DNA from: Terriglobia bacterium
GTDB taxonomy: Bacteria > Acidobacteriota > Terriglobia > Acidiferrales > UBA7541
Direction of reading: 5' to 3'
Assembly (NCBI GenBank): GCA_020072785.1
Contig: JAIQGG010000001.1
Span: 620,001 to 684,000 of the forward strand
Length of the DNA: 64,000 nucleotides
Shown: positions 1 to 64,000 of the stretch, in pieces
Layout of the letters: each line of letters opens with the position of its first letter
Numbering within the stretch: position 1 is the first letter of the stretch
Translations under genes and position numbers: made by a program
Notes under the pieces: generated by a model
Told to the model about the DNA's origin: nothing
Databases searched by the model: none
The model's input: only the letters and a program-made list of their open reading frames with translations

Positions 1-92
1 GGCGCAGGAACCGGACCCGCAGCCGGCACTAAATCCCGGGGCGGTGAGACGGCCAATGGGCGTCTTGCTGCAGCCGGCAGGAGGTAGGACCC
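1..92. other. upstream flank and tonB ribosome binding site
   Basis: No complete gene can be read here. One frame stays open into the tonB start and could be the tail of an upstream gene, but it is too short to name. A strong Shine-Dalgarno AGGAGGT at 79-85 lies 7 nt before the tonB ATG and fixes that start. Confidence 0.5.
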
Positions 93-824
93 ATGTTTGA
101 AGATCTGGTCGAATGTGGTGCAAGCGCGAAAAAGACCAACAAGAAGTGGACGGTTATCGTGTCCATGATCTTCCAGTTGGCCGTGTTGGGCATCCTCATT
201 CTCATTCCGCTGATCTACACGGAAGCGCTGCCCAAGACCATGATGGCGACACTGCTGGTGGCCCCGCCACCGCCGCCACCGCCACCGCCGCCTCCCGCGG
301 CAGCGGCAGTCGTCAAGGTCCGGCCGGTGCAGCACATGATTCAGGCCGGTAAACTGATGCAGCCCAAGGCCATCCCGAAAGAGGTCAAGATCATCAAGGA
401 AGAAGAGATGCCGGATATTGGCGCGGGCGTCACGGGTGGCGTGCCCGGTGGCGTCCCCGGCGGGCAGATGGGCGGGGTGATCGGCGGGGTGATCGGCGGC
501 GTGGGTGGTCCTCCTCCGCCGAAGCCGGTGCAGCAGCGCATCCGCCAGGGCGGCAACGTGACTGCCGCGATGATCCTGAATCGAGTGCAGCCTCTCTATC
601 CTCCGCTGGCGCGCCAGACGCGCATCCAGGGGACGGTCAAGCTGCACGCGATTATTGCCAAAGACGGTTCCGTGCAGCAGTTGGAAGTGGTTTCCGGGCA
701 TCCGCTGCTGGTGCAGGCGGCGCTGGATGCTGTGCGGCAGTGGCGGTATAAGCCTACCCTGCTCAACGGTGAGCCGGTCGAAGTAGACACGACGGTGGAT
801 GTGATTTTCTCTCTGAACCAGTAG
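93..824 (+). CDS. tonB: TonB-family energy transducer
   Basis: The 243-residue protein has a short cytoplasmic N-terminus, one membrane segment (about residues 21-42), an alanine/proline-rich periplasmic linker beginning with an 11-proline run near residue 58, a Gly-Val-Pro-Gly-Gly type repeat stretch (about 113-140), and a C-terminal TonB domain (about 165-242) with YPPLARQTRIQGTV and QWRYKPTLLNGEPVEV. Family knowledge: TonB couples the inner-membrane proton motive force, harvested by ExbB/ExbD, to outer-membrane TonB-dependent transporters. It is the first gene of a co-directional tonB-exbB-exbD-exbD-TPR cluster, so co-expression is likely. The proline-plus-glycine linker probably spans the periplasm. 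Identity is secure; which receptors it serves cannot be told. Confidence 0.93.
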   Translation: MFEDLVECGASAKKTNKKWTVIVSMIFQLAVLGILILIPLIYTEALPKTMMATLLVAPPPPPPPPPPPAAAAVVKVRPVQHMIQAGKLMQPKAIPKEVKIIKEEEMPDIGAGVTGGVPGGVPGGQMGGVIGGVIGGVGGPPPPKPVQQRIRQGGNVTAAMILNRVQPLYPPLARQTRIQGTVKLHAIIAKDGSVQQLEVVSGHPLLVQAALDAVRQWRYKPTLLNGEPVEVDTTVDVIFSLNQ

Positions 825-905
825 TCGGGGCGGGCGTGCCGAGGGTGGACCTGAGCGCGCCTGTTCGCAATACGGATATTGTAAACACACTTAAGGAGCA
901 AACGA

Positions 906-1625
906 ATGGTAGCCACTTTGTATGTATATGGGTTCATGTTGCTGCAGACCGCATCAACATGGGACCTGCGCACGATGTTGTCCACGATGGGGACTTTGGC
1001 GCGTATCGTCGTGCTGATTCTCTTCATCCTTTCCATTTACTCGTTCGGCGTGATGATTGACCGCGCGCTGATGTACAGCGCCGCGCGCAAGCAGTCGCGC
1101 GTGTTCGTTCAGCAGGTTGCCGGCGCGCTGCGCGAGGGCAAGCTGGATGAAGCGATCTCCATCGCCGAGCGCAACAAGAAGAGCCACATCGCCAAGGTAG
1201 TGGCGACGGGCCTTTCGGAATTTCAGTCCGCTTCCCAGCAGGTCTCGGACGCCGAAGTGATCGACGCGGCCAAGCGCGGCTTGGAGCGTTCGGTGGCCAT
1301 CGTGCACGCCGAGATGAAGCGGGGCCTTTCCGCACTGGCCACCATCGGTTCGACGGCTCCCTTCGTCGGCCTGTTCGGCACGGTCGCCGGCATCATCAAC
1401 GCCTTCAAGGGCATTCAGGCTGAAAAGGCCACCGGTCTGTCGGCCGTCGCCGGCGGTATCGCGGAAGCCCTGGTGACCACGGCCTTCGGTCTGCTCGTCG
1501 CCGTTCCGGCCGTCTGGGCCTACAACTACTTCACCAACAAAGTCGAAGCCTTCGACGTGGAGATGGACAACTCCTCGATGGAGTTGATCAACTACTTCAT
1601 CCTGCGGCGGGGCGGAAAGAAGTAA
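906..1625 (+). CDS. exbB: MotA/TolQ/ExbB proton channel family protein
   Basis: This is a 239-residue inner-membrane protein with a first membrane helix around residues 30-52 and two further helices in the C-terminal half. It carries the family signature region around IGSTAPFVGLFGTVAGI followed by AVAGGIAEALVTTAFGLLVA. It forms the pentameric proton channel that powers TonB together with ExbD. The start is supported by AAGGAG at 893-898, 7 nt before ATG. It is separated from the next gene (ExbD) by 3 nt, so the two are surely co-translated. TolQ or MotA are family alternatives, but the adjacent tonB and two exbD genes make ExbB the best call. Confidence 0.92.
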   Translation: MVATLYVYGFMLLQTASTWDLRTMLSTMGTLARIVVLILFILSIYSFGVMIDRALMYSAARKQSRVFVQQVAGALREGKLDEAISIAERNKKSHIAKVVATGLSEFQSASQQVSDAEVIDAAKRGLERSVAIVHAEMKRGLSALATIGSTAPFVGLFGTVAGIINAFKGIQAEKATGLSAVAGGIAEALVTTAFGLLVAVPAVWAYNYFTNKVEAFDVEMDNSSMELINYFILRRGGKK

Positions 1626-1628
1626 CTC

Positions 1629-2075
1629 ATGGCTTACAAGCCCAAGGCAGGGCCGCAGATGTCCACGCCCAACGTGATTCCCATGGCGGACATCATGCTG
1701 GTGCTGTTGATCATCTTCATGGTGGTTACGCCCATGCTCCAGAAGGGTATGTCCGTGGATATGGCCAAGACCCGCACTTCCAAGGACATGCCCGATGCGG
1801 ACAAGGACGATGCCATCATCGTGGCCGTCACCAAGAACGGAGATCTCTTCCTGGGCACCACGAAAATCGCCAAGGAAGACCTCGCCGGGCAGATCAAGGA
1901 TCGCATCGCCAACCGTCTGGACAAGACGGTCTTCGTTAAGAGCGATGCCCGGGCCAAGTACAAAAACGTGGTCGCGGCGGTGGATGAGATCCGTTCCGCC
2001 GGCGTGGACACGCTGGGCCTGCTGACCGAAAAGATCACCGCTCCGGAACGGCCCGGAACTCCCCCCGCCAGCTGA
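1629..2075 (+). CDS. exbD: ExbD/TolR family biopolymer transport protein (first copy)
   Basis: The 148-residue protein has the usual ExbD plan: a short N-terminus (TPNVIPMADIMLVLLIIFMV) leading into a single membrane helix with the conserved membrane aspartate in PMADIMLVLL (the proton-carrying residue in ExbD/TolR), then a periplasmic domain. It starts 3 nt after exbB. The C-terminal end GTDTL-like segment (SAGVDTLGLLTEKI) matches the usual ExbD closing strand. It partners ExbB and TonB. It is one of two different exbD genes in the cluster, an arrangement often seen in Acidobacteriota and relatives; the two probably form a heterodimer, which is inference. Confidence 0.92.
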   Translation: MAYKPKAGPQMSTPNVIPMADIMLVLLIIFMVVTPMLQKGMSVDMAKTRTSKDMPDADKDDAIIVAVTKNGDLFLGTTKIAKEDLAGQIKDRIANRLDKTVFVKSDARAKYKNVVAAVDEIRSAGVDTLGLLTEKITAPERPGTPPAS

Positions 2076-2131
2076 GGGGGCGCTGTACGACAGTTCGTGG
2101 GAAGGTCCATTCGTTTGCAAGTGTGCAACAG

Positions 2132-2160
2132 GCCGCGCCGGAGAGTGGCTCCGGCGCGGC
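2132..2160 (+). other. 12-bp perfect hairpin between the two exbD genes
   Basis: GCCGCGCCGGAG (2132-2143) and CTCCGGCGCGGC (2149-2160) are perfectly complementary around a 5-nt loop. No U-tract follows, so it is not a classical terminator. It sits in the only long gap (133 nt) of an otherwise tight operon. A role in mRNA processing or 3'-end protection that sets exbB/exbD stoichiometry is an inference. Confidence 0.6.
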
Positions 2161-2208
2161 TGAACAGCCGGGTTCCGCAAAGACGCGCCGGCTGACAGGA
2201 GACCCGCA

Positions 2209-2637
2209 ATGGGAATGCAGGTAGGAGAAAGCAAAGGCGCATTAGCGGACATGAACGTTGTCCCGCTCATCGACATCCTCCTGGTGCTGATCATCATCTT
2301 CATGGTGATCACGCCGTTGACGCCGAAGGGCATGGACACGCTCGTGCCGCAGCCGCCGCCGAAAGATCAGGTGGTGAACCCGGATATAGAGCAAAAGACC
2401 GTCGTGGTCCAGGTCGAGCTCAACAACAAGCTGAAGATCAACAACGAAGACACCAACTGGGAGGGCCTGGAGCCGCGCCTGGAAACGATCTTCAAGGAGC
2501 GCGCCGAGAAGGTGGCCTTCGTCAAGGGCGATGACGACGTCATGTTTGAGCAGGTAGCGCGTGCCATCGACCTCATGCGCAGCGCCGGCATTGACAAGGT
2601 TGGACTGATCACGGCCAAGATCGAAGCCGGCCAGTAG
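2209..2637 (+). CDS. exbD: ExbD/TolR family biopolymer transport protein (second copy)
   Basis: A 142-residue ExbD paralogue: cytoplasmic tail, then membrane helix with the conserved aspartate (NVVPLIDILLVLIIIFMVIT), then a periplasmic domain ending SAGIDKVGLITAKI. It resembles the first exbD in topology but differs clearly in sequence (PLID in place of PMAD before the helix, different periplasmic core), so this is not a recent duplication. A Shine-Dalgarno-like CAGGAGAC lies just upstream of ATG 2209. It is separated from the first exbD by 133 nt holding a strong hairpin, so its expression level may be set separately from exbB and the first exbD. Confidence 0.92.
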   Translation: MGMQVGESKGALADMNVVPLIDILLVLIIIFMVITPLTPKGMDTLVPQPPPKDQVVNPDIEQKTVVVQVELNNKLKINNEDTNWEGLEPRLETIFKERAEKVAFVKGDDDVMFEQVARAIDLMRSAGIDKVGLITAKIEAGQ

Positions 2638-2746
2638 AAGTTCCGTTACGGACGACTCCGGATGGACCGCTTTTGCGATCACTACCGGATGAAAACGCGC
2701 CGCCCGCTGGGGCGCCAAAAAAAATTACGCAGGGATGGTTGCTCCG

Positions 2747-3598
2747 ATGAAGCTCACTGAATGGGTTCGGATAGGCCGCCGCGCAACGGTGCTTGCAGCT
2801 CTGGTGTTTTTCGCCATGGGCACGGCGGGTTGCAACAAATTGAAGGCTCGCGACCTCCTCAACAAGGGCGTCGCCTCCTTCAAGGCCGGCCAGTACGATG
2901 CGGCCATCGAGCAGTTCAAGCAGGCCAAGGAAGCGGACCCCACGCTGTTGAACGCCCGCCTGTACCTGGCCACCGCCTATGCCAGCACCTATATTCCCGG
3001 CGCTCCCTCGGATGAGAACGTCAACCGAGGCAAGCAGGCGATCTCCGAATATCAGCAGGTCCTGGATATCAACCCGAACAATCTCAGCGCCATCGACGGC
3101 ATCGGCTCGATCCTCTTCCAGATGGCCGGCCAGCCCTACGACCCCAAGAAATTCGAGGAGTCCAAGAGCTTTCATCAGAAGCACATCCAGATCAAGCCCG
3201 ACGATCCCGAGCCGTACTACTGGGTCGGCGTGATCGACTGGACCTTGGCCTTCCGCGCCAACGCCGAGATGCGCGCCACCTACAACCGCGACAACGTCCG
3301 GAAGCAGATCAAGGATACCGATCCCCTGCCCCCAGCCATCCGCCAGGATTACGCCAGCAAGTATGCCACCATGATCGACGAGGGAATCAAGAGCCTGCAA
3401 CAGGCCAGCACGCTGCGCGCCGACTATGACGACGCATTGGCCTATCTCAACCTGCTCTATCGCCGCAAGGCGGACGTGGTGGAGACCGAACAGGAGCGCG
3501 ACGACCTGCTCAAGCAGGCCGACGATCTGGTGGACAAGGTCAAGGAAATCAAACAGAGGAAGCTGGACCAGCAGTCGCAGCAGTCGCCTGCTTCCTGA
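2747..3598 (+). CDS. TPR-repeat lipoprotein of the Ton cluster
   Basis: A basic n-region and hydrophobic stretch end in a lipobox (MGTAGC), so this is a predicted lipoprotein of about 283 residues. ATG 2747 gives a normal-length signal; an in-frame ATG at 2735 would add four residues and is equally possible. After the cysteine come tetratricopeptide-like units: one around LLNKGVASFKAGQYDAAIEQ, one around QAISEYQQVLDINPNNLSAI, one around the QIKPDDPEPYYWVGVIDW segment, and a last one before a charged coiled-coil-like tail. TPR proteins act as protein-protein scaffolds. Its position as last gene of the tonB-exb operon, ahead of a strong terminator, suggests a periplasmic role linked to Ton complexes, but no function is demonstrated. 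Confidence 0.8.
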   Translation: MKLTEWVRIGRRATVLAALVFFAMGTAGCNKLKARDLLNKGVASFKAGQYDAAIEQFKQAKEADPTLLNARLYLATAYASTYIPGAPSDENVNRGKQAISEYQQVLDINPNNLSAIDGIGSILFQMAGQPYDPKKFEESKSFHQKHIQIKPDDPEPYYWVGVIDWTLAFRANAEMRATYNRDNVRKQIKDTDPLPPAIRQDYASKYATMIDEGIKSLQQASTLRADYDDALAYLNLLYRRKADVVETEQERDDLLKQADDLVDKVKEIKQRKLDQQSQQSPAS

Positions 3599-3622
3599 GG
3601 CACGTCCAGAAACGCAGTCTTG

Positions 3623-3657
3623 CCGGGGCGCGGTAACTCGCGCCCCGGTTTGTTTTT
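3623..3657 (+). terminator. rho-independent terminator of the Ton operon
   Basis: A 10-bp GC stem CCGGGGCGCG / CGCGCCCCGG (3623-3632 with 3639-3648) is followed directly by TTTGTTTTT. It lies 24 nt after the TPR gene stop and ahead of the rel promoter. Confidence 0.9.
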
Positions 3658-3688
3658 CAGCACAGCTTTGCGTTTCCCCGCCTTCGCT

Positions 3689-3717
3689 TCGACTCTCCTG
3701 TCTTCTCGGCGTAGAAT
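3689..3717 (+). promoter_or_regulatory. sigma-70-type promoter of rel
   Basis: TCGACT (3689-3694), 17-bp spacer, TAGAAT (3712-3717). The rel ATG lies 8 nt after the -10 box, so the transcript would begin at or next to the start codon. An AGGAG abuts the ATG directly, too close to work as a Shine-Dalgarno. Confidence 0.6.
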
Positions 3718-3725
3718 AAAAGGAG

Positions 3726-5945
3726 ATGCCTGGCCTTCACAATCCGCTGGTCAACTTCACCCGGGACCGCACCGCCCGGCAGCTTGAATTGCGTTTTGAA
3801 GAGTTGCTCCAGAAGCTGCGCAGAAACCGTCCGGGAGAGGACGCCGAGCTGGTGCGCCGCGCCTACGAGCTGGCCAGCCGCCAGCACAAGTCCCAGACTC
3901 GCCAGTCGGGCGAGCCCTACCTCTCGCATCCTCTTGAGGTGGCGCACATTCTGGCCGACCTGCGCATGGACGCCACCACCCTGGCGGCGGCTCTGCTGCA
4001 CGACGTCGTCGAAGACACGAAGTTGCCCCTGGCCAAACTCGCCGAACTCTTCGGGGAAGAGACGGCGCGGCTCGTCGAGGGCGTCACTAAGATCGGCCGT
4101 CTCGATCTGCTGGCCCCGGAAGCCCGCCAGGCCGAAAACGTCCGCAAGATGCTCCTGGCCATGGTCAACGACGTGCGCGTGGTCCTGGTCAAGCTGGCCG
4201 ACCGCCTGCACAACATGCGCACCCTCGAGTATCTCGATCCCGAGAAGCAGAAGCGCATCGCCCGCGAGACCCTGGAGCTCTACGCCCCTATCGCCCACCG
4301 CCTGGGCATGAGCGTGCTCCGCGGTGAGCTGGAGGACCTGGCCTTTCCGCACCTTGAGCCGGACGCCTATCTGGAGCTGCAGAAGGAAGTGGCGGAGAAG
4401 AGCAAGGCGCACCAGAAATTTCTGGACGAAGTGCAGGACACCATTCGCAAGAAGCTGGTTGCCAACGGCATCCCCGCGGAGGTCGAGGGGCGGGTGAAGG
4501 GCCTCTACTCGCTGCATCGCAAGAGCCTGCGCCAGCAGCGGCCCCTCGAGCAGATCTACGACTGGCTGGCAGTCCGCGTCCTCACCGACACCGAGCGCAA
4601 CTGCTATGCGGCACTCGGCGTCGTCCACCAGATCTGGCGGCCGGTGCCCGGGCGCTTCAAGGACTACATCGCCATGCCGCGCCCCAATCTCTACCAGTCC
4701 CTGCATACCACCTTGATCCATGGCGGGCAGCCCTTCGAGGTGCAGATCCGCACGCAGGAAATGCACCGCATCGCCGAGGAAGGCGTCGCCGCGCACTGGA
4801 AATACAAGGACGGCAAGAGCGTCTCCGACGCCGACGATCGGCGCATCGGCTGGATGCGCCAATTGCTGGAGTGGACGCAGGAGATGCAGGAACCCGGCGA
4901 ATTTCTCTCCACGCTGAAGATGGATCTTTCCCCGGTCGAGGTCTACGCCTTTACCCCCAAGGGGCGTGTGCTGGAGTTGCCGCGTGGGGCCACGCCGGTG
5001 GACTTCGCCTACACCGTGCACACCGAGATCGGCCACCAGTGCGTGGGCGCCAAGGTCAATGGGCAGATGGTCTCCCTGCGCCACGAGATCGCCAACGGCG
5101 ACGTCATTGAGGTCCTCACCCAGAAGGGGCACACCCCCAGCCGCGACTGGCTCAGCTTCGTCAAGACCTCGCGCGCCAAGAGCAAGATCCGCCACTGGGT
5201 GAGCGTGCAGGAGCGTGCCGAAGCCATGGACATCGGCCGGCGCCTGCTCGAGAAGGAGGCGCGCCAGTTTGGACGCAGCCTGAGGAAAATCAGCGCGGAG
5301 GATCTGGCGCGCGCGGCGTCGGACTGCGGAGCCGGCGGCCGCCCCGAGGATCTCTTCGCCGCCGTCGGCTTCGGAAGATTTTCCGCGCGTCATGTGATCG
5401 CGCGGATTCTCGGCGAACCGCCTCCGGCCGCGGTGCCCGCTCTGGAAGACACCGCGGCGCCGCTGGTCAAGACCGTCAAGCGCATGCTCGGCATGGACGA
5501 GTCCCCGTTGGTCGTGCGCGGCCAGGACGACCTGCTGGTCTTTCGCGCCAAGTGCTGCAACCCGATTCCCGGCGACGAGATCAGCGGTTACATCACCCGC
5601 GGCCGCGGCGTGGCCGTGCATAACCGCGCCTGTCCCAACGTGCAGAACCTGCTCTACCAGTCCGAGCGGCGCATCGCCGTGGAGTGGGGCGGCGCCGGGA
5701 AAACCACCTTCCCGGTGCAGTTGCTGATCCGCACCAAGGACCGCCCCGGCGTGCTGGCCGAAGTCACCTCGGTCATCAGCGGCACGGGCACCAACATCCG
5801 CAACCTGGAGAGCCGGCCCGACGGCGCCAATGCGCGCATCGAGGCCAACCTGGACATTTCCGACCGCCGGCAGCTCGAGGGGATCCTGGCGAACATCAAG
5901 AAAATCGCCGGCGTGTTCCGTGTCGAGCGCGTCTACCGCGGCTGA
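3726..5945 (+). CDS. rel: bifunctional (p)ppGpp synthetase/hydrolase, Rel/SpoT type
   Basis: The 739-residue protein has the full long-RSH domain order. An N-terminal HD hydrolase carries an intact LLHDVVEDT (His-Asp near residues 92-93 and ED). The synthetase domain holds RVKGLYSLHRKS near residue 256, RFKDYIAMPRPNLYQSLHTT near 309 and EEGVAAHWKYK. TGS (about 400-460), a zinc-finger-like region with the cysteine pair in RAKCCNPIPGD, and a C-terminal ACT domain (about 660-739) follow. The RFKD motif is the RxKD form of bifunctional enzymes rather than the ExDD form of RelA. It makes and degrades the stringent alarmone on the ribosome and in the cytoplasm. It stands alone between a terminator and its own promoter. 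High certainty. Confidence 0.95.
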   Translation: MPGLHNPLVNFTRDRTARQLELRFEELLQKLRRNRPGEDAELVRRAYELASRQHKSQTRQSGEPYLSHPLEVAHILADLRMDATTLAAALLHDVVEDTKLPLAKLAELFGEETARLVEGVTKIGRLDLLAPEARQAENVRKMLLAMVNDVRVVLVKLADRLHNMRTLEYLDPEKQKRIARETLELYAPIAHRLGMSVLRGELEDLAFPHLEPDAYLELQKEVAEKSKAHQKFLDEVQDTIRKKLVANGIPAEVEGRVKGLYSLHRKSLRQQRPLEQIYDWLAVRVLTDTERNCYAALGVVHQIWRPVPGRFKDYIAMPRPNLYQSLHTTLIHGGQPFEVQIRTQEMHRIAEEGVAAHWKYKDGKSVSDADDRRIGWMRQLLEWTQEMQEPGEFLSTLKMDLSPVEVYAFTPKGRVLELPRGATPVDFAYTVHTEIGHQCVGAKVNGQMVSLRHEIANGDVIEVLTQKGHTPSRDWLSFVKTSRAKSKIRHWVSVQERAEAMDIGRRLLEKEARQFGRSLRKISAEDLARAASDCGAGGRPEDLFAAVGFGRFSARHVIARILGEPPPAAVPALEDTAAPLVKTVKRMLGMDESPLVVRGQDDLLVFRAKCCNPIPGDEISGYITRGRGVAVHNRACPNVQNLLYQSERRIAVEWGGAGKTTFPVQLLIRTKDRPGVLAEVTSVISGTGTNIRNLESRPDGANARIEANLDISDRRQLEGILANIKKIAGVFRVERVYRG

Positions 5946-5999
5946 CTTCTTCCAGGTATCCCACACAGCACACGGGAATCGTCTCCCGCTTCCAGCGGT

Positions 6000-6005
6000 T
6001 ACAAT
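6000..6005 (+). promoter_or_regulatory. -10 box (TACAAT) giving a leaderless transcript
   Basis: TACAAT ends 6 nt before ATG 6012; transcription would start essentially at the start codon. No clear -35 and no Shine-Dalgarno are seen. Confidence 0.5.
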
Positions 6006-6011
6006 GAGCTC

Positions 6012-6611
6012 ATGGGGCCACGCCTTCTTCTCTGCGCACTCTTACTCGCTTTTGCGGGGGGCTGCGGCCGTCATCCCCTCACCGATTACCGTGCTCTGGA
6101 TCAGGCCGGAATGTTTTTCGGAAAGGTGCAGGAGCTGAAGGCTCTGAACACCGACGACGAAGAAGTCGCGCAACTCGTGAAGCTCAAACGAGCCGGATTT
6201 TCCGACGACACCTGCGTCAGCGTGATCAGCGCGGCCCATGCCCACCAGCACACCTTCACCAGCTCCGATGCCATGATCAGTCTTGTCCGCGGCGGCTTCA
6301 GCGAACCGGAGATTTTGGAGATGGCGCAAACCGATCACATCGACACTCTGAGCCTCGATGCGGTCACCCTGCGCCTTACCGGCCTCTCCACCTCCTTCGT
6401 GCTGAACATTCTGCATCGCCGGGCCCAGGGTCTTCCGACGTTGTCCGGCGCGGCCATCGGCCACCTGAAAAACACGGGCCTCACCGAGAGCCAGATCCTC
6501 CAGCGCGTCAACGAAGGGATGACGGACGAGCAAGCCGAGCGCGAGAGCGTGGCGCGCGAGCGGGCCCGCAACCAGACCGGCTTTGTGCGCCACTACCGCC
6601 GCCGCCGCTGA
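6012..6611 (+). CDS. lipoprotein with four short helical repeats, unknown function
   Basis: I do not recognise a named family. The 199-residue product begins with a hydrophobic signal ending AFAGGC, a plausible lipobox, so it is probably a lipoprotein. The mature part carries four similar units of roughly 35-45 residues with a Gly-(Phe/Leu)-(Ser/Thr) turn inside a helix pair: LKRAGFSDDTCVSVI, LVRGGFSEPEILEMA, LRLTGLSTSFVLNIL and LKNTGLTESQILQRV. This looks like an alpha-helical repeat scaffold. The C-terminus is highly basic (HYRRRR). It has its own TACAAT box and probably leaderless mRNA, and it precedes a second lipoprotein. Confidence 0.65.
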   Translation: MGPRLLLCALLLAFAGGCGRHPLTDYRALDQAGMFFGKVQELKALNTDDEEVAQLVKLKRAGFSDDTCVSVISAAHAHQHTFTSSDAMISLVRGGFSEPEILEMAQTDHIDTLSLDAVTLRLTGLSTSFVLNILHRRAQGLPTLSGAAIGHLKNTGLTESQILQRVNEGMTDEQAERESVARERARNQTGFVRHYRRRR

Positions 6612-6673
6612 GCTCCCCCTGCTCCATGCGCACGCCCTCGCGACTTTTGCTTCCGCTGTCCGTCCGGGCTCGC

Positions 6674-6679
6674 TACAAT
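6674..6679 (+). promoter_or_regulatory. -10 box (TACAAT) deciding the start of the next gene
   Basis: TACAAT ends 9 nt before GTG 6689. The upstream in-frame ATG (6626) would place 21 poor residues across this promoter, so GTG 6689 is preferred. -35 is weak (TTCCGC at 17 bp). Confidence 0.5.
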
Positions 6680-6688
6680 CGTCCTAAC

Positions 6689-8152
6689 GTGCCCCCTTCG
6701 TGCCATCGCCGCCTGGCCATTTCCGCCGTGCTGCTTCTTGTGGCGCTGGGTGCCGGCGCTTGCGCCGTGCCCCTCGGCCCGGGCTATACCGTCGAAAAGC
6801 AGACCGTGCACGTTCATTTCGTTCCCGGCGCGCCGCGCATCGAAATCACCGCAGAGTTTTATCTCCTCAATACAGGCACGCGGCCCCTGGAGACCCTGGA
6901 AGTGCTCCTCCCCGAGCAACGCTACTTTCACGCGAGCGAATTGCGCTTTGCCCTGGACGGCGCGGCGTTGCCAGGCGCGGTCCGCATGGAAAACGGCAGC
7001 CGCATTGCGCAGTTGACGCTGCCCTCCGCCTGGGGTCTCCGCCAGCGCCACGCCCTGCAGTTCGCCTGTGACCTTCTGCGCCCCGATGCGTATCCCGCGC
7101 AGCTCGATTTTGCCTCCGATGCCTTCTATCTGCCCGCGGAAGACTGGGTCCCGCAGTTGCTCCCGTCCCCGGGACTTTTCGCCACCGGTGGCGACCCCCC
7201 GGCGCAGTGGGATCTGTTCGTGGGCGTGCCGCAGGGGTTCCTCGTGCATGCCAGCGGCCAGGAAGTGGGAAGAGTGCAGGCGGGTGAGGAAGTGCGCGTG
7301 CGTTTTGCGCAGCACGCGCGCGATCGCCACCCCTTTGTGGCCGCCGGCGCGTACCGCGAGAGCCAGATGAAGTCTGGCTCGCATCGCGTGCATTTCTGGA
7401 CCCGGGAAGCGCAGGACCCAGCCCGGCTGCAGAGCGTGGCGGACTCCCTCGCGCGCGCTCTCGACGCTTATGACGAGATGTTCGGCGAGCGCAAGGGCGG
7501 GCGGCACGTGTGGATCGTGGAGTGCCCCGGAATTTCGGGCTGCGCCCGCGCTACTGCGGAATATTTGCAGGCCGTGCATGGTCCCGGCGGCATCGCGGAG
7601 ACCGCCTTTCTGGATAGCGCCGTTCTCGGCCTCGCGCAGGAGCCGGCGGCGTTGGCCGCAGCCGCGGCGCCCCTGCTGGCCGTGAACTGGCTGGGCTATG
7701 GGCAGGATCCCGCCCCTGAGAAGCAGCAGGCTCCGCTTTCCGAGCTGCCCGCTTTCGCGGCGAACCTCGGCCGCGAAGCGGTGCAAGGGCCGCAGGCCCG
7801 GCAGGAGATAATTCGTTCCGTCCTGGCGGTCCTGCCGCGGCCACTCGCGGGGCGGCAAGTGCGGGAACACGAGCCGCGGCCGGAAAAAAGCCTGCTTTTC
7901 TTCTACGCCTTGCAGGATGAATTCGGTAAGGCCGCCCTCAACCGTGCCCTGCGTCACATGGTCCAGGCGCGGCGAGGCCGCGGCTTCGACCTGAACGATC
8001 TGATCGCGGCCCTCGAGCAGGAGACGCATCACAACGTCGCGGAGTTTGTGCGTCTGTGGATGAAGCACCCGGGCGTACCCGCCGGATTTCGCGCGCGCTA
8101 TGAAAGCCAGCCCGCGTCTGCAGCCACTTTTTCCAAGGAGAGCACACTATGA
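6689..8152 (+). CDS. M1-aminopeptidase-like lipoprotein lacking the HExxH motif
   Basis: The GTG start gives about 487 residues. A signal peptide ends in a lipobox-like GAGAC. The N-terminal half is a beta-rich domain ([20 protein letters not shown]) reminiscent of the M1 peptidase saddle domain. The middle ([20 protein letters not shown]) and the helical C-terminus ([35 protein letters not shown]) also look M1-like. Where M1 enzymes have HExxH, this protein reads [18 protein letters not shown], so it has no zinc site and is probably non-catalytic. The assignment rests on remote resemblance. Its stop overlaps the ridA start (ATGA), implying translational coupling. Confidence 0.55.
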
Positions 8153-8526
8153 AAGATGTCGTTCTGACGGATCGCGGACCGAAGCCCATCGGACCTTATT
8201 CGCAGGCCAACAAGGCGAACGGATTCATCTTCGTTTCCGGCCAGGTGGCGCTGGACCCCAAAACCGGGGAGATGCTGGCTGGAGATATCAAGCAGCAGAC
8301 CCAACGCGTGATGGAAAACCTCAAGGGGATCGTGGAGGCGGCGGGCACGAAGATGCAGCACATCGTCAAAATCACGGTCTATCTGAAGGACCTGAATGAT
8401 TTTGAGGCGATGAACGAAGTTTACGGCCAGTACTTTCCGCTGGCCCCGCCAGCGCGTTCGACCGTCCAGGTGGTGCGGCTGCCCAAGGACGCGCTCGTCG
8501 AAATCGACGCGATCGCCACGACCTAG
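8149..8526 (+). CDS. ridA: RidA family enamine/imine deaminase
   Basis: A 125-residue protein of standard RidA (YjgF/YER057c/UK114) length with [19 protein letters not shown] at the N-terminus, the conserved [20 protein letters not shown] near the C-terminus (substrate arginine in ARST) and a terminal glutamate-containing IDAIA. RidA hydrolyses reactive 2-aminoacrylate and related imines to 2-oxo acids, protecting PLP enzymes. Its ATG overlaps the stop of the upstream lipoprotein gene by 4 nt, and AAGGAG (about 8137) gives a fair ribosome site. Why a cytosolic RidA is coupled to an exported protein is unclear. Confidence 0.93.
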
Positions 8527-8602
8527 CCAGGCGGCCGGGAACCGCTGAAGAGAAGCCGCCTGCCGGAAGCAACGTGGGGATGCGCACCGCTGCGGATCTT
8601 GC

Positions 8603-8642
8603 AAAAAAGCCCACGCGGGCAATCCCCGCGTGGGCTTTTTTT
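8603..8642. terminator. bidirectional terminator between ridA and the FecR-like gene
   Basis: An 11-bp perfect stem GCCCACGCGGG / CCCGCGTGGGC (8609-8619, 8625-8635) is flanked by six A residues on the left and seven T residues on the right, so it works in both directions between convergent genes. Confidence 0.92.
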
Positions 8643-8669
8643 AAGATGCTGAAAGGAATTTCAAAAACG

Positions 8670-9344
8670 TTACGGCCGGCTCGGACTTTCGAAGACTTCG
8701 TGCAGGGCGAAGACAGTCATCCCCGCGCTCGCGGCAATCAGCACGATCAGGATGCGGTCTCTGGACCGGCCAGACCTCTGCGGCGAGCCGGAGCCCGACC
8801 CGCGCGGTCCCTGCGCTTCCGGCATGGCCGGAGCGTCCAGAAGCACCCGGTAGGAGCCGGCTTCGGGAATCAACTTCGTCTCTTCTCCGATGGTGATGGA
8901 GAGCGGCCCACGACGGCTGGTTACGATCATTTCCTTCGGGCCAATCAGGGTCACTTGCGCCACGGTGGGGCCGTTGCTCTGCGGGCGAATCTGGGCATCG
9001 CCGGCGCGCAATTCGAAACTGTTGGCGCTGGCTGCGGAGAAGGTCAGTGTGCCAGCAGTCAGCGTTGCGGACGGAACCTCCGCATCGTTCGCCAGCGTGG
9101 CGGAACTCGTTGCGCCGAGGTAGATGCGGGCATTGCCGATACGCGCCTGCATTGCGCCTTGCGCTTCCGTGGATATGCGTTCGCCCCCAAACAGCGTGGT
9201 ACCCGCGGAAAGGGCAGATTTACTGGCATGCGCGCGTTCAGCAGCTACAACCATACCCAGCGCTGTCGGCGGCGCAGCTGGTATGGAGGGGACGGCCAAA
9301 CTCACGCAGACAAATGCAGTCGCCAGCCCGCGCGAAAAAACCAC
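8670..9344 (-). CDS. exported FecR-domain-like protein
   Basis: The 224-residue product starts at GTG 9344 with an excellent Shine-Dalgarno (GGAGGT, minus strand 9351-9356, 6 nt spacing). An N-terminal signal peptide (FVCVSLAVPSIPAAPP) precedes a beta-rich part (TTLFGGERISTEAQGAMQAR, LGATSSATL, LTAGTLTFSA) that resembles FecR domains, where exported proteins bind or sense a ligand through a beta-helix. A Ser/Gly/Arg-rich linker and a hydrophobic C-terminal helix (IVLIAASAGMTVFAL) suggest membrane anchoring. No sigma factor or receptor is adjacent, so a classical iron-sensing role is not supported. It has a well-formed own promoter. Confidence 0.6.
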   Translation of the reverse strand: MVFSRGLATAFVCVSLAVPSIPAAPPTALGMVVAAERAHASKSALSAGTTLFGGERISTEAQGAMQARIGNARIYLGATSSATLANDAEVPSATLTAGTLTFSAASANSFELRAGDAQIRPQSNGPTVAQVTLIGPKEMIVTSRRGPLSITIGEETKLIPEAGSYRVLLDAPAMPEAQGPRGSGSGSPQRSGRSRDRILIVLIAASAGMTVFALHEVFESPSRP

Positions 9345-9371
9345 TCTAGCACCTCCGGAGGACTAGAAAAC

Positions 9372-9400
9372 AAACTACGAGATTTCTTATGCCAAGTCAA
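9372..9400 (-). promoter_or_regulatory. promoter of the FecR-like gene
   Basis: On the minus strand TTGACT (9395-9400), 17-bp spacer, TAGTTT (9372-9377), with about 27 nt to the GTG start. One of the best -35/-10 pairs in the window, in an AT-richer gap. Confidence 0.7.
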
Positions 9401-9516
9401 TTACTTGTTTGTGGAAATCTTTTGCATACTATTAGGAGGAGTAATACCTTCGTACTAGGACTGTCCTGGAGGGGTTGCCCAATGCCATGTTTCTGGCCTC
9501 CTTGGCCCTACACTGT

Positions 9517-9522
9517 TACAAT
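9517..9522 (+). promoter_or_regulatory. -10 box (TACAAT) with almost no leader
   Basis: TACAAT ends 11 nt before ATG 9534. There is no Shine-Dalgarno in between, so the mRNA would have a leader of only a few nucleotides. Confidence 0.5.
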
Positions 9523-9533
9523 GCAGAAGCAGC

Positions 9534-10610
9534 ATGGCTGATTGGAAGCAGATCCAGGCACGTATCCGCCGCGCCCGCACGGGTGCCGACCCCGCTGGCC
9601 AACTCGAGAAACTCTACGAGAAGACGCGCGACGCCATGGCTGCGTTCGAACTGGCGCGGCATTTCGAGGCTGCGGGACAGATGGCGCAAGCCGCGCGCTG
9701 GTACCGCACGGCTTCCGAAGGCTTCCGCCGGGCTGACTGGAAGAAAAAGGCGGAAGAGGCCGCGGCGCGCCTCGCAGGCGGCGCCGTCACAGAACCACCG
9801 CACGAAGCGGAACTGAGCAGCACGGCCGGAGAGGCCGGAGGAAAAGTGTTCGAATCTGAAACGAATTTCTCGATCGAAGAACCATCTCAAGCCGGCACAG
9901 CAGAAGCAGCGCCGGCAGCCACATTGAGTGCAGCGAGCGCCGCAGAGGAGGGTGGCTCCGTCGAGGGCAGTGCTCCCGCAGACCGCAAGCGCCGCCGGCG
10001 CGGACGCCGCGGTGGACGCAAGCACCGCCGCGGAAGAGAAGCGGCGGCGGCGACGCCGGCAGCGGCGGAAACGCTTGTGCGCCCGGCTCGCCCGGAAGCA
10101 CGGGAACCACGCATGGAACTCCCTGCGGCTGCCCCGGTGATCCGCCGCGTCGAGCATGAGCCTACATACATCTCCAGTGGTGAGGCCACTGGGCCCGGGC
10201 CGCGTGCGCGTTCCGGAGATCCTGCGCTCTCCTCGCGTTTGGCGCACCTGGAGATGCAGTTACGCCGCCTGCTGGCCAGCCCGCTCTCGCTCATGGAGCA
10301 TGCCGACCGGGCCCCGGCGGGACCCGGCGTGTTTCTGATCACCGACGCCGACCAGACCACCTATTACTACGCGGAGAACTGCGCCACCCTGCGCATCGGC
10401 ATCGCCAATTTCCTGCGCAGCAGCGGCACTTCCCGCCGCGGCGAGGAATCCATCAAAGAGCGCTTCGCCGATCATCTGGGCATTCCCGAAGCCCGCGTCA
10501 GCAAATACGTCAACGACCACTGCGTAGTGCGCTGGCTGCAGCTCGACGAAGGCGCTTCCACCTTCGCCCATTTCGTCATTGCTTTGCTGCGTCCCGTGCT
10601 CAACGACTAG
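9534..10610 (+). CDS. protein with TPR-like head, arginine-rich core and conserved C-terminal domain
   Basis: Function not recognised. The 358 residues fall into three parts. The N-terminus (1-80) has a TPR-like helical pair (AAFELARHFEAAGQMAQAAR WYRTASEGF). The middle is low-complexity, Ala/Glu-rich, with a strongly basic patch near residue 145-165 (RKRRRRGRRGGRKHRRGRE) typical of nucleic-acid binding. The C-terminal ~100 residues are folded-looking (GPGVFLITDADQTTYYYAEN, FADHLGIPEARVSKYVNDHC). The GVFLITD...YYY spacing recalls a GIY-YIG start, but the motif is not met and no catalytic residues can be assigned. It is monocistronic between its own -10 box and a terminator. Confidence 0.6.
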   Translation: MADWKQIQARIRRARTGADPAGQLEKLYEKTRDAMAAFELARHFEAAGQMAQAARWYRTASEGFRRADWKKKAEEAAARLAGGAVTEPPHEAELSSTAGEAGGKVFESETNFSIEEPSQAGTAEAAPAATLSAASAAEEGGSVEGSAPADRKRRRRGRRGGRKHRRGREAAAATPAAAETLVRPARPEAREPRMELPAAAPVIRRVEHEPTYISSGEATGPGPRARSGDPALSSRLAHLEMQLRRLLASPLSLMEHADRAPAGPGVFLITDADQTTYYYAENCATLRIGIANFLRSSGTSRRGEESIKERFADHLGIPEARVSKYVNDHCVVRWLQLDEGASTFAHFVIALLRPVLND

Positions 10611-10629
10611 CCGCCGCAGCTGTGCCTCG

Positions 10630-10672
10630 TGCCCCGTGGAATACAAAACTCTTCCATGGGGCAATTTTCTTA
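10630..10672 (+). terminator. rho-independent terminator
   Basis: TGCCCCGTGGAA (10630-10641) pairs with TTCCATGGGGCA (10652-10663) with one G-T pair, followed by ATTTTCTT. It is 20 nt after the preceding stop codon. Confidence 0.8.
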
Positions 10673-11022
10673 TGGATGCGAATTTTCTCTTCCGGCGCGA
10701 CGAAATTGCCGGAGCGGCCTCTGGAGAAAGAGGAAAAATAGCCGGAAGGACCTGAAAGTAACCCGGTTAGCACCTCGCGGCTTTCCCCGTTGACTGCCGC
10801 AGATGACCGTTCGACCCCCGAATTCGACCATTCACCGCAAGGGGCTGGATTTGCCCCGGTCGAAGAGGCAAGCTACGCTGGCTCAAAGACTTAGAACTGC
10901 CAGGTTGGGCATGGTAGCCTGACAGTACCCGTGGGGATTCATCCGGACGATTCTGGGGGTTGCCTATCCGCAGGGGTTGTAGCGAGATCGATGTTTCGAA
11001 AGAAAAGAGAGGGCAAAGAAGT
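10673..11022 (+). other. 350-bp leader/intergenic region before the radical SAM gene
   Basis: No ORF with support. It holds two small hairpins: TCCGGC/GCCGGA (about 10694-10718) and GGGGC/GCCCC (10841-10857). TTGACT occurs at 10790 but has no -10 at a suitable distance. Directly before ATG 11023 an AGAGAGGG gives the ribosome site. The length suggests an untranslated leader, but I match it to no known riboswitch. Confidence 0.4.
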
Positions 11023-13173
11023 ATGTCTAAGATCGGCACACAGGTCATGAGGGCTGTGGACGCGGCCGTCTGCAAGGTGGCGGGCCTCACTTTCAACACT
11101 GTCCAAATCTTCAACAAGCGCAATCCGAACCCTTCCTTCACTCCCCAGTGGTCGGATAAGCCGCTACTCAAGTCCTGGGAAAAAACTAAGCCGACGCTCG
11201 GCTGGCCCCGGCAAACCGATTCGCTCTGCCCCGACTGCGTGAAAGAAGCGCGCGACGCCATCATCAACGGCAAGAAGGACTGGCGCGACCTGATGAACGA
11301 GAAGGTCGGCGAGATCAAGGCTCAGATTATCGAGCGCGACGGTCAGATCTGGATGGTCAAGGAATGCCCCATCCACGGCCACTATGAAGACATGATGGCC
11401 TACGACTCCAAGTTTCTGGATTGGATCGAGAAGAACTTCCCCGGCCGCGACATCCCCGCGCACAACGACGAAGACCTGCACAAACACGGTTCCAGCAATG
11501 TGCGCTACGGCCGCGGCTCGGTCCTCACCGTGGACCTCACCAACCGCTGCAATATGATGTGCGACCCTTGCTTCATGGACGCCAACCAGGTCGGCTACGT
11601 CCACGAACTTTCCTGGGAAGAGGTCCAGGAAGTCCTGGACAACGCCGTCAAGATCAAGCCGCGCCGCCAGATGTCCGTGCAGTTCTCCGGCGGCGAGCCC
11701 ACCATGAGCCCGTACTTCCTGGACGCCATCCGCTACTCCCGCAAGGTCGGCTACAACAGCGTGCAGGCCGCCACCAACGGCATCGAGTTCGCCAAGAGCA
11801 AGGAGTTCTGCCGCCAGGCCTTCGAAGCCGGGCTGCGCTACGCCTATCTGCAGTTTGACGGCATCGGCAACGACGCCAACAGCCACCGCCAGGTCGGCAA
11901 CCTCTTCGACGTCAAGCTGCGCGCCATCGAGAACATGCACGAGGCGGGCATCGAGATCGTCCTGGTCGTGACCATCGTCAACAACGTCAACAACGACCAG
12001 GTCGGCGCCATCGTCAAGTTCGCCATGGAGAACCCCAAGAAAATCGCCTTCGTCAGCTTCCAGCCGGTCTCTTTCACCGGCCGCGACGAGGACATCACTC
12101 CGGAGCGCCGTCTCCGCCAGCGCTACACCCTCTCGCACCTGGCCAATGACGTCAGCGCCCAGGTGGGCAAGGTCGAGCCCACCCGCGATTGGTTCCCTAT
12201 TTCTTTCATCTCCACCTTCGCCGGCTTCTCCGACCTGGTGCACGGCCCGGAATCGCAGTGGGGCGCGCTTTCCTGCGGCTGCCACCCCAACTGCGGCGTG
12301 GGCACGGCCATCATGATCAACAAGGAGACCAAGGAGTGGGCGCCCGTGCCGCGCTTCCTGGATGCTCCGCAGCTGGTCAAGGACGTCACCGCTATCACCG
12401 ACGCCGCCCGTGGCAAGAGCCTCTCGAACTTCATGATGGGCCTCGCCCTGCTCAAGAACTACAAGCCCTTCCAGGCCCCCAAGGGCCTCACGCTCATGGA
12501 TCTTTTCAAGAAGTTCGACAAGACCTGGGCGCTTACCAAGAAGTCCGAGTTCAAGTACGGCAAGACTTCCCCGGATCGTACTTACGAAGACGCTATCAAG
12601 CGCCGCCAGAGCGACCCCTGGAATTTCCTGTTCATCGCCGGAATGTGGTTCCAGGATCTCTTCAACTACGACTTCCGCCGCACCGAAATGTGCATCATTC
12701 CCTACGGCACGCAGCAGGGCGAAATCTCCTTCTGCGCCTACAACACCGGCATCGGCTGGCGCAAGATCATCGAGAACATGCACAAGAACGCCACCGTGGC
12801 CCAGTGGTACAAGGAACACGGCAAGCACGAGATCTACGCCAAGGGCAAGAGCGTCAACCTCGAAACCTACGAGCACTCGCTCGTGATTGACGCCAACGAC
12901 GCCGCCCGCGTCCGCCATCTGGAGCACGACATTCCGCTCACCGCGGCCGAAGAAGACCGCATTCGCCGCAAGCGCGCCCTTGAGGAGCAGGCCAAGGTTC
13001 GCGCCATCTATGAAGAGCTGGTGCTCAAGAAGCCCCAGCCCACCGTCGTGCAGATCGGCTCCGTCCAGGACATCGCCAAGGCCGTTCCGGCAGACTTCGG
13101 CAAGGCCAATGGCAACGGCAATGGCGCCGCAGCCGCCAAGGCCAAGGAAGCCGAAGCCGTTGCCGGCGACTAA
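11023..13173 (+). CDS. radical SAM protein resembling tetraether lipid synthase (Tes)
   Basis: The chosen ATG 11023 follows AGAGAGGG and gives 716 residues (an in-frame ATG at 10960 has no ribosome site). An N-terminal Cys/His region (SLCPDCVKEA, KECPIHGHYED) precedes the radical SAM core with CNMMCDPCF (CxxxCxxC, binding the SAM-cleaving 4Fe-4S cluster) and the SAM-binding SGGEPT. A distal cysteine cluster SCGCHPNCGVGT is followed by a long C-terminal part with MCIIPYGTQQGEISFCAYNT. This order matches the archaeal MJ0619-type family, whose characterised member joins lipid tails to make membrane-spanning tetraethers. Acidobacteriota make membrane-spanning iso-diabolic acid lipids, so a C-C coupling role in lipid synthesis is a reasonable inference. 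The exact substrate is unknown. Confidence 0.75.
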   Translation: MSKIGTQVMRAVDAAVCKVAGLTFNTVQIFNKRNPNPSFTPQWSDKPLLKSWEKTKPTLGWPRQTDSLCPDCVKEARDAIINGKKDWRDLMNEKVGEIKAQIIERDGQIWMVKECPIHGHYEDMMAYDSKFLDWIEKNFPGRDIPAHNDEDLHKHGSSNVRYGRGSVLTVDLTNRCNMMCDPCFMDANQVGYVHELSWEEVQEVLDNAVKIKPRRQMSVQFSGGEPTMSPYFLDAIRYSRKVGYNSVQAATNGIEFAKSKEFCRQAFEAGLRYAYLQFDGIGNDANSHRQVGNLFDVKLRAIENMHEAGIEIVLVVTIVNNVNNDQVGAIVKFAMENPKKIAFVSFQPVSFTGRDEDITPERRLRQRYTLSHLANDVSAQVGKVEPTRDWFPISFISTFAGFSDLVHGPESQWGALSCGCHPNCGVGTAIMINKETKEWAPVPRFLDAPQLVKDVTAITDAARGKSLSNFMMGLALLKNYKPFQAPKGLTLMDLFKKFDKTWALTKKSEFKYGKTSPDRTYEDAIKRRQSDPWNFLFIAGMWFQDLFNYDFRRTEMCIIPYGTQQGEISFCAYNTGIGWRKIIENMHKNATVAQWYKEHGKHEIYAKGKSVNLETYEHSLVIDANDAARVRHLEHDIPLTAAEEDRIRRKRALEEQAKVRAIYEELVLKKPQPTVVQIGSVQDIAKAVPADFGKANGNGNGAAAAKAKEAEAVAGD

Positions 13174-13201
13174 CCATCGTGTCCCATTCCGCAGGTTCTT
13201 C

Positions 13202-13237
13202 CGACGGCCCCGGCTTCGCCGGGGCCGTCGTGTTTTT
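13202..13237 (+). terminator. rho-independent terminator of the radical SAM gene
   Basis: A 13-bp perfect stem CGACGGCCCCGGC / GCCGGGGCCGTCG (13202-13214, 13218-13230) with a TTC loop is followed by TGTTTTT. Confidence 0.92.
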
Positions 13238-13266
13238 GGGGATGTGCACCCGGCGCGGAAAAGGGC

Positions 13267-13275
13267 TGGTATAAT
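13267..13275 (+). promoter_or_regulatory. extended -10 promoter (TGGTATAAT) of the FmdB gene
   Basis: A consensus TATAAT (13270-13275) carries an extended TG element; no -35 is evident, as expected for this class. About 23 nt of leader with GAGGGAAG before ATG 13305. Confidence 0.65.
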
Positions 13276-13304
13276 TATTTATTGGTTGAAATCGAGGGAA
13301 GACG

Positions 13305-13544
13305 ATGCCGATCTACGAATATGTCTGTGATAAGTGCCAGACCCACTTCGAGAAGCTGGTCCTGAAGAAGTCCGAAGAGATTGCCTGCCCGAAGTGCGCC
13401 AGCAAGAAGAACACCCTGCAGCTTTCGGTCTTCAGTGCCAACACCGGCGCTGGCAAGGCCGCCGCGGACCGCGCCAATGCGATCGCCTGCACGCCTTCCG
13501 GTGGCGGTGGCTGCTGCGGCGGCAGTTGCGGCTGGAAGAATTAG
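13305..13544 (+). CDS. FmdB-family zinc ribbon protein
   Basis: The 79-residue product begins MPIYEYVCDKCQTHFEKLV, the hallmark of the FmdB (CxxC_CXXC_SSSS) family. A second pair CPKC lies near residue 30, so the two pairs form a zinc ribbon. A Gly/Cys-rich tail (GGCCGGSCGW) adds four more cysteines, common in this family. It was first described as a putative regulator of formamidase/amidase genes; its molecular role is not settled. It is monocistronic between two strong terminators. Confidence 0.88.
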   Translation: MPIYEYVCDKCQTHFEKLVLKKSEEIACPKCASKKNTLQLSVFSANTGAGKAAADRANAIACTPSGGGGCCGGSCGWKN

Positions 13545-13569
13545 GCTTTTTACTGTTCTGCAGACGCTG

Positions 13570-13598
13570 AAAGGGCGGACCTTGGTCCGCCCTTTCCA
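13570..13598. terminator. bidirectional terminator between fmdB-like gene and the PNPOx-fold gene
   Basis: AAAGGGCGGACC (13570-13581) and GGTCCGCCCTTT (13584-13595) form a perfect 12-bp stem; its A and T ends give short U-tracts in both directions. Confidence 0.8.
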
Positions 13599-13646
13599 TT
13601 TGTGGGAAGGGATTCGGGGCGCACTCGAGCGCGCCTCGACACGCGT

Positions 13647-14324
13647 TCAGCGCTTGGTGACCGCTTCGCGGTCACGCCTGCGATAGTTGCGGAGGTAGTC
13701 CGGCAGGGGAATCGTGGCTTTGCCGTGCAGGGCGGGCACCGCTTCCCCCGGAGCCAGCTTCAACGGTAGGACGCCTGTCCACGGTTCCCACCCGGCATCC
13801 TCGTCAAGGAAAAGGGGCGGCCCCGTGCGCACTTTGGCCGAAACCTCCGTCAGCGGCAGGGCCAGCACCATCGTCCCCTTCAACTCTTGCTCGCTGGGAG
13901 GCCGCACACTCTCCCAGCGCCCCGGGATCACGCGCTCCACAAATGCGCGCATGGCTTCGAATTTTTCCTGCGCGTCCTCGATCGCCTCGGCCTTCCCCAG
14001 CACCACCACCGAGCGGTAATTGATCGAATGACCTGTCGCCGAAGGCGCCAGCACCAACCCGTCGATCAGTGTCACGCTCAAGCACAGCGCCGCGCCCCCC
14101 GCCAGCGCGCGGAACATCCGGCTGGCCGTCGACCCGTGCAGAAACAGCCGGTCCCCCACGCGCACATAATTCGTCGGGATGACGTACGGCTGTCCGTCCA
14201 GCACAAAGCCGATCTGGCAGACAAACGCCTCGTCCAGAATGCTCTCGATCACCGCGCGGTCGTACACCCCGCGCTGCGGCTTCTGGCGGACCTTCGTCCG
14301 TGCTGTGGGAGTAAAGTCGCTCAT
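13647..14324 (-). CDS. pyridoxamine 5'-phosphate oxidase-fold flavin/nucleotide-binding protein
   Basis: The 225-residue protein shows the split-barrel pattern of the PNPOx-related 'flavin-nucleotide-binding' group: ILDEAFVCQIGFVLDGQPYVIPTNYVRVGDRLFLHGS near the N-terminus, then a beta strand YRSVVVLGKAEAIED and a C-terminal helix-strand unit. Such proteins bind FMN or a related cofactor and act as oxidoreductases, some in antibiotic (nitroimidazole) modification. The last residues (RRDREAVTKR) are encoded by a dispersed palindromic repeat (13658-13674), so the original C-terminus has probably been extended. Convergent with the FmdB gene across a shared terminator. Confidence 0.85.
   Translation of the reverse strand: MSDFTPTARTKVRQKPQRGVYDRAVIESILDEAFVCQIGFVLDGQPYVIPTNYVRVGDRLFLHGSTASRMFRALAGGAALCLSVTLIDGLVLAPSATGHSINYRSVVVLGKAEAIEDAQEKFEAMRAFVERVIPGRWESVRPPSEQELKGTMVLALPLTEVSAKVRTGPPLFLDEDAGWEPWTGVLPLKLAPGEAVPALHGKATIPLPDYLRNYRRRDREAVTKR
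13658..13674 (+). repeat. 17-bp palindromic repeat (family A)
   Basis: TGACCGCTTCGCGGTCA. Further copies occur at 24421-24437, 35399-35415 (opposite sense) and 37512-37528 (one mismatch). This copy forms the C-terminal codons of the PNPOx-fold gene. Confidence 0.8.
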
Positions 14325-14449
14325 GTCCGCAGCCTATGCCGCCCCCGGCCCCCGCGGCAAGTGCCAATCTGGCCGGGCAACTCGCATTCAACCGCGGCAT
14401 TCCTGGTCGCGCGCCGCGGCGCTCCTCGGCACGACCAAGCAGCGGCACC

Positions 14450-16357
14450 TCACGGCGCCCACAGGCGCAGCCCGATCAGGTGCCAGGCGCCGAAGAAAAA
14501 CGTCAGCACGCAGCACGCCACCGACACCAGCAGCGAATGCATGCGCACCCCCGGCCGGATCTCGCTCTTCGGCACGCGAAGCGCCAGCAGCAGGCCCCAC
14601 ACCGAAAACACTCCGAAGAAAAGCGTTCCCACACAGGTCAGCAGGGACCCCGCGTTGAACTCCCCCAGGCGCTCGAACGACCCCAGGAAACCCGCGATCC
14701 CCGCGGCCAGCGCGACGATCGCCAGCAGCGGCACGCCGCGCACGGCGAGATGCGCCACGCCTTCCAGCTGCCCGAAGAGCCAGCGCGGGACCCACACCAA
14801 GGCAAAGAGCAGCGCGCTGAGCATGAGCAGCCCGCTCAGCACCAGCAGGGCCAGCCGGATGCGGGGCCACAGCGGGCTGCCGCGCTCGCCGTAGGAGATA
14901 CCGGAAAGTCCGGCGTCCACGTACGCCGCTTTCCCGGCGCCGTCGTTGAAGAACACCACGCTGGCTTCCGGCTCCTTCTCCGTGCGGAAGAGATTGCGCG
15001 CCACGGGAAAGAGTCTCTCCGGCTTCCCGCCGAGCAGCCCGGAGCGCGTGAGCTGCCCGTTTTCGAAACGCACCATTACCCCGCCGGCCAGCTCGTCGAG
15101 AAAGGAAAGCAGCTGGTTGCGCGGCGCGCGCGGCGCGTAGTAGCCGGCGTATCTCTGCAGCTCGGCCGCTGCCAGCGGGACGACCGGCTGCTGCGCCTTC
15201 GCAAAATCTTGCGCAAGAAAATCGATGGCCAGCTCATTCATTTGGCGCATGGCTTTCCCGGAGTCGCTGCTGTTGAGCAGCACGGCGTAGCCCCAGTTCT
15301 GTTCCGGCATGTAGCGGTAGCTGGAGAGGAAGCCGTCGATCCCCCCGTCGTGCCCGTGCAGGACCACGCCGCCCTCCAGCGTGCTGTAATTCCCCAGCCC
15401 GTAGCCGGCGCGCAGACCGTGCCGCGCCGCCGCCGTCGTCTCCGGATACTCCATGCGCCCGATCGTTTCCGGCTTGAGCAGTTGCATCTCGCCCGTCTTT
15501 CCCCGCTGCAGAAAAAACTGCACCAGCCGGGCCAGCTCGCCCGGCGAGGCCTTCATCTCCCCGGCCGGGCGCAGGTAGATGTTCTGGTAGGGCACGGCCC
15601 TGGGCGGATTGCCGTTGTAGCCCTGCGCCAGGAACTCGCGATTGCCGTCGGTCAGCCGGAAATCGCCGCGCGTGATTCCCAGGGGGTCGAGGATGTTGCG
15701 CTGGATGTAGGTCTCGAAGGGCTCCCCGCTGACCTTCTCGATGAGATAACCGGCGATGCCGTAGCCGGGATTCGAATACGAGAAGCGCGTGCCCGGCGCC
15801 CAGCGCACCGTCTGCGGGCCGGGATGCTCCTGCAGCACTTTCAAAAGGGGATAGTCGGCGGGTCCGCGCCGGTCGTAGCTCTCGCTGAAGCGCATGTCGT
15901 CGAAACCAGCGGTGTGCTCCAGCAGGTTCACGATGCGCACCGGCCGCTGCGCCTCCCAGGCGTTTTTCATAGGGATCTCGGGAGCGACGTCCTCGAGCCG
16001 CGCGTAGAAGTTGATCCGGCCTTCCTCCTGCAGCTTGAGCAGGGCCAGGGCTACGAAGCTCTTACTGATGGACCCGGCGCGGAACTCGGTATCGCAGGTG
16101 ACCTCGCGGCGGGTGGCCAGGTCCGCCTTGCCGATCCCTCCGCACCACAGCAGTTCGCCCTTGGAGACCAGCGCCACTCCCGCGCCCGGCACGTGGTTCT
16201 TCTCCAAAACGTCCCGCATCGCTTTCTGCAGCTCTTCCAGCGTCTTCGGGTGCGGCAGTCCATCCTTGGGTGGCTTCTGCTGCGCGCAGGCGGGGAGCAG
16301 CAGCACGGCGGAGGCGGCGCACAGCGACAACGCACGGCGAAGACGGGCTGGGAGCAT
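14450..16357 (-). CDS. beta-lactamase/penicillin-binding-type serine hydrolase with C-terminal membrane domain
   Basis: The 635-residue protein starts with a lipoprotein-type signal (VLLLPAC). The catalytic domain (about 30-400) has the class C/DD-peptidase motifs: SxxK in GSISKSF, Y-x-N in FSYSNPGYG, and the HxG-type box in LHGHDGG. These enzymes form a serine acyl-enzyme and act on peptidoglycan peptides, beta-lactams or esters. A beta-rich middle region is followed by four hydrophobic segments (about 520-635) that anchor it in the membrane. This layout is common in soil bacteria and the substrate is unknown. It is divergent from the S10 peptidase gene. Confidence 0.85.
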   Translation of the reverse strand: MLPARLRRALSLCAASAVLLLPACAQQKPPKDGLPHPKTLEELQKAMRDVLEKNHVPGAGVALVSKGELLWCGGIGKADLATRREVTCDTEFRAGSISKSFVALALLKLQEEGRINFYARLEDVAPEIPMKNAWEAQRPVRIVNLLEHTAGFDDMRFSESYDRRGPADYPLLKVLQEHPGPQTVRWAPGTRFSYSNPGYGIAGYLIEKVSGEPFETYIQRNILDPLGITRGDFRLTDGNREFLAQGYNGNPPRAVPYQNIYLRPAGEMKASPGELARLVQFFLQRGKTGEMQLLKPETIGRMEYPETTAAARHGLRAGYGLGNYSTLEGGVVLHGHDGGIDGFLSSYRYMPEQNWGYAVLLNSSDSGKAMRQMNELAIDFLAQDFAKAQQPVVPLAAAELQRYAGYYAPRAPRNQLLSFLDELAGGVMVRFENGQLTRSGLLGGKPERLFPVARNLFRTEKEPEASVVFFNDGAGKAAYVDAGLSGISYGERGSPLWPRIRLALLVLSGLLMLSALLFALVWVPRWLFGQLEGVAHLAVRGVPLLAIVALAAGIAGFLGSFERLGEFNAGSLLTCVGTLFFGVFSVWGLLLALRVPKSEIRPGVRMHSLLVSVACCVLTFFFGAWHLIGLRLWAP

Positions 16358-16541
16358 CGCAGATTCCTCGCACCCGTTGCTTCCGGGCGCAGGCCGATTC
16401 TACCCCCAATGTCTTCTGTCGCGAGCGCATTCCCCGTTTCCGCACATTCCCGCCCGTTGCACCCATTGTGCCCATTGTGATTGACGCATGCTGCCGACTC
16501 GCATACGATTTGCGCCATATCCTTCTGGAGAATGTGACCTT

Positions 16542-18083
16542 ATGAGCCGCATGCATCGCAGCGCACTACTCGCAATCGCACTCTGCTTCGCAGGACTCGC
16601 CGCGCGCGCGCAACAGCCCCCGCCGCAGCCCGCTCCGGAAAAGCCCAAGGAAGAGAAGAAGACTCCCCCTCCGCCAGAGGAAAAAGCCGTCCCCACCAAG
16701 CACTCCATCCGCATCGCCGGCCAGGAAATCAAGTACACGGCCACCGCGGGCACCATGCTCCTGAAGCTCGAGGACGGCACGCCCAAGGCCAGCGTCTTCT
16801 ACATCGCCTACACCAAGGACGACGTGAGCGACGCCGCGCAGCGCCCCGTCACCTTCGCCTTCAACGGCGGCCCGGGCTCCTCCTCCGTCTGGCTGCACCT
16901 CGGCGCCTTCGGCCCGCGCCGCGTGCAGATGGGCGACGCCGGCGCGCTGCTGCCTCCGCCCTACAAGCTCGTGGACAACGAATCCTCGCTCCTGGATGTA
17001 ACCGACCTCGTCTTCATCGACCCGGTTTCCACCGGCTACAGCCGTGCCGTGCCTGGCGAGCCGCCCAGGCAGTTCCACGGCATCGAGGAAGACGTGCAGT
17101 CGGTCGGCGATTTCATCCGCCTCTACACCACCCGCAACAAGCGCTGGTCCTCCCCGAAATTCCTGGCCGGCGAAAGCTATGGCACCACCCGCGCCGCCGG
17201 TCTTTCCGGATACCTCCAGCAGCGCTACGGCATGTACCTCAACGGCATCGTGCTCATCTCCTCGATCCTTAATTTCGAGACGGCCGAGTTCGATTCCGGC
17301 AACGACCTGCCTTACATTCTCCATCTGCCGACTTACACCGCCATCGCCTGGTACCACAAGCGCCTGTCCGCGGATCTGCAGGTGAACCTCGAGAAAGCCG
17401 TTGCCGAATCGCGGCGCTTTGCCGCCAGCGAATACGCCGATGCCCTGATGGCCGGCGACCTGCTCCCCGCGCCGCGCCGCGCGGAGATCGCGCAGAAGCT
17501 CGCGCGGCTCACCGGCCTTTCCCAGGACTACGTCGAGCGCAGCCACCTGCGCGTGCCCATCTTCCGATTCACCAAGGAATTGTTGCGCGCCGAGGGCCGC
17601 ACCGTCGGCCGCATTGACGGGCGCTTCACCGGCATCGACGCCGACGAGGCTGGGGCCACCCCCGATTACGACCCGAGCATCGCGGCGATCATGGGGCCCT
17701 ACACGGCCGTGCTCAACGACTACGTCCGCGGCGACCTGAAATTCGAAAGCGACCTGCCCTACGAAATTCTCACCGGACGCGTTCGTCCCTGGAGTTACGC
17801 CCCCTACGAAAACCGTTACGTCAATGTCGCCGAAACCCTGCGCGCCGCCATGACCCAGAATCCCTTCCTGCACGTCTTCGTTGCCAAGGGCTACTACGAT
17901 CTGGCCACCCCTTTCTTTGCCGCCGAATATACCTTCGACCATCTGGGCCTCGATCCTTCCCTCCGCAGCCACCTCTCCGGCGCCTACTACGAAGCCGGCC
18001 ACATGATGTACGTGCATCCCGCGTCCCTGCAGAAGCTGAAGCAGGACGTGGCGCAGTTCATGCGCGCGAGCATTGCGAAGTGA
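16542..18083 (+). CDS. exported S10 family serine carboxypeptidase
   Basis: ATG 16542 (GGAG at 16527-16530) places a clean signal peptide at the N-terminus (SALLAIALCFAGLAARAQ), followed by a Pro/Lys/Glu-rich linker. The 513-residue protein has the S10 oxyanion-hole motif NGGPGSSSVWLHLGAFGP, the nucleophile serine in GESYGT, and a C-terminal aspartate and histidine region (YDLATPFFA, EAGHMMYVH). S10 enzymes release single C-terminal amino acids from peptides, often at acidic pH. Its stop overlaps the GTG of cstA (GTGA), so secretion of a carboxypeptidase is translationally tied to a peptide/pyruvate transporter. Confidence 0.92.
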   Translation: MSRMHRSALLAIALCFAGLAARAQQPPPQPAPEKPKEEKKTPPPPEEKAVPTKHSIRIAGQEIKYTATAGTMLLKLEDGTPKASVFYIAYTKDDVSDAAQRPVTFAFNGGPGSSSVWLHLGAFGPRRVQMGDAGALLPPPYKLVDNESSLLDVTDLVFIDPVSTGYSRAVPGEPPRQFHGIEEDVQSVGDFIRLYTTRNKRWSSPKFLAGESYGTTRAAGLSGYLQQRYGMYLNGIVLISSILNFETAEFDSGNDLPYILHLPTYTAIAWYHKRLSADLQVNLEKAVAESRRFAASEYADALMAGDLLPAPRRAEIAQKLARLTGLSQDYVERSHLRVPIFRFTKELLRAEGRTVGRIDGRFTGIDADEAGATPDYDPSIAAIMGPYTAVLNDYVRGDLKFESDLPYEILTGRVRPWSYAPYENRYVNVAETLRAAMTQNPFLHVFVAKGYYDLATPFFAAEYTFDHLGLDPSLRSHLSGAYYEAGHMMYVHPASLQKLKQDVAQFMRASIAK

Positions 18084-20143
18084 AGCGTCTCTTCTCCATC
18101 GCCCTCTGGACCGCCATCGCTCTCCTGGGCGCCGGCGCCCTGGCTACCATTGCTTTGCACCGCGGCGAGCCGCTCAACGCCACTTGGTTCGTCCTGGCCG
18201 CGGCCTGCTCCTATCTGGTGGCCTTCCGCTTCTATTCCGCCTTTCTCGCCGCGCGCGTCCTGGCTCTCGATGACACCCGCGCCACTCCCGCTGAGCGCTT
18301 CGATGACGGCCGCGACTACGTCCCCACCAACAAATGGGTTCTTCTGGGCCACCATTTCGCCGCCATCGCCGGCCCCGGCCCGCTTGTCGGGCCCACCCTC
18401 GCCGCGCAGTTCGGCTATCTTCCCGGCACGCTCTGGCTCATCGCCGGCGCCGTCCTCGGCGGCTGCGTCCAGGACTTCGTGATCCTCTTCTGCTCCATCC
18501 GCCGCGACGGCAAATCCCTCGGCCAGATGGCCCGCGAAGAGGTCGGCCGCCGCGGCGGCTTCCTCGCGCAGCTGGCCATCCTGGCCATCATGGTCATTCT
18601 TCTCGCGGTCATCGGCCTGGTGGTCGTCAACGCCCTGAAGTCTTCGCCCTGGGCCACCTTCACCCTGGCCATGACTGTTCCCATCGCCCTGCTCATGGGC
18701 CTCTACCTGCGCTTCTGGCGCCCCGGCCGCGTCCTGGAGGCCTCGCTGCTCGGTGTCGTGCTGGTCGTCTTCGTGGTCGTGGCGGGGCAGTGGGTCGCTG
18801 ACGCGCCCTCCTGGGCCCGGGTCTTCACTCTCTCTGGCACCGCGCTGGCCACTGCCATCATCGTTTACGGCTTTGCGGCTTCGGCGCTGCCCGTCTGGCT
18901 GCTGCTTGCTCCGCGCGACTATCTCAGCGCCTTTATCAAGGCTGGCGCGATCTTCGCTCTCGCCGCCGGCATTCTCCTCGTGCGCCCCACCGTGCAGATG
19001 CCCGCCTTCACCCGCTTCGTTGACGGCACCGGGCCGATCTTCGCCGGGAAAATCTTCCCCTTCTGCTTCATCACCATCGCCTGCGGCGCCGTCAGCGGCT
19101 TCCATTCCCTGATTTCCAGCGGCACCACCCCGAAGATGATCCTCCGCGAAAGCCACGCGCGCCTGATCGGCTACGGGGCCATGCTCATGGAATCCTTCGT
19201 CGGCGTGATGGCCATGGTCGCGGCCTGCGCCATGCCCCCCGGCGTCTATTTCGCCATCAACAGTCCCGCCAGCATCGTCGGCGGCACCGCCGAGACCGCC
19301 GCCACCACCATCAGCTCCTGGGGGTACGCGCTTAATCCCCAGACCATGCACGACCTCGCCCGCACCGTCGGCGAACAAACCCTTCTCAACCGCGCCGGCG
19401 GCGCTCCTTCCCTCGCTGTGGGCATGGCCCAGATCTTTTCCAGCACCATCGGCGGGCCGCGCCTGCTCAGCATCTGGTATCACTTCGCCATCATGTTCGA
19501 GGCTCTCTTCATCCTCACCGTCCTCGACGCCGGCACCCGCGTCGGCCGCTTCATGATTCAGGAGCTCGGCGGGCACGTCTGGAAGCCCTTCGCGCGCACC
19601 TCCTGGATGCCCGGCATTCTTCTTTCCAGCGGCATGATCGTCGGCCTGTGGGGCTATTTCCTCTACCAGGGCGTGCTCGATCCGCTCGGCGGCATCAATT
19701 CCCTGTGGCCGCTCTTCGGCATTTCCAATCAGCTCCTCGCGGCCGTGGCTCTCGTCGTGGCCACCACCATCCTGATGAAGATGGGCCGCTGGCGCTGGCT
19801 GTGGGTCACTCTTCTGCCCATGGCCGCGCTCGTCACCGTCACCATGACCGCCAGCTACCAGAAAATCTTTCATCCCGACCCGCGCATCGGCTTCCTTTCC
19901 TATGCCTCCGCGCTTTCCGCGCAGATGGCCGCCGGAAAAATTCCCGCCGCCCAAATCGCCGAAACCCAGCGCCTCATTTTCAACCAGCGCCTGGACGCGG
20001 CCGTCACCGCGGTCCTCGCCCTGATGATCCTGGCCCTCCTCGCCGACGCCCTGCGCCACTGGTACGCCCTCATCTCCAAGAGCAAGGCTCCCGTCCTCCA
20101 CGAAGCCCCGTACATCCCCACCGAGTGGGCGGAGGGCGACTGA
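18080..20143 (+). CDS. cstA: carbon starvation protein CstA
   Basis: The 687-residue integral membrane protein has about 16 hydrophobic helices and the family signatures DGRDYVPTNKWVLLGHHFAA, the glycine/proline segment IAGPGPLVGPTLAAQFGYLP, and SGTTPKMI. The GTG start overlaps the S10 gene stop. Family knowledge: CstA-type transporters take up peptides or pyruvate during carbon limitation. The adjacent exported carboxypeptidase and the following YbdD-like small subunit make a plausible peptide-scavenging operon. Confidence 0.93.
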   Translation: MKRLFSIALWTAIALLGAGALATIALHRGEPLNATWFVLAAACSYLVAFRFYSAFLAARVLALDDTRATPAERFDDGRDYVPTNKWVLLGHHFAAIAGPGPLVGPTLAAQFGYLPGTLWLIAGAVLGGCVQDFVILFCSIRRDGKSLGQMAREEVGRRGGFLAQLAILAIMVILLAVIGLVVVNALKSSPWATFTLAMTVPIALLMGLYLRFWRPGRVLEASLLGVVLVVFVVVAGQWVADAPSWARVFTLSGTALATAIIVYGFAASALPVWLLLAPRDYLSAFIKAGAIFALAAGILLVRPTVQMPAFTRFVDGTGPIFAGKIFPFCFITIACGAVSGFHSLISSGTTPKMILRESHARLIGYGAMLMESFVGVMAMVAACAMPPGVYFAINSPASIVGGTAETAATTISSWGYALNPQTMHDLARTVGEQTLLNRAGGAPSLAVGMAQIFSSTIGGPRLLSIWYHFAIMFEALFILTVLDAGTRVGRFMIQELGGHVWKPFARTSWMPGILLSSGMIVGLWGYFLYQGVLDPLGGINSLWPLFGISNQLLAAVALVVATTILMKMGRWRWLWVTLLPMAALVTVTMTASYQKIFHPDPRIGFLSYASALSAQMAAGKIPAAQIAETQRLIFNQRLDAAVTAVLALMILALLADALRHWYALISKSKAPVLHEAPYIPTEWAEGD

Positions 20144-20463
20144 TGCACAGGGCGGAGAAACGAGTGTCTGTCATCCCGGGCGGAAGACCGGCGGTTTTTG
20201 CCTGCCCGGAGCGCAGTCCAGGGACCGGCCCGGAGTCGAAGGATCTCTCTTCGATTTTCGTATTTCGAATTTCGCCTTTTTCTCTTTCTCGCCTCGCCCA
20301 TGCCGCCTGGCGCGCCCTTCGCGAATGGAGCGGCGACGCCGCCTACGACCGCTACCTGCGCGTCGCCGCCGCCAAACCCGGCGCCGCTCCCTTGCTCACC
20401 CCCGCCGAGTTCTACGTCGAGCAGCTCAACCGCCGCTACTCCCGTCCCAACCGCTGCTGCTGA
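20143..20463 (+). CDS. YbdD/YjiX-like CstA accessory protein with a repeat-derived N-terminus
   Basis: The conserved part is the last ~55 residues: AAWRALREWSGDAAYDRYL, then LLTPAEFYVEQLNRRYSRPN ending in RCC, the signature of the small YbdD/YjiX partner of CstA-type pyruvate/peptide transporters. The only in-frame ATG overlaps the cstA stop (TGATG) and gives 106 residues, while the family is about 60-70. The extra N-terminal part (about residues 9-35) is encoded by a dispersed repeat (20169-20247). Either the repeat has inserted in frame and is translated, or a non-canonical start downstream is used; no ATG/GTG/TTG lies between the repeat and the core. Confidence 0.75.
   Translation: MHRAEKRVSVIPGGRPAVFACPERSPGTGPESKDLSSIFVFRISPFSLSRLAHAAWRALREWSGDAAYDRYLRVAAAKPGAAPLLTPAEFYVEQLNRRYSRPNRCC
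20169..20247 (-). repeat. dispersed ~70-80-bp repeat (family B)
   Basis: Bounded by TGTCATCC and GGATCTC. The reverse complement (GAGATCC ... GGATGACA) recurs at 36128-36196 and 47489-47555. Here it lies inside the ybdD-like reading frame. A partial relative may sit at about 30930-30965. Confidence 0.7.
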
Positions 20464-20585
20464 CGGCAGCAGGCGTCCCGAGCTGGAAGTCCCGGGAACA
20501 TGGATGTATTCACGCAGGGGGTCGGAGCGGCGCCTGTCGCGACCCGGTCGGGAGCTTCGGCATCCAACGGCCAAGCGGGTGGGGG

Positions 20586-22604
20586 CTAGCGCTCCGGCAC
20601 GCGCGCAAACACCTTTTGCACCACCGCCTCCCGGTCCAGGGGCGTTGAGAAAAAGTATCCCTGGGCATATTCGCAGCCCAGTGTTTTGAGGTAGTTCACC
20701 TCTTCGGCTTTTTCCGTGCCTTCCGCCACGACTTCCATGCCCAGGTTGCGCGCCAGAGTCATGATCGTCTCCACGATTTGGCGGCTGGCCCGGTTGGTGT
20801 CCATGCCGGTGATGAAGGAACGGTCGATTTTGAGGGTGTCCAGCGGGAAGCGCCGCAAGTAACTCAAGGACGAATATCCTGTGCCGAAGTCGTCGATGCT
20901 CAGACAGATTCCGAGCGCTTTGAGTTCGTCGAAAAGTCGGGACGTCCTTTGCGCATCACTCATGATTACACTTTCGGTGATTTCCAGTTTCAAGGCCGGC
21001 GGAGCAAGACCCGTCTCGCGCAGAACCTGCCTCACTTGGCTCACCAGATCCGGCTGGGCGAACTGCTTGGCAGAGATGTTCACGGCCATGGTCAGCGGGG
21101 GGGTGGATGGAAATTGCAGATTCCAGGCGTGCATCTGCCGGCAGGCCTCTCGCAGCACCCATTTCCCGATCAATACAATTAGCCCGGTTTCCTCCGCCAC
21201 CGCGATGAACTCCCCCGGTGCGAGCAGCCCGGACTCCGGCCGCTGCCAGCGCACCAAGGCCTCGAAGCCGGCGATGCGGCCATCCTGCAGCGAGACGATG
21301 GGCTGATAGTGCACCCGGAATTCCTCGCGCTCGATCGCCCGGCGCAGGTCCGTTTCCAGCTTCAAGCGGCGCACCGCGCTGACATGCATGGCCGGATCAA
21401 ATATTTCGCACCGCGCCTTGCCCTGGATCTTGGCGCGGTGCATGGCCGTGTCGGCGTCGCGCAGCATATCTTCGGCCACGCTGTAGCCGGTGGTGCTTAA
21501 CGCAATTCCAATACTGACCGTGATGAACACCTCCTGCTTATTGATCACGAAGGGAGACGCAAGCGTCTGTTGGATTCGTTCGGCCACGCGAACGCTGTCG
21601 CTGGAATCCCGGATGTCTTCGAGCAGGATGGTGAACTCGTCGCCTCCCATCCGCGCCAGCGTGTCCTCACCGCCCTGCCGGGCTTTCGCCTTGTTGCGTG
21701 CCGGACGCGCAATCAGATCCTCGCGCCGGATCGAGCGCCGCAGTCGCTGGGCAATCTCCACAATCAGCCGGTCGCCGGCGTCGTGGCCCAGGCTGTCATT
21801 CACGTTCTTAAGGCTATCGATGTCTATGAACAGAACGGCGAATTTGTAGTCCGGACGCCGCTTGGACCGTCCGCCGCACTGCGTCAGCCGGTCCAGAAAC
21901 AGGGCGCGATTCGGCAGTTGGGTGAGCGGGTCGTGGAAGGCATCGTAGAGCAGTTTGTCTTCGTATCGCCTGCGCTCCAGGACGCGTCCCATCTGGGTGC
22001 CAACCTGCCGCATGACCCGCAACAGCGGCGCATCCGGCTCGACCGTCACCGGCGAGAAGAATTCCAGCACTGCGGCGATGTCTTTCCCCGCCAGCACCGG
22101 GAAAGCCAGAACCGCTTGCATTCCGCACTCCCGTGCCGCGTCCACTCCGGGGCAGTCTTGCTCCTGGGTGACGTTGCTGATCCAGGCTGGTTCTCCGCTG
22201 GCCGCCACCTGTCCTGGCAGTCCGCTTCCCGGGAGGACGAAGGTCTCCTTGGAGAGAGGGCCCAGTCGTTCCCATAAAGCGGGATCGGAGACGTGCCACA
22301 CGGCGGCGGGCACGGCTGTTTTTCCGGCTCCGTCTTCCTTGCAGAAAGATACCCGTCCGGCCGGCCAGCCCGTGTACGCGCACACGCATTTCAGCGCGAA
22401 ACGCAGCGCGTCTTCGAGGGAAGATTGTTCGTTGGCCGCGAAGGCAATCTCTTGCAGCAGCTGGACTTCTTTTTGCGCCGTATGCAGGGCGTGCAGCATT
22501 TCTTTCGCGAGGCTCTCCGCATCCAGGCGTGACTGCTGCTCCCGGCTCAGCAGCTTCTTGAGCCGGTCAAGCTCGCTGTTCGAAGATGCCGTGGAGTATG
22601 TCAT
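20586..22604 (-). CDS. GAF-GGDEF-EAL cyclic-di-GMP signalling protein
   Basis: ATG 22604 (AAGAAGG upstream) gives 672 residues; the longer frame to 22712 has a poor N-terminus. Order: coiled coil (about 8-60), GAF-like sensor (about 65-200; LALKCVCAYTGWPAGRV), GGDEF cyclase domain with intact RMGGDEFTIL, EAL phosphodiesterase domain with GFEALVRW, the EFIAVAEETGLI region and DFGTGYSSLSYLRRFPLDTL. Both catalytic motifs are intact, so it could make or degrade c-di-GMP. Oddly, about 18 residues (RPARNKAKARQGGEDT) are inserted between the RRED inhibitory-site position and GGDEF, which would disturb the usual I-site geometry. Confidence 0.92.
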   Translation of the reverse strand: MTYSTASSNSELDRLKKLLSREQQSRLDAESLAKEMLHALHTAQKEVQLLQEIAFAANEQSSLEDALRFALKCVCAYTGWPAGRVSFCKEDGAGKTAVPAAVWHVSDPALWERLGPLSKETFVLPGSGLPGQVAASGEPAWISNVTQEQDCPGVDAARECGMQAVLAFPVLAGKDIAAVLEFFSPVTVEPDAPLLRVMRQVGTQMGRVLERRRYEDKLLYDAFHDPLTQLPNRALFLDRLTQCGGRSKRRPDYKFAVLFIDIDSLKNVNDSLGHDAGDRLIVEIAQRLRRSIRREDLIARPARNKAKARQGGEDTLARMGGDEFTILLEDIRDSSDSVRVAERIQQTLASPFVINKQEVFITVSIGIALSTTGYSVAEDMLRDADTAMHRAKIQGKARCEIFDPAMHVSAVRRLKLETDLRRAIEREEFRVHYQPIVSLQDGRIAGFEALVRWQRPESGLLAPGEFIAVAEETGLIVLIGKWVLREACRQMHAWNLQFPSTPPLTMAVNISAKQFAQPDLVSQVRQVLRETGLAPPALKLEITESVIMSDAQRTSRLFDELKALGICLSIDDFGTGYSSLSYLRRFPLDTLKIDRSFITGMDTNRASRQIVETIMTLARNLGMEVVAEGTEKAEEVNYLKTLGCEYAQGYFFSTPLDREAVVQKVFARVPER

Positions 22605-22756
22605 TCCATCAAGCCTTCTTTCTGAACGCCAGCTTGCATGCCCGTCTGTCCTGGCTCTGGTGCAGGCACGGCCTTTGCGCAAATGGCACGCTCTCGCCGC
22701 ACTGCTTTGCAACAGCTCCTCGCCGGGATGGCTGCCCGGGGAAGTGCCGGCGCCGC

Positions 22757-22849
22757 TCAGCCCGGAGGCTTCGCGCCAGGCGTCCCGGGCGTTTCGCTAT
22801 CCTCGTGGATGACGGCTTCTGCCCGTAAATTTAGAGCAGTGCTTTTCAT
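22757..22849 (-). CDS. possible 30-residue small protein ahead of the GGDEF-EAL gene
   Basis: ATG at 22849 is preceded by a very good ribosome site (GGGAGGAG, about 6 nt away). The frame reads MKSTALNLRAEAVIHEDS and ends at TGA 22757, rich in Pro/Gly at its end. No homology is recognised. It could be an independent small gene, a leader peptide for the downstream c-di-GMP gene, or chance; the ribosome site is the only evidence. Confidence 0.35.
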   Translation of the reverse strand: MKSTALNLRAEAVIHEDSETPGTPGAKPPG

Positions 22850-23085
22850 GGCGCTCCTCCCGGAATCGGAGTGCGGCGTCCGCCGTACTTACACTGTTTT
22901 GGACTCAGCAGGATCACGCAGAAGAGAGAATTCCTGATCGCCTGCAGGGAAGGGGCGAGTAGCTCGAAACGGAAAGAATGTTCCGGCTACCCACCTTTTA
23001 TCACACCCCTGGAGCGGGTGTCGACGGATTCTTGCGTACGGACCGCAGCCGCTGCGTTCTTTTCTCTCTTGATATGGGAAAAGCT
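22850..23085. other. intergenic region without a recognised gene
   Basis: Between the small ORF and the end of the oxidoreductase gene I see one hairpin without a U-tract (ACACCC / GGGTGT, about 23004-23022) and no convincing promoter. Nothing else is supported. Confidence 0.4.
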
Positions 23086-24252
23086 TCAGAACTCTTCTTC
23101 GTCGTCGTTGGGCTTGAGCGCCGTGGTCTTGGCGGTGAGCTTCACGCCGTGCGTCCGCGCGCCGGAGAGGATGGCCCGGCGCGTCTCCGCCGGCAGCATC
23201 TCCGGGGCGAAGACGCCCGCGAGTTCCCGCGGAAAATTTTTTACGAACAGCGAAGCCATGTGCGCCGTGATGTACGCTACCGGCGTGGTGAACAGTCCCC
23301 GCTGGCGGATTTGCAGCAGCGTGGGGAACGCGCAATCCGTCCGCATCAGCAGCGGCTTTTCTTTTTTCTCCCCGCGCACGAGCACGGTTGCGGCGAAGCG
23401 CGCGTTCTGCAGCAGGCCCTTGCGAATCAGCCTGGCCACCAGCCGCGGCGTGGGCGTCTGCGGAAAGCGGTGCCGCGCCATGCCCCGCGAGCGGCTCAGC
23501 TTGCCCTGCCGGTGCCAGCGCCGCAGGCGCTCGATCTCGTTTCCCCCGATCTTCACGTCCAGCTCGCGCATGGGAATGAAGTGCGGCAGCGTGGCCACTT
23601 CGTCCTGCGCCGCCAGCACCACCCGCGCGCTCCCTACCGGCGCAAGGAACCGGAACGTTTCCGCCTCCGCGAAGCGCTTCCCGTAAACAAATTTCCCGTT
23701 GCGGTACACCCGCGGGTGCGACACCGCCTCGTCAAAGGAAACTTCCGGCGACCATTGCGAGATCGGGTCGTCACTCTCCATGCTCTCATACAGCCGGATG
23801 TGCACCGCATCCACGCGGTCCAGCGCGTCCGCGGCGCGCCGCACCAGCAAATTAGTCAGCCCCGGCGCCGCTCCGGCGTTGATCAGCGCCGCGCGGTTTT
23901 TCTTCTCGAATTTCCTGGCGTAGCGGAACTGCTCCGCCCGGAACGGGTGCCGCGTGAGGTGCGAGCTGAGGTCCAGGTAGTGCGCGCGCAGGCGCAGCGC
24001 CGCGCGCAGCACGATCTCATTGAACAGGGAAGCCGAGGCGTTGATGATCAGCTGGCAGCCGCGTCCCGCGCGCACCACCCCGCGCAGGTTCCGCGCATTC
24101 ACCGCCACCACCGGGATGCGGCTCTTCTTGCCGAGAAATCGCCGCGCCCGCTCAGGGTCGCGATCGCCGCACCAGACGGTATGCCCCTGTCGCTCGAGCA
24201 GCTGTGCCAGAAGAGAGCCGGTGGCTCCCGCTCCCAGGACGAAGATGCGCAT
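23086..24252 (-). CDS. saccharopine dehydrogenase-like NAD(P)-binding oxidoreductase
   Basis: The 388-residue product begins with a Rossmann motif MRIFVLGAGATGSLLAQLLE. It continues with the saccharopine-dehydrogenase-type middle (LIINASASLFNEIVLRAALR, HYLDLSSHL, ALINAGAAPGLTNLL). The C-terminal half is unlike lysine-pathway enzymes and no substrate can be assigned. It is divergent from moaA with a 57-nt gap to the moaA promoter region. No partner in lysine metabolism is nearby, so a lysine role is not supported. Confidence 0.75.
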   Translation of the reverse strand: MRIFVLGAGATGSLLAQLLERQGHTVWCGDRDPERARRFLGKKSRIPVVAVNARNLRGVVRAGRGCQLIINASASLFNEIVLRAALRLRAHYLDLSSHLTRHPFRAEQFRYARKFEKKNRAALINAGAAPGLTNLLVRRAADALDRVDAVHIRLYESMESDDPISQWSPEVSFDEAVSHPRVYRNGKFVYGKRFAEAETFRFLAPVGSARVVLAAQDEVATLPHFIPMRELDVKIGGNEIERLRRWHRQGKLSRSRGMARHRFPQTPTPRLVARLIRKGLLQNARFAATVLVRGEKKEKPLLMRTDCAFPTLLQIRQRGLFTTPVAYITAHMASLFVKNFPRELAGVFAPEMLPAETRRAILSGARTHGVKLTAKTTALKPNDDEEEF

Positions 24253-24308
24253 CTGGCCGAAACTCTATCACATTCCTTCCTCCAGCCGGTCCGCTCGGCC
24301 TGCCTCCA

Positions 24309-24337
24309 TTGCTCTCAATGGTGAACAGGGGTAGAAT
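24309..24337 (+). promoter_or_regulatory. promoter of moaA
   Basis: TTGCTC (24309-24314), 17-bp spacer, TAGAAT (24332-24337). It implies a ~298-nt untranslated leader before moaA. Confidence 0.65.
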
Positions 24338-24420
24338 ACGGTCGAACTCCGACCTCCGGCGCCTACAGGGGAAACAACCCAGGGTACCGGGGGCGACGCT
24401 CCGGCGGTTCTTGCCCGCGT

Positions 24421-24437
24421 TGACCGCTTCGCGGTCA
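24421..24437 (+). repeat. 17-bp palindromic repeat (family A) in the moaA leader
   Basis: TGACCGCTTCGCGGTCA, identical to the copy at 13658-13674. It lies within the untranslated leader upstream of the structured element. Confidence 0.8.
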
Positions 24438-24480
24438 CCCATACAAAGGGCAGGACGGCCGGCGCCGAGGGCCCGGGTGG

Positions 24481-24583
24481 AAACGCCCGCGCCTCCCGTG
24501 CTTGGAAAGGAGAGCCGCCGAGGGGAAGTTGCCCCTCGGGGCGTAGCGCCCGATCCCAAGCCGGATTCGGGCGTTCTTGTTTT
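24481..24583 (+). promoter_or_regulatory. structured moaA leader with terminator; possible Moco riboswitch
   Basis: The leader contains CCTCC (24492-24496) able to pair with GGAG (24509-24512). Next is an 8-bp hairpin around AAGTTG (24518-24525 with 24532-24539). Last is a terminator-like stem, CGCCCGATCC / GGA-TCGGGCG (24547-24573), followed by TTCTTGTTTT (24574-24583). An alternative pairing AACGCCCG (24482-24489) with CGGGCGTT could compete with that terminator. The gene controlled is moaA, the usual target of molybdenum-cofactor-sensing RNA. The architecture fits a terminator-type riboswitch; the Moco class is inferred from context, not proven by motif match. Confidence 0.45.
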
Positions 24584-24641
24584 CAGCAGAGCTCCTGGCG
24601 TGCTACGCCAGGGAAGGAAATCTAGCCGGCATCACCCGAGC

Positions 24642-25625
24642 ATGATTCTTCAGGACAAATTCGGCCGTCCCATCACCGACCTGCGCATCTCGGTGACCGA
24701 CCGCTGCAACTTCCGCTGCGTCTACTGCCGCTCCGCGAATCCCGAGAACTGCCGCCCCGAAAACGAAATCCTCTCCTGGGACGAATTGCTGCGCCTGGCG
24801 CGCGTCTTCTTTGGTCTGGGCATCCGCAAGATCCGCGTGACCGGCGGCGAACCCCTGGTCCGCCCGGGCGTCGAGGAATTCATCGCCCGCCTGCGCGCCC
24901 TGGGCTTCGAGGACCTCTCCATGACCACCAATGGCCACCTCCTCGCCGAGCGCTGCGACTCCCTGTTGCGCGCCGGCCTGCGCCGCGTAAACGTCAGCCT
25001 CGATTCCCTCGACCCGCTGGCCTTCGAACGCATTACTCGCACCCGTTCCTGCGCCTCGGTCATCGCCGGGATCGACGCCGTGCAGAGCTCCGGCCTGGCC
25101 CCCGCCAAAGTCAACGCCGTCCTCGTTCGCGGTATCAACGACGGCGAGGTGGAGGCCTTCGCGGCCTTCGCCCGCGACCGCGGCGTCATCATGCGCTTCA
25201 TCGAATTCATGCCCCTGGACGCCGACCGCCACTGGACCCGCGACCTCATGGTTTCCGCCGCCGAAGTCCACCGCCGCATCGACGCCCAATGGAAGCTCGT
25301 GCCCATTCCCCACGCCCCCAGCGAAACCGCCCGCAAATACCGCTTCGCCGACGGCGCTCCCGGCGAGATCGGCCTCATCGCCCCGGTCACCCAGCCCTTC
25401 TGCGGCTACTGCTCGCGCATTCGCCTGACCGCCGACGGCAAGCTGCGCACCTGTCTGTTCAGCAAGGACGACCGCGACCTCCGCGGCCTGCTGCGCGGCG
25501 GGGCCTCCGGCGACGACCTGGCCTTCTACATCCGCTCCGTGGTGCACGAAAAGGAAGAGGGGCACCGCATCAACGCCCCGGACTTCGCGCCCCCTTCGCG
25601 GACCATGGTGTTCATCGGCGGGTAG
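24642..25625 (+). CDS. moaA: GTP 3',8-cyclase MoaA
   Basis: ATG 24642 gives 327 residues, the normal length. The N-terminal radical SAM motif CNFRCVYC (CxxxCxxC) binds the SAM-cleaving cluster, with GGEPLVRPG following. The C-terminal CGYCSRIRLTADGKLRTCLF supplies the second 4Fe-4S cluster that binds GTP, and the protein ends with the essential Gly-Gly (MVFIGG). It catalyses the first step of molybdenum cofactor synthesis, GTP to 3',8-cyclo-GTP, for MoaC. No other moa gene is in the window, so it is isolated. Upstream is a long structured leader. Confidence 0.96.
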   Translation: MILQDKFGRPITDLRISVTDRCNFRCVYCRSANPENCRPENEILSWDELLRLARVFFGLGIRKIRVTGGEPLVRPGVEEFIARLRALGFEDLSMTTNGHLLAERCDSLLRAGLRRVNVSLDSLDPLAFERITRTRSCASVIAGIDAVQSSGLAPAKVNAVLVRGINDGEVEAFAAFARDRGVIMRFIEFMPLDADRHWTRDLMVSAAEVHRRIDAQWKLVPIPHAPSETARKYRFADGAPGEIGLIAPVTQPFCGYCSRIRLTADGKLRTCLFSKDDRDLRGLLRGGASGDDLAFYIRSVVHEKEEGHRINAPDFAPPSRTMVFIGG

Positions 25626-25702
25626 GTGGCAAATACCACCAAAAAGCGGCAGAATTCATCTAACTGGCAGAGGTTAACCGGTCGCCCGAAACAGCCTGGA
25701 CC

Positions 25703-26869
25703 ATGGCCACTCTGATCAATCTTTCGAAAATGCCTTCGCTGGCGGGCATCCAGCAGCCCGCCACCCTGCGTCCCCCGGAGATCGAGCCGGGGGTGGCCTG
25801 TGGTTTTGACAGCTACCTCCTCACCCCAGACACCTCCTGCAACGAGCGCATCGCCGCGGCCAAGGCCCGCCTCGGCAAGGACGTAGTCATCCTCGGCCAT
25901 CACTACCAGCGCGACGAAGTCATCCAGTTCGCCGATTTTCGCGGCGATTCCCTCAAGCTTTCCCAGCAGGCTGCCGAGGCCCAGGGCCGCTATATCATTT
26001 TCTGCGGCGTGCACTTCATGGCCGAAAGCGCCGATATCCTCCGCCGCTCGCACCAGGAGGTCATCCTCCCGGACCTCAGCGCCGGCTGCTCCATGGCCGA
26101 CATGGCCGATATCGGCCAGGTAGAGACCTGCTGGAATGAGATCCAGGCCCTCGGCGAACTAAAAGTCGTGCCTGTCACCTACATGAACTCCACCGCGGCC
26201 ATCAAGGCCTTTACCGGCGAGCACGGCGGTTCGGTATGCACCAGTTCCAATGCCGCGGCGGTGATGCGCTGGGCTTTCGAGCGCGGCGAACGCGTCCTCT
26301 TTCTCCCTGACGAGCATCTCGGCCGCAACACCGCTTTCCGTATGGGTATTCCCCTCGATCGCATGATCGTCTGGGATCCCTACCAGGAGCTCGGTGGCAA
26401 CTCTCCTGAGGCTGTGCGCAACGCCAAAGTGATTCTCTGGAAGGGCTACTGCTCCGTGCACCAGCGCTTCCTGCCCGAGCACGTGGCCAAGGTGCGCCGC
26501 GAACATCCCGGCATCCGTGTCATTGTGCACCCGGAGTGCCGCTTCGAGGTGGTGCAAGCCGCCGACGAAATCGGCTCGACCGAAGGCATCGTCAAGGCCG
26601 TGCAGGCGTCGCCACCGGGCTCGCAGTGGGCCGTGGGCACGGAAATCCATCTGGTCCACCGGCTGGGCGAGGAGCTGAAAGACCGCTCTGTGATGTCCCT
26701 GGATCCCAACGTCTGCGTCTGTTCCACCATGTTCCGTATCACGCCGCAGCACCTGCTCTGGGCCCTGGAAAACTTGGTCGCCGGCAATGTGGTCAACCGC
26801 ATTGCCGTGGACGACCGCACGCGCCACTATGCTCGCATCGCTCTGGAGCGCATGCTGAGCCTGCGCTGA
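25703..26869 (+). CDS. nadA: quinolinate synthase NadA
   Basis: The 388-residue enzyme has the family landmarks VVILGHHYQRDEVIQFAD, the first cluster cysteine in PDLSAGCSMADM, the second in GYCSVHQRF (after VILWK) and the third in VCVCSTMFRITPQHLLWALE. NadA condenses iminoaspartate with DHAP to quinolinate using a 4Fe-4S cluster, in NAD synthesis. nadB and nadC are not in the window. It follows moaA by 77 nt in the same direction; no terminator lies between, so partial co-transcription is possible. Confidence 0.96.
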   Translation: MATLINLSKMPSLAGIQQPATLRPPEIEPGVACGFDSYLLTPDTSCNERIAAAKARLGKDVVILGHHYQRDEVIQFADFRGDSLKLSQQAAEAQGRYIIFCGVHFMAESADILRRSHQEVILPDLSAGCSMADMADIGQVETCWNEIQALGELKVVPVTYMNSTAAIKAFTGEHGGSVCTSSNAAAVMRWAFERGERVLFLPDEHLGRNTAFRMGIPLDRMIVWDPYQELGGNSPEAVRNAKVILWKGYCSVHQRFLPEHVAKVRREHPGIRVIVHPECRFEVVQAADEIGSTEGIVKAVQASPPGSQWAVGTEIHLVHRLGEELKDRSVMSLDPNVCVCSTMFRITPQHLLWALENLVAGNVVNRIAVDDRTRHYARIALERMLSLR

Positions 26870-26907
26870 AGCCGCCCTCCAGCGCATTGCGCACAAGGGA
26901 CGAGACT

Positions 26908-27375
26908 ATGCCCGACCAAGACAACGACGCCCCCGAACAGCCCCAGCATTTCTTCACCCTCGGCGAGGCGGAGCGTGCCCGCAAGGAGCTCGAGCCGGTC
27001 CTCGTCGAGGCCATGGACTGCCGCAAACGCCTCTCCGGCCTGGATGAGAACCTCTCCGCGGTGTCTACGCGCATCATGATGATGGGTGGCGTCCTTGTGC
27101 CCTACCAGAAGCTTACGGAGCTACGCGTCGAGCAGCGCCAGCTCGCGGAAGCTCTGCAGGCCGCCCTCGAGCGCATCGGTTCCTCCGGCTGCGTGGTGAA
27201 GGATCTGGACGCCGGCCTGCTCGATTTTCCCGCCATCATCGGCAACGAAGAGGTCTATCTCTGCTGGAAGATCGGCGAGGACCGCATTCGCTATTATCAC
27301 CGCCGGGACGAAGGCTTCGCGGGACGCAAGCCGCTCGATCCCCGCGACCGCGGTCCTGGCGACGACGTACAGTAA
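26908..27375 (+). CDS. DUF2203 family protein
   Basis: The 155-residue product has the DUF2203 pattern: HFFTLGEAERARKELEPVLV at the start, a helical middle with Gly-rich hinge, then the conserved GCVVKDLDAGLLDFPAIIGNEEVYLCWKIGED and FAGRKPL-type end. The function of the family is unknown. The region between its stop and the next gene carries a terminator. It lies 38 nt after nadA and may be transcribed with it. Confidence 0.88.
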   Translation: MPDQDNDAPEQPQHFFTLGEAERARKELEPVLVEAMDCRKRLSGLDENLSAVSTRIMMMGGVLVPYQKLTELRVEQRQLAEALQAALERIGSSGCVVKDLDAGLLDFPAIIGNEEVYLCWKIGEDRIRYYHRRDEGFAGRKPLDPRDRGPGDDVQ

Positions 27376-27398
27376 TAGCTTCTGAATTTTTGCGCAGT

Positions 27399-27425
27399 GG
27401 GCGGGCTGCAGCCCGCCCTTCTTTT
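27399..27425 (+). terminator. rho-independent terminator after the DUF2203 gene
   Basis: GGGCGGGCT (27399-27407) and AGCCCGCCC (27410-27418) form a 9-bp stem followed by TTCTTTT. Confidence 0.75.
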
Positions 27426-27439
27426 CGAGAGGATAGTCC

Positions 27440-29557
27440 GTGTCCCTACTTCCCCAAAACCGCTTGAAGGATTCTTCCAGCCCCTATCTGCGCTCTGCCG
27501 CGCACCAGCCCATCGGCTGGCACGAATGGGGCGAAGACGCCTTTGCCCGCGCCCGCGCCGAAGACAAGCCCATCCTCCTCGACATCGGCGCCGTCTGGTG
27601 CCACTGGTGCCACGTCATCGACCGCGAAAGCTACGAGAACGCCGGCATCGCCGCCCTCATCAACGAACACTACGTCGCCGTCAAAGTGGACCGCGACGAG
27701 CGCCCCGACGTCGATTCCCGCTACCAGTCCGCCATCAGCGCTCTTTCCGGACAAGGCGGCTGGCCCCTCACCGGCTTTCTCCTCCCGGACGGCAAGCCCT
27801 TCTTTGGCGGCACCTATTTCCCGCCCGAGGATCGCATGGGCCGCCCGGGCTTCCGCCGCATCCTCCTTGCCGTCGCCGACGCCTACCGCACCAAGCGCGC
27901 GGAGCTGGAGGGCGCGGCCCAGTCGCTGGCCGCAGCCGTGGCCCAGGCGGAAATCTTCACCGGGGCGCGCGCCGGCTTTGATCCCGCCGTCGTCGATGCC
28001 CAAATCCGCTCCATCTTGCAGCTCTTCGACAGCAAGAACGGCGGCTTCGGCAATGCCCCGAAGTTTCCCCATTCCTCGGCGCTGGACCTCGTCCTCGAGC
28101 GCTACCAGCAGTCCAAGGAAGAGCACCTGCGGGCGCTGGCTGCCACCACCCTCGAAAAAATGGCCCGCGGCGGCGTCTACGACCAGCTCGCCGGCGGCTT
28201 CCACCGCTACTCCGTGGATGAGCGCTGGCTCGTGCCGCACTTCGAGAAGATGAGCTATGACAATTCCGAGCTGTTGCGCAATTACCTGCACGGCTGGCAG
28301 ATGACCCGGAAGCCGCTTCTCCGCGAAGCCGCCGAGGGCATCATCGACTGGGTCAACGAAGTGCTCTCCGATCAGAGCAACGGTGGCTTCTACGCCAGCC
28401 AGGACGCCGACGTTTCTCTGGACGACGACGGCGACTACTTCACCTGGACTCAGGAAGAGTTGCGCGCCGTGCTCTCGCCCGAGGAAGCGCGCGTGATGGA
28501 GCTGCACTACGATGTCGAGCCGCACGGCGAGATGCACCACAACCCGGCCAAGAACGTTCTGTGGATCGCGCGCGACGCCGCGGAGATCGCCGCAACGCTG
28601 GCGAAGCACGAGGCGGAAATCGAAATGACCATCGTCCACGCCAACGGCAAGCTGCTCGCCGCGCGCCTGGAGCGCCCCACGCCCTACGTGGACCAGACTC
28701 TGTACACTGCCTGGAACGCCATGTTCGTCTCCGCGTATCTGGAAGCAGCGCGCGTGCTTGGCGGCGCTCTCGGCGAGCGCTGCCGAGCCTTCGCCCTGCA
28801 AACGCTCGAGCGCATGCTCCGCGAAGTCTGGAGCGAGTCCCGGGGCTTCGGCCACCGCATCGGCGGTTCCGCGCTCGCGGGCTCGCTGGACGACCAGGTC
28901 TTCGGCGTCCTGGCGCTGCTGGATGCCTACGAATTCACGCTGGATCCGCGCTGGTTCCGCGCGGCCCAGCGCACTCTCGACCTGACCATCGCCCGCTACG
29001 GCGACGCCGAAGCCGGCGGCTTCTTCGATCGCGCCTCCGATGCCGCGCCCCTGGGCGGCCTCGACGTGCGCCGCAAGCCTTTCCAGGATTCGCCCACGCC
29101 CAGCGCCAATTCCGTGGCTGCCATCGCTCTCGTGCGCATGCACAGCTACACCGGGGAAGAACGCTACTCCGCCTTCGCCCAGAAAACCCTGGAAGCTTTT
29201 GCCGGCGTGGCTCCGCAATACGGCATGTTCGCGGCCACTTACGGCCTCGCCGCCACGCTCTTTGCGCGCCATCCCCTGCAGGTCGTCGTCACCGGTCCCG
29301 CCGGCGACGTTGCGGCAGACAAACTCCAGGATGCCGCGCACAGTGTCTACCGTTTTGGAAAAGCCGTCTTGCGCCTTACCCCCGGCGCATCCCTCGAAAA
29401 TCTCGCCGGCGCCCTGCAACAGACCCTGCCGCACCTCCCGGCGGATAAGCCTCTGGCCATCGTCTGCGCCGGCCAGACCTGCCTGCCGCCCACCAGCGAT
29501 CCCGAGCAGCTTCGCGCGCTGCTCGAAGGCCCCGCCGCCGGCGTCACCGCGGACTGA
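27440..29557 (+). CDS. YyaL/DUF255 thioredoxin-domain protein
   Basis: GTG 27440 with GAGAGG at 27427-27432 gives 705 residues. The N-terminal thioredoxin-like domain (SSPYLRSAAHQPIGWHEWGE) carries the CxxC in VWCHWCHVID. The long remainder is an alpha/alpha-barrel, six-hairpin glycosidase-like fold (YDQLAGGFHRYSVDERW, GGFYASQDAD). The family matches bacterial YyaL and animal SPATA20; biochemical function is not established, though a role in N-glycan-like or redox chemistry has been suggested. It is a single gene convergent with a lipoprotein gene, only 2 nt between stop codons and no terminator in the gap. Confidence 0.92.
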   Translation: MSLLPQNRLKDSSSPYLRSAAHQPIGWHEWGEDAFARARAEDKPILLDIGAVWCHWCHVIDRESYENAGIAALINEHYVAVKVDRDERPDVDSRYQSAISALSGQGGWPLTGFLLPDGKPFFGGTYFPPEDRMGRPGFRRILLAVADAYRTKRAELEGAAQSLAAAVAQAEIFTGARAGFDPAVVDAQIRSILQLFDSKNGGFGNAPKFPHSSALDLVLERYQQSKEEHLRALAATTLEKMARGGVYDQLAGGFHRYSVDERWLVPHFEKMSYDNSELLRNYLHGWQMTRKPLLREAAEGIIDWVNEVLSDQSNGGFYASQDADVSLDDDGDYFTWTQEELRAVLSPEEARVMELHYDVEPHGEMHHNPAKNVLWIARDAAEIAATLAKHEAEIEMTIVHANGKLLAARLERPTPYVDQTLYTAWNAMFVSAYLEAARVLGGALGERCRAFALQTLERMLREVWSESRGFGHRIGGSALAGSLDDQVFGVLALLDAYEFTLDPRWFRAAQRTLDLTIARYGDAEAGGFFDRASDAAPLGGLDVRRKPFQDSPTPSANSVAAIALVRMHSYTGEERYSAFAQKTLEAFAGVAPQYGMFAATYGLAATLFARHPLQVVVTGPAGDVAADKLQDAAHSVYRFGKAVLRLTPGASLENLAGALQQTLPHLPADKPLAIVCAGQTCLPPTSDPEQLRALLEGPAAGVTAD

Positions 29558-29559
29558 CC

Positions 29560-30186
29560 CTATGGTATTCCGCCAGCCGTCTGCTTCTCCCGCACGAATT
29601 CATATCGGTCCGAGAACGCTTCCGCATCTTCCGCATGGGTCAATGCAAAGTTCCGCAGCTCCTCGGTTGTAGCGGTGATCAATAAGCCGTCATCCGTATC
29701 CAGCGTTGCAAGAGCGAGTTTGCCGGCTTTGACCTGTTTCTTTACCCAGGGGTTGTTCAGAAATTCAATACGCAGAGTTTTCTCGTCTGCGTGGATCCGG
29801 GCGATCATGTGTGCCGTCACCACGGGATAGGGGTAGAAGGTAAAGTCGCGGTCCTCCGTGTCGGGCCCTTCAAAATCCATGAATAGAAAATTGCCCAACT
29901 TAACGATGCGCGCGGTACTGACGAGGCCGCCCTGATCCTTCCGCTTCGTGTCGGACGCTGTCACGTTGTAACTCAGACCATCCTTCCCCCGGGCGAAGAT
30001 CCAGAGCGGCTCGTCGCTTTTCGCTTCTTCCTTTGTCGGCTCCGCGTGCCGCCATTCTCCCAGCATCTGCTCGTCAAAAATCTTGTCTTCCCGGATATAA
30101 AGCGAAAACAGAGCCATCGCTGGCCCGCAACTCACCAATGCCGATGCGAGGCCAATCACAGCAAAAAAGAGAAGAGTCTGTTTCAT
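29560..30186 (-). CDS. predicted lipoprotein, unknown function
   Basis: A 208-residue product with a short signal ending in lipobox ASALVSC. The mature part has beta-rich segments (LGEWRHAEPT, GLSYNVTASDT, FLFMDFEGPD, RDFTFYPYPVVTAHMIARI) that suggest a lipocalin- or Hsp-like barrel. No family is recognised with confidence. It is transcribed away from the DinB gene, which lies upstream on the same strand at 30276; they may form a two-gene unit with a ~90-nt gap. Confidence 0.7.
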   Translation of the reverse strand: MKQTLLFFAVIGLASALVSCGPAMALFSLYIREDKIFDEQMLGEWRHAEPTKEEAKSDEPLWIFARGKDGLSYNVTASDTKRKDQGGLVSTARIVKLGNFLFMDFEGPDTEDRDFTFYPYPVVTAHMIARIHADEKTLRIEFLNNPWVKKQVKAGKLALATLDTDDGLLITATTEELRNFALTHAEDAEAFSDRYEFVREKQTAGGIP

Positions 30187-30275
30187 CTTGTCCTCCTGCG
30201 GAAAAATCGGCCGGAGCCTGCTTGCGCGGTTTGCCGCCGGCCGGTTTCAGGCTGGAAATAACTTGTGGAACAGGC

Positions 30276-30848
30276 TTACTTGCGGGGTCGCGATTCGGGC
30301 GGCACGAGCTTGTTCAGCCGGTAGTAGACCACCAGCTGGCCGTAATGCTCCTGCGCGTGCGTCGAGAGCATGTCGGCGAGGTCGTCCACCCGGGTCATGG
30401 CGTTGGCGAAGGGATGCTTGACCTCGGCGGCAAGACCCGCGTCGCCCTTGGCTTTGATCACTTCGGCGCCGTCCGTGAACGACTTCTTCACCGCGGCGAC
30501 GACGTCGGCCTTGGTCTTGTACTTGTCCCGCGGCAGCTCTTCCCCTCCATCCTTCGTGCCCTTGACCGCGTCCGCCAGGAAGTAGTTCACCGCCGAGACG
30601 TGCAGCAGCTGCTCGGCAAACGTGCGCACTTCCGGCGTCGGTTTGTATTCTAGTTTGTCTTCGGGGAAGTCCTCGGCCATGGCGATGAGCTTGCGGCCGG
30701 CCTCGTTCCACCGTGCTAGCACCGCCTCGGAAGCGCTGGGCGCAGCCTTCGGCGTGTCTTGCTTCTTCGCGGCTTCCTGCGCGAACGCCGGCAGCGCCGC
30801 GAGGCTCACCAATACGGCCAGAGCCAGGATCGAAATACTCTTTTTCAT
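30276..30848 (-). CDS. exported DinB family protein
   Basis: ATG 30848 is preceded by GGAGG at 10 nt, giving 190 residues with a signal peptide (SILALAVLVSLAALPAFAQ). The mature protein is a four-helix DinB/YfiT-type bundle: SEAVLARWNEAGRKLIAMAE, FAEQLLHVSAVNYFLADAV and the third metal-ligand helix MLSTHAQEHYGQLVVYYRLN. The histidines in LLHVS and THAQEHYG could bind metal. DinB-fold proteins include thiol S-transferases (bacillithiol, mycothiol). The export signal is unusual for such enzymes but frequent among Acidobacteriota homologues; substrate unknown. Confidence 0.85.
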   Translation of the reverse strand: MKKSISILALAVLVSLAALPAFAQEAAKKQDTPKAAPSASEAVLARWNEAGRKLIAMAEDFPEDKLEYKPTPEVRTFAEQLLHVSAVNYFLADAVKGTKDGGEELPRDKYKTKADVVAAVKKSFTDGAEVIKAKGDAGLAAEVKHPFANAMTRVDDLADMLSTHAQEHYGQLVVYYRLNKLVPPESRPRK

Positions 30849-30993
30849 GTGGTTTTGTCCTCCATCGAATTTGCGTTCCGGAAATTCCATTTCCAGCAGG
30901 CCACTCGCCTGGTTTCGTGCTATGCCCGAATCCGCCCCCGGCGGAGTCGAAGGACCCCCATCATACTTAGGAAAACGCGGGCGGTCAGCGGAA

Positions 30994-31021
30994 TTGCACG
31001 GGCACTAATCATGCTAGACTT
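30994..31021 (+). promoter_or_regulatory. promoter of the metallophosphoesterase gene
   Basis: TTGCAC (30994-30999), 16-bp spacer, TAGACT (31016-31021) with an extended TG. A leader of about 20 nt holds GGAG before GTG 31049. Confidence 0.7.
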
Positions 31022-31048
31022 AAGGTTCCAAATGGAGACGAAGCAACG

Positions 31049-32401
31049 GTGAATTGGGGCTGGTTGTTCATTCGCATCGCGGTCATGCTGAGCGTGCTGA
31101 CGCTGCTGGTGTTGTCGCAGCGCTTTTGGCACCGCGCGCTGTGGCGCGTCACCTCGAACTGGGGACGCGTGTGGCTGCGCGTGGCACTGCGCCTGGCCTA
31201 TATCCTCGTCCTGCTGCTGGTGATTGCCGCCGCGGCCGATGCCATCCGCATGAACCACCGGCATCTCATCCGCACATCGTCTCTGGTCTCCGGTCTGGCC
31301 GGCCTGTGGTTTTCGAGCGCCCTGTTCGCCTATCTCGGGGTGAAGTCCATCCACGGACTGGATCGCGGCTGGCACTGGCTCGGCCGGCGCCACGCGGCAC
31401 AGTCCGGTGAAAAAACGGCGGACGCGGGAAGCGCTGCGCCGCCGGCCGTCGAAATCCTAGCGAGTCCGGGGCGGCGCTATTTTTTCCAGACGGCCACAGC
31501 CGTGGCCGGCGCGGCTCCATTTTTCGGCGTCATGTACGGCTTCGCCGCGGAGCGCCTGAAATATCAGGTGCGGCGCATCGAAGTGCCGCTGGCCCATCTG
31601 CCGCCAGCGCTGGACGGCATGAAGATCGCGCAGATCAGCGACATTCACCTGAGCGGATATATGACCCGCGAGCAGGTGCGCCGCGCCGTGGACATGGCCA
31701 ACGAGCTGGCCGCGGACCTGGCCGTGGTCACCGGAGACTTCATCACCGGGGCAAACGACCCGCTGGCGGACTGCATCGAGGAGTTGCGCGCGCTGCGTGC
31801 GCCGCTGGGCGTCTGGGGCTGCAACGGCAATCACGAAATCTATGCCAAGGCCGAGGATGCGGCGCAGCTCCTCTTCGCCCAGGCGGGAATGAAGCTGCTG
31901 CGGCAGGAGAGCGCGCAGCTCAGTTGGCGAGGCGCGCAGTTCAACCTGATCGGCATGGATTACCAGCGCGAGCGCACGCCCAGCGGGCGGCGCCTGCCCA
32001 TGCTGGTGCATGCCGAGCCGTTGGTGCGCCGCGACATGCCCAATATCCTGCTTTCGCACAATCCCAACTCGTTCCATCGCGCAGCGGAATTGGGCATCGA
32101 GCTTACCCTTTCCGGGCACACACACGGAGGGCAGGTACAGGTCGAAATCCTGGATCACCGCTTCAGTCCCGCGCGTTTTATCACCGACTACATCGCCGGC
32201 CTCTACCAGCGCCCGCTCTTTGCTCCCGCGGGCACCGGCCGCGCCGCGGCGACCTTGCTGCCCGCAGCCGAAATGCGTCTCACGGATCCTAGCCCGCTCG
32301 GCGCCGCACTGTACGTCAATCGCGGCCTGGGGACCGTCGGGGCTCCCGTACGTCTCGGCGTCCCGCCGGAGATCACGCTCCTCGTTCTGCGTCGCGCCTA
32401 G
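31049..32401 (+). CDS. membrane-anchored metallophosphoesterase (YaeI-like)
   Basis: GTG 31049 (GGAG at 31034-31037) gives 450 residues. The N-terminus has about four hydrophobic segments (residues 5-110), then a short anchor before the catalytic domain. The calcineurin-like motifs are present in order: ISDIHLSGY (DxH), VTGDFITG (GD), GNHEIY (GNHE), LSHNP and SGHTHGGQV (GHxH). The enzyme would use a dinuclear metal centre to hydrolyse phosphodiesters such as UDP-diacylglucosamine, lipid head groups or nucleotides at the membrane. It has its own strong promoter. Specific substrate cannot be assigned. Confidence 0.88.
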   Translation: MNWGWLFIRIAVMLSVLTLLVLSQRFWHRALWRVTSNWGRVWLRVALRLAYILVLLLVIAAAADAIRMNHRHLIRTSSLVSGLAGLWFSSALFAYLGVKSIHGLDRGWHWLGRRHAAQSGEKTADAGSAAPPAVEILASPGRRYFFQTATAVAGAAPFFGVMYGFAAERLKYQVRRIEVPLAHLPPALDGMKIAQISDIHLSGYMTREQVRRAVDMANELAADLAVVTGDFITGANDPLADCIEELRALRAPLGVWGCNGNHEIYAKAEDAAQLLFAQAGMKLLRQESAQLSWRGAQFNLIGMDYQRERTPSGRRLPMLVHAEPLVRRDMPNILLSHNPNSFHRAAELGIELTLSGHTHGGQVQVEILDHRFSPARFITDYIAGLYQRPLFAPAGTGRAAATLLPAAEMRLTDPSPLGAALYVNRGLGTVGAPVRLGVPPEITLLVLRRA

Positions 32402-32414
32402 CCAGCTCATTTTT

Positions 32415-32440
32415 AGCGGGCTGCGGCCCGCTCTTGTCTT
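32415..32440 (+). terminator. weak terminator hairpin after the phosphoesterase gene
   Basis: AGCGGGC (32415-32421) and GCCCGCT (32426-32432) form a 7-bp stem followed by CTTGTCTT; the U-tract is interrupted. Confidence 0.45.
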
Positions 32441-32445
32441 CGCGG

Positions 32446-32451
32446 TAGAGT
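32446..32451 (+). promoter_or_regulatory. -10 box (TAGAGT) before the DUF4197 gene
   Basis: TAGAGT lies 22 nt before ATG 32474 and overlaps an in-frame GTG at 32450, which argues for the downstream ATG with AGGAG at 32461-32465. Confidence 0.4.
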
Positions 32452-32473
32452 GGCCTTGCGAGGAGAAAATCCG

Positions 32474-33205
32474 ATGAAACCGCTGCGCTCCTGCCTGCTT
32501 CTTTTCACTCTGACGGGGCTGCTCGCCGCCGCTCCTGCGGGCGCTCAAATTCAGATCGGGGAGGCGGCCAAACAGCTCGGGCTGGGGAAATCCGCCACGC
32601 TGCCGGAGGGCAAGGTGGCCTCCGGACTGAAGGAGGCGCTGCGCGTGGGCGCGGACAACGCCGTGAAATACACGGGGCGCAAGGACGGGTATTTCGCAAA
32701 CGCGGCGATCAAGATCCTGATGCCCAGGAATTTGCGGCCGATCGAAAAAGGGCTGCGCGCGGTGGGCTACGGTCCGAAGGTGGACGAATTCATCCTGAGC
32801 ATGAACCGCGCAGCGGAGCAGGCCGCTCCTGAGGCCCGGTTGATCTTCCGCGACGCCATCCTGGAGATGACCTTCGAGGATGCCCGGAAGATCCTGAACG
32901 GCAGCGATACCGCGGCCACCGAATATTTCCAGGCGCATACCACCAGCCGGCTCACCGCGGCCTTCCGGCCCGTGGTGAAGCAAGCCATGCGCGAAAACGG
33001 CGTCACCGTGCAGTACGAAGCGCTCATCGGCAAGTATGAATCGCTGCCGTTCATGAAAGGCCCCACGTTCGACATCAACGATTACGTGGTGAGCCAGGCG
33101 CTGAACGGGCTGTTCTACATGCTCGGGGAAGAAGAAAAGAAAATCCGCAAGAACCCGGCCGCGCGCGTCACCAGCCTGCTCAAGGAAGTCTTCGCCAAGC
33201 ATTGA
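32474..33205 (+). CDS. exported DUF4197 protein
   Basis: ATG 32474 is preceded by AGGAG at 8 nt and yields 243 residues with a signal peptide (SCLLLFTLTGLLAAAPAGAQ). The mature chain shows the DUF4197 signature: VASGLKEALRVGADNAVKYT, YFANAAIKILMPRNLRPIEK, AILEMTFEDARKILNGSDTA, TEYF, and FDINDYVVSQALNGLFYMLG near the C-terminus. The protein is helical, periplasmic or secreted; function unknown. It is the last gene before the AT-rich island. Confidence 0.9.
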   Translation: MKPLRSCLLLFTLTGLLAAAPAGAQIQIGEAAKQLGLGKSATLPEGKVASGLKEALRVGADNAVKYTGRKDGYFANAAIKILMPRNLRPIEKGLRAVGYGPKVDEFILSMNRAAEQAAPEARLIFRDAILEMTFEDARKILNGSDTAATEYFQAHTTSRLTAAFRPVVKQAMRENGVTVQYEALIGKYESLPFMKGPTFDINDYVVSQALNGLFYMLGEEEKKIRKNPAARVTSLLKEVFAKH

Positions 33206-33276
33206 GCCCCCTTCTGGACGCGTTACAAAAGTTGTGGAAAAATGTGGATATCTGCCTCCCCACCCCCGGTGTTTTT

Positions 33277-33341
33277 CGTAAGCGAGGCAAATGCAGGACT
33301 TACAGAGAAGGGGTGCGTAAGAATGGCAAATAGAGGACTTA
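33277..33341 (+). repeat. 26-bp direct repeat, two copies 39 bp apart
   Basis: Copy 1 (33277-33302) and copy 2 (33316-33341) share CGTAAG, GGCAAAT and AGGACTTA at the same spacing, differing only at the bases between these blocks. A third partial GTGCGTAAGA follows at 33374. Confidence 0.75.
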
Positions 33342-33655
33342 AAAGTGTGTGTTTGCATAGTGATGCGCAGTAGTGCGTAAGAGGGTGAAAAGAAGTGAAG
33401 AGGTAATGAAGAATGAGGGCAGAGGGGGCGCGGGGAAGCAGGGAGTGAAGTAGCGAGGAGGTTTCGAACGACGATCGGCGATAACACGGAAAATGATAAC
33501 AGATATGTAACGGTAATGCAATGTAATAGCTAGCAGTTTTCGAATGGGTTGTGGAAAAGGGTGCAAGATCTCGACCCTGTGGAATGCAACGCAGGCGGCG
33601 GGCGCTCGGCGCCGAGGGGCCGGCGGCATCCCGCGCTTTCTTCCGTTTCCGTGTG

Positions 33656-33673
33656 CACAGGCGGAAGCCTGTG
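33656..33673 (+). repeat. hairpin repeat CACAGGC-GGAA-GCCTGTG
   Basis: A perfect 7-bp stem with a GGAA tetraloop, without a U-tract. It looks like a REP-type palindromic unit; related CACAG/GGCTG hairpins occur at 60061 and 62051. Confidence 0.55.
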
Positions 33674-33693
33674 CTACCCGAATGAGGCAGCGG

Positions 33694-33722
33694 TTGCGGC
33701 ACCCCCTCGCCGGTGCGATAAT
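33694..33722 (+). promoter_or_regulatory. promoter of thiC
   Basis: TTGCGG (33694-33699), 17-bp spacer, GATAAT (33717-33722) with an extended TGC. Leader of about 60 nt; no THI-box (CTGAGA) is present in it or upstream. Confidence 0.6.
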
Positions 33723-33764
33723 TTGCATTCCACGCGGGGGCATGGCGGATGCGCCGACGTGTAG

Positions 33765-35231
<1,467 letters not shown>

Positions 35232-35393
35232 AGCTTTGCCGGGCTGCTGACGAAGCGCGAACGCAGGCTGCTGTAGCCAAAGCCTTGTCCAGACTATTCG
35301 CGTATGCGCGAGCGGATCGAGAAAGCCCGGCCTCCGAAGATGCCGGCTAAAGTTTTACCCCCAATGCCGGAAGCCAAACCGAACGACAATTGT

Positions 35394-36086
35394 ATGCGTG
35401 ACCGCGAAGCGGTCAACCTGCGCGAAGAGTTCAATCGCTGGGCCGAGGATGGGCGCGGCGAAGGCATGGAGCAGGACCATCTGCCGATCACGCTGCCGGT
35501 GCTGGAGAAGATGCGCCTCAGGGCGGCGGAAAACGTCCTGGATGTGGGCTGCGGGGCGGGGTGGCTGGCGCGGCGGCTGGCCAAGCTGGTTCCGGAAGGG
35601 CGCGTAGTAGGCATGGATATTTCGGATGAGATGGTGCGGCGGGCGCGGCGTGGTTCGCTGGAATACGAGAATCTGCTGTACGTGGTGGGGGAAGTGGGGG
35701 AGATTCCCTGGGAAGTGAATTTCTTTGCGCACGCGATTTCGGTGGAGTCGGCGTACTACTGGCCGGACCCTGCGGCGGGGCTGGGGGAGATCTTCCGGGT
35801 GCTGCAAGACGGGGGCGCGGCGTGGGTGCTCATCAACTACTACCGCGAAAACCCGCACTGTCATCAGTGGGCGAAGCATTATGAGGTGGCGACGCATCTG
35901 CTTTCGGGCGAGGAGTGGACGGAACATTTCCGGAATGCAGGCTTTGAGAATGTTGCGCATTCGCGGGTGGTGGATCCTTCGCCGACGCCGGAGGTGTATG
36001 GGGGGCGGTGGTTCCGGGATGCGGCGCAGTTGCGGGCGTTCAAGGCGGAAGGGGCGCTGCTGGTGCATGGGGTGAAGAAGGGCTGA
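35394..36086 (+). CDS. class I SAM-dependent methyltransferase
   Basis: The 230-residue reading from ATG 35394 has motif I VLDVGCGAGWLARRL, the acidic end of strand 2 in VVGMDISDEM, and motif post-I (HAISVESAYYWPDP, ALGEIFRVLQDGGAAWVLIN). It methylates an unidentified small molecule or lipid. A longer in-frame start (35304) exists. ATG 35394 lies right at a family A palindrome (35399-35415), which encodes the residues RDREAVN at the N-terminus, so the repeat may have supplied the present start. No ribosome site is obvious for either start. Confidence 0.8.
   Translation: MRDREAVNLREEFNRWAEDGRGEGMEQDHLPITLPVLEKMRLRAAENVLDVGCGAGWLARRLAKLVPEGRVVGMDISDEMVRRARRGSLEYENLLYVVGEVGEIPWEVNFFAHAISVESAYYWPDPAAGLGEIFRVLQDGGAAWVLINYYRENPHCHQWAKHYEVATHLLSGEEWTEHFRNAGFENVAHSRVVDPSPTPEVYGGRWFRDAAQLRAFKAEGALLVHGVKKG
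35399..35415 (-). repeat. 17-bp palindromic repeat (family A)
   Basis: TGACCGCGAAGCGGTCA, the inverse sense of the copies at 13658 and 24421. It encodes the start of the methyltransferase. Confidence 0.8.
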
Positions 36087-36127
36087 GCGGTCGCTAAGAA
36101 AATTGCGCATTGCACACAGGGGCAGGT

Positions 36128-36196
36128 GAGATCCTCTCCGGCGGGAACCGGAATCTCCGATCGTCCCGGTAAACGGCACCGGGACTCAGGATGACA
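36128..36196 (+). repeat. dispersed ~70-bp repeat (family B)
   Basis: Begins GAGATCC and ends AGGATGACA, with internal CCGGAATC and CGATCG. Closest relative at 47489-47555 shares these blocks; an inverted copy lies at 20169-20247. Confidence 0.75.
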
Positions 36197-36223
36197 GGTG
36201 TAGCGGAGTTCTTCAGTGGTTAG

Positions 36224-36400
36224 CTAGGATTTTTCCTCGCGGGATTTCCAATTTTCCCAATCAGTGAGGACGGCGCCGAGCATGGCGTGGCCGGCTTTGT
36301 GCGGCCAATGGGCGGGCTGTTTGCGCAGGTTGCGCTGGGAGAGCAGAGCGGGAAAGTACAGTAACCAGTTGTCGCAAGCCCGAAAAGGGAGGCTTTTATC
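36224..36400 (-). pseudogene. possible remnant of a minus-strand gene (glycosyltransferase-like tail)
   Basis: A frame on the minus strand ends LYFPALLSQRNLRKQPAHW, HKAGHAMLGAVL, DWENW, which reads like the basic, Trp-rich C-terminus of a membrane-associated glycosyltransferase. Upstream of about 36400 the frame turns into the antisense of the next gene and loses sense. It may be the leftover of a deleted gene or chance. The rest of the 36087-36506 gap holds only the family B repeat. Confidence 0.25.
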
Positions 36401-36506
36401 CGCATTCGAGCGCGTGCTAGGTTGGGGGAACGTTGCCCAAGTCTTCTTGACGCAGCCGGATGGAAAGACGAAAGCCGGGCCACAGGGCCAAGGCCGGGAG
36501 AGATCC

Positions 36507-37445
36507 ATGAGTGATCCTGGGCAAGGTTTCCAGGTGCTGGTGGTGGATGATTCGGTGGTCAGCCGCAAGCTGGTGGAGAATACGCTTTCGAACGGGCCGT
36601 ATACGCTGCTGTTCGCGAAGGACGGCCGCGAAGCGCTGGAGCTGTTCGCGCAGCATCTGCCGCACCTGGTGATCACGGACTGGATGATGCCCGACATCTC
36701 CGGGGTGGAGCTGTGCCGGAAGATCCGCGAGGAGTATCAGGGTTCCTACACTTACATCATCCTGCTCACCAGCGTGACGGAAAAAGAGAGCGTGGTACAG
36801 GGACTGAGCGCCGGGGCGGATGATTATCTCACCAAGCCATTTCATTCCGACGAATTGCTGGCACGCATCGGGGTGGGGCGGCGGATTACGCAACTGAACC
36901 GGGAGATCGCCGCGAAGAACATGCTGCTGGAAGAGATCGCGCATACCGATCCGTTGACGGGATTGCCGAACCGGCGGGCCATTGAAATGTGGGCGGACCG
37001 GCAATTGAAAGGGGCAGAACGGCACGGCTATCCGATGTGGGTGGTGCTGGCGGACCTGGATGCGTTCAAGCCGGTGAACGACACCTATGGGCATGAAGCC
37101 GGGGACCGGGTATTGCGGCGGTTTGCGGAAGTTCTGAGGGCCAACACGCGTGCGGCGGACATCTGCGGGCGAATGGGCGGAGACGAATTCATTCACGTGG
37201 CGAGCCATGCGGAGAAGGAGAATGTGGAGCGCGTGGTGGGGCGGCTGCGCGAGCAGATTGCGGCGCAAGAGTTCGTGTTCGGCGGAAAGAGCGTGTCGGT
37301 GACGGCGAGTTTTGGCGCGGCGGTGTGCCAGGGGAATCCTACGCCGGAGTTCGGCGCGCTGGTGGCGGCGGCGGATGAAGCGCTGTATGCGGCCAAACGC
37401 GCGGGCGGAAACCAGATGAAGCTGGTTACCCTGGAAGGCTCCTGA
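36507..37445 (+). CDS. PleD-like response regulator diguanylate cyclase
   Basis: ATG 36507 follows GGGAGAGA and gives 312 residues. A receiver domain (1-125) has the acidic pair in LVVDDS, the phospho-acceptor aspartate in LVITDWMMPD, the Thr/Ser (ILLTS) and the lysine in YLTKPF. A GGDEF domain (about 150-310) follows with HTDPLTGLPNRR, NDTYGHEAGDRVL and intact GRMGGDEFIH. RAAD five residues before GGDEF is a canonical inhibitory RxxD site. Phosphorylation would trigger c-di-GMP synthesis. No cognate kinase is adjacent. Confidence 0.94.
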   Translation: MSDPGQGFQVLVVDDSVVSRKLVENTLSNGPYTLLFAKDGREALELFAQHLPHLVITDWMMPDISGVELCRKIREEYQGSYTYIILLTSVTEKESVVQGLSAGADDYLTKPFHSDELLARIGVGRRITQLNREIAAKNMLLEEIAHTDPLTGLPNRRAIEMWADRQLKGAERHGYPMWVVLADLDAFKPVNDTYGHEAGDRVLRRFAEVLRANTRAADICGRMGGDEFIHVASHAEKENVERVVGRLREQIAAQEFVFGGKSVSVTASFGAAVCQGNPTPEFGALVAAADEALYAAKRAGGNQMKLVTLEGS

Positions 37446-37511
37446 AACGCTGCGGCGCGCCAGCACCGGTGAAAAGCGATACGGGCGTATCTGCGTAGTC
37501 CTTTCCATGCG

Positions 37512-37528
37512 TGACCGGGAAGCGGTCA
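37512..37528 (-). repeat. 17-bp palindromic repeat (family A, one mismatch)
   Basis: TGACCGGGAAGCGGTCA; like the copy at 35399 it is preceded by ATGCG and would encode the same RDREAVN peptide, but a stop follows shortly. Confidence 0.7.
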
Positions 37529-37572
37529 ACTTGCATTGATTTTTTCCACGAATAGATCCCGTCCGCGAGGAC

Positions 37573-37601
37573 TGGACTGGGTCCGGAGGGGGCGATATAC
37601 T
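37573..37601 (+). promoter_or_regulatory. promoter of nuoB
   Basis: TGGACT (37573-37578), 17-bp spacer, TATACT (37596-37601), leaving a leader of about 30 nt with GGGGGA before ATG 37640. Confidence 0.65.
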
Positions 37602-37639
37602 CGGCGCGCCGGGGCGCGCATTCCGGGGGAAAATATCCG

Positions 37640-38200
37640 ATGGGCCTCATCGATCAACGGTTCGAGAAGAATTTCATGATCACGTCGGTGGACTACGTCT
37701 TCAACTGGGCGCGAAAGAGCGCGATCTGGCCGCTGACGTTCGGGCTGGCGTGCTGCGCGATCGAGATGATTGCGGCGACGACGTCGCGGTTCGACATGGC
37801 GCGGTTCGGGGCGGAAGTGTTCCGGCCGTCGCCGCGGCAGGCGGACCTGATGATCGTGGCAGGGACGGTGACGCTGAAGATGGCGCCGGTGCTGAAGCGC
37901 GTGTGGGAGCAGATGCCGGACCCCAAGTGGTGCATCTCGATGGGGGCGTGCTCGAGCGTGGGCGGGCCGTTCAATGCCTATCCGGTGCTGCAGGGCGTGG
38001 ACCGGATCGTGCCGGTAGATGTGTACGTGGTGGGTTGTCCGCCGCGGCCGGAGGGGCTGTTCTACGCGCTGCTGAAGCTGCAGGACAAGATCGATCAGAT
38101 GTCTCTGGCGAAGAGGCCGACGGAAGTGCGCTTGCAACCAGGGATGGTGGAGGAGTTCAAGCGCGGGGTGATGGTGGCGCAGACGATGGAGCCGCGGTAA
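37640..38200 (+). CDS. nuoB: NADH-quinone oxidoreductase subunit B (orphan)
   Basis: The 186-residue protein has the N2-cluster ligands of the family: the tandem cysteines in GLACCAIEM, the cysteine in [10 protein letters not shown], and [11 protein letters not shown], with [11 protein letters not shown] between. NuoB carries the terminal 4Fe-4S cluster next to quinone in complex I. None of nuoA/C/D/E-N is adjacent: the neighbours are a c-di-GMP protein and a Rieske protein. Either complex I genes are scattered in this genome or this is an extra copy for another NiFe-hydrogenase-like complex. The own promoter supports stand-alone expression. Confidence 0.93.
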
Positions 38201-38304
38201 GCGAAATTCGAAGCGCGAAAATCGAAATACGAAAATCGGGAAGAATCTGCGCCTGGGAAGAGGGGATTGAGGCGAGGGGCGAGAAACCGGACTGAGGAGC
38301 GGGA

Positions 38305-38610
38305 ATGGGATTGCAGCGGGTGGCGAAGGTAGCGGAGATTCCGGCGGGGACGATCCGGGAGTTTCAGGTGGAGGGGAAGGCCATCGCCCTGGCGAATGTG
38401 GGCGGGAAATTCCACGCCATTAACAATTCGTGCCTGCACCGTGGGGGACCGCTGGGCGGGGGCGTACTGGAGGGGCAGGTGGTAACTTGCCCATGGCACG
38501 GGTGGCAGTTTGACGTGACCAGCGGGAAAGTCATGCAGAACCCCGCGGTGGGGGTGGACTGCTACTCCCTGGAGGTGCATGGGGAAGATATTTTCGTGAA
38601 TGTGGGATAA
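38305..38610 (+). CDS. small Rieske [2Fe-2S] ferredoxin
   Basis: The 101-residue protein has the two Rieske motifs in full: CLHRGGPL (CxH) and CPWHGWQFDV (CxxH), so it binds a 2Fe-2S cluster. It is of the soluble NirD/dioxygenase-ferredoxin size, with no membrane anchor. GAGGAGCGGG gives a good ribosome site before ATG 38305. It lies 104 nt after nuoB in the same direction, so co-transcription is plausible. It may be an electron carrier for an oxygenase or nitrite-reductase-type enzyme not present here. Confidence 0.9.
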   Translation: MGLQRVAKVAEIPAGTIREFQVEGKAIALANVGGKFHAINNSCLHRGGPLGGGVLEGQVVTCPWHGWQFDVTSGKVMQNPAVGVDCYSLEVHGEDIFVNVG

Positions 38611-38875
38611 AAAGGGTCTCCGCAGCTACCCGCCATTGAATTTTCTATCTATCTTAATATCAATAAGATGCGTTTAGTTAAGAGCAGTGTTTCAGGTTCC
38701 CAGTGGAGGCGCTTACCATTGCCGGTGGAGCGGCTGGGGAGGGACCAGACGGCCTGTGGGGGAGGGGCGATGTGTCAGATGGGGTGGGGCCGGGACTGAA
38801 TTTTCGGTCTAAACTGCACATTTCATTTCGCTTTTTTCGCTATCGCGTGTATATTGCGGCGGGAAAAAATCTGCG
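38611..38875 (+). other. AT-richer spacer with -10 box before the EVE gene
   Basis: No gene is supported. TATATT at 38850-38855 is a likely -10 box 20 nt before ATG 38876; there is no Shine-Dalgarno. The block at 38650-38680 (TTAATATCAATAAGATGCG) is unusually AT-rich for the window. Confidence 0.4.
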
Positions 38876-39334
38876 ATGGCTATGCCGACCGCGCAACGAC
38901 ACTATTGGATCTTCAGCGCTGATCCCCATTATTATCATTGGGATACGCTGTTCGTGAAGGGTAAGGAGATGTGGCATGGGGCGGGGTCCAAGGCCGACGC
39001 CAATCGCGCGCTGAAACAAGTGCGCAAGGGCGACCGCGTCCTGTGCTACCACGCGGCTCCGGAGCGCTCGATCTATTCGATCGCGGAAGTAACGCGGGAC
39101 CCGTATCCCGATCCGCACGACAGTAAGGGCAAGAACCTGGTGGCTGACCTGCGGGCGTTTGAGAGGCTGCCGCGGCAGGTGGCGCTGGCGGAGTTGCGGG
39201 CGAACCGGACGCTGCGCAAGGTGAAACTGCTGAAAAACGTGCGGCTGATCGTCTCTGCGATTACAGAAGAGGAGTACGTGGAAATCCTACGGATGGCGGG
39301 AGTGGTGGCGATGCCGGGGATCTCCATCTCCTGA
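38876..39334 (+). CDS. EVE/PUA-like domain protein
   Basis: The 152-residue product fits the EVE domain: HYWIFSADPHYYHWDTLFV at the start, WHGAGSKADANRALKQVRKG, the conserved DRVLCYHAA...SIYSIAEV strand pair, and VSAITEEEYVEILRMAGV at the end. EVE domains read modified nucleobases in DNA or RNA, and occur in restriction-like and RNA-modification contexts, but nothing of that kind is adjacent here. Start could also be ATG 38882. It appears to be monocistronic. Confidence 0.82.
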   Translation: MAMPTAQRHYWIFSADPHYYHWDTLFVKGKEMWHGAGSKADANRALKQVRKGDRVLCYHAAPERSIYSIAEVTRDPYPDPHDSKGKNLVADLRAFERLPRQVALAELRANRTLRKVKLLKNVRLIVSAITEEEYVEILRMAGVVAMPGISIS

Positions 39335-39532
39335 GGCGTTCTGCGCTGGGCTTCGCCGCGGCATTCGTGCGGGAGCGCCCCGCGTCCTGGAAGAGCACTT
39401 TACGTTCCCCGCCAAGCCTTGACCTGCGCAAGCGCGTATGCGCGATTCCGGGGTGAGCCGGGAATTCACGAGAACATTTTCAGTGCGGGGTACGTCCAAT
39501 CAACAGACAGGATTCCGGGCAGAGGTGTGGGC

Positions 39533-40873
39533 ATGAAGAAAAGCAGGGTGAGCAGGGCGCTATTGTTTCTGGTGGCGGTGGCGACGCTATGTGGAGCGGC
39601 GCGGGCACAGGAATTTCCGGTGGCCACGCGCACGCTGAAAAACGGAATGAAAGTGCTGGTGCAGCCGGACCACAGCATTCCCAATGTCTCGCTGTATATC
39701 TTCTACCGCATTGGGTCGCGCAACGAGCGGCCGGGGACGACGGGGCTGTCACATTTCTTCGAGCACATGATGTTCAACGGAGCGAAGAAATACGGGCCGG
39801 GCGAGCTGGACAAGGTGATGGAAGCGAACGGCGGGTCGAACAACGCGTACACGACGCGAGACGTGACCGTGTATCAGGACTGGTTTCCGCGCTCGGCGCT
39901 GGGGCTGATTTTTGATATTGAAGCGGACCGCATCCGGGACTTGAACTTCGATCCGGCAAAGATCAAGTCGGAGCGCGGGGTGGTGGCGTCGGAGCGGCGC
40001 ACGTCGGTGGACGCCAATAATTTCGGGGTGTTGGACGAGCAATTGTGGGCGACGGCGTTTCTGGCGCATCCCTACCAGTGGCCGGTGGTGGGGTGGATGT
40101 CCGACATCGAGCACTGGACGATGGAGGATCTGAAACACCATTTCGCGATGGGCTATTCGCCGAGCAACGCCACGATGGTGGTGACGGGGGATGTGACGCC
40201 GGAGGAGATTTTCGGGCTGTGCGAGAAAACGATCGAGCCGATTCCGGCACACGCGCCGCCGCCGCCGGTGACGACCACCGAGCCGGAGCAACTGGGGGAA
40301 CGGCGCGTGCTAGTACATAAATACGCGCAGCTACCAGTGGTGATGATCGGGTATCACGTGCCGCAGACGAGCAGCGCGGATTACTACGCGCTGACGGTGC
40401 TGCGCACGGTGCTGGCTTCGGGAGAGAGTTCGCGGCTGTACCAGCGGCTGGTGGACAAGGACCAGCTTGCGCTGGACGTGGCCATGATGCAGGAGCCGGC
40501 ATTCGATCCGACGCTGGCGGTGATCGTGGCGCAGCCGAAGCAGGGCGTGGACCCGGCAGCGGTGGAGAAGGCGGTCTACGAGGAGCTGGAGCGGACAAAG
40601 AGCGGGCTGATCAGCGACCAGGAGCTGGAGAAGGCCAAGAACATCCAGCTAGTGCGCTTTTACCAGCAGATGCGGACGATCAACGGGCGCGCGAACACCA
40701 TCGGAACGTATGAAGTATTCTTCGGGGACTACAAGAAGCTGTTTGACGCGGCGAAGAACTTTGCCGCGGTGACGAAAGAGGACGTGCAGCGCGCGGCGCG
40801 GACATATTTCGGGGAGAACAACCGGACGGTGGCGACGCTGATTCCGGAATCCGAGGAGAAGGCCAAGCCATGA
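39533..40873 (+). CDS. M16 family zinc metallopeptidase, catalytic subunit
   Basis: ATG 39533 gives 446 residues with a signal peptide (ALLFLVAVATLCGAARAQ). The inverted zinc motif HFFEHMMF (HxxEH) is present, with the downstream ligand glutamate region (DIEADRIRDL), and the second half repeats the fold (YHVPQTSSADYYALTVLRTVL). It would be a periplasmic insulinase-type protease of the M16B two-subunit class. Its stop overlaps the start of the next M16 gene (ATGA), so both subunits are made together. Confidence 0.93.
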   Translation: MKKSRVSRALLFLVAVATLCGAARAQEFPVATRTLKNGMKVLVQPDHSIPNVSLYIFYRIGSRNERPGTTGLSHFFEHMMFNGAKKYGPGELDKVMEANGGSNNAYTTRDVTVYQDWFPRSALGLIFDIEADRIRDLNFDPAKIKSERGVVASERRTSVDANNFGVLDEQLWATAFLAHPYQWPVVGWMSDIEHWTMEDLKHHFAMGYSPSNATMVVTGDVTPEEIFGLCEKTIEPIPAHAPPPPVTTTEPEQLGERRVLVHKYAQLPVVMIGYHVPQTSSADYYALTVLRTVLASGESSRLYQRLVDKDQLALDVAMMQEPAFDPTLAVIVAQPKQGVDPAAVEKAVYEELERTKSGLISDQELEKAKNIQLVRFYQQMRTINGRANTIGTYEVFFGDYKKLFDAAKNFAAVTKEDVQRAARTYFGENNRTVATLIPESEEKAKP

Positions 40874-42309
40874 GCCGCTCATCCATTTTCACGCGCTTTC
40901 TGGTCTCGACCGCACTGGCTCTGACGTTCGCCGCCGCCGCTCCGGCACAGTCGCTGCGCCTGCCGCCGCACGAGAAGGTGGTGCTGAAAAACGGACTGAC
41001 CGTGCTGCTGCTGGAGAAGCGCGGGGTGCCGATCGTGAGCTTCGTGGCGCTGGTGAAATCGGGGGCGACGGCGGACCCCGCGGGGCAGGAGGGACTGGCT
41101 GCGATCACCGCGGGGCTGCTGCGCAAGGGCACGAAGAGCCGCACGGCGCAGCAGTTTTCCGCGGACCTGGATTTCATCGGCGGGGAGTTCAGCGCGGACG
41201 CCGGCGAGGACTACACGAGGGTCTCCGCGGAATTTCTGACCAAGGACCTGGGGCGCGGGCTGGAGCTTTTCAGCGACGCGCTGCTGCATCCGGTTTTCCC
41301 GCAGGAGGAAGCGGACAAGCTGCTGCGGCAAAGCCTGGACGGGATCAAGGCGGCGAAGGACGATGCGCAGTCGGTGCTGACGGCGTATTACGACGGGTAT
41401 TTGTTCGGGGCACATCCGTATGCGCGGCCGGCGGGCGGGGACGAAGTGTCGCTGGAGCGGATCCGGCGCGAGGCGATCCTGCGTTTCTACGAGACGCAGT
41501 ACGCGCCGGGGAACACGATCCTGGCGGTGGCGGGAGATTTTTCGGCGGCGGAGATGCGCAAGCGCATCGAAGAGTCGCTGGGCGGGTGGGCGGCGAAGGC
41601 CGTGCCGGCGGCGGCGTTGCCCGCGGCGGCGCCGGCGAAGGGCAAGCGGCTGCTGCTGGTGGACAAGCCGGATTCGACGCAAACGTTTTTCGCCGTGGGG
41701 AACGTGGGGATTGCGCGGACGGATCCCGACCGCACGGCGATCCGGCTGGTCAATGCGATCTTCGGGGGGCGCTTCACGTCGCTGCTGAACGAGGAGCTGC
41801 GCGTGGAGTCCGGGCTGACCTACGGGGCGGTTTCGTATTTCGATTCGCGAAAGGCGCCCGGGCCGTTCCTGCTGTTCAGCTACACGCAGAACGCGACAAC
41901 GGTGCCGGCGCTGGACAAGGCGCTGGAGGTGCTGCGCAAGCTGCACCAGGACGGGGTGACGAAGGAACAGCTGGATTCGGCGCGGACGTACATCAAGGGG
42001 CAGTTTCCGCCGACGATCGAGACCTCCATGCAACTGGCCAGCCTGATTGCCTCGAACGAATTTTACGGGCTCACGGACAGCGAGGTGAACGAACTGGAGG
42101 CGCGGCTGGATGCGGTGACGCCGGAAGTGGCGCGGCAGGTGATCGCGAAGCATTTTCCGCTGGAGAATCTGGTGTTTGTGCTGATCGGGAAGGCGGCGGA
42201 GATTCGCCCGGCGGTGGAGAAATACGCGGGGCAGCGGGATGCGCGGGAGATTGCCGAGCCGGGGTTCTGGCCGCCGCCAGTGGGCGTCCCCGCGCCGGCG
42301 CCAAAGTAA
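40870..42309 (+). CDS. M16 family peptidase-like, non-catalytic subunit
   Basis: The 479-residue product has a signal peptide (TALALTFAAAAPAQ) and the M16 fold, but GLAAITAGLL stands where HxxEH should be, so it cannot bind zinc. The second half contains NAIFGGRFTSLLNEELR and GLTYGAVSYFD, the R...Y pair that supports substrate binding in the partner subunits of bacterial M16B proteases. With the overlapping upstream gene it forms a classical catalytic/regulatory heterodimer. The C-terminus ends with a proline-rich tail. Confidence 0.92.
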   Translation: MSRSSIFTRFLVSTALALTFAAAAPAQSLRLPPHEKVVLKNGLTVLLLEKRGVPIVSFVALVKSGATADPAGQEGLAAITAGLLRKGTKSRTAQQFSADLDFIGGEFSADAGEDYTRVSAEFLTKDLGRGLELFSDALLHPVFPQEEADKLLRQSLDGIKAAKDDAQSVLTAYYDGYLFGAHPYARPAGGDEVSLERIRREAILRFYETQYAPGNTILAVAGDFSAAEMRKRIEESLGGWAAKAVPAAALPAAAPAKGKRLLLVDKPDSTQTFFAVGNVGIARTDPDRTAIRLVNAIFGGRFTSLLNEELRVESGLTYGAVSYFDSRKAPGPFLLFSYTQNATTVPALDKALEVLRKLHQDGVTKEQLDSARTYIKGQFPPTIETSMQLASLIASNEFYGLTDSEVNELEARLDAVTPEVARQVIAKHFPLENLVFVLIGKAAEIRPAVEKYAGQRDAREIAEPGFWPPPVGVPAPAPK

Positions 42310-42379
42310 GCGGATTCTTTTCGGGCAGAAACAAATTTCGGGCAGACAAATTCAACGAGAAAAATCTGACGGAGGACCT

Positions 42380-45300
42380 ATGCGCGTTCGAGCCGGGAAA
42401 TATGGACTGGCGCTGTGCCTGACGGTGCTGCTCCTGGCGGCCGCGGCGGGCGCTGCGGAGGAAGCGCCGCTGCTGGTGCAGTCGCCCACGCTCAGCAGGA
42501 CCCAGATCGTTTTCGTCTTCGGCGGATATTTGTGGAGCGTGCCGCGGGAGGGCGGCGAGGCGCGGCAACTGACCACCGGCGGTCACGAGCGCCTGCCGGT
42601 CTTTTCCCCCGACGGCCGGTGGATCGCCTTCAGCGGGGACTACGACGGAAACACGGACGTTTATGTGATGCCCGCGGAGGGCGGCGAGCCGCGCCGGCTG
42701 ACCTGGCATCCGCAGGCGGACCTGGTGGCGGGCTGGACGCCCGACAGCAAGCGAATCCTGTTCCGCTCGGAGCGCGAAGCCTACGCCGATTTCAGCCGCT
42801 TGTACACTGTACCAGTGGGGGGCGGCCTGCCGGAGGTGCTGCCCATGTGGCGCGGGGAAGAGGCCTGGTATTCGCCGGACGGCTCGCGCCTGGCCTACGT
42901 GCCGAACATGCAGTGGCAGAAGGCATGGAAGCGCTACCGCGGCGGGCAGACAACGCCTGTTCATATCGTGCGGCTCAGCGATCTGGCGCTGGAAAAAATT
43001 CCGCGCGAGAACTCCAACGATAGCCATCCGGTGTGGATGGGCGATACGGTCTATTTTCTCTCCGACCGCGACGGTCCCGTGACGCTCTACGCCTACAACA
43101 CGAAGCGCCGGGAAGTGAAGCAGCTCATCCTCAACAACGGCTACGATTTCAAATCGCTCTCGGGAGGGCCGGACGCGCTGGTCTATGAGCAGTTTGGCGG
43201 AATCCATCTCTACGATCCGGCCAGCGGGAAATCACGGAAGGTGATGATCCGGATTTCCGGCGATCTTCCGGCCACGCGCCCGCAGTACCGGAAAGTGGTG
43301 GAAAAGATTGCCGCCGCGGGGATCTCGCCGACGGGCGCGCGGGCGGTCTTCGAAGCCAACGGGGAGATCCTGACGGCGCCCGCCGAGAAGGGCGACGTGC
43401 GCAACCTTACGCGGACCACGGGCATTGCCGAACGCGACCCGGCGTGGTCGCCGGACGGTAAATGGATCGCCTATTTCTCCGATGAATCGGGCGAATACGC
43501 GCTGCACCTGGCCGATCCGGGCGGACTCGGGCCGGTCCGCAAGATCGAACTGGGCCGTCCGCCGTCGTTCTTCTACAGCCCGCTGTGGTCGCCGGACAGC
43601 AAGAAGATCGCCGTGCAGGACAAGCGCCTGAATCTGTGGATCGTGGACGTGGAAAAAGGAAGCCTGAGCAAGGCGGACACGGACCGCTACGAGGAGCCCG
43701 AGCGCGGCCTGGATCCCTCCTGGTCGCCGGACAGCAAATGGCTGGCCTACACCAAGCTCCTGATGAATCACCTGCGGGCGGTCTTCGTTTATTCGCTGGA
43801 GAGCGGGAAGAGCGTGCAGGTGACGGACGGGCTGAGCGACGCGCGATTCGCGGTTTTCGACAAGGGAGGGAAGTACCTGTTCTTCACGGCCAGCACGGAT
43901 GTGGGGCTGTCGGCGGGCTGGCTGGACCTGTCGAGCTACCAGCACCCCATCAGCCGAAACGTTTATGCCGTGGTGCTGAAGAAGGGCGATCCCTCTCCCG
44001 TCGAGCCGCAGAGCGACGAGGAAAAGGCCAAGGGAACGGAGAAGAAAGACGAGAAGAAGGACGAGAAGAAGGACGAGAAGACGGAAGAAGCGGTGAAAGT
44101 CGTGATGGACCTCGAGGGCCTCGGGCAGCGCATCGTGGCGCTGCCGGTCCGTGCGGCGAACTACACGGGCCTGGAGGCCGGCAAGGCGGGGGTTCTGTTT
44201 CTTGGCGAGGTGCCTTCGGTGCCCAGCTTCGAGGCTCTGAACGGCCCGGCGAGCATCACCGTGTCGAAGTTCGACTTGAGTACGCGCAAGACGGAGCCGT
44301 TCCTGAGCGGTGCGGCGGCCTTCCACGTTTCCGCGAACGGCGAAAAGGCGCTCTTCCGGCAGGGGAAGGGATGGTTCATCGCGGGCACGGCGGCGGCGCC
44401 CAAGGCGGGTGAAGGAGCGTTGAACCTGGCGGAGATGGAAGTCTACGTGGACCCCCGCGCGGAGTGGAGCCAGATGTATCACGAGGTGTGGCGCATCCAG
44501 CGCGATTTTCTCTACGACCCCAATTATCACGGGCTGAACCTGATCGCCGCGGAAAAGATATACGCTCCCTTCCTGCAGGGAGCCGGCGGGCGCGCGGACC
44601 TCAATTATCTCTTCGAGGAAATGCTCGGGGAGCTCACGATCGGACACATGTTCATCCGCGGCGGAGCAATGCCGGAAGCGAAGAAAGTGAAAGGCGGCCT
44701 ACTGGGAGCGGACTACCGGGTCGAGAACGGGCGCTTCCGCTTGGTGCGCATCTACAACGGGGAGAACTGGAACCCGGACCTGCGCGCGCCTCTGACGCAG
44801 CCCGGAGTGGACGTGCGGACCGGCGAGTACCTGCTGGAAGTGAACGGCGTGGACGTGCGCCCCACCGCGGAGGTGCACCGCTACTTTGAAAATACCGCGG
44901 GGAAGCAGATCCGCATCAAGGTCGGGCCGTCTCCCGATGGCAAGGACGCGCGCGAGATGACTGTCGTACCGGTGGAGGACGAGTTTGGCCTGCGCAACCG
45001 CGCCTGGGAGGAAGACAACCGCCGGAAGGTGGAGGAGATGAGCGGGGGCAAGGTGGCCTATGTGCACGTGCCGGATACGGCGGAGGGGGGGTACCTGAAC
45101 TTCAACCGCTTCTACTTCTCCCAGGTTGGCAAGCAGGCAGTGGTGATTGACGAGCGCTACAACCACGGCGGAGAGATCGCCGATTACATCATAGACCTGC
45201 TCAAGCGCTCGCTGCGCAACTGCAGCGTGACGCGCGAGGGGGAGAACTTCTGCTCGCCCCTCGAACAGATTTACGGCCCCAAGACCATGATCATCAACGA

Positions 45301-45655
45301 AATGTCCGGCTCCGGCGGCGACGCTCTCCCCTGGATGTTTCGCCAGGAGCGCATTGGCCCGCTGGTGGGGACGCGCACCTGGGGCGGTCTCGTGGGCATC
45401 TACAGCTACCCGGCGCTCATGGACGGCGGGCGGGTGACCGCGCCGCGCGTGGCAATCTTCGGGCTACACGGGGACTGGGTAGTCGAGAATCGGGGCATCG
45501 CGCCGGATATTGAAGTGGAAAACGATCCGGCGTCGGTGGCCGCGGGGCGCGATCCGCAACTCGAACGCGCCGTGCAGGTGACCCTCGAGGCCCTGCGCAA
45601 GAATCCGGTGGTCCTTCCGGAACGTCCGCCCTATCCCGATTACCACAAGAGGTAA
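42380..45655 (+). CDS. tricorn-like S41 protease (exported)
   Basis: ATG 42380 with GGAGGA upstream gives 1091 residues including a signal peptide (LALCLTVLLLAAAAGAAEE). Two beta-propellers (about 40-330 and 330-600) are marked by repeated WSPDGKW and WSPDSK blades. A Lys/Glu-rich linker with KKDEKKDEKKDEK lies near 560. The C1/PDZ region and S41-type core follow, with NEMSGSGGDALPWMFRQERI holding the nucleophile Ser-Gly-Gly-Asp. Tricorn trims peptides from larger proteases. Signal and length fit a periplasmic form. It follows the M16 pair by 70 nt on the same strand; function in protein turnover or nutrient peptides is likely. Confidence 0.92.
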   Translation: MRVRAGKYGLALCLTVLLLAAAAGAAEEAPLLVQSPTLSRTQIVFVFGGYLWSVPREGGEARQLTTGGHERLPVFSPDGRWIAFSGDYDGNTDVYVMPAEGGEPRRLTWHPQADLVAGWTPDSKRILFRSEREAYADFSRLYTVPVGGGLPEVLPMWRGEEAWYSPDGSRLAYVPNMQWQKAWKRYRGGQTTPVHIVRLSDLALEKIPRENSNDSHPVWMGDTVYFLSDRDGPVTLYAYNTKRREVKQLILNNGYDFKSLSGGPDALVYEQFGGIHLYDPASGKSRKVMIRISGDLPATRPQYRKVVEKIAAAGISPTGARAVFEANGEILTAPAEKGDVRNLTRTTGIAERDPAWSPDGKWIAYFSDESGEYALHLADPGGLGPVRKIELGRPPSFFYSPLWSPDSKKIAVQDKRLNLWIVDVEKGSLSKADTDRYEEPERGLDPSWSPDSKWLAYTKLLMNHLRAVFVYSLESGKSVQVTDGLSDARFAVFDKGGKYLFFTASTDVGLSAGWLDLSSYQHPISRNVYAVVLKKGDPSPVEPQSDEEKAKGTEKKDEKKDEKKDEKTEEAVKVVMDLEGLGQRIVALPVRAANYTGLEAGKAGVLFLGEVPSVPSFEALNGPASITVSKFDLSTRKTEPFLSGAAAFHVSANGEKALFRQGKGWFIAGTAAAPKAGEGALNLAEMEVYVDPRAEWSQMYHEVWRIQRDFLYDPNYHGLNLIAAEKIYAPFLQGAGGRADLNYLFEEMLGELTIGHMFIRGGAMPEAKKVKGGLLGADYRVENGRFRLVRIYNGENWNPDLRAPLTQPGVDVRTGEYLLEVNGVDVRPTAEVHRYFENTAGKQIRIKVGPSPDGKDAREMTVVPVEDEFGLRNRAWEEDNRRKVEEMSGGKVAYVHVPDTAEGGYLNFNRFYFSQVGKQAVVIDERYNHGGEIADYIIDLLKRSLRNCSVTREGENFCSPLEQIYGPKTMIINEMSGSGGDALPWMFRQERIGPLVGTRTWGGLVGIYSYPALMDGGRVTAPRVAIFGLHGDWVVENRGIAPDIEVENDPASVAAGRDPQLERAVQVTLEALRKNPVVLPERPPYPDYHKR

Positions 45656-45660
45656 GCAGG

Positions 45661-45696
45661 AGGCCCCCGTGGAGCGAATTCCACCGGGGGCCTTTT
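45661..45696. terminator. bidirectional terminator after the tricorn gene
   Basis: AGGCCCCCGTGGA pairs with TCCACCGGGGGCCT (one bulged C) and is followed by TTTT at 45693-45696, at the convergent stop codons of the tricorn and esterase genes. Confidence 0.75.
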
Positions 45697-46505
45697 CAGT
45701 TCGTCGCGGATTTGCGCAGAGATTTGGACAGCAGCCAGGGGAGAAGTTTGGCTTCGGCGTAAGCCTTGTCCCAGGAGTTGTGGGCCACGCCGGGATACTC
45801 CGTATAGTGCACCTCGGCGCCCACGGCCTGCATGGCCTCCGCCATATGGCGCGATTCCGCCACGTCAATCACGTCATCCGCGTCACCATGAAAAAGCCAG
45901 ACGGGCGTGTGGCCGATCTTCCTCGCCACGTCGGCGAACGGGTCGGGCGCGGTTGAGACCGCCGGAAGCGGCACGGTTTTCGGTGCGCGCACGCCGCCGC
46001 AGACCGGCGCGATAGCGGCAAAGAGGCCCGGGTTGCGAGAGGCCAGATACCAAGTGCCATAGCCGCCCATCGAAAGCCCCGTCAAGTACACGCGATCCGG
46101 ATCACCGCGGAACTGCTGCATGGACTGGCGGAGAGCGGTGAGGGCCAGCTTTTCCATGCGCGGCTCGATCCAGGTGGCGTCTTCGGGGCAGCGGGGGAAA
46201 ACGATGATGGCCTGCGGCGGCATCTGATAGCCGAGAAATAGGCGGGCCAGGACGGATTCGCTGCTCCCTGCAGGGTATTGCCCGCGATGCCCGATGCCAT
46301 GCAGAAAGAGGATGACCGGCCACTTCTTCTGTTTCGTCCAGGTCTCTGGAACGTAGACTTCGTAGCGGTAGGAGAGGCCCTCGACAACGGCGCTGCGAAA
46401 GAGGATTCCGGTTTGCGGCTTGGCGGCGCGAAACGATGCGGCGCAAGAAAACGCCAGAAGAAGAGCGCTGAAGAGAAAAAATCGGCGTGTCGTGAGCCGT
46501 AGCAT
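45696..46505 (-). CDS. exported alpha/beta hydrolase (esterase/peptidase-like)
   Basis: ATG 46505 gives 269 residues with a signal peptide (FFLFSALLLAFSCAASF). Catalytic triad pieces are visible: GLSMGGYGTW (GxSxG), HGDADDVIDV (Asp), and PGVAHNSWDKAY (His). The oxyanion strand LFLHGIGHRGQ precedes them. It resembles the PHB-depolymerase/LpqC and prolyl-oligopeptidase-like esterases. The upstream part of the longer frame (to 46724) is unlikely, as the -10 box at 46523-46528 lies inside it. Substrate unknown. Confidence 0.85.
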   Translation of the reverse strand: MLRLTTRRFFLFSALLLAFSCAASFRAAKPQTGILFRSAVVEGLSYRYEVYVPETWTKQKKWPVILFLHGIGHRGQYPAGSSESVLARLFLGYQMPPQAIIVFPRCPEDATWIEPRMEKLALTALRQSMQQFRGDPDRVYLTGLSMGGYGTWYLASRNPGLFAAIAPVCGGVRAPKTVPLPAVSTAPDPFADVARKIGHTPVWLFHGDADDVIDVAESRHMAEAMQAVGAEVHYTEYPGVAHNSWDKAYAEAKLLPWLLSKSLRKSATN

Positions 46506-46522
46506 GGCTTTTGCCGGGGTGT

Positions 46523-46528
46523 AGTATA
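46523..46528 (-). promoter_or_regulatory. -10 box (TATACT) of the esterase gene
   Basis: TATACT on the minus strand, 17 nt before ATG 46505, so the leader is about 10 nt and carries no Shine-Dalgarno. Confidence 0.45.
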
Positions 46529-46623
46529 TGCGATGCGGTGGAGAAGATTCAGATTTCGTGTGCAGAGAAGCTGTTGTGAGTATGGCGCCGGGGGCTGTGG
46601 TACTTTGAGGGGCTTGGAGGGCT

Positions 46624-47490
46624 ATGCCGGAGCTTCCGGAAGTCGAGACGGTGGCGCGGGGGTTGCGCCCGGTGATTGTGGGGCGGCGGATCGTGTCCGT
46701 GGCGCTGGGGAAGACGGATTTCATGGACGATCCGGCGGCGATCGAGGAGCAATTGCCGGGGCGGCGGATCGAGGCGGTGGAGCGGTACGGAAAATTCCTG
46801 CTGCTGCGGCTTTCGGCGCGAAACGTGGATGGGGCGCCGGCGGCGCTGATGGTGCATCTGGGGATGACCGGGCATTTGGCGGCGCTGGCGGCGGCGCAGC
46901 CGTGGGGGAAGCATACGCACGCGTGTTTCGTGCTGGATGACGGACGGGAACTGCGCTACACGGACCCGCGGCGGTTCGGGCGGATGGCGCTCTTCACGGA
47001 GGCGGCGCTGGCCGTGGAGGTGGCGCCGCTGGGTGCGGATCCTCTGGAGGTTGGAGAGGCGGAATTCTGCGAGCGGATCCGCTCGCGGGGGGCGCGGATC
47101 AAGGCGCTGCTGCTGGATCAGCACGTGCTGCGCGGGGTGGGGAATATCTACGCGGATGAGAGCTTGTGGCGGGCGCGGATTCATCCGGCACAGACGGGCG
47201 CTCGGCTGACGCGGGCGCAAGCGGCGGAGTTGCGGCGGACGCTGCAGGAGATTCTGCGGCGGGCGATTGCGCTGCGTGGATCGTCGATTTCCGATTATCT
47301 GGACGCGGAGGGTCGGCAGGGAGAATATCAGCGGCGCCACCGCGCGTACGGGCGGGAGGGGAAGCCGTGCCCGCGCTGCAAGGCGGCGATCCGGAGGATG
47401 GTGGTGGCGGGGCGGAGTAGTTTTTTTTGCCCGCGCTGCCAGCGGGCGCCAAGAAGACGGCGGCGGGGCCGTGCGAAGCGGGCCGGTTGA
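46624..47490 (+). CDS. mutM: formamidopyrimidine-DNA glycosylase MutM/Fpg
   Basis: The 288-residue enzyme starts MPELPEVETVARGL with the catalytic proline and Glu-3, has the lysine in GKFLLLRL, the asparagine/DNA-binding GVGNIYADESL helix, and ends in a four-cysteine zinc finger CPRC...FFCPRCQRA. It removes 8-oxoguanine and formamidopyrimidines from DNA and nicks the abasic site. GGAGGG precedes the ATG. Its stop lies at the edge of a family B repeat (47489-47555). The C-terminal RRRRGRAKRAG extension is slightly long and basic. Confidence 0.96.
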   Translation: MPELPEVETVARGLRPVIVGRRIVSVALGKTDFMDDPAAIEEQLPGRRIEAVERYGKFLLLRLSARNVDGAPAALMVHLGMTGHLAALAAAQPWGKHTHACFVLDDGRELRYTDPRRFGRMALFTEAALAVEVAPLGADPLEVGEAEFCERIRSRGARIKALLLDQHVLRGVGNIYADESLWRARIHPAQTGARLTRAQAAELRRTLQEILRRAIALRGSSISDYLDAEGRQGEYQRRHRAYGREGKPCPRCKAAIRRMVVAGRSSFFCPRCQRAPRRRRRGRAKRAG

Positions 47491-47555
47491 GATCCTTTCC
47501 GACAGGAGTCGGAATCTTCGATCGGTCTGCAAAGAACGCAGCCCTCAGGATGACA
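47489..47555 (+). repeat. dispersed ~70-bp repeat (family B)
   Basis: GAGATCC ... AGGATGACA, overlapping the mutM stop codon by 2 bp. Homologous to 36128-36196 and, inverted, 20169-20247. Confidence 0.75.
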
Positions 47556-47642
47556 AGATAAGAAGAAGGGCAGCGGGTAGCTAGCAGGGGATGGCTGGCG
47601 CGATTTCCGAGAAGACGGTTTGCGCGATTTCGGGGAGGAAGA

Positions 47643-50591
47643 ATGAATTCACGGCGAGCAGCGGGAGTGTGTTTAGCGGTGGCGATGGTGCTGCTGGGGG
47701 TGCGCTCGGGAGCGGCGCGGCCGGCGGGGGAGGAGGCCAGCGCGTTCGCCGCGGCCGATGCGAAGATCCTCGCGGAAATTGGTGAGCACAGCCAGGTGAT
47801 GGAAAACCTGGAATATCTCTCCGACCGGATCGGGCCGCGGCTGACGGGGTCGGCGCAGTTGCAGCAGGCCAACGAGTGGACGGCGGAGATGTTCCGGGGC
47901 TACGGGCTGACGAACGTGCACCAGGAGCCGTGGACGATCGCGCGCGGGTGGACGCGGGGCACGGCGCGGGCGCGCGTGGTGAGCCCGACGGAGCACCCGC
48001 TGACGATCGCGGCGGCGGGCTGGTCGCCGAGCACGAACGGGGCGGTGCGCGGGCCGGTGGTGTACGTGGACGCCGCGAAGAAGGAAGATTTCGATAAATT
48101 CCGGGGCAAGCTGAAAGGCGCGGTGGTGATTTATCAGGAGCCGAGGAGCCTTTCGCCGGCGGCGCCGGCCGACCCGTACGGCGAGCTGGTGCATCCGATG
48201 CAAAAGCCGCCGGCGCGGCCCGGGGAGCCGGCGCTGGCTTCGCCCTACGCGGTGTATTTGGAGATGGCGCGGGCGCGGACGCAGTTTTTCAAGCAGGAAG
48301 GCGTGGCGGTGGTGCTGCGGGATTCGAGCAAGCCGCACGGGCTGCTGAACATGGGCGGGATCGGCGGGGAGAACTACGAGGTGGGGGCGATACCCACGGC
48401 GTTCGTTACCGGGGAAGGCTACCGGCTGCTCTGGCGGATGGTGAAGCACGGCGCGGTGGAAGCGGAGATCGAAATCAGCAATTCGTTCAGCGAGAAGCCG
48501 GTGGAAGTGTACAACACGGTGGCGGAGATCCGCGGGACGGTGAAGCCGGACGAGGTGGTGATTCTGGGAGCGCATCTGGATTCGTGGGACCTGGGGACGG
48601 GTGCGACGGACGATGGAACGGGGGCGATGGCGGTGCTGGAAGCGGCGCGGGCGCTGGCGAAGACGGGGCTGAGGCCGAAACGGACGATCCGATTTGTGTT
48701 GTTCAGCGGAGAAGAGCAGGGGCTGGTGGGGTCGAAGAAATATGTGGAAGCGCACCAGAACGAGCTGGGGAAAATCTCCGGCGTGCTGGTGCACGACACG
48801 GGAACGGGGCATGTATTGACGCTGGGGTTGCACGACAACTACCAGGACCGGGAGATCGTGGACCAGGTGCTGGAGCCGCTGGGGGCGTTGAAACTGCAGG
48901 AGCCCAGCATGGCGCGACAGTTCGGAACGGACCACGCGTCGTTTAACGAAGCGGGCGTGCCGGGATTCTGGGTGGTGCAGAACGAAGCGGAATATCGGAA
49001 CACGCATCACAGCCAGTCGGATACGTTCGATAAGGCGTGGAAGGACGATTTGATCGAGGGCGCACAGGTGCTGGCGACGTGGGCCTACAACACGGCGGAG
49101 CTGCCGGGGATGCTGCCGCGGCGGGCTGTGGCGAGGAGCGCGCCGAACGAGGCCAAGAGCGTGGCGGCGGCGCCGGATGCGGTGGCCGCGGTGGACACGA
49201 AGATCCTGGCGCAGGTGAAGGCGGACCAGGGGGAGCTGCGCGCGAACCTGCAGTACTTGACAGACCGCATCGGGCCGCGGCTGACGGGTTCCGCGAAGCT
49301 GGATGCGGCGAGCCACTGGACCGAGGAGAAGTTCAAGAGTTACGGGCTGGAGAACGTGCACCTGGAGCCATGGACGGTGGGCGCGGCGTGGAAGCGGGGA
49401 ACGGCGCGGGGGCGGGTCGTGGAGCCGGTGGAGCAGGAGCTGACGGTGGAGTCCTACGGCTGGTCGCCGAGCACCAAGGGCGTGGTGCGCGGGAACGTGA
49501 TCGGGATCAAGGCGCTGAAGCCGGAGGAGCTGGAGCAGTACCGGGGCAAGTTGAAGGGCGCGATCGTGTTGGTGGGGACGCCGACGGATCTGAAGATGCC
49601 GGAAAACCCGCTGCTGACGCCGTTTGACGAGATGTCCATTCCGATCGCGACGCCGCGCGTGGCGGGGGAGAAATTCAACCTGGAGACATATATCCGGATG
49701 CGGAACGCGTTGCTCAAGATGCTGCAGGAGGAAGGAGCGGCGGTGGCGTTGCTGCCCTCTGACAAGTGGTACGCGCTGCCCAACATTTCCACGGCCTCGC
49801 GGGAGTACGCTCCGGGTCCGGTGCCGATGGCTTCGCTCACGCTGGAGAATCATCATTTGCTGTGGCGGCTGCTGGAGAGCGGGCCGGTGCAGGCGGAGGT
49901 GGAGATCAAGAACAGGTTCAGCAAGAAGCCGGTGGAGGTGTACAACACGGTGGCGGAAATCCGGGGGAGCGAGAAGCCGGACGAGGTGGTAATCATCGGA
50001 GCGCACCTGGATTCCTGGGATTTGGGCACGGGAGCGACGGACAACGGCACAGGGTCGATGGCCGTGCTGGAGGCGGCACGGGCGCTGCAGCGCGCGGGGG
50101 TGAAGCCGAAACGGACGATCCGGTTCGTGCTGTTCAGCGGGGAAGAGCAGGGGCTGAACGGGTCAAAGGCCTACGTGGCGGCGCACAAGGAGGAGCTGGG
50201 GAAGATCTCCGGGGTGCTGGTGCACGACAGCGGGACAGGGCGGGTGCTGACAATCGGGCTGATGCACAACTACGGCGTGCGCGAAACGATGGACCGCGTG
50301 CTGTATCCGCTAGCGCAGAGCGATGGTCTGGTCGAGCCCAGCCTGCGCAACGAAGGCGGCAGCGACCACGTGCCGTTCGACGCGGCGGGGGTGCCGGGGT
50401 TCTGGTGCGTGCAGGAGAACGGGGATTACGACCGCACCCACCACTCGGCGGCGGACACGCTGGACCGCGTGGACTTTGACGCGTTGAGCGAGGGCGCGCA
50501 GGTGCTGGCGGTGTGGGCGTACAACGTGGCGGAGCTGCCGGAGATGCTGGCGCGCAAGGCGGCGCCGGCGGCGGAGAATAAGAAGCACTGA
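47643..50591 (+). CDS. fused tandem M28 metallopeptidase
   Basis: The 982-residue exported protein (signal [17 protein letters not shown]) contains two complete M28 aminopeptidase units of about 470 residues each. Both have a PA-like insert and all zinc ligands: [17 protein letters not shown] and [17 protein letters not shown] (His, Asp; near residues 310 and 787), SGEEQG (Glu, base/ligand) in both, the [16 protein letters not shown] ligand, and the late His in THHS. The halves are clearly homologous, for example [12 protein letters not shown] and [17 protein letters not shown] in both, so the gene arose by internal duplication. It is preceded by GGGGAGGAAG as ribosome site. Confidence 0.93.
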
Positions 50592-50601
50592 GGGAGAGAG
50601 C

Positions 50602-51051
50602 GTGCGAGCTGTGGTGCAGCGTGTAAGCCGGGCGAGCGTCCGCGTGGAGAGCCGCGTGACCGGGGAGACCGGGGCGGGGCTGCTGATTCTCCTGGGCGTG
50701 GGGCGGGAGGACACGCCGGCGGTGGCGGCGGCGTTTGCGGAGAAGATCGCGAACCTGCGGATCTTCGAGGACGAGCAGGGGAAGATGAACCGTTCGCTGT
50801 TGGAGACGGGTGGCGGGGCCCTGGTGGTTTCGCAGTTCACTTTGTACGGGGACGCGCGGGGGCAGCGGCGGCCGAGTTTTCTCAACGCGGCGCCTCCGGA
50901 GCTGGCGCGCAGTTTGTACGAGGAATTTGCGGGGAAGCTGCGGGCGCTGGGCGTGACGGTGGGCACGGGCGTGTTTCAGGCGATGATGTCGGTGGAGCTG
51001 GTGAATGAAGGGCCGGTCACGATCCTTCTCGATTCGGACAAGACGTTCTAA
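50602..51051 (+). CDS. dtd: D-aminoacyl-tRNA deacylase
   Basis: GTG 50602 gives a 149-residue protein of normal length. It begins [16 protein letters not shown] and carries both signature motifs: SQFTLYGD (the SQFTL box) and [11 protein letters not shown] (the GPxT/cross-subunit Gly-Pro loop). It removes D-amino acids (and glycine) from tRNAs, protecting translation. It starts 10 nt after the M28 gene stop and AGGGAGAG provides a ribosome site, so it is likely co-transcribed with the peptidase. Confidence 0.95.
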
Positions 51052-51061
51052 CGGGCGCGGC

Positions 51062-51796
51062 ATGCCAAAGGCTGCCGAACCGTGGACGAAGGCGGGCGTC
51101 TTGCGCGAACTGGAGAGGCTGGCGAATCCCCGGATACGCGCGAAGATGGCGTACTTCGACGTGCATATTCCAAAGGCGCACGGCATCTCTGCACCGGTGC
51201 TGCACCGGTTAGCGCGCCGCATCGGCAAGAATCACAAGCTGGCCGAGCAGCTCTGGGCCTCCGGCATCCATGAAGCCCGAATTCTCGCGGCGCTCATCGG
51301 GGAACCTGCAAGAGTCACTGCAACGCAGATGGAGCGCTGGGCGCGCGGCTTTGACGCCTGGGATGTTGTGGACTCAGCATGCTGCTATCTCTATGCGTAT
51401 GCCACTCCGGCGTGGAGCAAGGTATACGCCTGGAGCCATCGCCGCGAAGAATTCGTGAAGCGCGCTGCTTTTTCGCTAATGGCCTATCTTAGTTACAAAG
51501 ACAAAGTGGCTGTCGAAGCGCGTTTCGAACGGTGTCTACCGATCATTGAGAGGGAAGCGGGCGACGGGCGGAATTTCGTGAAGAAAGCGGTCAACTGGGC
51601 GCTGCGCGCTATCGGTAAACGCAACCTGCGGCTGAACCGGGCAGCCATCGGCACGGCTGAACGCATCTCCAAGCAGGACTCTTCCTCGGCCCGGTGGATT
51701 GCCGCCGATGCGCTGCGGGAATTACAAAGCGAGGCAGTGCAACGCCGTCTGCGGGCGAAGAAAGCAAAGAGGAAACGCGATGCAGGCGAAACCTGA
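51062..51796 (+). CDS. DNA alkylation repair protein (AlkD-like HEAT repeat)
   Basis: ATG 51062 (10 nt after dtd) gives 244 residues. The chain is alpha-helical with the AlkD/AlkC-like pattern: HGISAPVLHRLARRIGKNHK, ALAEQLWASGIHEARILAAL, ERWARGFDAWDVVDSACCYL, WSHRREEFVKRAAFSLMAYL, and FVKKAVNWALRAIGKRNLRL. HEAT-repeat glycosylases of this family excise alkylated purines without base flipping. The aspartate/tryptophan pair expected for catalysis lies in DAWDVVDS. The basic C-terminus overlaps the next gene by 17 bp. Confidence 0.88.
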   Translation: MPKAAEPWTKAGVLRELERLANPRIRAKMAYFDVHIPKAHGISAPVLHRLARRIGKNHKLAEQLWASGIHEARILAALIGEPARVTATQMERWARGFDAWDVVDSACCYLYAYATPAWSKVYAWSHRREEFVKRAAFSLMAYLSYKDKVAVEARFERCLPIIEREAGDGRNFVKKAVNWALRAIGKRNLRLNRAAIGTAERISKQDSSSARWIAADALRELQSEAVQRRLRAKKAKRKRDAGET

Positions 51797-52232
51797 AGCA
51801 CGGGACATGGGGATCCGCGCGGCACATGCGGGCGACGCGGCGGCGATTGCGACGCTTGCGGGGCAGCTGGGCTATCCAGCGACGCGGGAAGAGATCGCGC
51901 GGCGGCTGGGGGAGATGAACGGGCGGGAAGTGCAGGTGGTGCTGGTGGCGGAGGCGCAGGGCCAGGTGATCGGCTGGGCGCACGTGGCGGTGGAGGGGCA
52001 TGTGGTGACGGATGTGCGCGCGGAGCTGCGGGCGCTGGTGGTGGCGGAGGAGCAGCGCAGCGGTGGGGCGGGGCGGCGGCTGCTGGAAGCGGCGGAAAAC
52101 TGGGCGCGGGAGCAGGGCTGCGGGGAGATCGGGCTGCGGTCCAACGTGCTGCGCGAGCGGGCCCACCCGTTCTATCTGCGGCACGGCTACGAGCACTACA
52201 AGACGCAGAAGACCTTCCGGAAGAAGCTGTGA
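51780..52232 (+). CDS. GNAT family N-acetyltransferase
   Basis: ATG 51780 with AAGAGGA upstream gives 150 residues. The GNAT core is clear: GIRAAHAGDAAAIATLAGQL at the start, the acetyl-CoA P-loop region VVAEEQRSGGAGRRLLEAAE (a QRxGGAG form of QxxGxG/A), and the C-terminal HPFYLRHGYEHYKTQKTF. The substrate is unknown, but such small GNATs often modify small molecules. It overlaps the AlkD-like gene by 17 bp, so the two are coupled. It also encodes the region immediately upstream of the MarR operator. Confidence 0.88.
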   Translation: MQAKPEARDMGIRAAHAGDAAAIATLAGQLGYPATREEIARRLGEMNGREVQVVLVAEAQGQVIGWAHVAVEGHVVTDVRAELRALVVAEEQRSGGAGRRLLEAAENWAREQGCGEIGLRSNVLRERAHPFYLRHGYEHYKTQKTFRKKL

Positions 52233-52288
52233 CGCGGGCCCAGCGGCGGAGAGGAACCAACCGCCGGAAAATGTCCTCCCGCTGGTGC

Positions 52289-52311
52289 ATTATATCGTTT
52301 CACGATATAAT
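52289..52311 (+). promoter_or_regulatory. palindromic operator overlapping a consensus -10 (marR-clc promoter)
   Basis: ATTATATCG (52289-52297), 5-nt spacer, CGATATAAT (52303-52311): a perfect 9-5-9 inverted repeat in a GC-rich setting. Its right arm contains TATAAT (52306-52311), which ends 6 nt before the marR ATG. A repressor bound here would directly block RNA polymerase, and the transcript would be leaderless. Autorepression by the downstream MarR protein is a strong inference. Confidence 0.75.
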
Positions 52312-52317
52312 AATTGT

Positions 52318-52806
52318 ATGTTAGATCCTATACGTGATGCGCAGTATCGCGCGCTGGCCGAATTCCGCTATCTCATTCGCCGCTTTCTGAGAAGCAGTGA
52401 TGCCGCCGCGCGCGCCGCGGGCCTGAAACCCCAACAGTATCAGATGCTCCTGGCGATCCGCGGACTCCCTCCGGGACAAGAGGCTACCATCCGCACGCTT
52501 GCGGACCGGCTCTTATTGCAGCACCACAGCACCGTAGAATTGATTGACCGGCTGGAAGAGCACGGGTATGTCCTACGTTCTCGCAGTCAAGTTGATCGCC
52601 GTAGCGTGTTGGTGTCGCTGCGTCCAGCCGGGGAGCGTGCGCTGGGGCAGGTGGCGCGGCAGCGCCTGGAAGAACTGCGCATGACCGGATCGGCTTTGGT
52701 CGAAGCGCTCGGCGCCCTCCTGGAAGGGGGCAAAAGAGGCCGGCGGGGGCGGAAACACACGATGCACCCGGCAGCCGGCAAGAAGCGGAGCCCCAGGCCA
52801 TCGTGA
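52318..52806 (+). CDS. MarR family transcriptional regulator
   Basis: The 162-residue protein has the MarR winged-helix layout: an N-terminal dimerisation helix (RALAEFRYLIRRFLRSSDAA), helix-turn-helix (PPGQEATIRTLADRLLLQHH STVELIDRLEEHGYV), and the wing RSRSQVDRRSVLVSLRPAGE with the conserved DRR. It begins at a leaderless ATG under a palindromic operator, and its stop overlaps the GTG of a ClC gene (GTGA). It probably represses itself and the ClC transporter and responds to an unknown ligand. The C-terminal tail is basic and possibly disordered. Confidence 0.9.
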   Translation: MLDPIRDAQYRALAEFRYLIRRFLRSSDAAARAAGLKPQQYQMLLAIRGLPPGQEATIRTLADRLLLQHHSTVELIDRLEEHGYVLRSRSQVDRRSVLVSLRPAGERALGQVARQRLEELRMTGSALVEALGALLEGGKRGRRGRKHTMHPAAGKKRSPRPS

Positions 52807-54668
52807 ACGCCTCCAACACCTCAGCCTTGCCCGAAGACGCGTTTTCGACCTCCCAGGCGCTCGGACCCCACGAACGAGGCGACTTTACGCTTGCGCCGCG
52901 CGCGCTGTGGATCGCGGCGCTGGCCATTCCCATCGGTGCGGTGTCGGCTGTTTTTGCGCTTATCCTTTTGCGGCTGATCAGTTTTTTCACAAACGTCTTT
53001 TATTACGGCCGATTCACGACCGCAGGGGTTTCGCCCGCTGGTCATCATCTGGGCTGGCTGGCGGTTTTCATTCCCGTTCTCGGAATGACGATTGTCGGGG
53101 TGATCGCGCGCTACGGCTCCCACCGCATTCGCGGCCATGGCATTCCCGAAGCGATCGAGTCCATTTTGCTGAACGGCAGCAAGATCGAACCGAAAGTCGC
53201 CATCCTGAAACCCATTGCGACAGCGATCTCCATTGGCTGCGGTGGACCGTTTGGTGCGGAAGGCCCGATCATCATGACGGGCGGGGCCTTCGGCTCGATG
53301 GTGGCGCAGTTGTTTCATCTGACGAGTGCCGAGCGGAAGACGCTCCTTGTCGCAGGTGCCGCCGGCGGGATGTCGGCAACCTTTGCGGCGCCTGTGTCTT
53401 CGGTGCTGCTCGCGATCGAGCTGCTTCTCTTCGAGCGCAAGCCGCGCAGCATCATTCCCGTGGCGATGGCAAGCGCCACGGCCGCGCTCTTACGCAGATA
53501 TCTGCTCGGCGAAGGTCCGATCTTTCCGGCGATTCCGCACCCCGCCGCGTTCTCGCCCCTGGTGTTGTTTGGTTGCGTCCTCGCGGGCCTGATCGGTGGT
53601 CTGGTCTCCATCCCGCTGAGCCGATCGATCTACGCCAGTGAAGACCTTTTCGAACGGCTGCCCATCCACTGGATGTGGTGGCCGGCGATTGGCGGATTGT
53701 TTGTCGGCATTGGCGGCCTATTTTTTCCGCAGGCACTTGGCGTGGGCTATGACGTGATCGGACAACTGGTGCAGGGCAACCACGCGCTGCATCTCGTTCT
53801 GGGAGTGCTCCTGGTGAAATGGGCGATCTGGTCAGTTTCTCTCGGCTCGGGAACATCGGGTGGCGTCCTGGCGCCGCTGATGATGATCGGTGCGGCGCTC
53901 GGGGGTCTCGAGTCGTACGTCTTTCCGGATGGGGGCGCAGGCTTTTGGGCGTTGATCGGCATCGGAGCGGTGCTGAGCGGAGCGATGCGCGTGCCGATGA
54001 CGGCAATCGTCTTCACCGTCGAACAGACACACGACTGGAACATGCTCCTGCCGCTGCTGATCGGTTGTGTGGCGTCCTACTCGGTTTCGGTGCTGGTCCT
54101 GCGGCGTTCGATTCTCACGGAAAAGGTCGCGCGGCGGGGTTACCATCTGAGCTGCGAGTATGCGATGGATCCCCTGGAACTGCTCCACGTGCGAGAGGTG
54201 ATGCGCACAAACATCGTGGTCCTGCCCGCGGCAGGCACGCTGAGAGAAACCGCCCAGGCCTTGCGAACCGACCATCGCCGGAGCCAGAGGCTTCTGCCCG
54301 TTGTAGATGGGCAGGGCCGGCTTGCCGGTGTTCTTACGCGAAGCGACATTCGGAAGCGAGTCGAGGAGGGTAACGGAGCGGCGCTGGCACAGCCTCTTGC
54401 GGCAATTGTCCGCGCGAATCCGGTTGCTGCTTATCCGGATGAGCCGTTGCGATCCGTGGTCTACCGCATGGCCGAAAAAGGTGTCACACGCCTGCCCGTC
54501 ATCGAGCGCGGAGCGGAAGAAAAACTCCTCGGCCTCGTCTCGCTTGATGATTTGCTCAAGGCGCGCACCCGCAGCCTCGAAGACGAGCGCCGCCGGGAAC
54601 GCATCCTGCGGCTGCAATTTCTGCTCCCGCGCAGGCGAGCACGCAGTGACACGCCAGCGGTGCCCTGA
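52803..54668 (+). CDS. ClC family chloride channel/antiporter with CBS domains
   Basis: The 621-residue membrane protein has the ClC signature regions: GHGIPEAIES (GxGIP), GCGGPFGAEGPIIMTGG (GxEGP, with the gating glutamate), and GSGTSGGVLAPLM (GxFxP position, here with Val-Leu-Ala). A C-terminal cytosolic pair of CBS domains follows (MRTNIVVLPAAGTLRETA; MAEKGVTRLPVIERGAEEKL), which usually senses adenine nucleotides. The gating Glu supports chloride/proton exchange. The GTG start overlaps the MarR gene, so it is under MarR control. The role may be acid or halide tolerance; this is inferred. Confidence 0.92.
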   Translation: MNASNTSALPEDAFSTSQALGPHERGDFTLAPRALWIAALAIPIGAVSAVFALILLRLISFFTNVFYYGRFTTAGVSPAGHHLGWLAVFIPVLGMTIVGVIARYGSHRIRGHGIPEAIESILLNGSKIEPKVAILKPIATAISIGCGGPFGAEGPIIMTGGAFGSMVAQLFHLTSAERKTLLVAGAAGGMSATFAAPVSSVLLAIELLLFERKPRSIIPVAMASATAALLRRYLLGEGPIFPAIPHPAAFSPLVLFGCVLAGLIGGLVSIPLSRSIYASEDLFERLPIHWMWWPAIGGLFVGIGGLFFPQALGVGYDVIGQLVQGNHALHLVLGVLLVKWAIWSVSLGSGTSGGVLAPLMMIGAALGGLESYVFPDGGAGFWALIGIGAVLSGAMRVPMTAIVFTVEQTHDWNMLLPLLIGCVASYSVSVLVLRRSILTEKVARRGYHLSCEYAMDPLELLHVREVMRTNIVVLPAAGTLRETAQALRTDHRRSQRLLPVVDGQGRLAGVLTRSDIRKRVEEGNGAALAQPLAAIVRANPVAAYPDEPLRSVVYRMAEKGVTRLPVIERGAEEKLLGLVSLDDLLKARTRSLEDERRRERILRLQFLLPRRRARSDTPAVP

Positions 54669-54795
54669 TCTACGCCGGGCGTGGGGTGTCTGCTAGAAGC
54701 CGCCGAATCGGGAATTGCATGAACGGCGCTGCCGCATGCGGAAGTGTGTGCGCAAGGGAGACGGGGAGGCCATGCCGCGGAGACTGGGCATTTTG

Positions 54796-55728
54796 TTAGA
54801 GTTTGAGCTCCCATGTTTCCGCGACAAGATCGCGGCCAAAACTGTGGTGTGGCTTCCTGCCAAGCAAACGGAAGCCGGATTGTCTGTAGATATGTCTGGC
54901 GGCGTAGAGGTCGCTCTGGGTCCAAAGCGTGATTTTTCGATAGCCCACTTGCCGGGCGAAACGCACGCATTCGCCGACGAGGCGGGCACCAATGCCCAGG
55001 CCGCGTGCGGCAGGTTCCACCAGGAGGAGGCGCAGCTTGGCTACCGTCTTCGATTTCCTGACGAGGAAGACGGAACCAGCGAATTCACCATTTCTCTCCG
55101 CGATCCAGCAGCGCTCGTGTTTCGGGTTGTAGTGGTGAAGGAACTCCGCGACGATGCTGGCGACCAAGCCCTCGAACTGTTGGTCATAGCCATATTCCTG
55201 AGCGTAGAGCGTGCCGTGGCGATGGACGACCCAGCCCATATCCCCCGGCTGGTGAGGCCGGAGAAGGTAAGGAACCCGCTCCTTCGAGGGGCTGCTGAGC
55301 AGGTTTTCGATGACACGCATGGCTGCGATCAGGCGCGTTTGCTCAGGGACAGGGAGAGTTCTCAACATCGCGCCGACTTCGTCCTGCGAGTGAGTATCCA
55401 GGGAGAGGAAAGTTTTTCGCCCCAGAGAAGTGAGCGATAACAGGCTTTGCCGGGCATCCGCTTGGGAGGCTTTCCTGGCGAGCAGGCCGCGCCTTTCAAA
55501 GCCGCGCAAGATGCGGCTGAGGTACCCGCCATCCAATCCCATCTCTTTGCCAAGTTCGCTGGCCGTTGGATTCTGGCGGTGAGCCAGCTCATAGAGCACG
55601 CGCGCCTTGGTCAAGGAGAATGGGCTGCTCAACAGCCTTTCCCGAAGCACGCCGATTTTGCGCGTATAGAAGCGGTTGAACTGCCGCACGGCGTCAATGC
55701 GCTGGCCGAATCCGGCATTTGCGGTCAT
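54796..55728 (-). CDS. MarR-GNAT fusion regulator/acetyltransferase
   Basis: The 310-residue protein fuses an N-terminal MarR-type winged helix (FSLTKARVLYELAHRQNPTA, GLDGGYLSRILRGFERRGLL, with wing DARQSLLSLT) to a C-terminal GNAT acetyltransferase (GSVFLVRKSKTVAKLRLLLV, EPAARGLGIGARLVGECVRF, YRQSGFRLLGRKPHHSFG). This is a known architecture in which DNA binding and acetylation act together. A good Shine-Dalgarno (GGGAGG) is 8 nt before ATG 55728. Promoter and operator lie at 55761-55789. It is convergent with the ClC gene. Confidence 0.9.
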   Translation of the reverse strand: MTANAGFGQRIDAVRQFNRFYTRKIGVLRERLLSSPFSLTKARVLYELAHRQNPTASELGKEMGLDGGYLSRILRGFERRGLLARKASQADARQSLLSLTSLGRKTFLSLDTHSQDEVGAMLRTLPVPEQTRLIAAMRVIENLLSSPSKERVPYLLRPHQPGDMGWVVHRHGTLYAQEYGYDQQFEGLVASIVAEFLHHYNPKHERCWIAERNGEFAGSVFLVRKSKTVAKLRLLLVEPAARGLGIGARLVGECVRFARQVGYRKITLWTQSDLYAARHIYRQSGFRLLGRKPHHSFGRDLVAETWELKL

Positions 55729-55760
55729 CCTCGCCTCCCGGGAGAAGCACGAAGAAGGAC

Positions 55761-55789
55761 ACTATCAGTTAAATAGTTGCCGCAGTCAA
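55761..55789 (-). promoter_or_regulatory. promoter with palindromic operator of the MarR-GNAT gene
   Basis: On the minus strand TTGACT (55784-55789), 17-bp spacer, GATAGT (55761-55766). The inverted repeat ACTAT / ATAGT (55761-55765, 55773-55777) covers the -10 region, suggesting autorepression by a MarR protein. Confidence 0.6.
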
Positions 55790-55923
55790 GTATTGGCGCG
55801 CCCGGGCCTGGGCCGGGTGAGCGCGCGAAGGAGAACGCAGCAGGCTGCGGGAAAAAACCGGCCAGGGAACGGCCACATTCCACCGCCTGTGCGCAAGGAG
55901 TTGCTTCGGCGGCGCCAGCATCT

Positions 55924-55949
55924 GGCGCGCACAGGATAAAGCCTGCGCC
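55924..55949. repeat. REP-like imperfect palindrome
   Basis: GGCGCGCACAGG and CCTGCGCC pair imperfectly around ATAAAG. It resembles the hairpin repeats at 33656, 60061 and 62051 and lies in a 242-bp gap with no gene. Confidence 0.4.
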
Positions 55950-55970
55950 ACTGCATGTTTCCGCGGCGGG

Positions 55971-57719
55971 CTAGAAGCCGCCGCCGCCCCCGCCGCCGAA
56001 GCCGCCGCCGGAGCTGCCGCCGCCGCCGAAGCCGGAACCGCCGGAGCTGCGCGGGGCGGAAGCCATGACGCTGCTGGCGCGGGCGGACATGGCGCTCAGG
56101 TCGTTGGTGAAGTTCATGGGATAGAAGGTGGGGCCGTAGCTGCCGCGATACCACTGCGGCGGCTGCGTGCAGATGCCCTGGAAGGCCTTGCTCCAGTTTT
56201 TGTCCACGCCGAGAGCCATGGCGAAGGGCAGGAACTTTTCGAACATCTCCGGGGTCTTGATCATGCGGTTGAAGCGGTCGGACTCGACGTGATTGAGGAA
56301 GTCCTCGAAGCCCAGGACGTGTTCCAAGGCGCGGGCGCCCTCGCTGGTGTGCGCGGGCATGAACCAGCCGAAGGCGAAGATGACGCCGCCGGTCAAAGCT
56401 CCAGAAAAGATAAACGTCAGCGGGGCCATGCCCAGGAGGCGTCCCACCCAGGAGCCGCCCCAGGCCAGCAGAATGCCGGTGACCAAGGCGATGCCGGTGT
56501 AGGAACTGCGGGTGCTGTCCGGGCGCTGGCGGTAATAGCCGTGGGTGACCAGGGAATCGAATAGACCGTTCTTCATTTGCGGGAGGCTGGTGTAGAAACG
56601 GTTCTCCAGGCTGCTCATGGAGACGCTTTCGCCGGCGGTGCCGGCGGAGAAGAAGCCGTTGAGGAGGACCTGCTCGTGGGGCTTGAGACTGGCCCAGGTG
56701 GAGCGGTCTTTTTGGAGGATGAAGTTGTAGTCCTTATCGGACCACAAGCCGCCCAGATGCTCTTTTTTCTTCTCTTCGATGACCAGGAAGCCACGCACGG
56801 CGAGGTCCACGATGGTGGCGGTGATGTCGCGCATGTTGGCGTCATCGTCCACGAGGGTGCCGACTTCGCCGGGGGTGAGCTGGTCGGGAGGATCGTACTG
56901 CGGGGAGATGGGGCGCAGGCGGGGATCCCGGCCGCGTGTCCACCAGGAGTAGAACATCAGGGCGAAAGCGAACAGGGGAAGGCAGAGCGGCCAGTTGCTG
57001 CGCAGGAACAACGCGGCTTTTTCGGCACTGGTGGGCTCGTGCACGAAGCCCTTGTCGAAGGCCACGGCGACGGTCAGGCCCTGGTGGTAGCCGAGGGCGC
57101 CCTGGGTGCGGACTTCCACGCCATTGCCGGCGATGTCCACGTCGGCCTCCTGGGCGCGGGAGCCGTAGGCGCCGGTAAAGCGGTTGGCGCGGATGCCGGT
57201 GGTGCCGGCGGGGAGGATGATGCGCGCGGAGGCGGACTGGATGGGGACGTCCCACTCATCGCCGGTGACGTTCCAGTAGAACTCGTCGTGGTCTTCGAAG
57301 AAGCGCAGGGCGTCAGCGACGGTGTATTCGATGACGATGGTTTTGCGGGCGTCTTGCGCGCCGGGAACGTAGATCTTGAGCTTGCGGTAGTGGCGCTCGC
57401 GGCTGCTCTCGAATTTCAGGGCGTTGCCGGACTCGTCGGTGACGGAGCGCACGTCGAGGAAGAGCGAATAGTTGAGGCCCTGTGGGGTGACGTATTCAAC
57501 GGGGATTTCGCGGTAAAGGCCGCGCCAGGAGCCGATGAACTGGACGTCGATGGTTTCGGTGACGTCGATGGAGCCGTTGGGGGAGACGATGATCTTGGAA
57601 TCGAATTTTTCGATGCGCAGCTCGCGCGCGGAGGCGGCGGGAGCGAAGAGAAGAGAGACCGCCAGAAAGATGGCGGCGAGGAGCGACGGGGTGGCGGAGG
57701 ACCGAGACAGGCGCTTCAT
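55971..57719 (-). CDS. DUF2207 membrane protein
   Basis: ATG 57719 gives 582 residues. A signal peptide (LLAAIFLAVSLLFAPAASA) precedes a large extracytoplasmic DUF2207 domain (IVSPNGSIDVTETIDVQF, SWRGLYREIPVEYVTPQG, IVIEYTVADALRFFEDHDEF). Four or so membrane segments, cytosolic conserved LTPGEVGTLVDDDANMRDIT, and a glycine-rich C-terminus (GSGFGGGGSSGGGFGGGGG) follow. DUF2207 proteins are predicted membrane-bound signalling or stress proteins of unknown function. It lies 19 nt after lemA and is almost always its partner. Confidence 0.9.
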   Translation of the reverse strand: MKRLSRSSATPSLLAAIFLAVSLLFAPAASARELRIEKFDSKIIVSPNGSIDVTETIDVQFIGSWRGLYREIPVEYVTPQGLNYSLFLDVRSVTDESGNALKFESSRERHYRKLKIYVPGAQDARKTIVIEYTVADALRFFEDHDEFYWNVTGDEWDVPIQSASARIILPAGTTGIRANRFTGAYGSRAQEADVDIAGNGVEVRTQGALGYHQGLTVAVAFDKGFVHEPTSAEKAALFLRSNWPLCLPLFAFALMFYSWWTRGRDPRLRPISPQYDPPDQLTPGEVGTLVDDDANMRDITATIVDLAVRGFLVIEEKKKEHLGGLWSDKDYNFILQKDRSTWASLKPHEQVLLNGFFSAGTAGESVSMSSLENRFYTSLPQMKNGLFDSLVTHGYYRQRPDSTRSSYTGIALVTGILLAWGGSWVGRLLGMAPLTFIFSGALTGGVIFAFGWFMPAHTSEGARALEHVLGFEDFLNHVESDRFNRMIKTPEMFEKFLPFAMALGVDKNWSKAFQGICTQPPQWYRGSYGPTFYPMNFTNDLSAMSARASSVMASAPRSSGGSGFGGGGSSGGGFGGGGGGGF

Positions 57720-57738
57720 GCGATCCGCAGGCTCCCTC

Positions 57739-58308
57739 TCACGCCGAAGGCGCGCCGAAGCTGACCTTGGGGGCTTCGCGCTCCGCGGTGGCGGAAACTT
57801 CGAAAAATTCGCGAAGCTTGAAGCCGAGGATGCCGGCGAAGAGGTTGGTGGGAAACTGCTGGATCTTGGTGTTGAGATCGCGCACGACGGCGTTGTAATA
57901 GCGGCGGGCGTTCTGCACGGTGTCCTCAATCTGCGAGAGGGAATTCTGCAGGGAGGTGAAGCTTTCGATGGCGCGCAGCTGCGGGTAAGCCTCGGAGAGG
58001 GCGAAGAGGCTTTTCAGCGTGCCGGAGAGCATGTTTTCCGCCTGGGCCTTGTCGGCGGGGCCGGTGGCGCTCATGGCTTTGTTGCGGGCGGAGATGACAG
58101 CTTCGAGGGTGCCCTTTTCGTGGGCGGCGTAGCCCTTCACGGTTTCGACGAGGTTGGGGATGAGGTCGTAGCGGCGCTTGAGCTGCACGTCGATGTCGGC
58201 CCAGGCGTCGTCGCACTGCACTTTGAGGCGCACCAAGCTGTTGTACATGCCGACCGCGGCGAAAAGCAGGAGAACGAGAACTCCGAGGACGATCCATCCC
58301 ATCGGCAA
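57739..58308 (-). CDS. lemA: LemA family protein
   Basis: The 189-residue protein has the LemA plan: an N-terminal membrane helix (GWIVLGVLVLLLFAAVGMYN) and a helical cytosolic or periplasmic coiled part with CDDAWADIDVQLKRRYDLIP, NLVETVKGYAAHEKGTLEAV, and YNAVVRDLNTKIQQFPTNLF. Function is not settled; it is a scaffold-like membrane protein usually encoded with DUF2207 or a metalloprotease. Here it is upstream of the DUF2207 gene by 19 nt. It is divergent from comM. Confidence 0.92.
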   Translation of the reverse strand: MPMGWIVLGVLVLLLFAAVGMYNSLVRLKVQCDDAWADIDVQLKRRYDLIPNLVETVKGYAAHEKGTLEAVISARNKAMSATGPADKAQAENMLSGTLKSLFALSEAYPQLRAIESFTSLQNSLSQIEDTVQNARRYYNAVVRDLNTKIQQFPTNLFAGILGFKLREFFEVSATAEREAPKVSFGAPSA

Positions 58309-58461
58309 ACCTCACACAAAGCAGAATTGGGTAGCGCCAGCTGACGCCGCCACTATACGTGGCGCAGGCGCGGCTGTAAAGACAGCAGCGCGGGGACGAG
58401 GCGCGCGCGAAGGGCGCTCCCGGTGCGGTTGGATTGACGCTAGCATACCTTGGTATTTTCG

Positions 58462-58467
58462 TATAAT
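58462..58467 (+). promoter_or_regulatory. consensus -10 box (TATAAT) of comM
   Basis: TATAAT 33 nt before ATG 58501. TTGACG (58434-58439) is 22 bp upstream, too far for a standard spacer, so the -35 is uncertain. Confidence 0.5.
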
Positions 58468-58500
58468 CTGCGCAACGCGGGCAACGAGCTTCCCTCTGCG

Positions 58501-60042
58501 ATGCTCTTTAAAACTATCAGCGCATCGGTGTACGGAATCGACGCGTACCTTGTCGAGGTCGAGGTGGACGTGGGCTCGGCGCGGCTGCAGGATTTTAACG
58601 TGGTGGGCCTGCCGGACAACGCGGTGAAGGAAAGCCGCGAGCGGATCAAATCCGCGCTGCGCAACTGCGGCTTCGAATTTCCCTACGGGCAGGGCGTGAC
58701 CATCAATCTGGCGCCGGCGGACGTGCGCAAGGAAGGCTCGGGGTTCGATCTGCCGATGGCGCTGGGGCTGGTGGGGTGCATGGGCGGATTTTTCGGCAAG
58801 CCGCTGAACCAGTGCATGTTTCTGGGCGAGCTGTCGCTGGACGGCACGGTGCGTCCGGTGCGCGGGGCGCTTTCCGCGGCGCTGGCGGCGCGGGAAGCGG
58901 GGCTGCGGGCGCTGGCGGTGCCGGAGGCCAACGCGAAGGAGGCGGCGGTGGTGGAGGGCGTGCAGGTGTTCGCGGTGCGCTCGCTGCCGCAGGCCGTGGA
59001 CCTGGTGAACGCGCCGGAATCGTTCCAGCCGGTGCGGGTGGATGCGCGGCAGATGCTCTCCGAGGCGGCGCAGTACGCGGTGGACCTGCGCGACGTGCAC
59101 GGACAGCAGGCCGCGAAGCGCGCGCTGGAGGTGGCTTGCGCGGGCGGCCACAACATCCTGTTTCTCGGGCCCCCGGGCGCGGGCAAGACCATGCTGGCCA
59201 AGCGCATCCCGACGATACTGCCGCCAATGTCGCTGGAGGAGGCGATCGAGACGACGCGCATCCATAGCGTGGCGGGGACGCTGGACGACGGGCGGGGGCT
59301 GGTGGGCACGCGGCCGTTCCGCTCGCCGCACCACACGATCAGTGACGCGGGGCTGATCGGAGGTGGTGCGGTGCCGCGTCCCGGAGAAGTTTCGCTGGGG
59401 CACAACGGGGTATTGTTTCTGGACGAACTGCCGGAGTTTCAGCGCAACGTGCTGGAAGTGCTGCGGCAGCCGCTGGAAGACGGCAATGTGACGATCGCCC
59501 GCGCGGCCGTTTCGGTGACGTTTCCCTCGCGGTTCATGCTGGCGGCGGCGATGAATCCCTGCCCGTGCGGGTATTTCGGGGACCCGACGCGGGAATGCCA
59601 CTGCACGCCGCCGCTGATCCAGCGCTACGTCTCGAAGATTTCGGGGCCGCTGCTGGACCGCATTGACATTCACATCGAGGTGCCCGCGGTGAAATACAAG
59701 GAGCTGCGCGCGCCGTCTTCGGCGGAAGATTCGGCCACGGTGGGCCAGCGGGTGCTGGAGGCGCGCGGGAGGCAGCTGGCCCGCTATGCGGCGGAGAAGA
59801 AAACCTACGCCAACGCGCAGATGTCGCCGAAGATGATCCGCAAGTTCTGCGCGATCACGGCGGAGGGGGAGAAGCTGCTGGAGAACGCGATCACGCGGCT
59901 GGGGCTTTCCGCGCGGGCGCACGACCGGATCCTAAAGGTGGCGCGGACGATTGCCGACTTGGACGCGGCGGAGTCGATCGAGCCGCGGCACCTGAGCGAA
60001 GCGATCCAGTACCGCACGCTGGACCGGACGTATTGGGCGTAG
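58501..60042 (+). CDS. comM: YifB/ComM family Mg-chelatase-like AAA+ ATPase
   Basis: ATG 58501 gives 513 residues, the typical length. The N-terminal domain ([40 protein letters not shown]) is of ChlI/YifB type. The AAA+ core has Walker [12 protein letters not shown], Walker [11 protein letters not shown], sensor region [19 protein letters not shown] with a CxCGYxG-C-type cysteine motif, and an arginine-finger helix. ComM helicase promotes branch migration in natural transformation. The C-terminal Mg_chelatase helices ([20 protein letters not shown]) complete it. It is likely monocistronic. Confidence 0.94.
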
Positions 60043-60060
60043 GGGTGGATTTACGGGAAA

Positions 60061-60087
60061 AGCACAGCCAGGATTGGCTGGGCCACG
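60061..60087 (+). repeat. hairpin repeat (family C)
   Basis: CAGCCA-GGAT-TGGCTG with flanks AGCA and GGCCACG; nearly the same 25-27 bp word recurs at 62051-62075. A TACAAT box follows at 60102-60107. Confidence 0.65.
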
Positions 60088-60101
60088 AAGGCATTGTGCG
60101 G

Positions 60102-60107
60102 TACAAT
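60102..60107 (+). promoter_or_regulatory. -10 box (TACAAT) for the ABC-F gene
   Basis: TACAAT lies about 218 nt upstream of the TTG start, implying a long leader if used. No -35 is evident. The rest of the 283-bp gap holds no gene. Confidence 0.35.
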
Positions 60108-60325
60108 TAAGAGGTAATTTCACGAGACTCGAGAAGCAGAAGTAAGGCAGAGACCCAGAGGACACCGAGCGAAGCAAAAGAAGTGGCGGCTTTTCGCGCG
60201 CTGGCGTTTTATCTGGGCCGGCAGACGGCAGTTCCCACTGCATCGCAAACTCCCCCGGAAGTGGAAACGCGGATAGGCACAGGGAATTTGCGCTCAAATC
60301 TTGCACGAAGGACAGGTTAAGCAGC

Positions 60326-61957
60326 TTGCTATACGTTAACGACATATCCATGCGCTTCGGCGGACGAATTCTGTTCGAGGACGTCACCTGTACGTTCATG
60401 GCCGGACGGCGCTACGCCGTCAGCGGGCCGAACGGCGCGGGCAAGTCCACGTTCATGAAGATCCTGACGGGGGAGATCGAGCCCAGCAAGGGATCGATCA
60501 CGCGGCCGAAGAAACTGGGCGTGCTGCGGCAGGACCAGTTTGCCTTCGACGAGTTTCGCGTCCTGGATACGGTGATCATGGGCAACGCGCCGCTGTGGAA
60601 GGCGCTGGAGGAACGGGACAAACTGTATGCCAAGCCGCACGACCAGCTGACGGACGCGGACGGGATGCGCCTGGGGGAGCTGGAAGGCGTCGTCGGGGAA
60701 GAGGGAGGGTACACGGCGGAGGCCGACGCCGCGGTGCTGCTGGACGGCCTGGGCGTGGAAGCGGCGCTGCACGAGCGCAAGATGGGCGAGCTGCAGGGCG
60801 GACAGAAGGTGCGCGTGCTGCTGGCGCAGGCGCTATTTGGCAGCCCGCCGGCGCTGCTGCTGGACGAGCCGACGAACAACCTGGACCTGGATTCGGTGCA
60901 CTGGCTGAAGGAATATTTGTGCAACTACGAGGGCGTGCTGATCGTGATCTCGCACGACCGGCACTTCCTGAACAGCGTGTGCACGCACACGGCGGACATC
61001 GACTACCAGACGATCATCATGTACAACGGCGGGTACGACGACATGGTGCTGGCCAAGACGCAGATCCGTTCGCGGATCGAGGCGGACAACGCGGTGCGCG
61101 AAAAGAAGATCGCGCAATTGAACGATTTCATCGCGCGGTTTTCCGCGGGCACGCGGTCCGCGCAAGCCACCTCGCGCAAGAAGGAAGTGGAGCGGCTGCA
61201 GACCTCGGAGCTGGCCCGGTCCAACATCCAGCGGCCGTACATCCGCTTTGCGATCAACCGGCAATCGGGACGGCTGCCGCTGGAATCCAAGAGGCTCGCC
61301 AAGTCGTACGACGATCTGAAGGTGATCCAGGGATTTTCGGCCAGCGTGACGCGCGGGGAGAAGATTGCGCTGACGGGGCGCAACGGTGCGGGCAAGACCA
61401 CCCTGTTGAAATCGCTGATCCGCAATGCCAACGGATTCCTCTCCGAGGCGGAGCGGCAGTTTCCGATCGACAGCGGCAACGTGGTGTGGGGCCACGAAGT
61501 TTCGGTGGGCTACTTCCCGCAGGACTTCGGCGATGCCCTCGACAAGAGCAAGGGCATGACGGCCATCGAATGGCTGTGGCAGTTCGAGCCGCAAGCGTCG
61601 CAGGAGGAGCTTCGGGGCCTGTTGGGACAGATGCTCTTCAGCGGGGAAGACGCCCTGAAGCCCACGAAGGCGCTTTCCGGGGGAGAGACGGCGCGCATGA
61701 TTTTCTGCCGGCTGATGCTGCAGAAGCCGAATTTCCTGGTGCTGGACGAGCCGACCAACAACCTGGACTTGGAATCGATCAACGCGCTGAACATCGCTCT
61801 GCAGAAGTACGAGGGCACGGTGCTGCTGGTGACGCACGACGAAGATGTTCTCGACGAAGTGGCCACGCGCATCTGGCATTTTGAAGACGGAAAGATCGAG
61901 GACTTCAAGGGCCCCTACGCGGAGTACCTGGCATACGCGGAAGAAAAGGCCTCCTAG
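60326..61957 (+). CDS. ABC-F ATPase, YbiT-like
   Basis: TTG 60326 gives 543 residues; an in-frame ATG at 60350 is an alternative. Two ATPase domains: Walker A GPNGAGKSTFMKIL and GRNGAGKTTLLKSL, signature motifs LQGGQKVR and LSGGETAR, Walker B LLLDEPTNNLDLDS and LVLDEPTNNLDLES, switch SHDRHFL and THDEDVL. The linker between them (SRKKEVERLQTSELARSN) is helical and carries the YbiT pattern; VIMGNAPLWKALEERDKLY matches the YbiT arm. No membrane domain. ABC-F proteins act on the ribosome; YbiT resolves specific stalled elongation states. The LRQDQFAFDEFRVLDTVIMG segment is the strongest pointer to YbiT over EttA or Uup. Confidence 0.9.
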   Translation: MLYVNDISMRFGGRILFEDVTCTFMAGRRYAVSGPNGAGKSTFMKILTGEIEPSKGSITRPKKLGVLRQDQFAFDEFRVLDTVIMGNAPLWKALEERDKLYAKPHDQLTDADGMRLGELEGVVGEEGGYTAEADAAVLLDGLGVEAALHERKMGELQGGQKVRVLLAQALFGSPPALLLDEPTNNLDLDSVHWLKEYLCNYEGVLIVISHDRHFLNSVCTHTADIDYQTIIMYNGGYDDMVLAKTQIRSRIEADNAVREKKIAQLNDFIARFSAGTRSAQATSRKKEVERLQTSELARSNIQRPYIRFAINRQSGRLPLESKRLAKSYDDLKVIQGFSASVTRGEKIALTGRNGAGKTTLLKSLIRNANGFLSEAERQFPIDSGNVVWGHEVSVGYFPQDFGDALDKSKGMTAIEWLWQFEPQASQEELRGLLGQMLFSGEDALKPTKALSGGETARMIFCRLMLQKPNFLVLDEPTNNLDLESINALNIALQKYEGTVLLVTHDEDVLDEVATRIWHFEDGKIEDFKGPYAEYLAYAEEKAS

Positions 61958-61974
61958 GTTTAGAAGCCGCGACT

Positions 61975-61999
61975 GGCGCCACCCGGGCCGGGGTGGCGC
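61975..61999 (+). repeat. hairpin after the ABC-F gene
   Basis: GCGCCACCC (61976-61984) pairs with GGGTGGCGC (61991-61999). There is no U-tract; it may act as an mRNA 3'-end stem or be another dispersed palindrome. Confidence 0.5.
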
Positions 62000-62050
62000 T
62001 CCTCCGAAACACCCACTCCAATCTCCTTTCTTACAGGCAAAGAGAAAAAA

Positions 62051-62075
62051 CATAGCCAGGATGGGCTGTGCCACG
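62051..62075 (+). repeat. hairpin repeat (family C)
   Basis: CATAGCCAGGAT-GGGCTGTGCCACG, matching the copy at 60061-60087. It lies in the 395-bp gap 61958-62352, which otherwise holds no gene. Confidence 0.65.
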
Positions 62076-62276
62076 GGCAATTTCTCGCGCAGCGGAGCTG
62101 CGGGCGCGCCGGGGGCGGCGAGGAACGCCGGGCGCAAGCGGGTGTGCCGGCGCGGCACGAGTGATCGCATCTGGAACAGTTCGAAAAATTTCGTCGCAAG
62201 CCCCCGATTTGGCAGGCTGCCGCATTGTGCGGAAAGGTCTGTGCCGGACGCGAGGTTTTTTGCCCCGGGCCTTCCA

Positions 62277-62306
62277 TTGACTCCGGCTCTCACGCTATGC
62301 TAGCCA
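62277..62306 (+). promoter_or_regulatory. possible promoter of the rsbW-like gene
   Basis: TTGACT (62277-62282), 18-bp spacer, TAGCCA (62301-62306) with extended TGC. The -10 is poor; ATG 62353 follows after about 40 nt. Confidence 0.35.
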
Positions 62307-62352
62307 TAAGAATTTGAAGTCAAGGGGTAGCGCTTTCGGTAACAGGCCAGGG

Positions 62353-62829
62353 ATGGAGCCAGAGAGCAAGCATCTCGAACTGACGCTGCAGACCAAGGTG
62401 GAGAGCGTGAGCCTCGCCGAGGAGGCGTGTCTGCGCGTGGCGGAGGCTGCGGGGTTCGGGGAAGACGAGTGCTACCGAATCGGGATGTCGGTGCGGGAAG
62501 GCGTGATCAACGCGTTTCATTACGGGAATGAGGAGCGCCCGGAGAAGAAGATTTATCTGTCCGTGGAGATGACGCCGGAAAAGATGGTCATTCGCGTGCT
62601 GGATGAAGGGGCGGGGTTCGACGTAAAAAATGTGCCGGACCCGCTGGCTGAAGAGAACCTTCTAAGCACCTCGGGACGCGGCATTTTTCTGATGCGCGCC
62701 TTCATGGATGAGTTTGAAGTGGCGCAGGGCCGCACGGGCGGGGCCGAAGTGATCATGAGCAAGCGACTGCCGGGGCCGGCCGCTGCGTCGCCGAACGGCG
62801 ATGGCGCTGCGCCGCATCGCGAATCGTAG
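62353..62829 (+). CDS. RsbW/SpoIIAB-like serine kinase anti-sigma factor
   Basis: ATG 62353 gives 158 residues (an in-frame TTG at 62314 is less likely). The GHKL ATPase motifs are present: VREGVINAFHYGNE (N box), VLDEGAGFDVKNVP (G1, DxGxGF), and TSGRGIFLMRAFMD (G2, GRGI). It is thus an ATP-binding anti-sigma kinase of the RsbW/RsbT type. It precedes a STAS antagonist by 15 nt; together they would form a partner-switching pair. No sigma factor gene is adjacent. The C-terminal tail is low-complexity. Confidence 0.9.
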   Translation: MEPESKHLELTLQTKVESVSLAEEACLRVAEAAGFGEDECYRIGMSVREGVINAFHYGNEERPEKKIYLSVEMTPEKMVIRVLDEGAGFDVKNVPDPLAEENLLSTSGRGIFLMRAFMDEFEVAQGRTGGAEVIMSKRLPGPAAASPNGDGAAPHRES

Positions 62830-62844
62830 CCGGTCGAAAACGGT

Positions 62845-63189
62845 ATGAACATGCGGGCCACAGCGCGCGAGGCGGGAGGGGTCCTGGTGGTGGACCTGAG
62901 CGGGCGCATCCTGCTGGGCGATGACAGCGCCTACCTGCGCAAAATGATCCGCAGTTTGCTGGACGAGGGCCGCACGCGCATTGTCCTCAATCTCGCCGAC
63001 GTGGACTACATTGACAGTTCGGGCATCGGGGAACTGGTGAACGGCTATTCCACGGTGCGCAGCCGGGGCGGGGAGCTGAAGCTGCTGAACCTGAACCAGC
63101 GCGTGCGCGATCTCCTGCAGCTCACCAAGCTGTACACGGTCTTCGACGTGCACACCGAAGAAGCCATGGCTCTGCGCAGTTTCCTCTAG
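62845..63189 (+). CDS. RsbV/SpoIIAA-like STAS-domain anti-sigma antagonist
   Basis: The 114-residue protein is a single STAS domain: [40 protein letters not shown] with the phospho-acceptor serine in DSSGIG, and [20 protein letters not shown]. Unphosphorylated it would bind and inhibit the upstream RsbW-like kinase. Order (kinase then antagonist) is the reverse of the Bacillus rsbV-rsbW order. 15-nt gap, so co-translated. The target sigma factor must lie elsewhere. Confidence 0.92.
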
Positions 63190-63334
63190 CCCGGCGCTCT
63201 CCGCATCTGAATCTGGACAGACGGCTGGGTTTTGTGCCAAGATGCGCCCGCGTTTTCGAGCTGTGGAGTTCCGTGGTCCCTCGAGGAGCTGCGCGAGCGG
63301 TTCTTCCCGGTGTGCGGTGCGCCTGGCACGACGC

Positions 63335-63340
63335 TATTCT
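63335..63340 (+). promoter_or_regulatory. -10 box (TATTCT) of the cold-shock gene
   Basis: TATTCT lies about 21 nt before the TTG start, with AGAGGAG (63347-63353) between them as ribosome site. The -35 is not clear. Confidence 0.4.
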
Positions 63341-63361
63341 ACCCGCAGAGGAGTACCGAAG

Positions 63362-63571
63362 TTGAGCAGAGAGCAAGGTGTGGTGAAGTGGTTTAACGCA
63401 TCCAAAGGCTACGGCTTCATCCAACGTCAGTCGGGCGAGGACGTCTTTGTCCACTTTTCGGCAATCCAGATGGACGGATACAAGACGCTTTCCGAGGGAC
63501 AGCAGGTTGAATTCGAGGTCAAGCAGGGTCCCAAGGGCTACCAGGCCGAAAACGTAACCGGCGTCAGCTGA
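63362..63571 (+). CDS. csp: cold-shock domain protein (CspA family)
   Basis: TTG 63362, 8 nt after AGAGGAG, gives 69 residues, the usual Csp length. It contains RNP1 KGYGFIQ and RNP2 DVFVHFSAI, the two nucleic-acid-binding motifs, starting with [14 protein letters not shown]. It is an RNA chaperone. The rare TTG start is supported by the ribosome site and by family length; the longer frame to 63242 would add 40 unrelated residues. It ends in a strong terminator. Confidence 0.95.
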
Positions 63572-63585
63572 CGCTCCTTCCGATA

Positions 63586-63618
63586 GAGGCCCCGCCGTCA
63601 GCGGCAGGGCCTTTTTCT
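63586..63618 (+). terminator. rho-independent terminator of the cold-shock gene
   Basis: AGGCCC and GCCG pair with CGGC and GGGCCT around TCAG, followed by TTTTTCTTTT. Confidence 0.85.
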
Positions 63619-63651
63619 TTTCCGCGGCTCGCCCCCGGCGCGCTTCTGTTG

Positions 63652-63657
63652 CAGAAT
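63652..63657 (+). promoter_or_regulatory. -10 box (CAGAAT) giving a leaderless queG
   Basis: CAGAAT ends 7 nt before GTG 63665, with no Shine-Dalgarno between. The -35 is not clear. Confidence 0.35.
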
Positions 63658-63664
63658 CGTAGCC

Positions 63665-64000
63665 GTGCCGAATCTTCCGGATACCGCGTGGATCAACGAG
63701 CGCGCCCGCGCTCTGGGCTTCGCGCTGTGCGGGGTAACGCCGGCGGCGGCCTTGCCTGAGTTGGAACGGCTTGCGGAGTGGCTGGGGCGCGGCTACGCGG
63801 GAGAGATGGGCTATCTCGCGGATGCGCGGCGCGGCGATCCGGCGCGCGTGCTGCCCGGAGTGCGGAGCATCATCGTCTGCGCGCTCCCCTACAACACCGG
63901 AAAGCCATTCTCCACGCACGTCCCCGCAGAAAGCACAGGCGAAGGGCCGCGCGGGTGGATCTCCCGCTACGCCTGGGGCGAGGACTATCACGGGGTGGTG
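63665..64000 (+). CDS. queG: epoxyqueuosine reductase QueG (5' part, cut by window end)
   Basis: GTG 63665 opens a frame to the end of the window (112 codons, incomplete). The N-terminal QueG motifs are clear: LGFALCGVTPA, the segment WLGRGYAGEMGYLAD, VLPGVRSIIVCALPYNT and ISRYAWGEDYHGVV. QueG is a cobalamin- and iron-sulfur-dependent enzyme of the last step of queuosine tRNA modification. The iron-sulfur domain lies beyond the window. Confidence 0.9.
   Translation, partial: MPNLPDTAWINERARALGFALCGVTPAAALPELERLAEWLGRGYAGEMGYLADARRGDPARVLPGVRSIIVCALPYNTGKPFSTHVPAESTGEGPRGWISRYAWGEDYHGVV

Follow-up and report, generated by a model that had tools for sequence, protein, structure and literature searches.

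A separate clade of Tes-like radical SAM proteins in Acidobacteriota, lacking the cysteines of one auxiliary cluster, is a strong candidate maker of membrane-spanning lipids

Results

The long-form gene and its surroundings

The window (the whole stretch of 64,000 nucleotides that was analysed) carries on its forward strand an open frame of 716 codons, running from an ATG at 11023 to a stop at 13173. Its 716-residue product is a radical SAM protein resembling Tes, the archaeal enzyme that joins two lipid tails into a membrane-spanning lipid; we refer to this protein and its kin as the long form. The motif GAGAGGG at 11007–11013, on the same strand and 9 nt before the ATG, is likely the ribosome-binding site of the gene, and a TTG at 10960 is a less likely alternative start. 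Residues 1–64 (11023–11214), of which residues 2–31 are predicted to be helical, form an N-terminal extension not present in the Tes protein MJ0619. The extension closes on a conserved stretch, NPSFTPxWSxKPLLKS..KTxPxLGWPRxTD. An N-terminal membrane anchor was considered and rejected, residues 1–36 having a hydrophobic moment no better than that of shuffled sequences (lowest fraction 0.061).

A sequence-only reading had recognized in this frame a Tes-like series of motifs, and all of those it quoted were found in the protein: SLCPDC (residues 67–72), KECPIHG (113–119), CNMMCDPC (176–183), SGGEPT (222–227), and SCGCHPNCGVGT (417–428). In the alignment, 101 of 101 long relatives are identical at C69, C72, C115, C176, C180, C183, C418, C420, C424, C557, and C571, and the conservation of the motifs is therefore far beyond chance. 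The same reading had ascribed to the protein some 200 additional C-terminal residues bearing two further cysteines. This has to be revised, as C557 and C571 align with C455 and C470 of MJ0619 and fall inside the Tes-homologous C-terminal domain, not in the extension. The true extension comprises approximately 115–130 weakly conserved residues past residues 588–602 or so; in the window protein it is free of cysteine, as is the variable tail of residues 603–716 (12829–13170, forward strand).

A blastp comparison of the open reading frames of the window with 100 loci did not find a conserved lipid-gene operon around this copy, and the gene neighborhood was set aside as functional evidence for it. 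The comparison returned the long gene, its shadow frames and, in close kin, the forward-strand frame at 9459–10610 (a 358-residue protein at 9534–10610), which lies upstream of the long gene in 30 loci, none of them L061 or later, and matches nothing in Pfam or NCBIfam. RelA-like and RidA-like genes (named by eye), a PNPOx-like gene and a beta-lactamase-like gene also surround the window copy; none is consistently retained at distance, and the beta-lactamase-like frame has homologues in 12 loci (two from L061 onward), where their distances vary. The second radical SAM gene of the window, at 24048–25622 on the forward strand, encodes MoaA (TIGR02666, 361.6 bits over residues 201–525 of a 525-residue frame).

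Family assignment and predicted structure

Besides a radical SAM domain, Pfam recognizes in the window protein the N-terminal HMPTM zinc ribbon. The best NCBIfam model is that of Tes (NF045702), with 314.8 bits over residues 64–588 and thus below the curated cut-off of 450 bits; the second is TrsS (NF045646), with 215.8 bits, below its cut-off of 490 bits. The MoaA, NirJ, and AhbC families scored lower and were rejected. Among PDB sequences the best match is MJ0619 Tes (7tol/7tom, 2.3e-57), the runner-up being at 9.4e-07, and the window protein is 29% identical to MJ0619. The UniProt name of MJ0619 is HMPTM_METJA, and passages of the Tes structure paper reject its earlier annotation as a pterin methylase (PMC9433317).

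An AlphaFold model (m5785bb9bfa80) was built from 78 sequences (alignment A1), comprising the window protein and 77 of its 80 nearest loci; L029 and L060 were too short, and L038 was left out. The model has a pLDDT of 73 and a pTM of 0.80, with pLDDT below 50 exactly at several of the metal-site loops. Foldseek matched it to 7tom (E 3.8e-24, TM 0.78 by target length), and VIA likewise placed 7tom first (Z 26.6, rmsd 3.8, 464 residues), the next family being MoaA (Z 17.7). The Tes-like plan claimed from the sequence is thus backed by both the PDB sequence match and the predicted fold, the metal sites being modeled at low confidence. The window protein is a Tes-fold radical SAM protein, yet not a standard Tes: no other NCBIfam subfamily matches it better, and it falls short of the Tes cut-off. 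The 215.8 bits obtained with the TrsS model might point to a TrsS-like protein, or to another radical SAM subfamily with a different substrate, but the Tes model stands 99 bits higher.

Metal sites and active-site residues

Passages of the Tes structure paper describe four metal sites, namely a rubredoxin-type iron held by C9, C12, C33, and H36, an N-terminal [4Fe-4S] cluster with C73, C77, C80, and a histidine as ligands, the radical SAM cluster, and a C-terminal [4Fe-4S] cluster with the labile Met439; Tyr459 is given there as conserved and non-essential (PMC9433317). We compared these residues across 101 long relatives, the acidobacterial short Tes proteins (30 or 31, in two alignments), and MJ0619. 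The residue alignment had 131 rows; five duplicate-locus frames were dropped, frames shorter than 250 residues were left out, and the partial sequences L029 and L060 were kept within the 101 long forms.

The rubredoxin-type C-X2-C ... C-X2-H site, which corresponds to the Pfam zinc ribbon (11227–11376; this and the following features are on the forward strand), is retained: C69, C72, and C115 (C9, C12, and C33 in MJ0619) are found in 101/101 long forms and H118 (H36) in 100/101. The radical SAM CX3CX2C motif, CNMMCDPC at 11548–11571 (C176, C180, C183), is likewise complete in 101/101. Residues 147–165 (11461–11517) occupy the place of the Tes N-terminal auxiliary ligands, and the window protein has there a gap, H155 and S158 instead of C73, C77, and C80. 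Cysteine occurs at these three columns in 0/101 long forms, whereas all three are present in 30/31 short forms, the sole exception being a truncated fragment. H155 is invariant among the long forms and S158 is nearly so.

Toward the C-terminus, SCGCHPNCGVGT (12271–12306) contributes C424, the counterpart in the alignment of the HxxC cysteine that is invariant in Tes, together with the extra C418 (cysteine in 101/101 long vs 4/30 short forms) and C420 (101/101 vs 24/30). The region at 12643–12735 contains M541, C557, Y561, and C571, the equivalents of M439, C455, Y459, and C470; these four residues and C424 are invariant in 101/101 long forms. Because of this conservation, we infer that C424, C557, and C571 are the ligands of the C-terminal cluster; all our statements on cluster ligands in long forms have sequence alignment as their basis. 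The expectation that the auxiliary ligands of Tes would be conserved holds for the C-terminal cluster and fails for the N-terminal one, whose missing cysteines the sequence-only reading had overlooked.

The SAM-contact residues Q268 and S271 of MJ0619 are present as Q347 and S350 in 101/101 long forms. Arg210, which contacts the adenosine in MJ0619, is arginine in 31/31 short forms and Q290 in the window protein; its column holds glutamine in 74, lysine in 11, and histidine in nine of the 101 long forms (94/101 combined). As read from the alignment, this change counts against a long-form active site identical to that of Tes.

Lineage and distribution in Acidobacteriota

Two trees were calculated from rows hand-picked for spread, a quick tree of 85 rows and a mixture-model tree of 40 rows rooted on TrsS-like proteins. 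In the latter the long form is a single clade (100/100) nested inside Tes, and the 85-row tree agrees. The clade joins the short forms L121, L123, and L125 (100/99) on a stem of 1.15 changes per column. Use of the trees was restricted to the long clade and its nesting; long branches were flagged, and a claim on the branching of MJ0619 was withdrawn. Given the nested position, the N-terminal auxiliary cluster was most likely lost on the stem of the long clade. The TrsS-like proteins lie outside the clade of Tes and long forms (100/100) and mostly lack equivalents of Met439 and Tyr459, which, with the higher Tes score, makes membership in TrsS or another subfamily very improbable.

The sequence-only reading had taken the host for a bacterium and pointed to Acidobacteriota. 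Of the 80 nearest loci kept, 79 are titled with acidobacterial groups and the other with Betaproteobacteria; the closest locus, L029 (98% identity), bears the title Terriglobia. Identity to MJ0619 is 28–35% for long forms and 38–48% for short forms. With a threshold of E ≤ 1e-120, the long form was found in 146/151 genomes of the window's class, in 102/104 of the class of G085 (the long proteins of G085 and of L088, titled Blastocatellia, share 93% identity), and in 70/99 of the class of G111. At E ≤ 1e-40 it was found in 0/63 genomes of the class of G026. This class is searchable, since the Tes model retrieves a TrsS-like protein from one of its genomes, G239. The class of G001 is represented by two genomes only, both negative. 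Across the phylum, the Tes model finds a match at 1e-40 in 164/297 genomes. The aligned long-gene stretch of G336, G360, G328, and G354 includes in-frame stops (TAG, TGA), one or two per genome; they probably reflect overrun of the alignment past the true end, in the tail.

A second long-form paralogue, which shares approximately 53% identity with the window protein, is common in family f21 and occurs along with the first in many f21 genomes and a few others (L175, L176, L180, L145, L137). A division of labor between the two paralogues is possible, as iso-diabolic acid (iso-DA) glycerol ethers are reported, in passages of one survey, to be abundant in SD4 strains (PMC13274423).

Linkage to standard tes genes and candidate partner proteins

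Long and standard tes genes are linked in at least three genomes. The standard gene of G243 follows 245 bp after the long gene on the same strand, and in G107 and G065 the two are separated by opposite-strand genes, of the Sortilin/BNR type (Pfam) in G107 and including a similar frame (by eye) and other open reading frames in G065. Long and short genes lie on different contigs in G292, G286, and G310.

A nearby standard Tes could be the enzyme that couples the tails in G243, G107, and G065, with the long form serving the same lipid pathway as a tail-modifying enzyme, for example a methylase for the C5/C6 methyl groups or a ring former for cyclic brGDGTs. The missing cluster and the replaced R210 mark it as an altered enzyme, and the InterPro family of MJ0619 was named class D methyltransferase, according to part of the Tes structure paper (PMC9433317). 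Several observations weigh against a tail modifier: the coupling-cluster residues (three cysteines and the labile methionine) are invariant in long forms, in 27/35 genomes of family f2 the Tes model has only one match at 1e-40, and a standard Tes is missing from the window's genome, where no other protein exceeds 63.2 bits with that model. In these genomes no standard Tes is available as coupler. We consider the tail-modifier explanation unlikely.

Also encoded in the window's genome are two fused proteins, each combining two BcrAD_BadFG domains with DUF2229, in frames of 1168 residues (L154, G000:C2:866000-874000) and 1090 residues (L155, G000:C2:504000-512000). On contig C2 these Ger-like proteins lie at about 867.9–871.4 kb and 506.5–509.8 kb. 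PlsA homologues with two such activation domains are of the validated Ger ether-forming type, although sequence alone cannot yet separate Ger from PlsA for certain, as stated in sections of one paper (PMC13274423). The L155 protein adjoins a frame that resembles, by eye, the large subunit of NiFe-hydrogenase (MAQKIVIDPVTRIEGH).

Discussion

The lineage of the long form, its fold match, the conservation of its residues, and its distribution are observed, and the long form is a strong candidate for the maker of the membrane-spanning lipids for which these soil bacteria are known. We regard the window protein as probably a membrane-spanning-lipid synthase of Tes lineage, from an Acidobacteriota-wide branch that lacks one auxiliary iron-sulfur cluster. 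Its substrate, product, and cluster content we infer; two [4Fe-4S] clusters and one rubredoxin-type iron are predicted, as against three and one in Tes. By analogy with Tes, the radical SAM cluster would split SAM to yield the 5'-deoxyadenosyl radical, which would take a hydrogen off an iso-C15 chain at its methyl end, the chain lying in a hydrophobic tunnel, and the carbon radical so formed would be held as a C–S bond on the C-terminal [4Fe-4S] cluster. The ether bonds would be formed separately, perhaps via Ger-like proteins encoded elsewhere in the genome.

SDs 1 and 3 of Acidobacteriota correspond to Terriglobia, SD4 to Blastocatellia, and SD6 to Vicinamibacteria. A survey of 46 strains reports, in the passages bearing on this, iso-DA in SDs 1, 3, 4, and 6 of the seven SDs surveyed, and 20–40% iso-DA in 17 cultures of SD1 and SD3 (PMC13274423). 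Six Edaphobacter strains had 11.8–30.4% of their fatty acids as iso-DA (PMC11354219), Occallatibacter and its kin had 26.8–49.2% (PMC12935467), and Chloracidobacterium, an organism with two circular chromosomes, is also listed with iso-DA (PMC12816986). The long-form distribution roughly parallels this occurrence, and a role of the long form in iso-DA formation is supported by circumstance only.

E. aggregans makes both iso-DA and brGDGTs and has one Tes homologue, 32% identical to M. acetivorans Tes, and the top bacterial homologues reach 42% (Koribacter) and 40% (Solibacter) against archaeal Tes, according to passages of one study (PMC8941075). The E. aggregans homologue is most likely a long form, because 32% fits the 28–35% and not the 38–48% identity to MJ0619 given above. 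S. usitatus, as described in part of another paper, has brGDGTs but no iso-DA and carries two Tes homologues (PMC10087280). The long form is present in its relatives in Ca. Sulfopaludibacter (L063, L064) and so need not give detectable iso-DA. Also weighing against the synthase reading are the missing N-terminal cluster cysteines, the replaced R210, and the patchier occurrence of the long form (70/99) in the class of G111. On iso-DA tetraesters the passages of one source disagree, a single reference being cited for Koribacter versatilis in one place and for Solibacter usitatus elsewhere (PMC13274423).

The iso-DA of these bacteria might alternatively be made by an Mss-type synthase, the long form having an unrelated general role. 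Mss is the bacterial membrane-spanning lipid synthase that is said to have been validated from Thermotoga maritima (reportedly by Sahonero-Canavesi in 2022); as a control, T. maritima gave no Tes-model match at 1e-40. A general role would also agree with near-universality in two classes, and three of the eight other radical SAM proteins scanned in the window's genome (L003, L091, L093) pass no curated cut-off and could hide an Mss-type enzyme. Mss homologues were reported in 11/97 acidobacterial MAGs from the Black Sea (PMC11868695). Against this stand the parallel between long-form distribution and iso-DA, and the finding that nothing else in the window's genome exceeds 63.2 bits with the Tes model; we find the Mss explanation improbable. 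Whether the long clade is the dedicated iso-DA synthase of Acidobacteriota, a Tes offshoot that has shed one of three iron-sulfur clusters, is almost universal in two or more classes, and differs from archaeal Tes as well as from bacterial Mss, is a more specific proposition, and we consider it evenly balanced.

That Tes homologues might have a role in bacterial membrane-spanning lipids is already published (Zeng 2022; Halamka 2022). The relevant passages count 456 bacterial Tes homologues, acidobacterial ones included, and propose such a role for them (PMC8941075), and the same is proposed for Solibacter usitatus (PMC10087280). What the present analysis adds is a distinct clade poorer in clusters, the pattern of its distribution and, in three genomes, its linkage to standard tes. 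In the literature searched we found no description of a distinct long clade that lacks the N-terminal cluster (the original Mss paper, which may hold related data, lay outside the search), of near-universality of the long form in acidobacterial classes, or of a demonstrated acidobacterial coupling enzyme.

The iso-DA and brGDGTs of soil bacteria underlie widely used temperature and pH proxies. A clade near-universal where iso-DA is common, and absent from another whole class, offers a single target gene. If the proposal is correct, the presence of the long form would mark soil bacteria able to feed the brGDGT paleothermometer. It would also suggest that the N-terminal auxiliary cluster is dispensable for sp3–sp3 coupling, which bears on the mechanism of Tes.

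Among known systems, Mss is likened to the long form by its proposed reaction, the tail-to-tail coupling of fatty chains. The bacterial short Tes of the Solibacter/Koribacter type, scoring over 450 bits, belongs to the same phylum, sometimes to the same locus, and is the nearest outgroup in the tree. It differs from the long form in its length of mostly ~520–570 residues, its full set of auxiliary cysteines, and its occurrence in 32/297 acidobacterial genomes. With Tes itself (GDGT-MAS; MJ0619, 7tol, 7tom) the long form has in common the fold, the rubredoxin-type C-C-C-H site, the radical SAM motif, the C-terminal cluster cysteines, and the residues Met439, Tyr459, Q268, and S271. It departs from MJ0619 in the absence of the N-terminal auxiliary cluster cysteines and the replacement of R210, and adds an N-terminal extension of ~60 residues, an insertion in the rubredoxin domain, a C-terminal tail, and two extra invariant cysteines.
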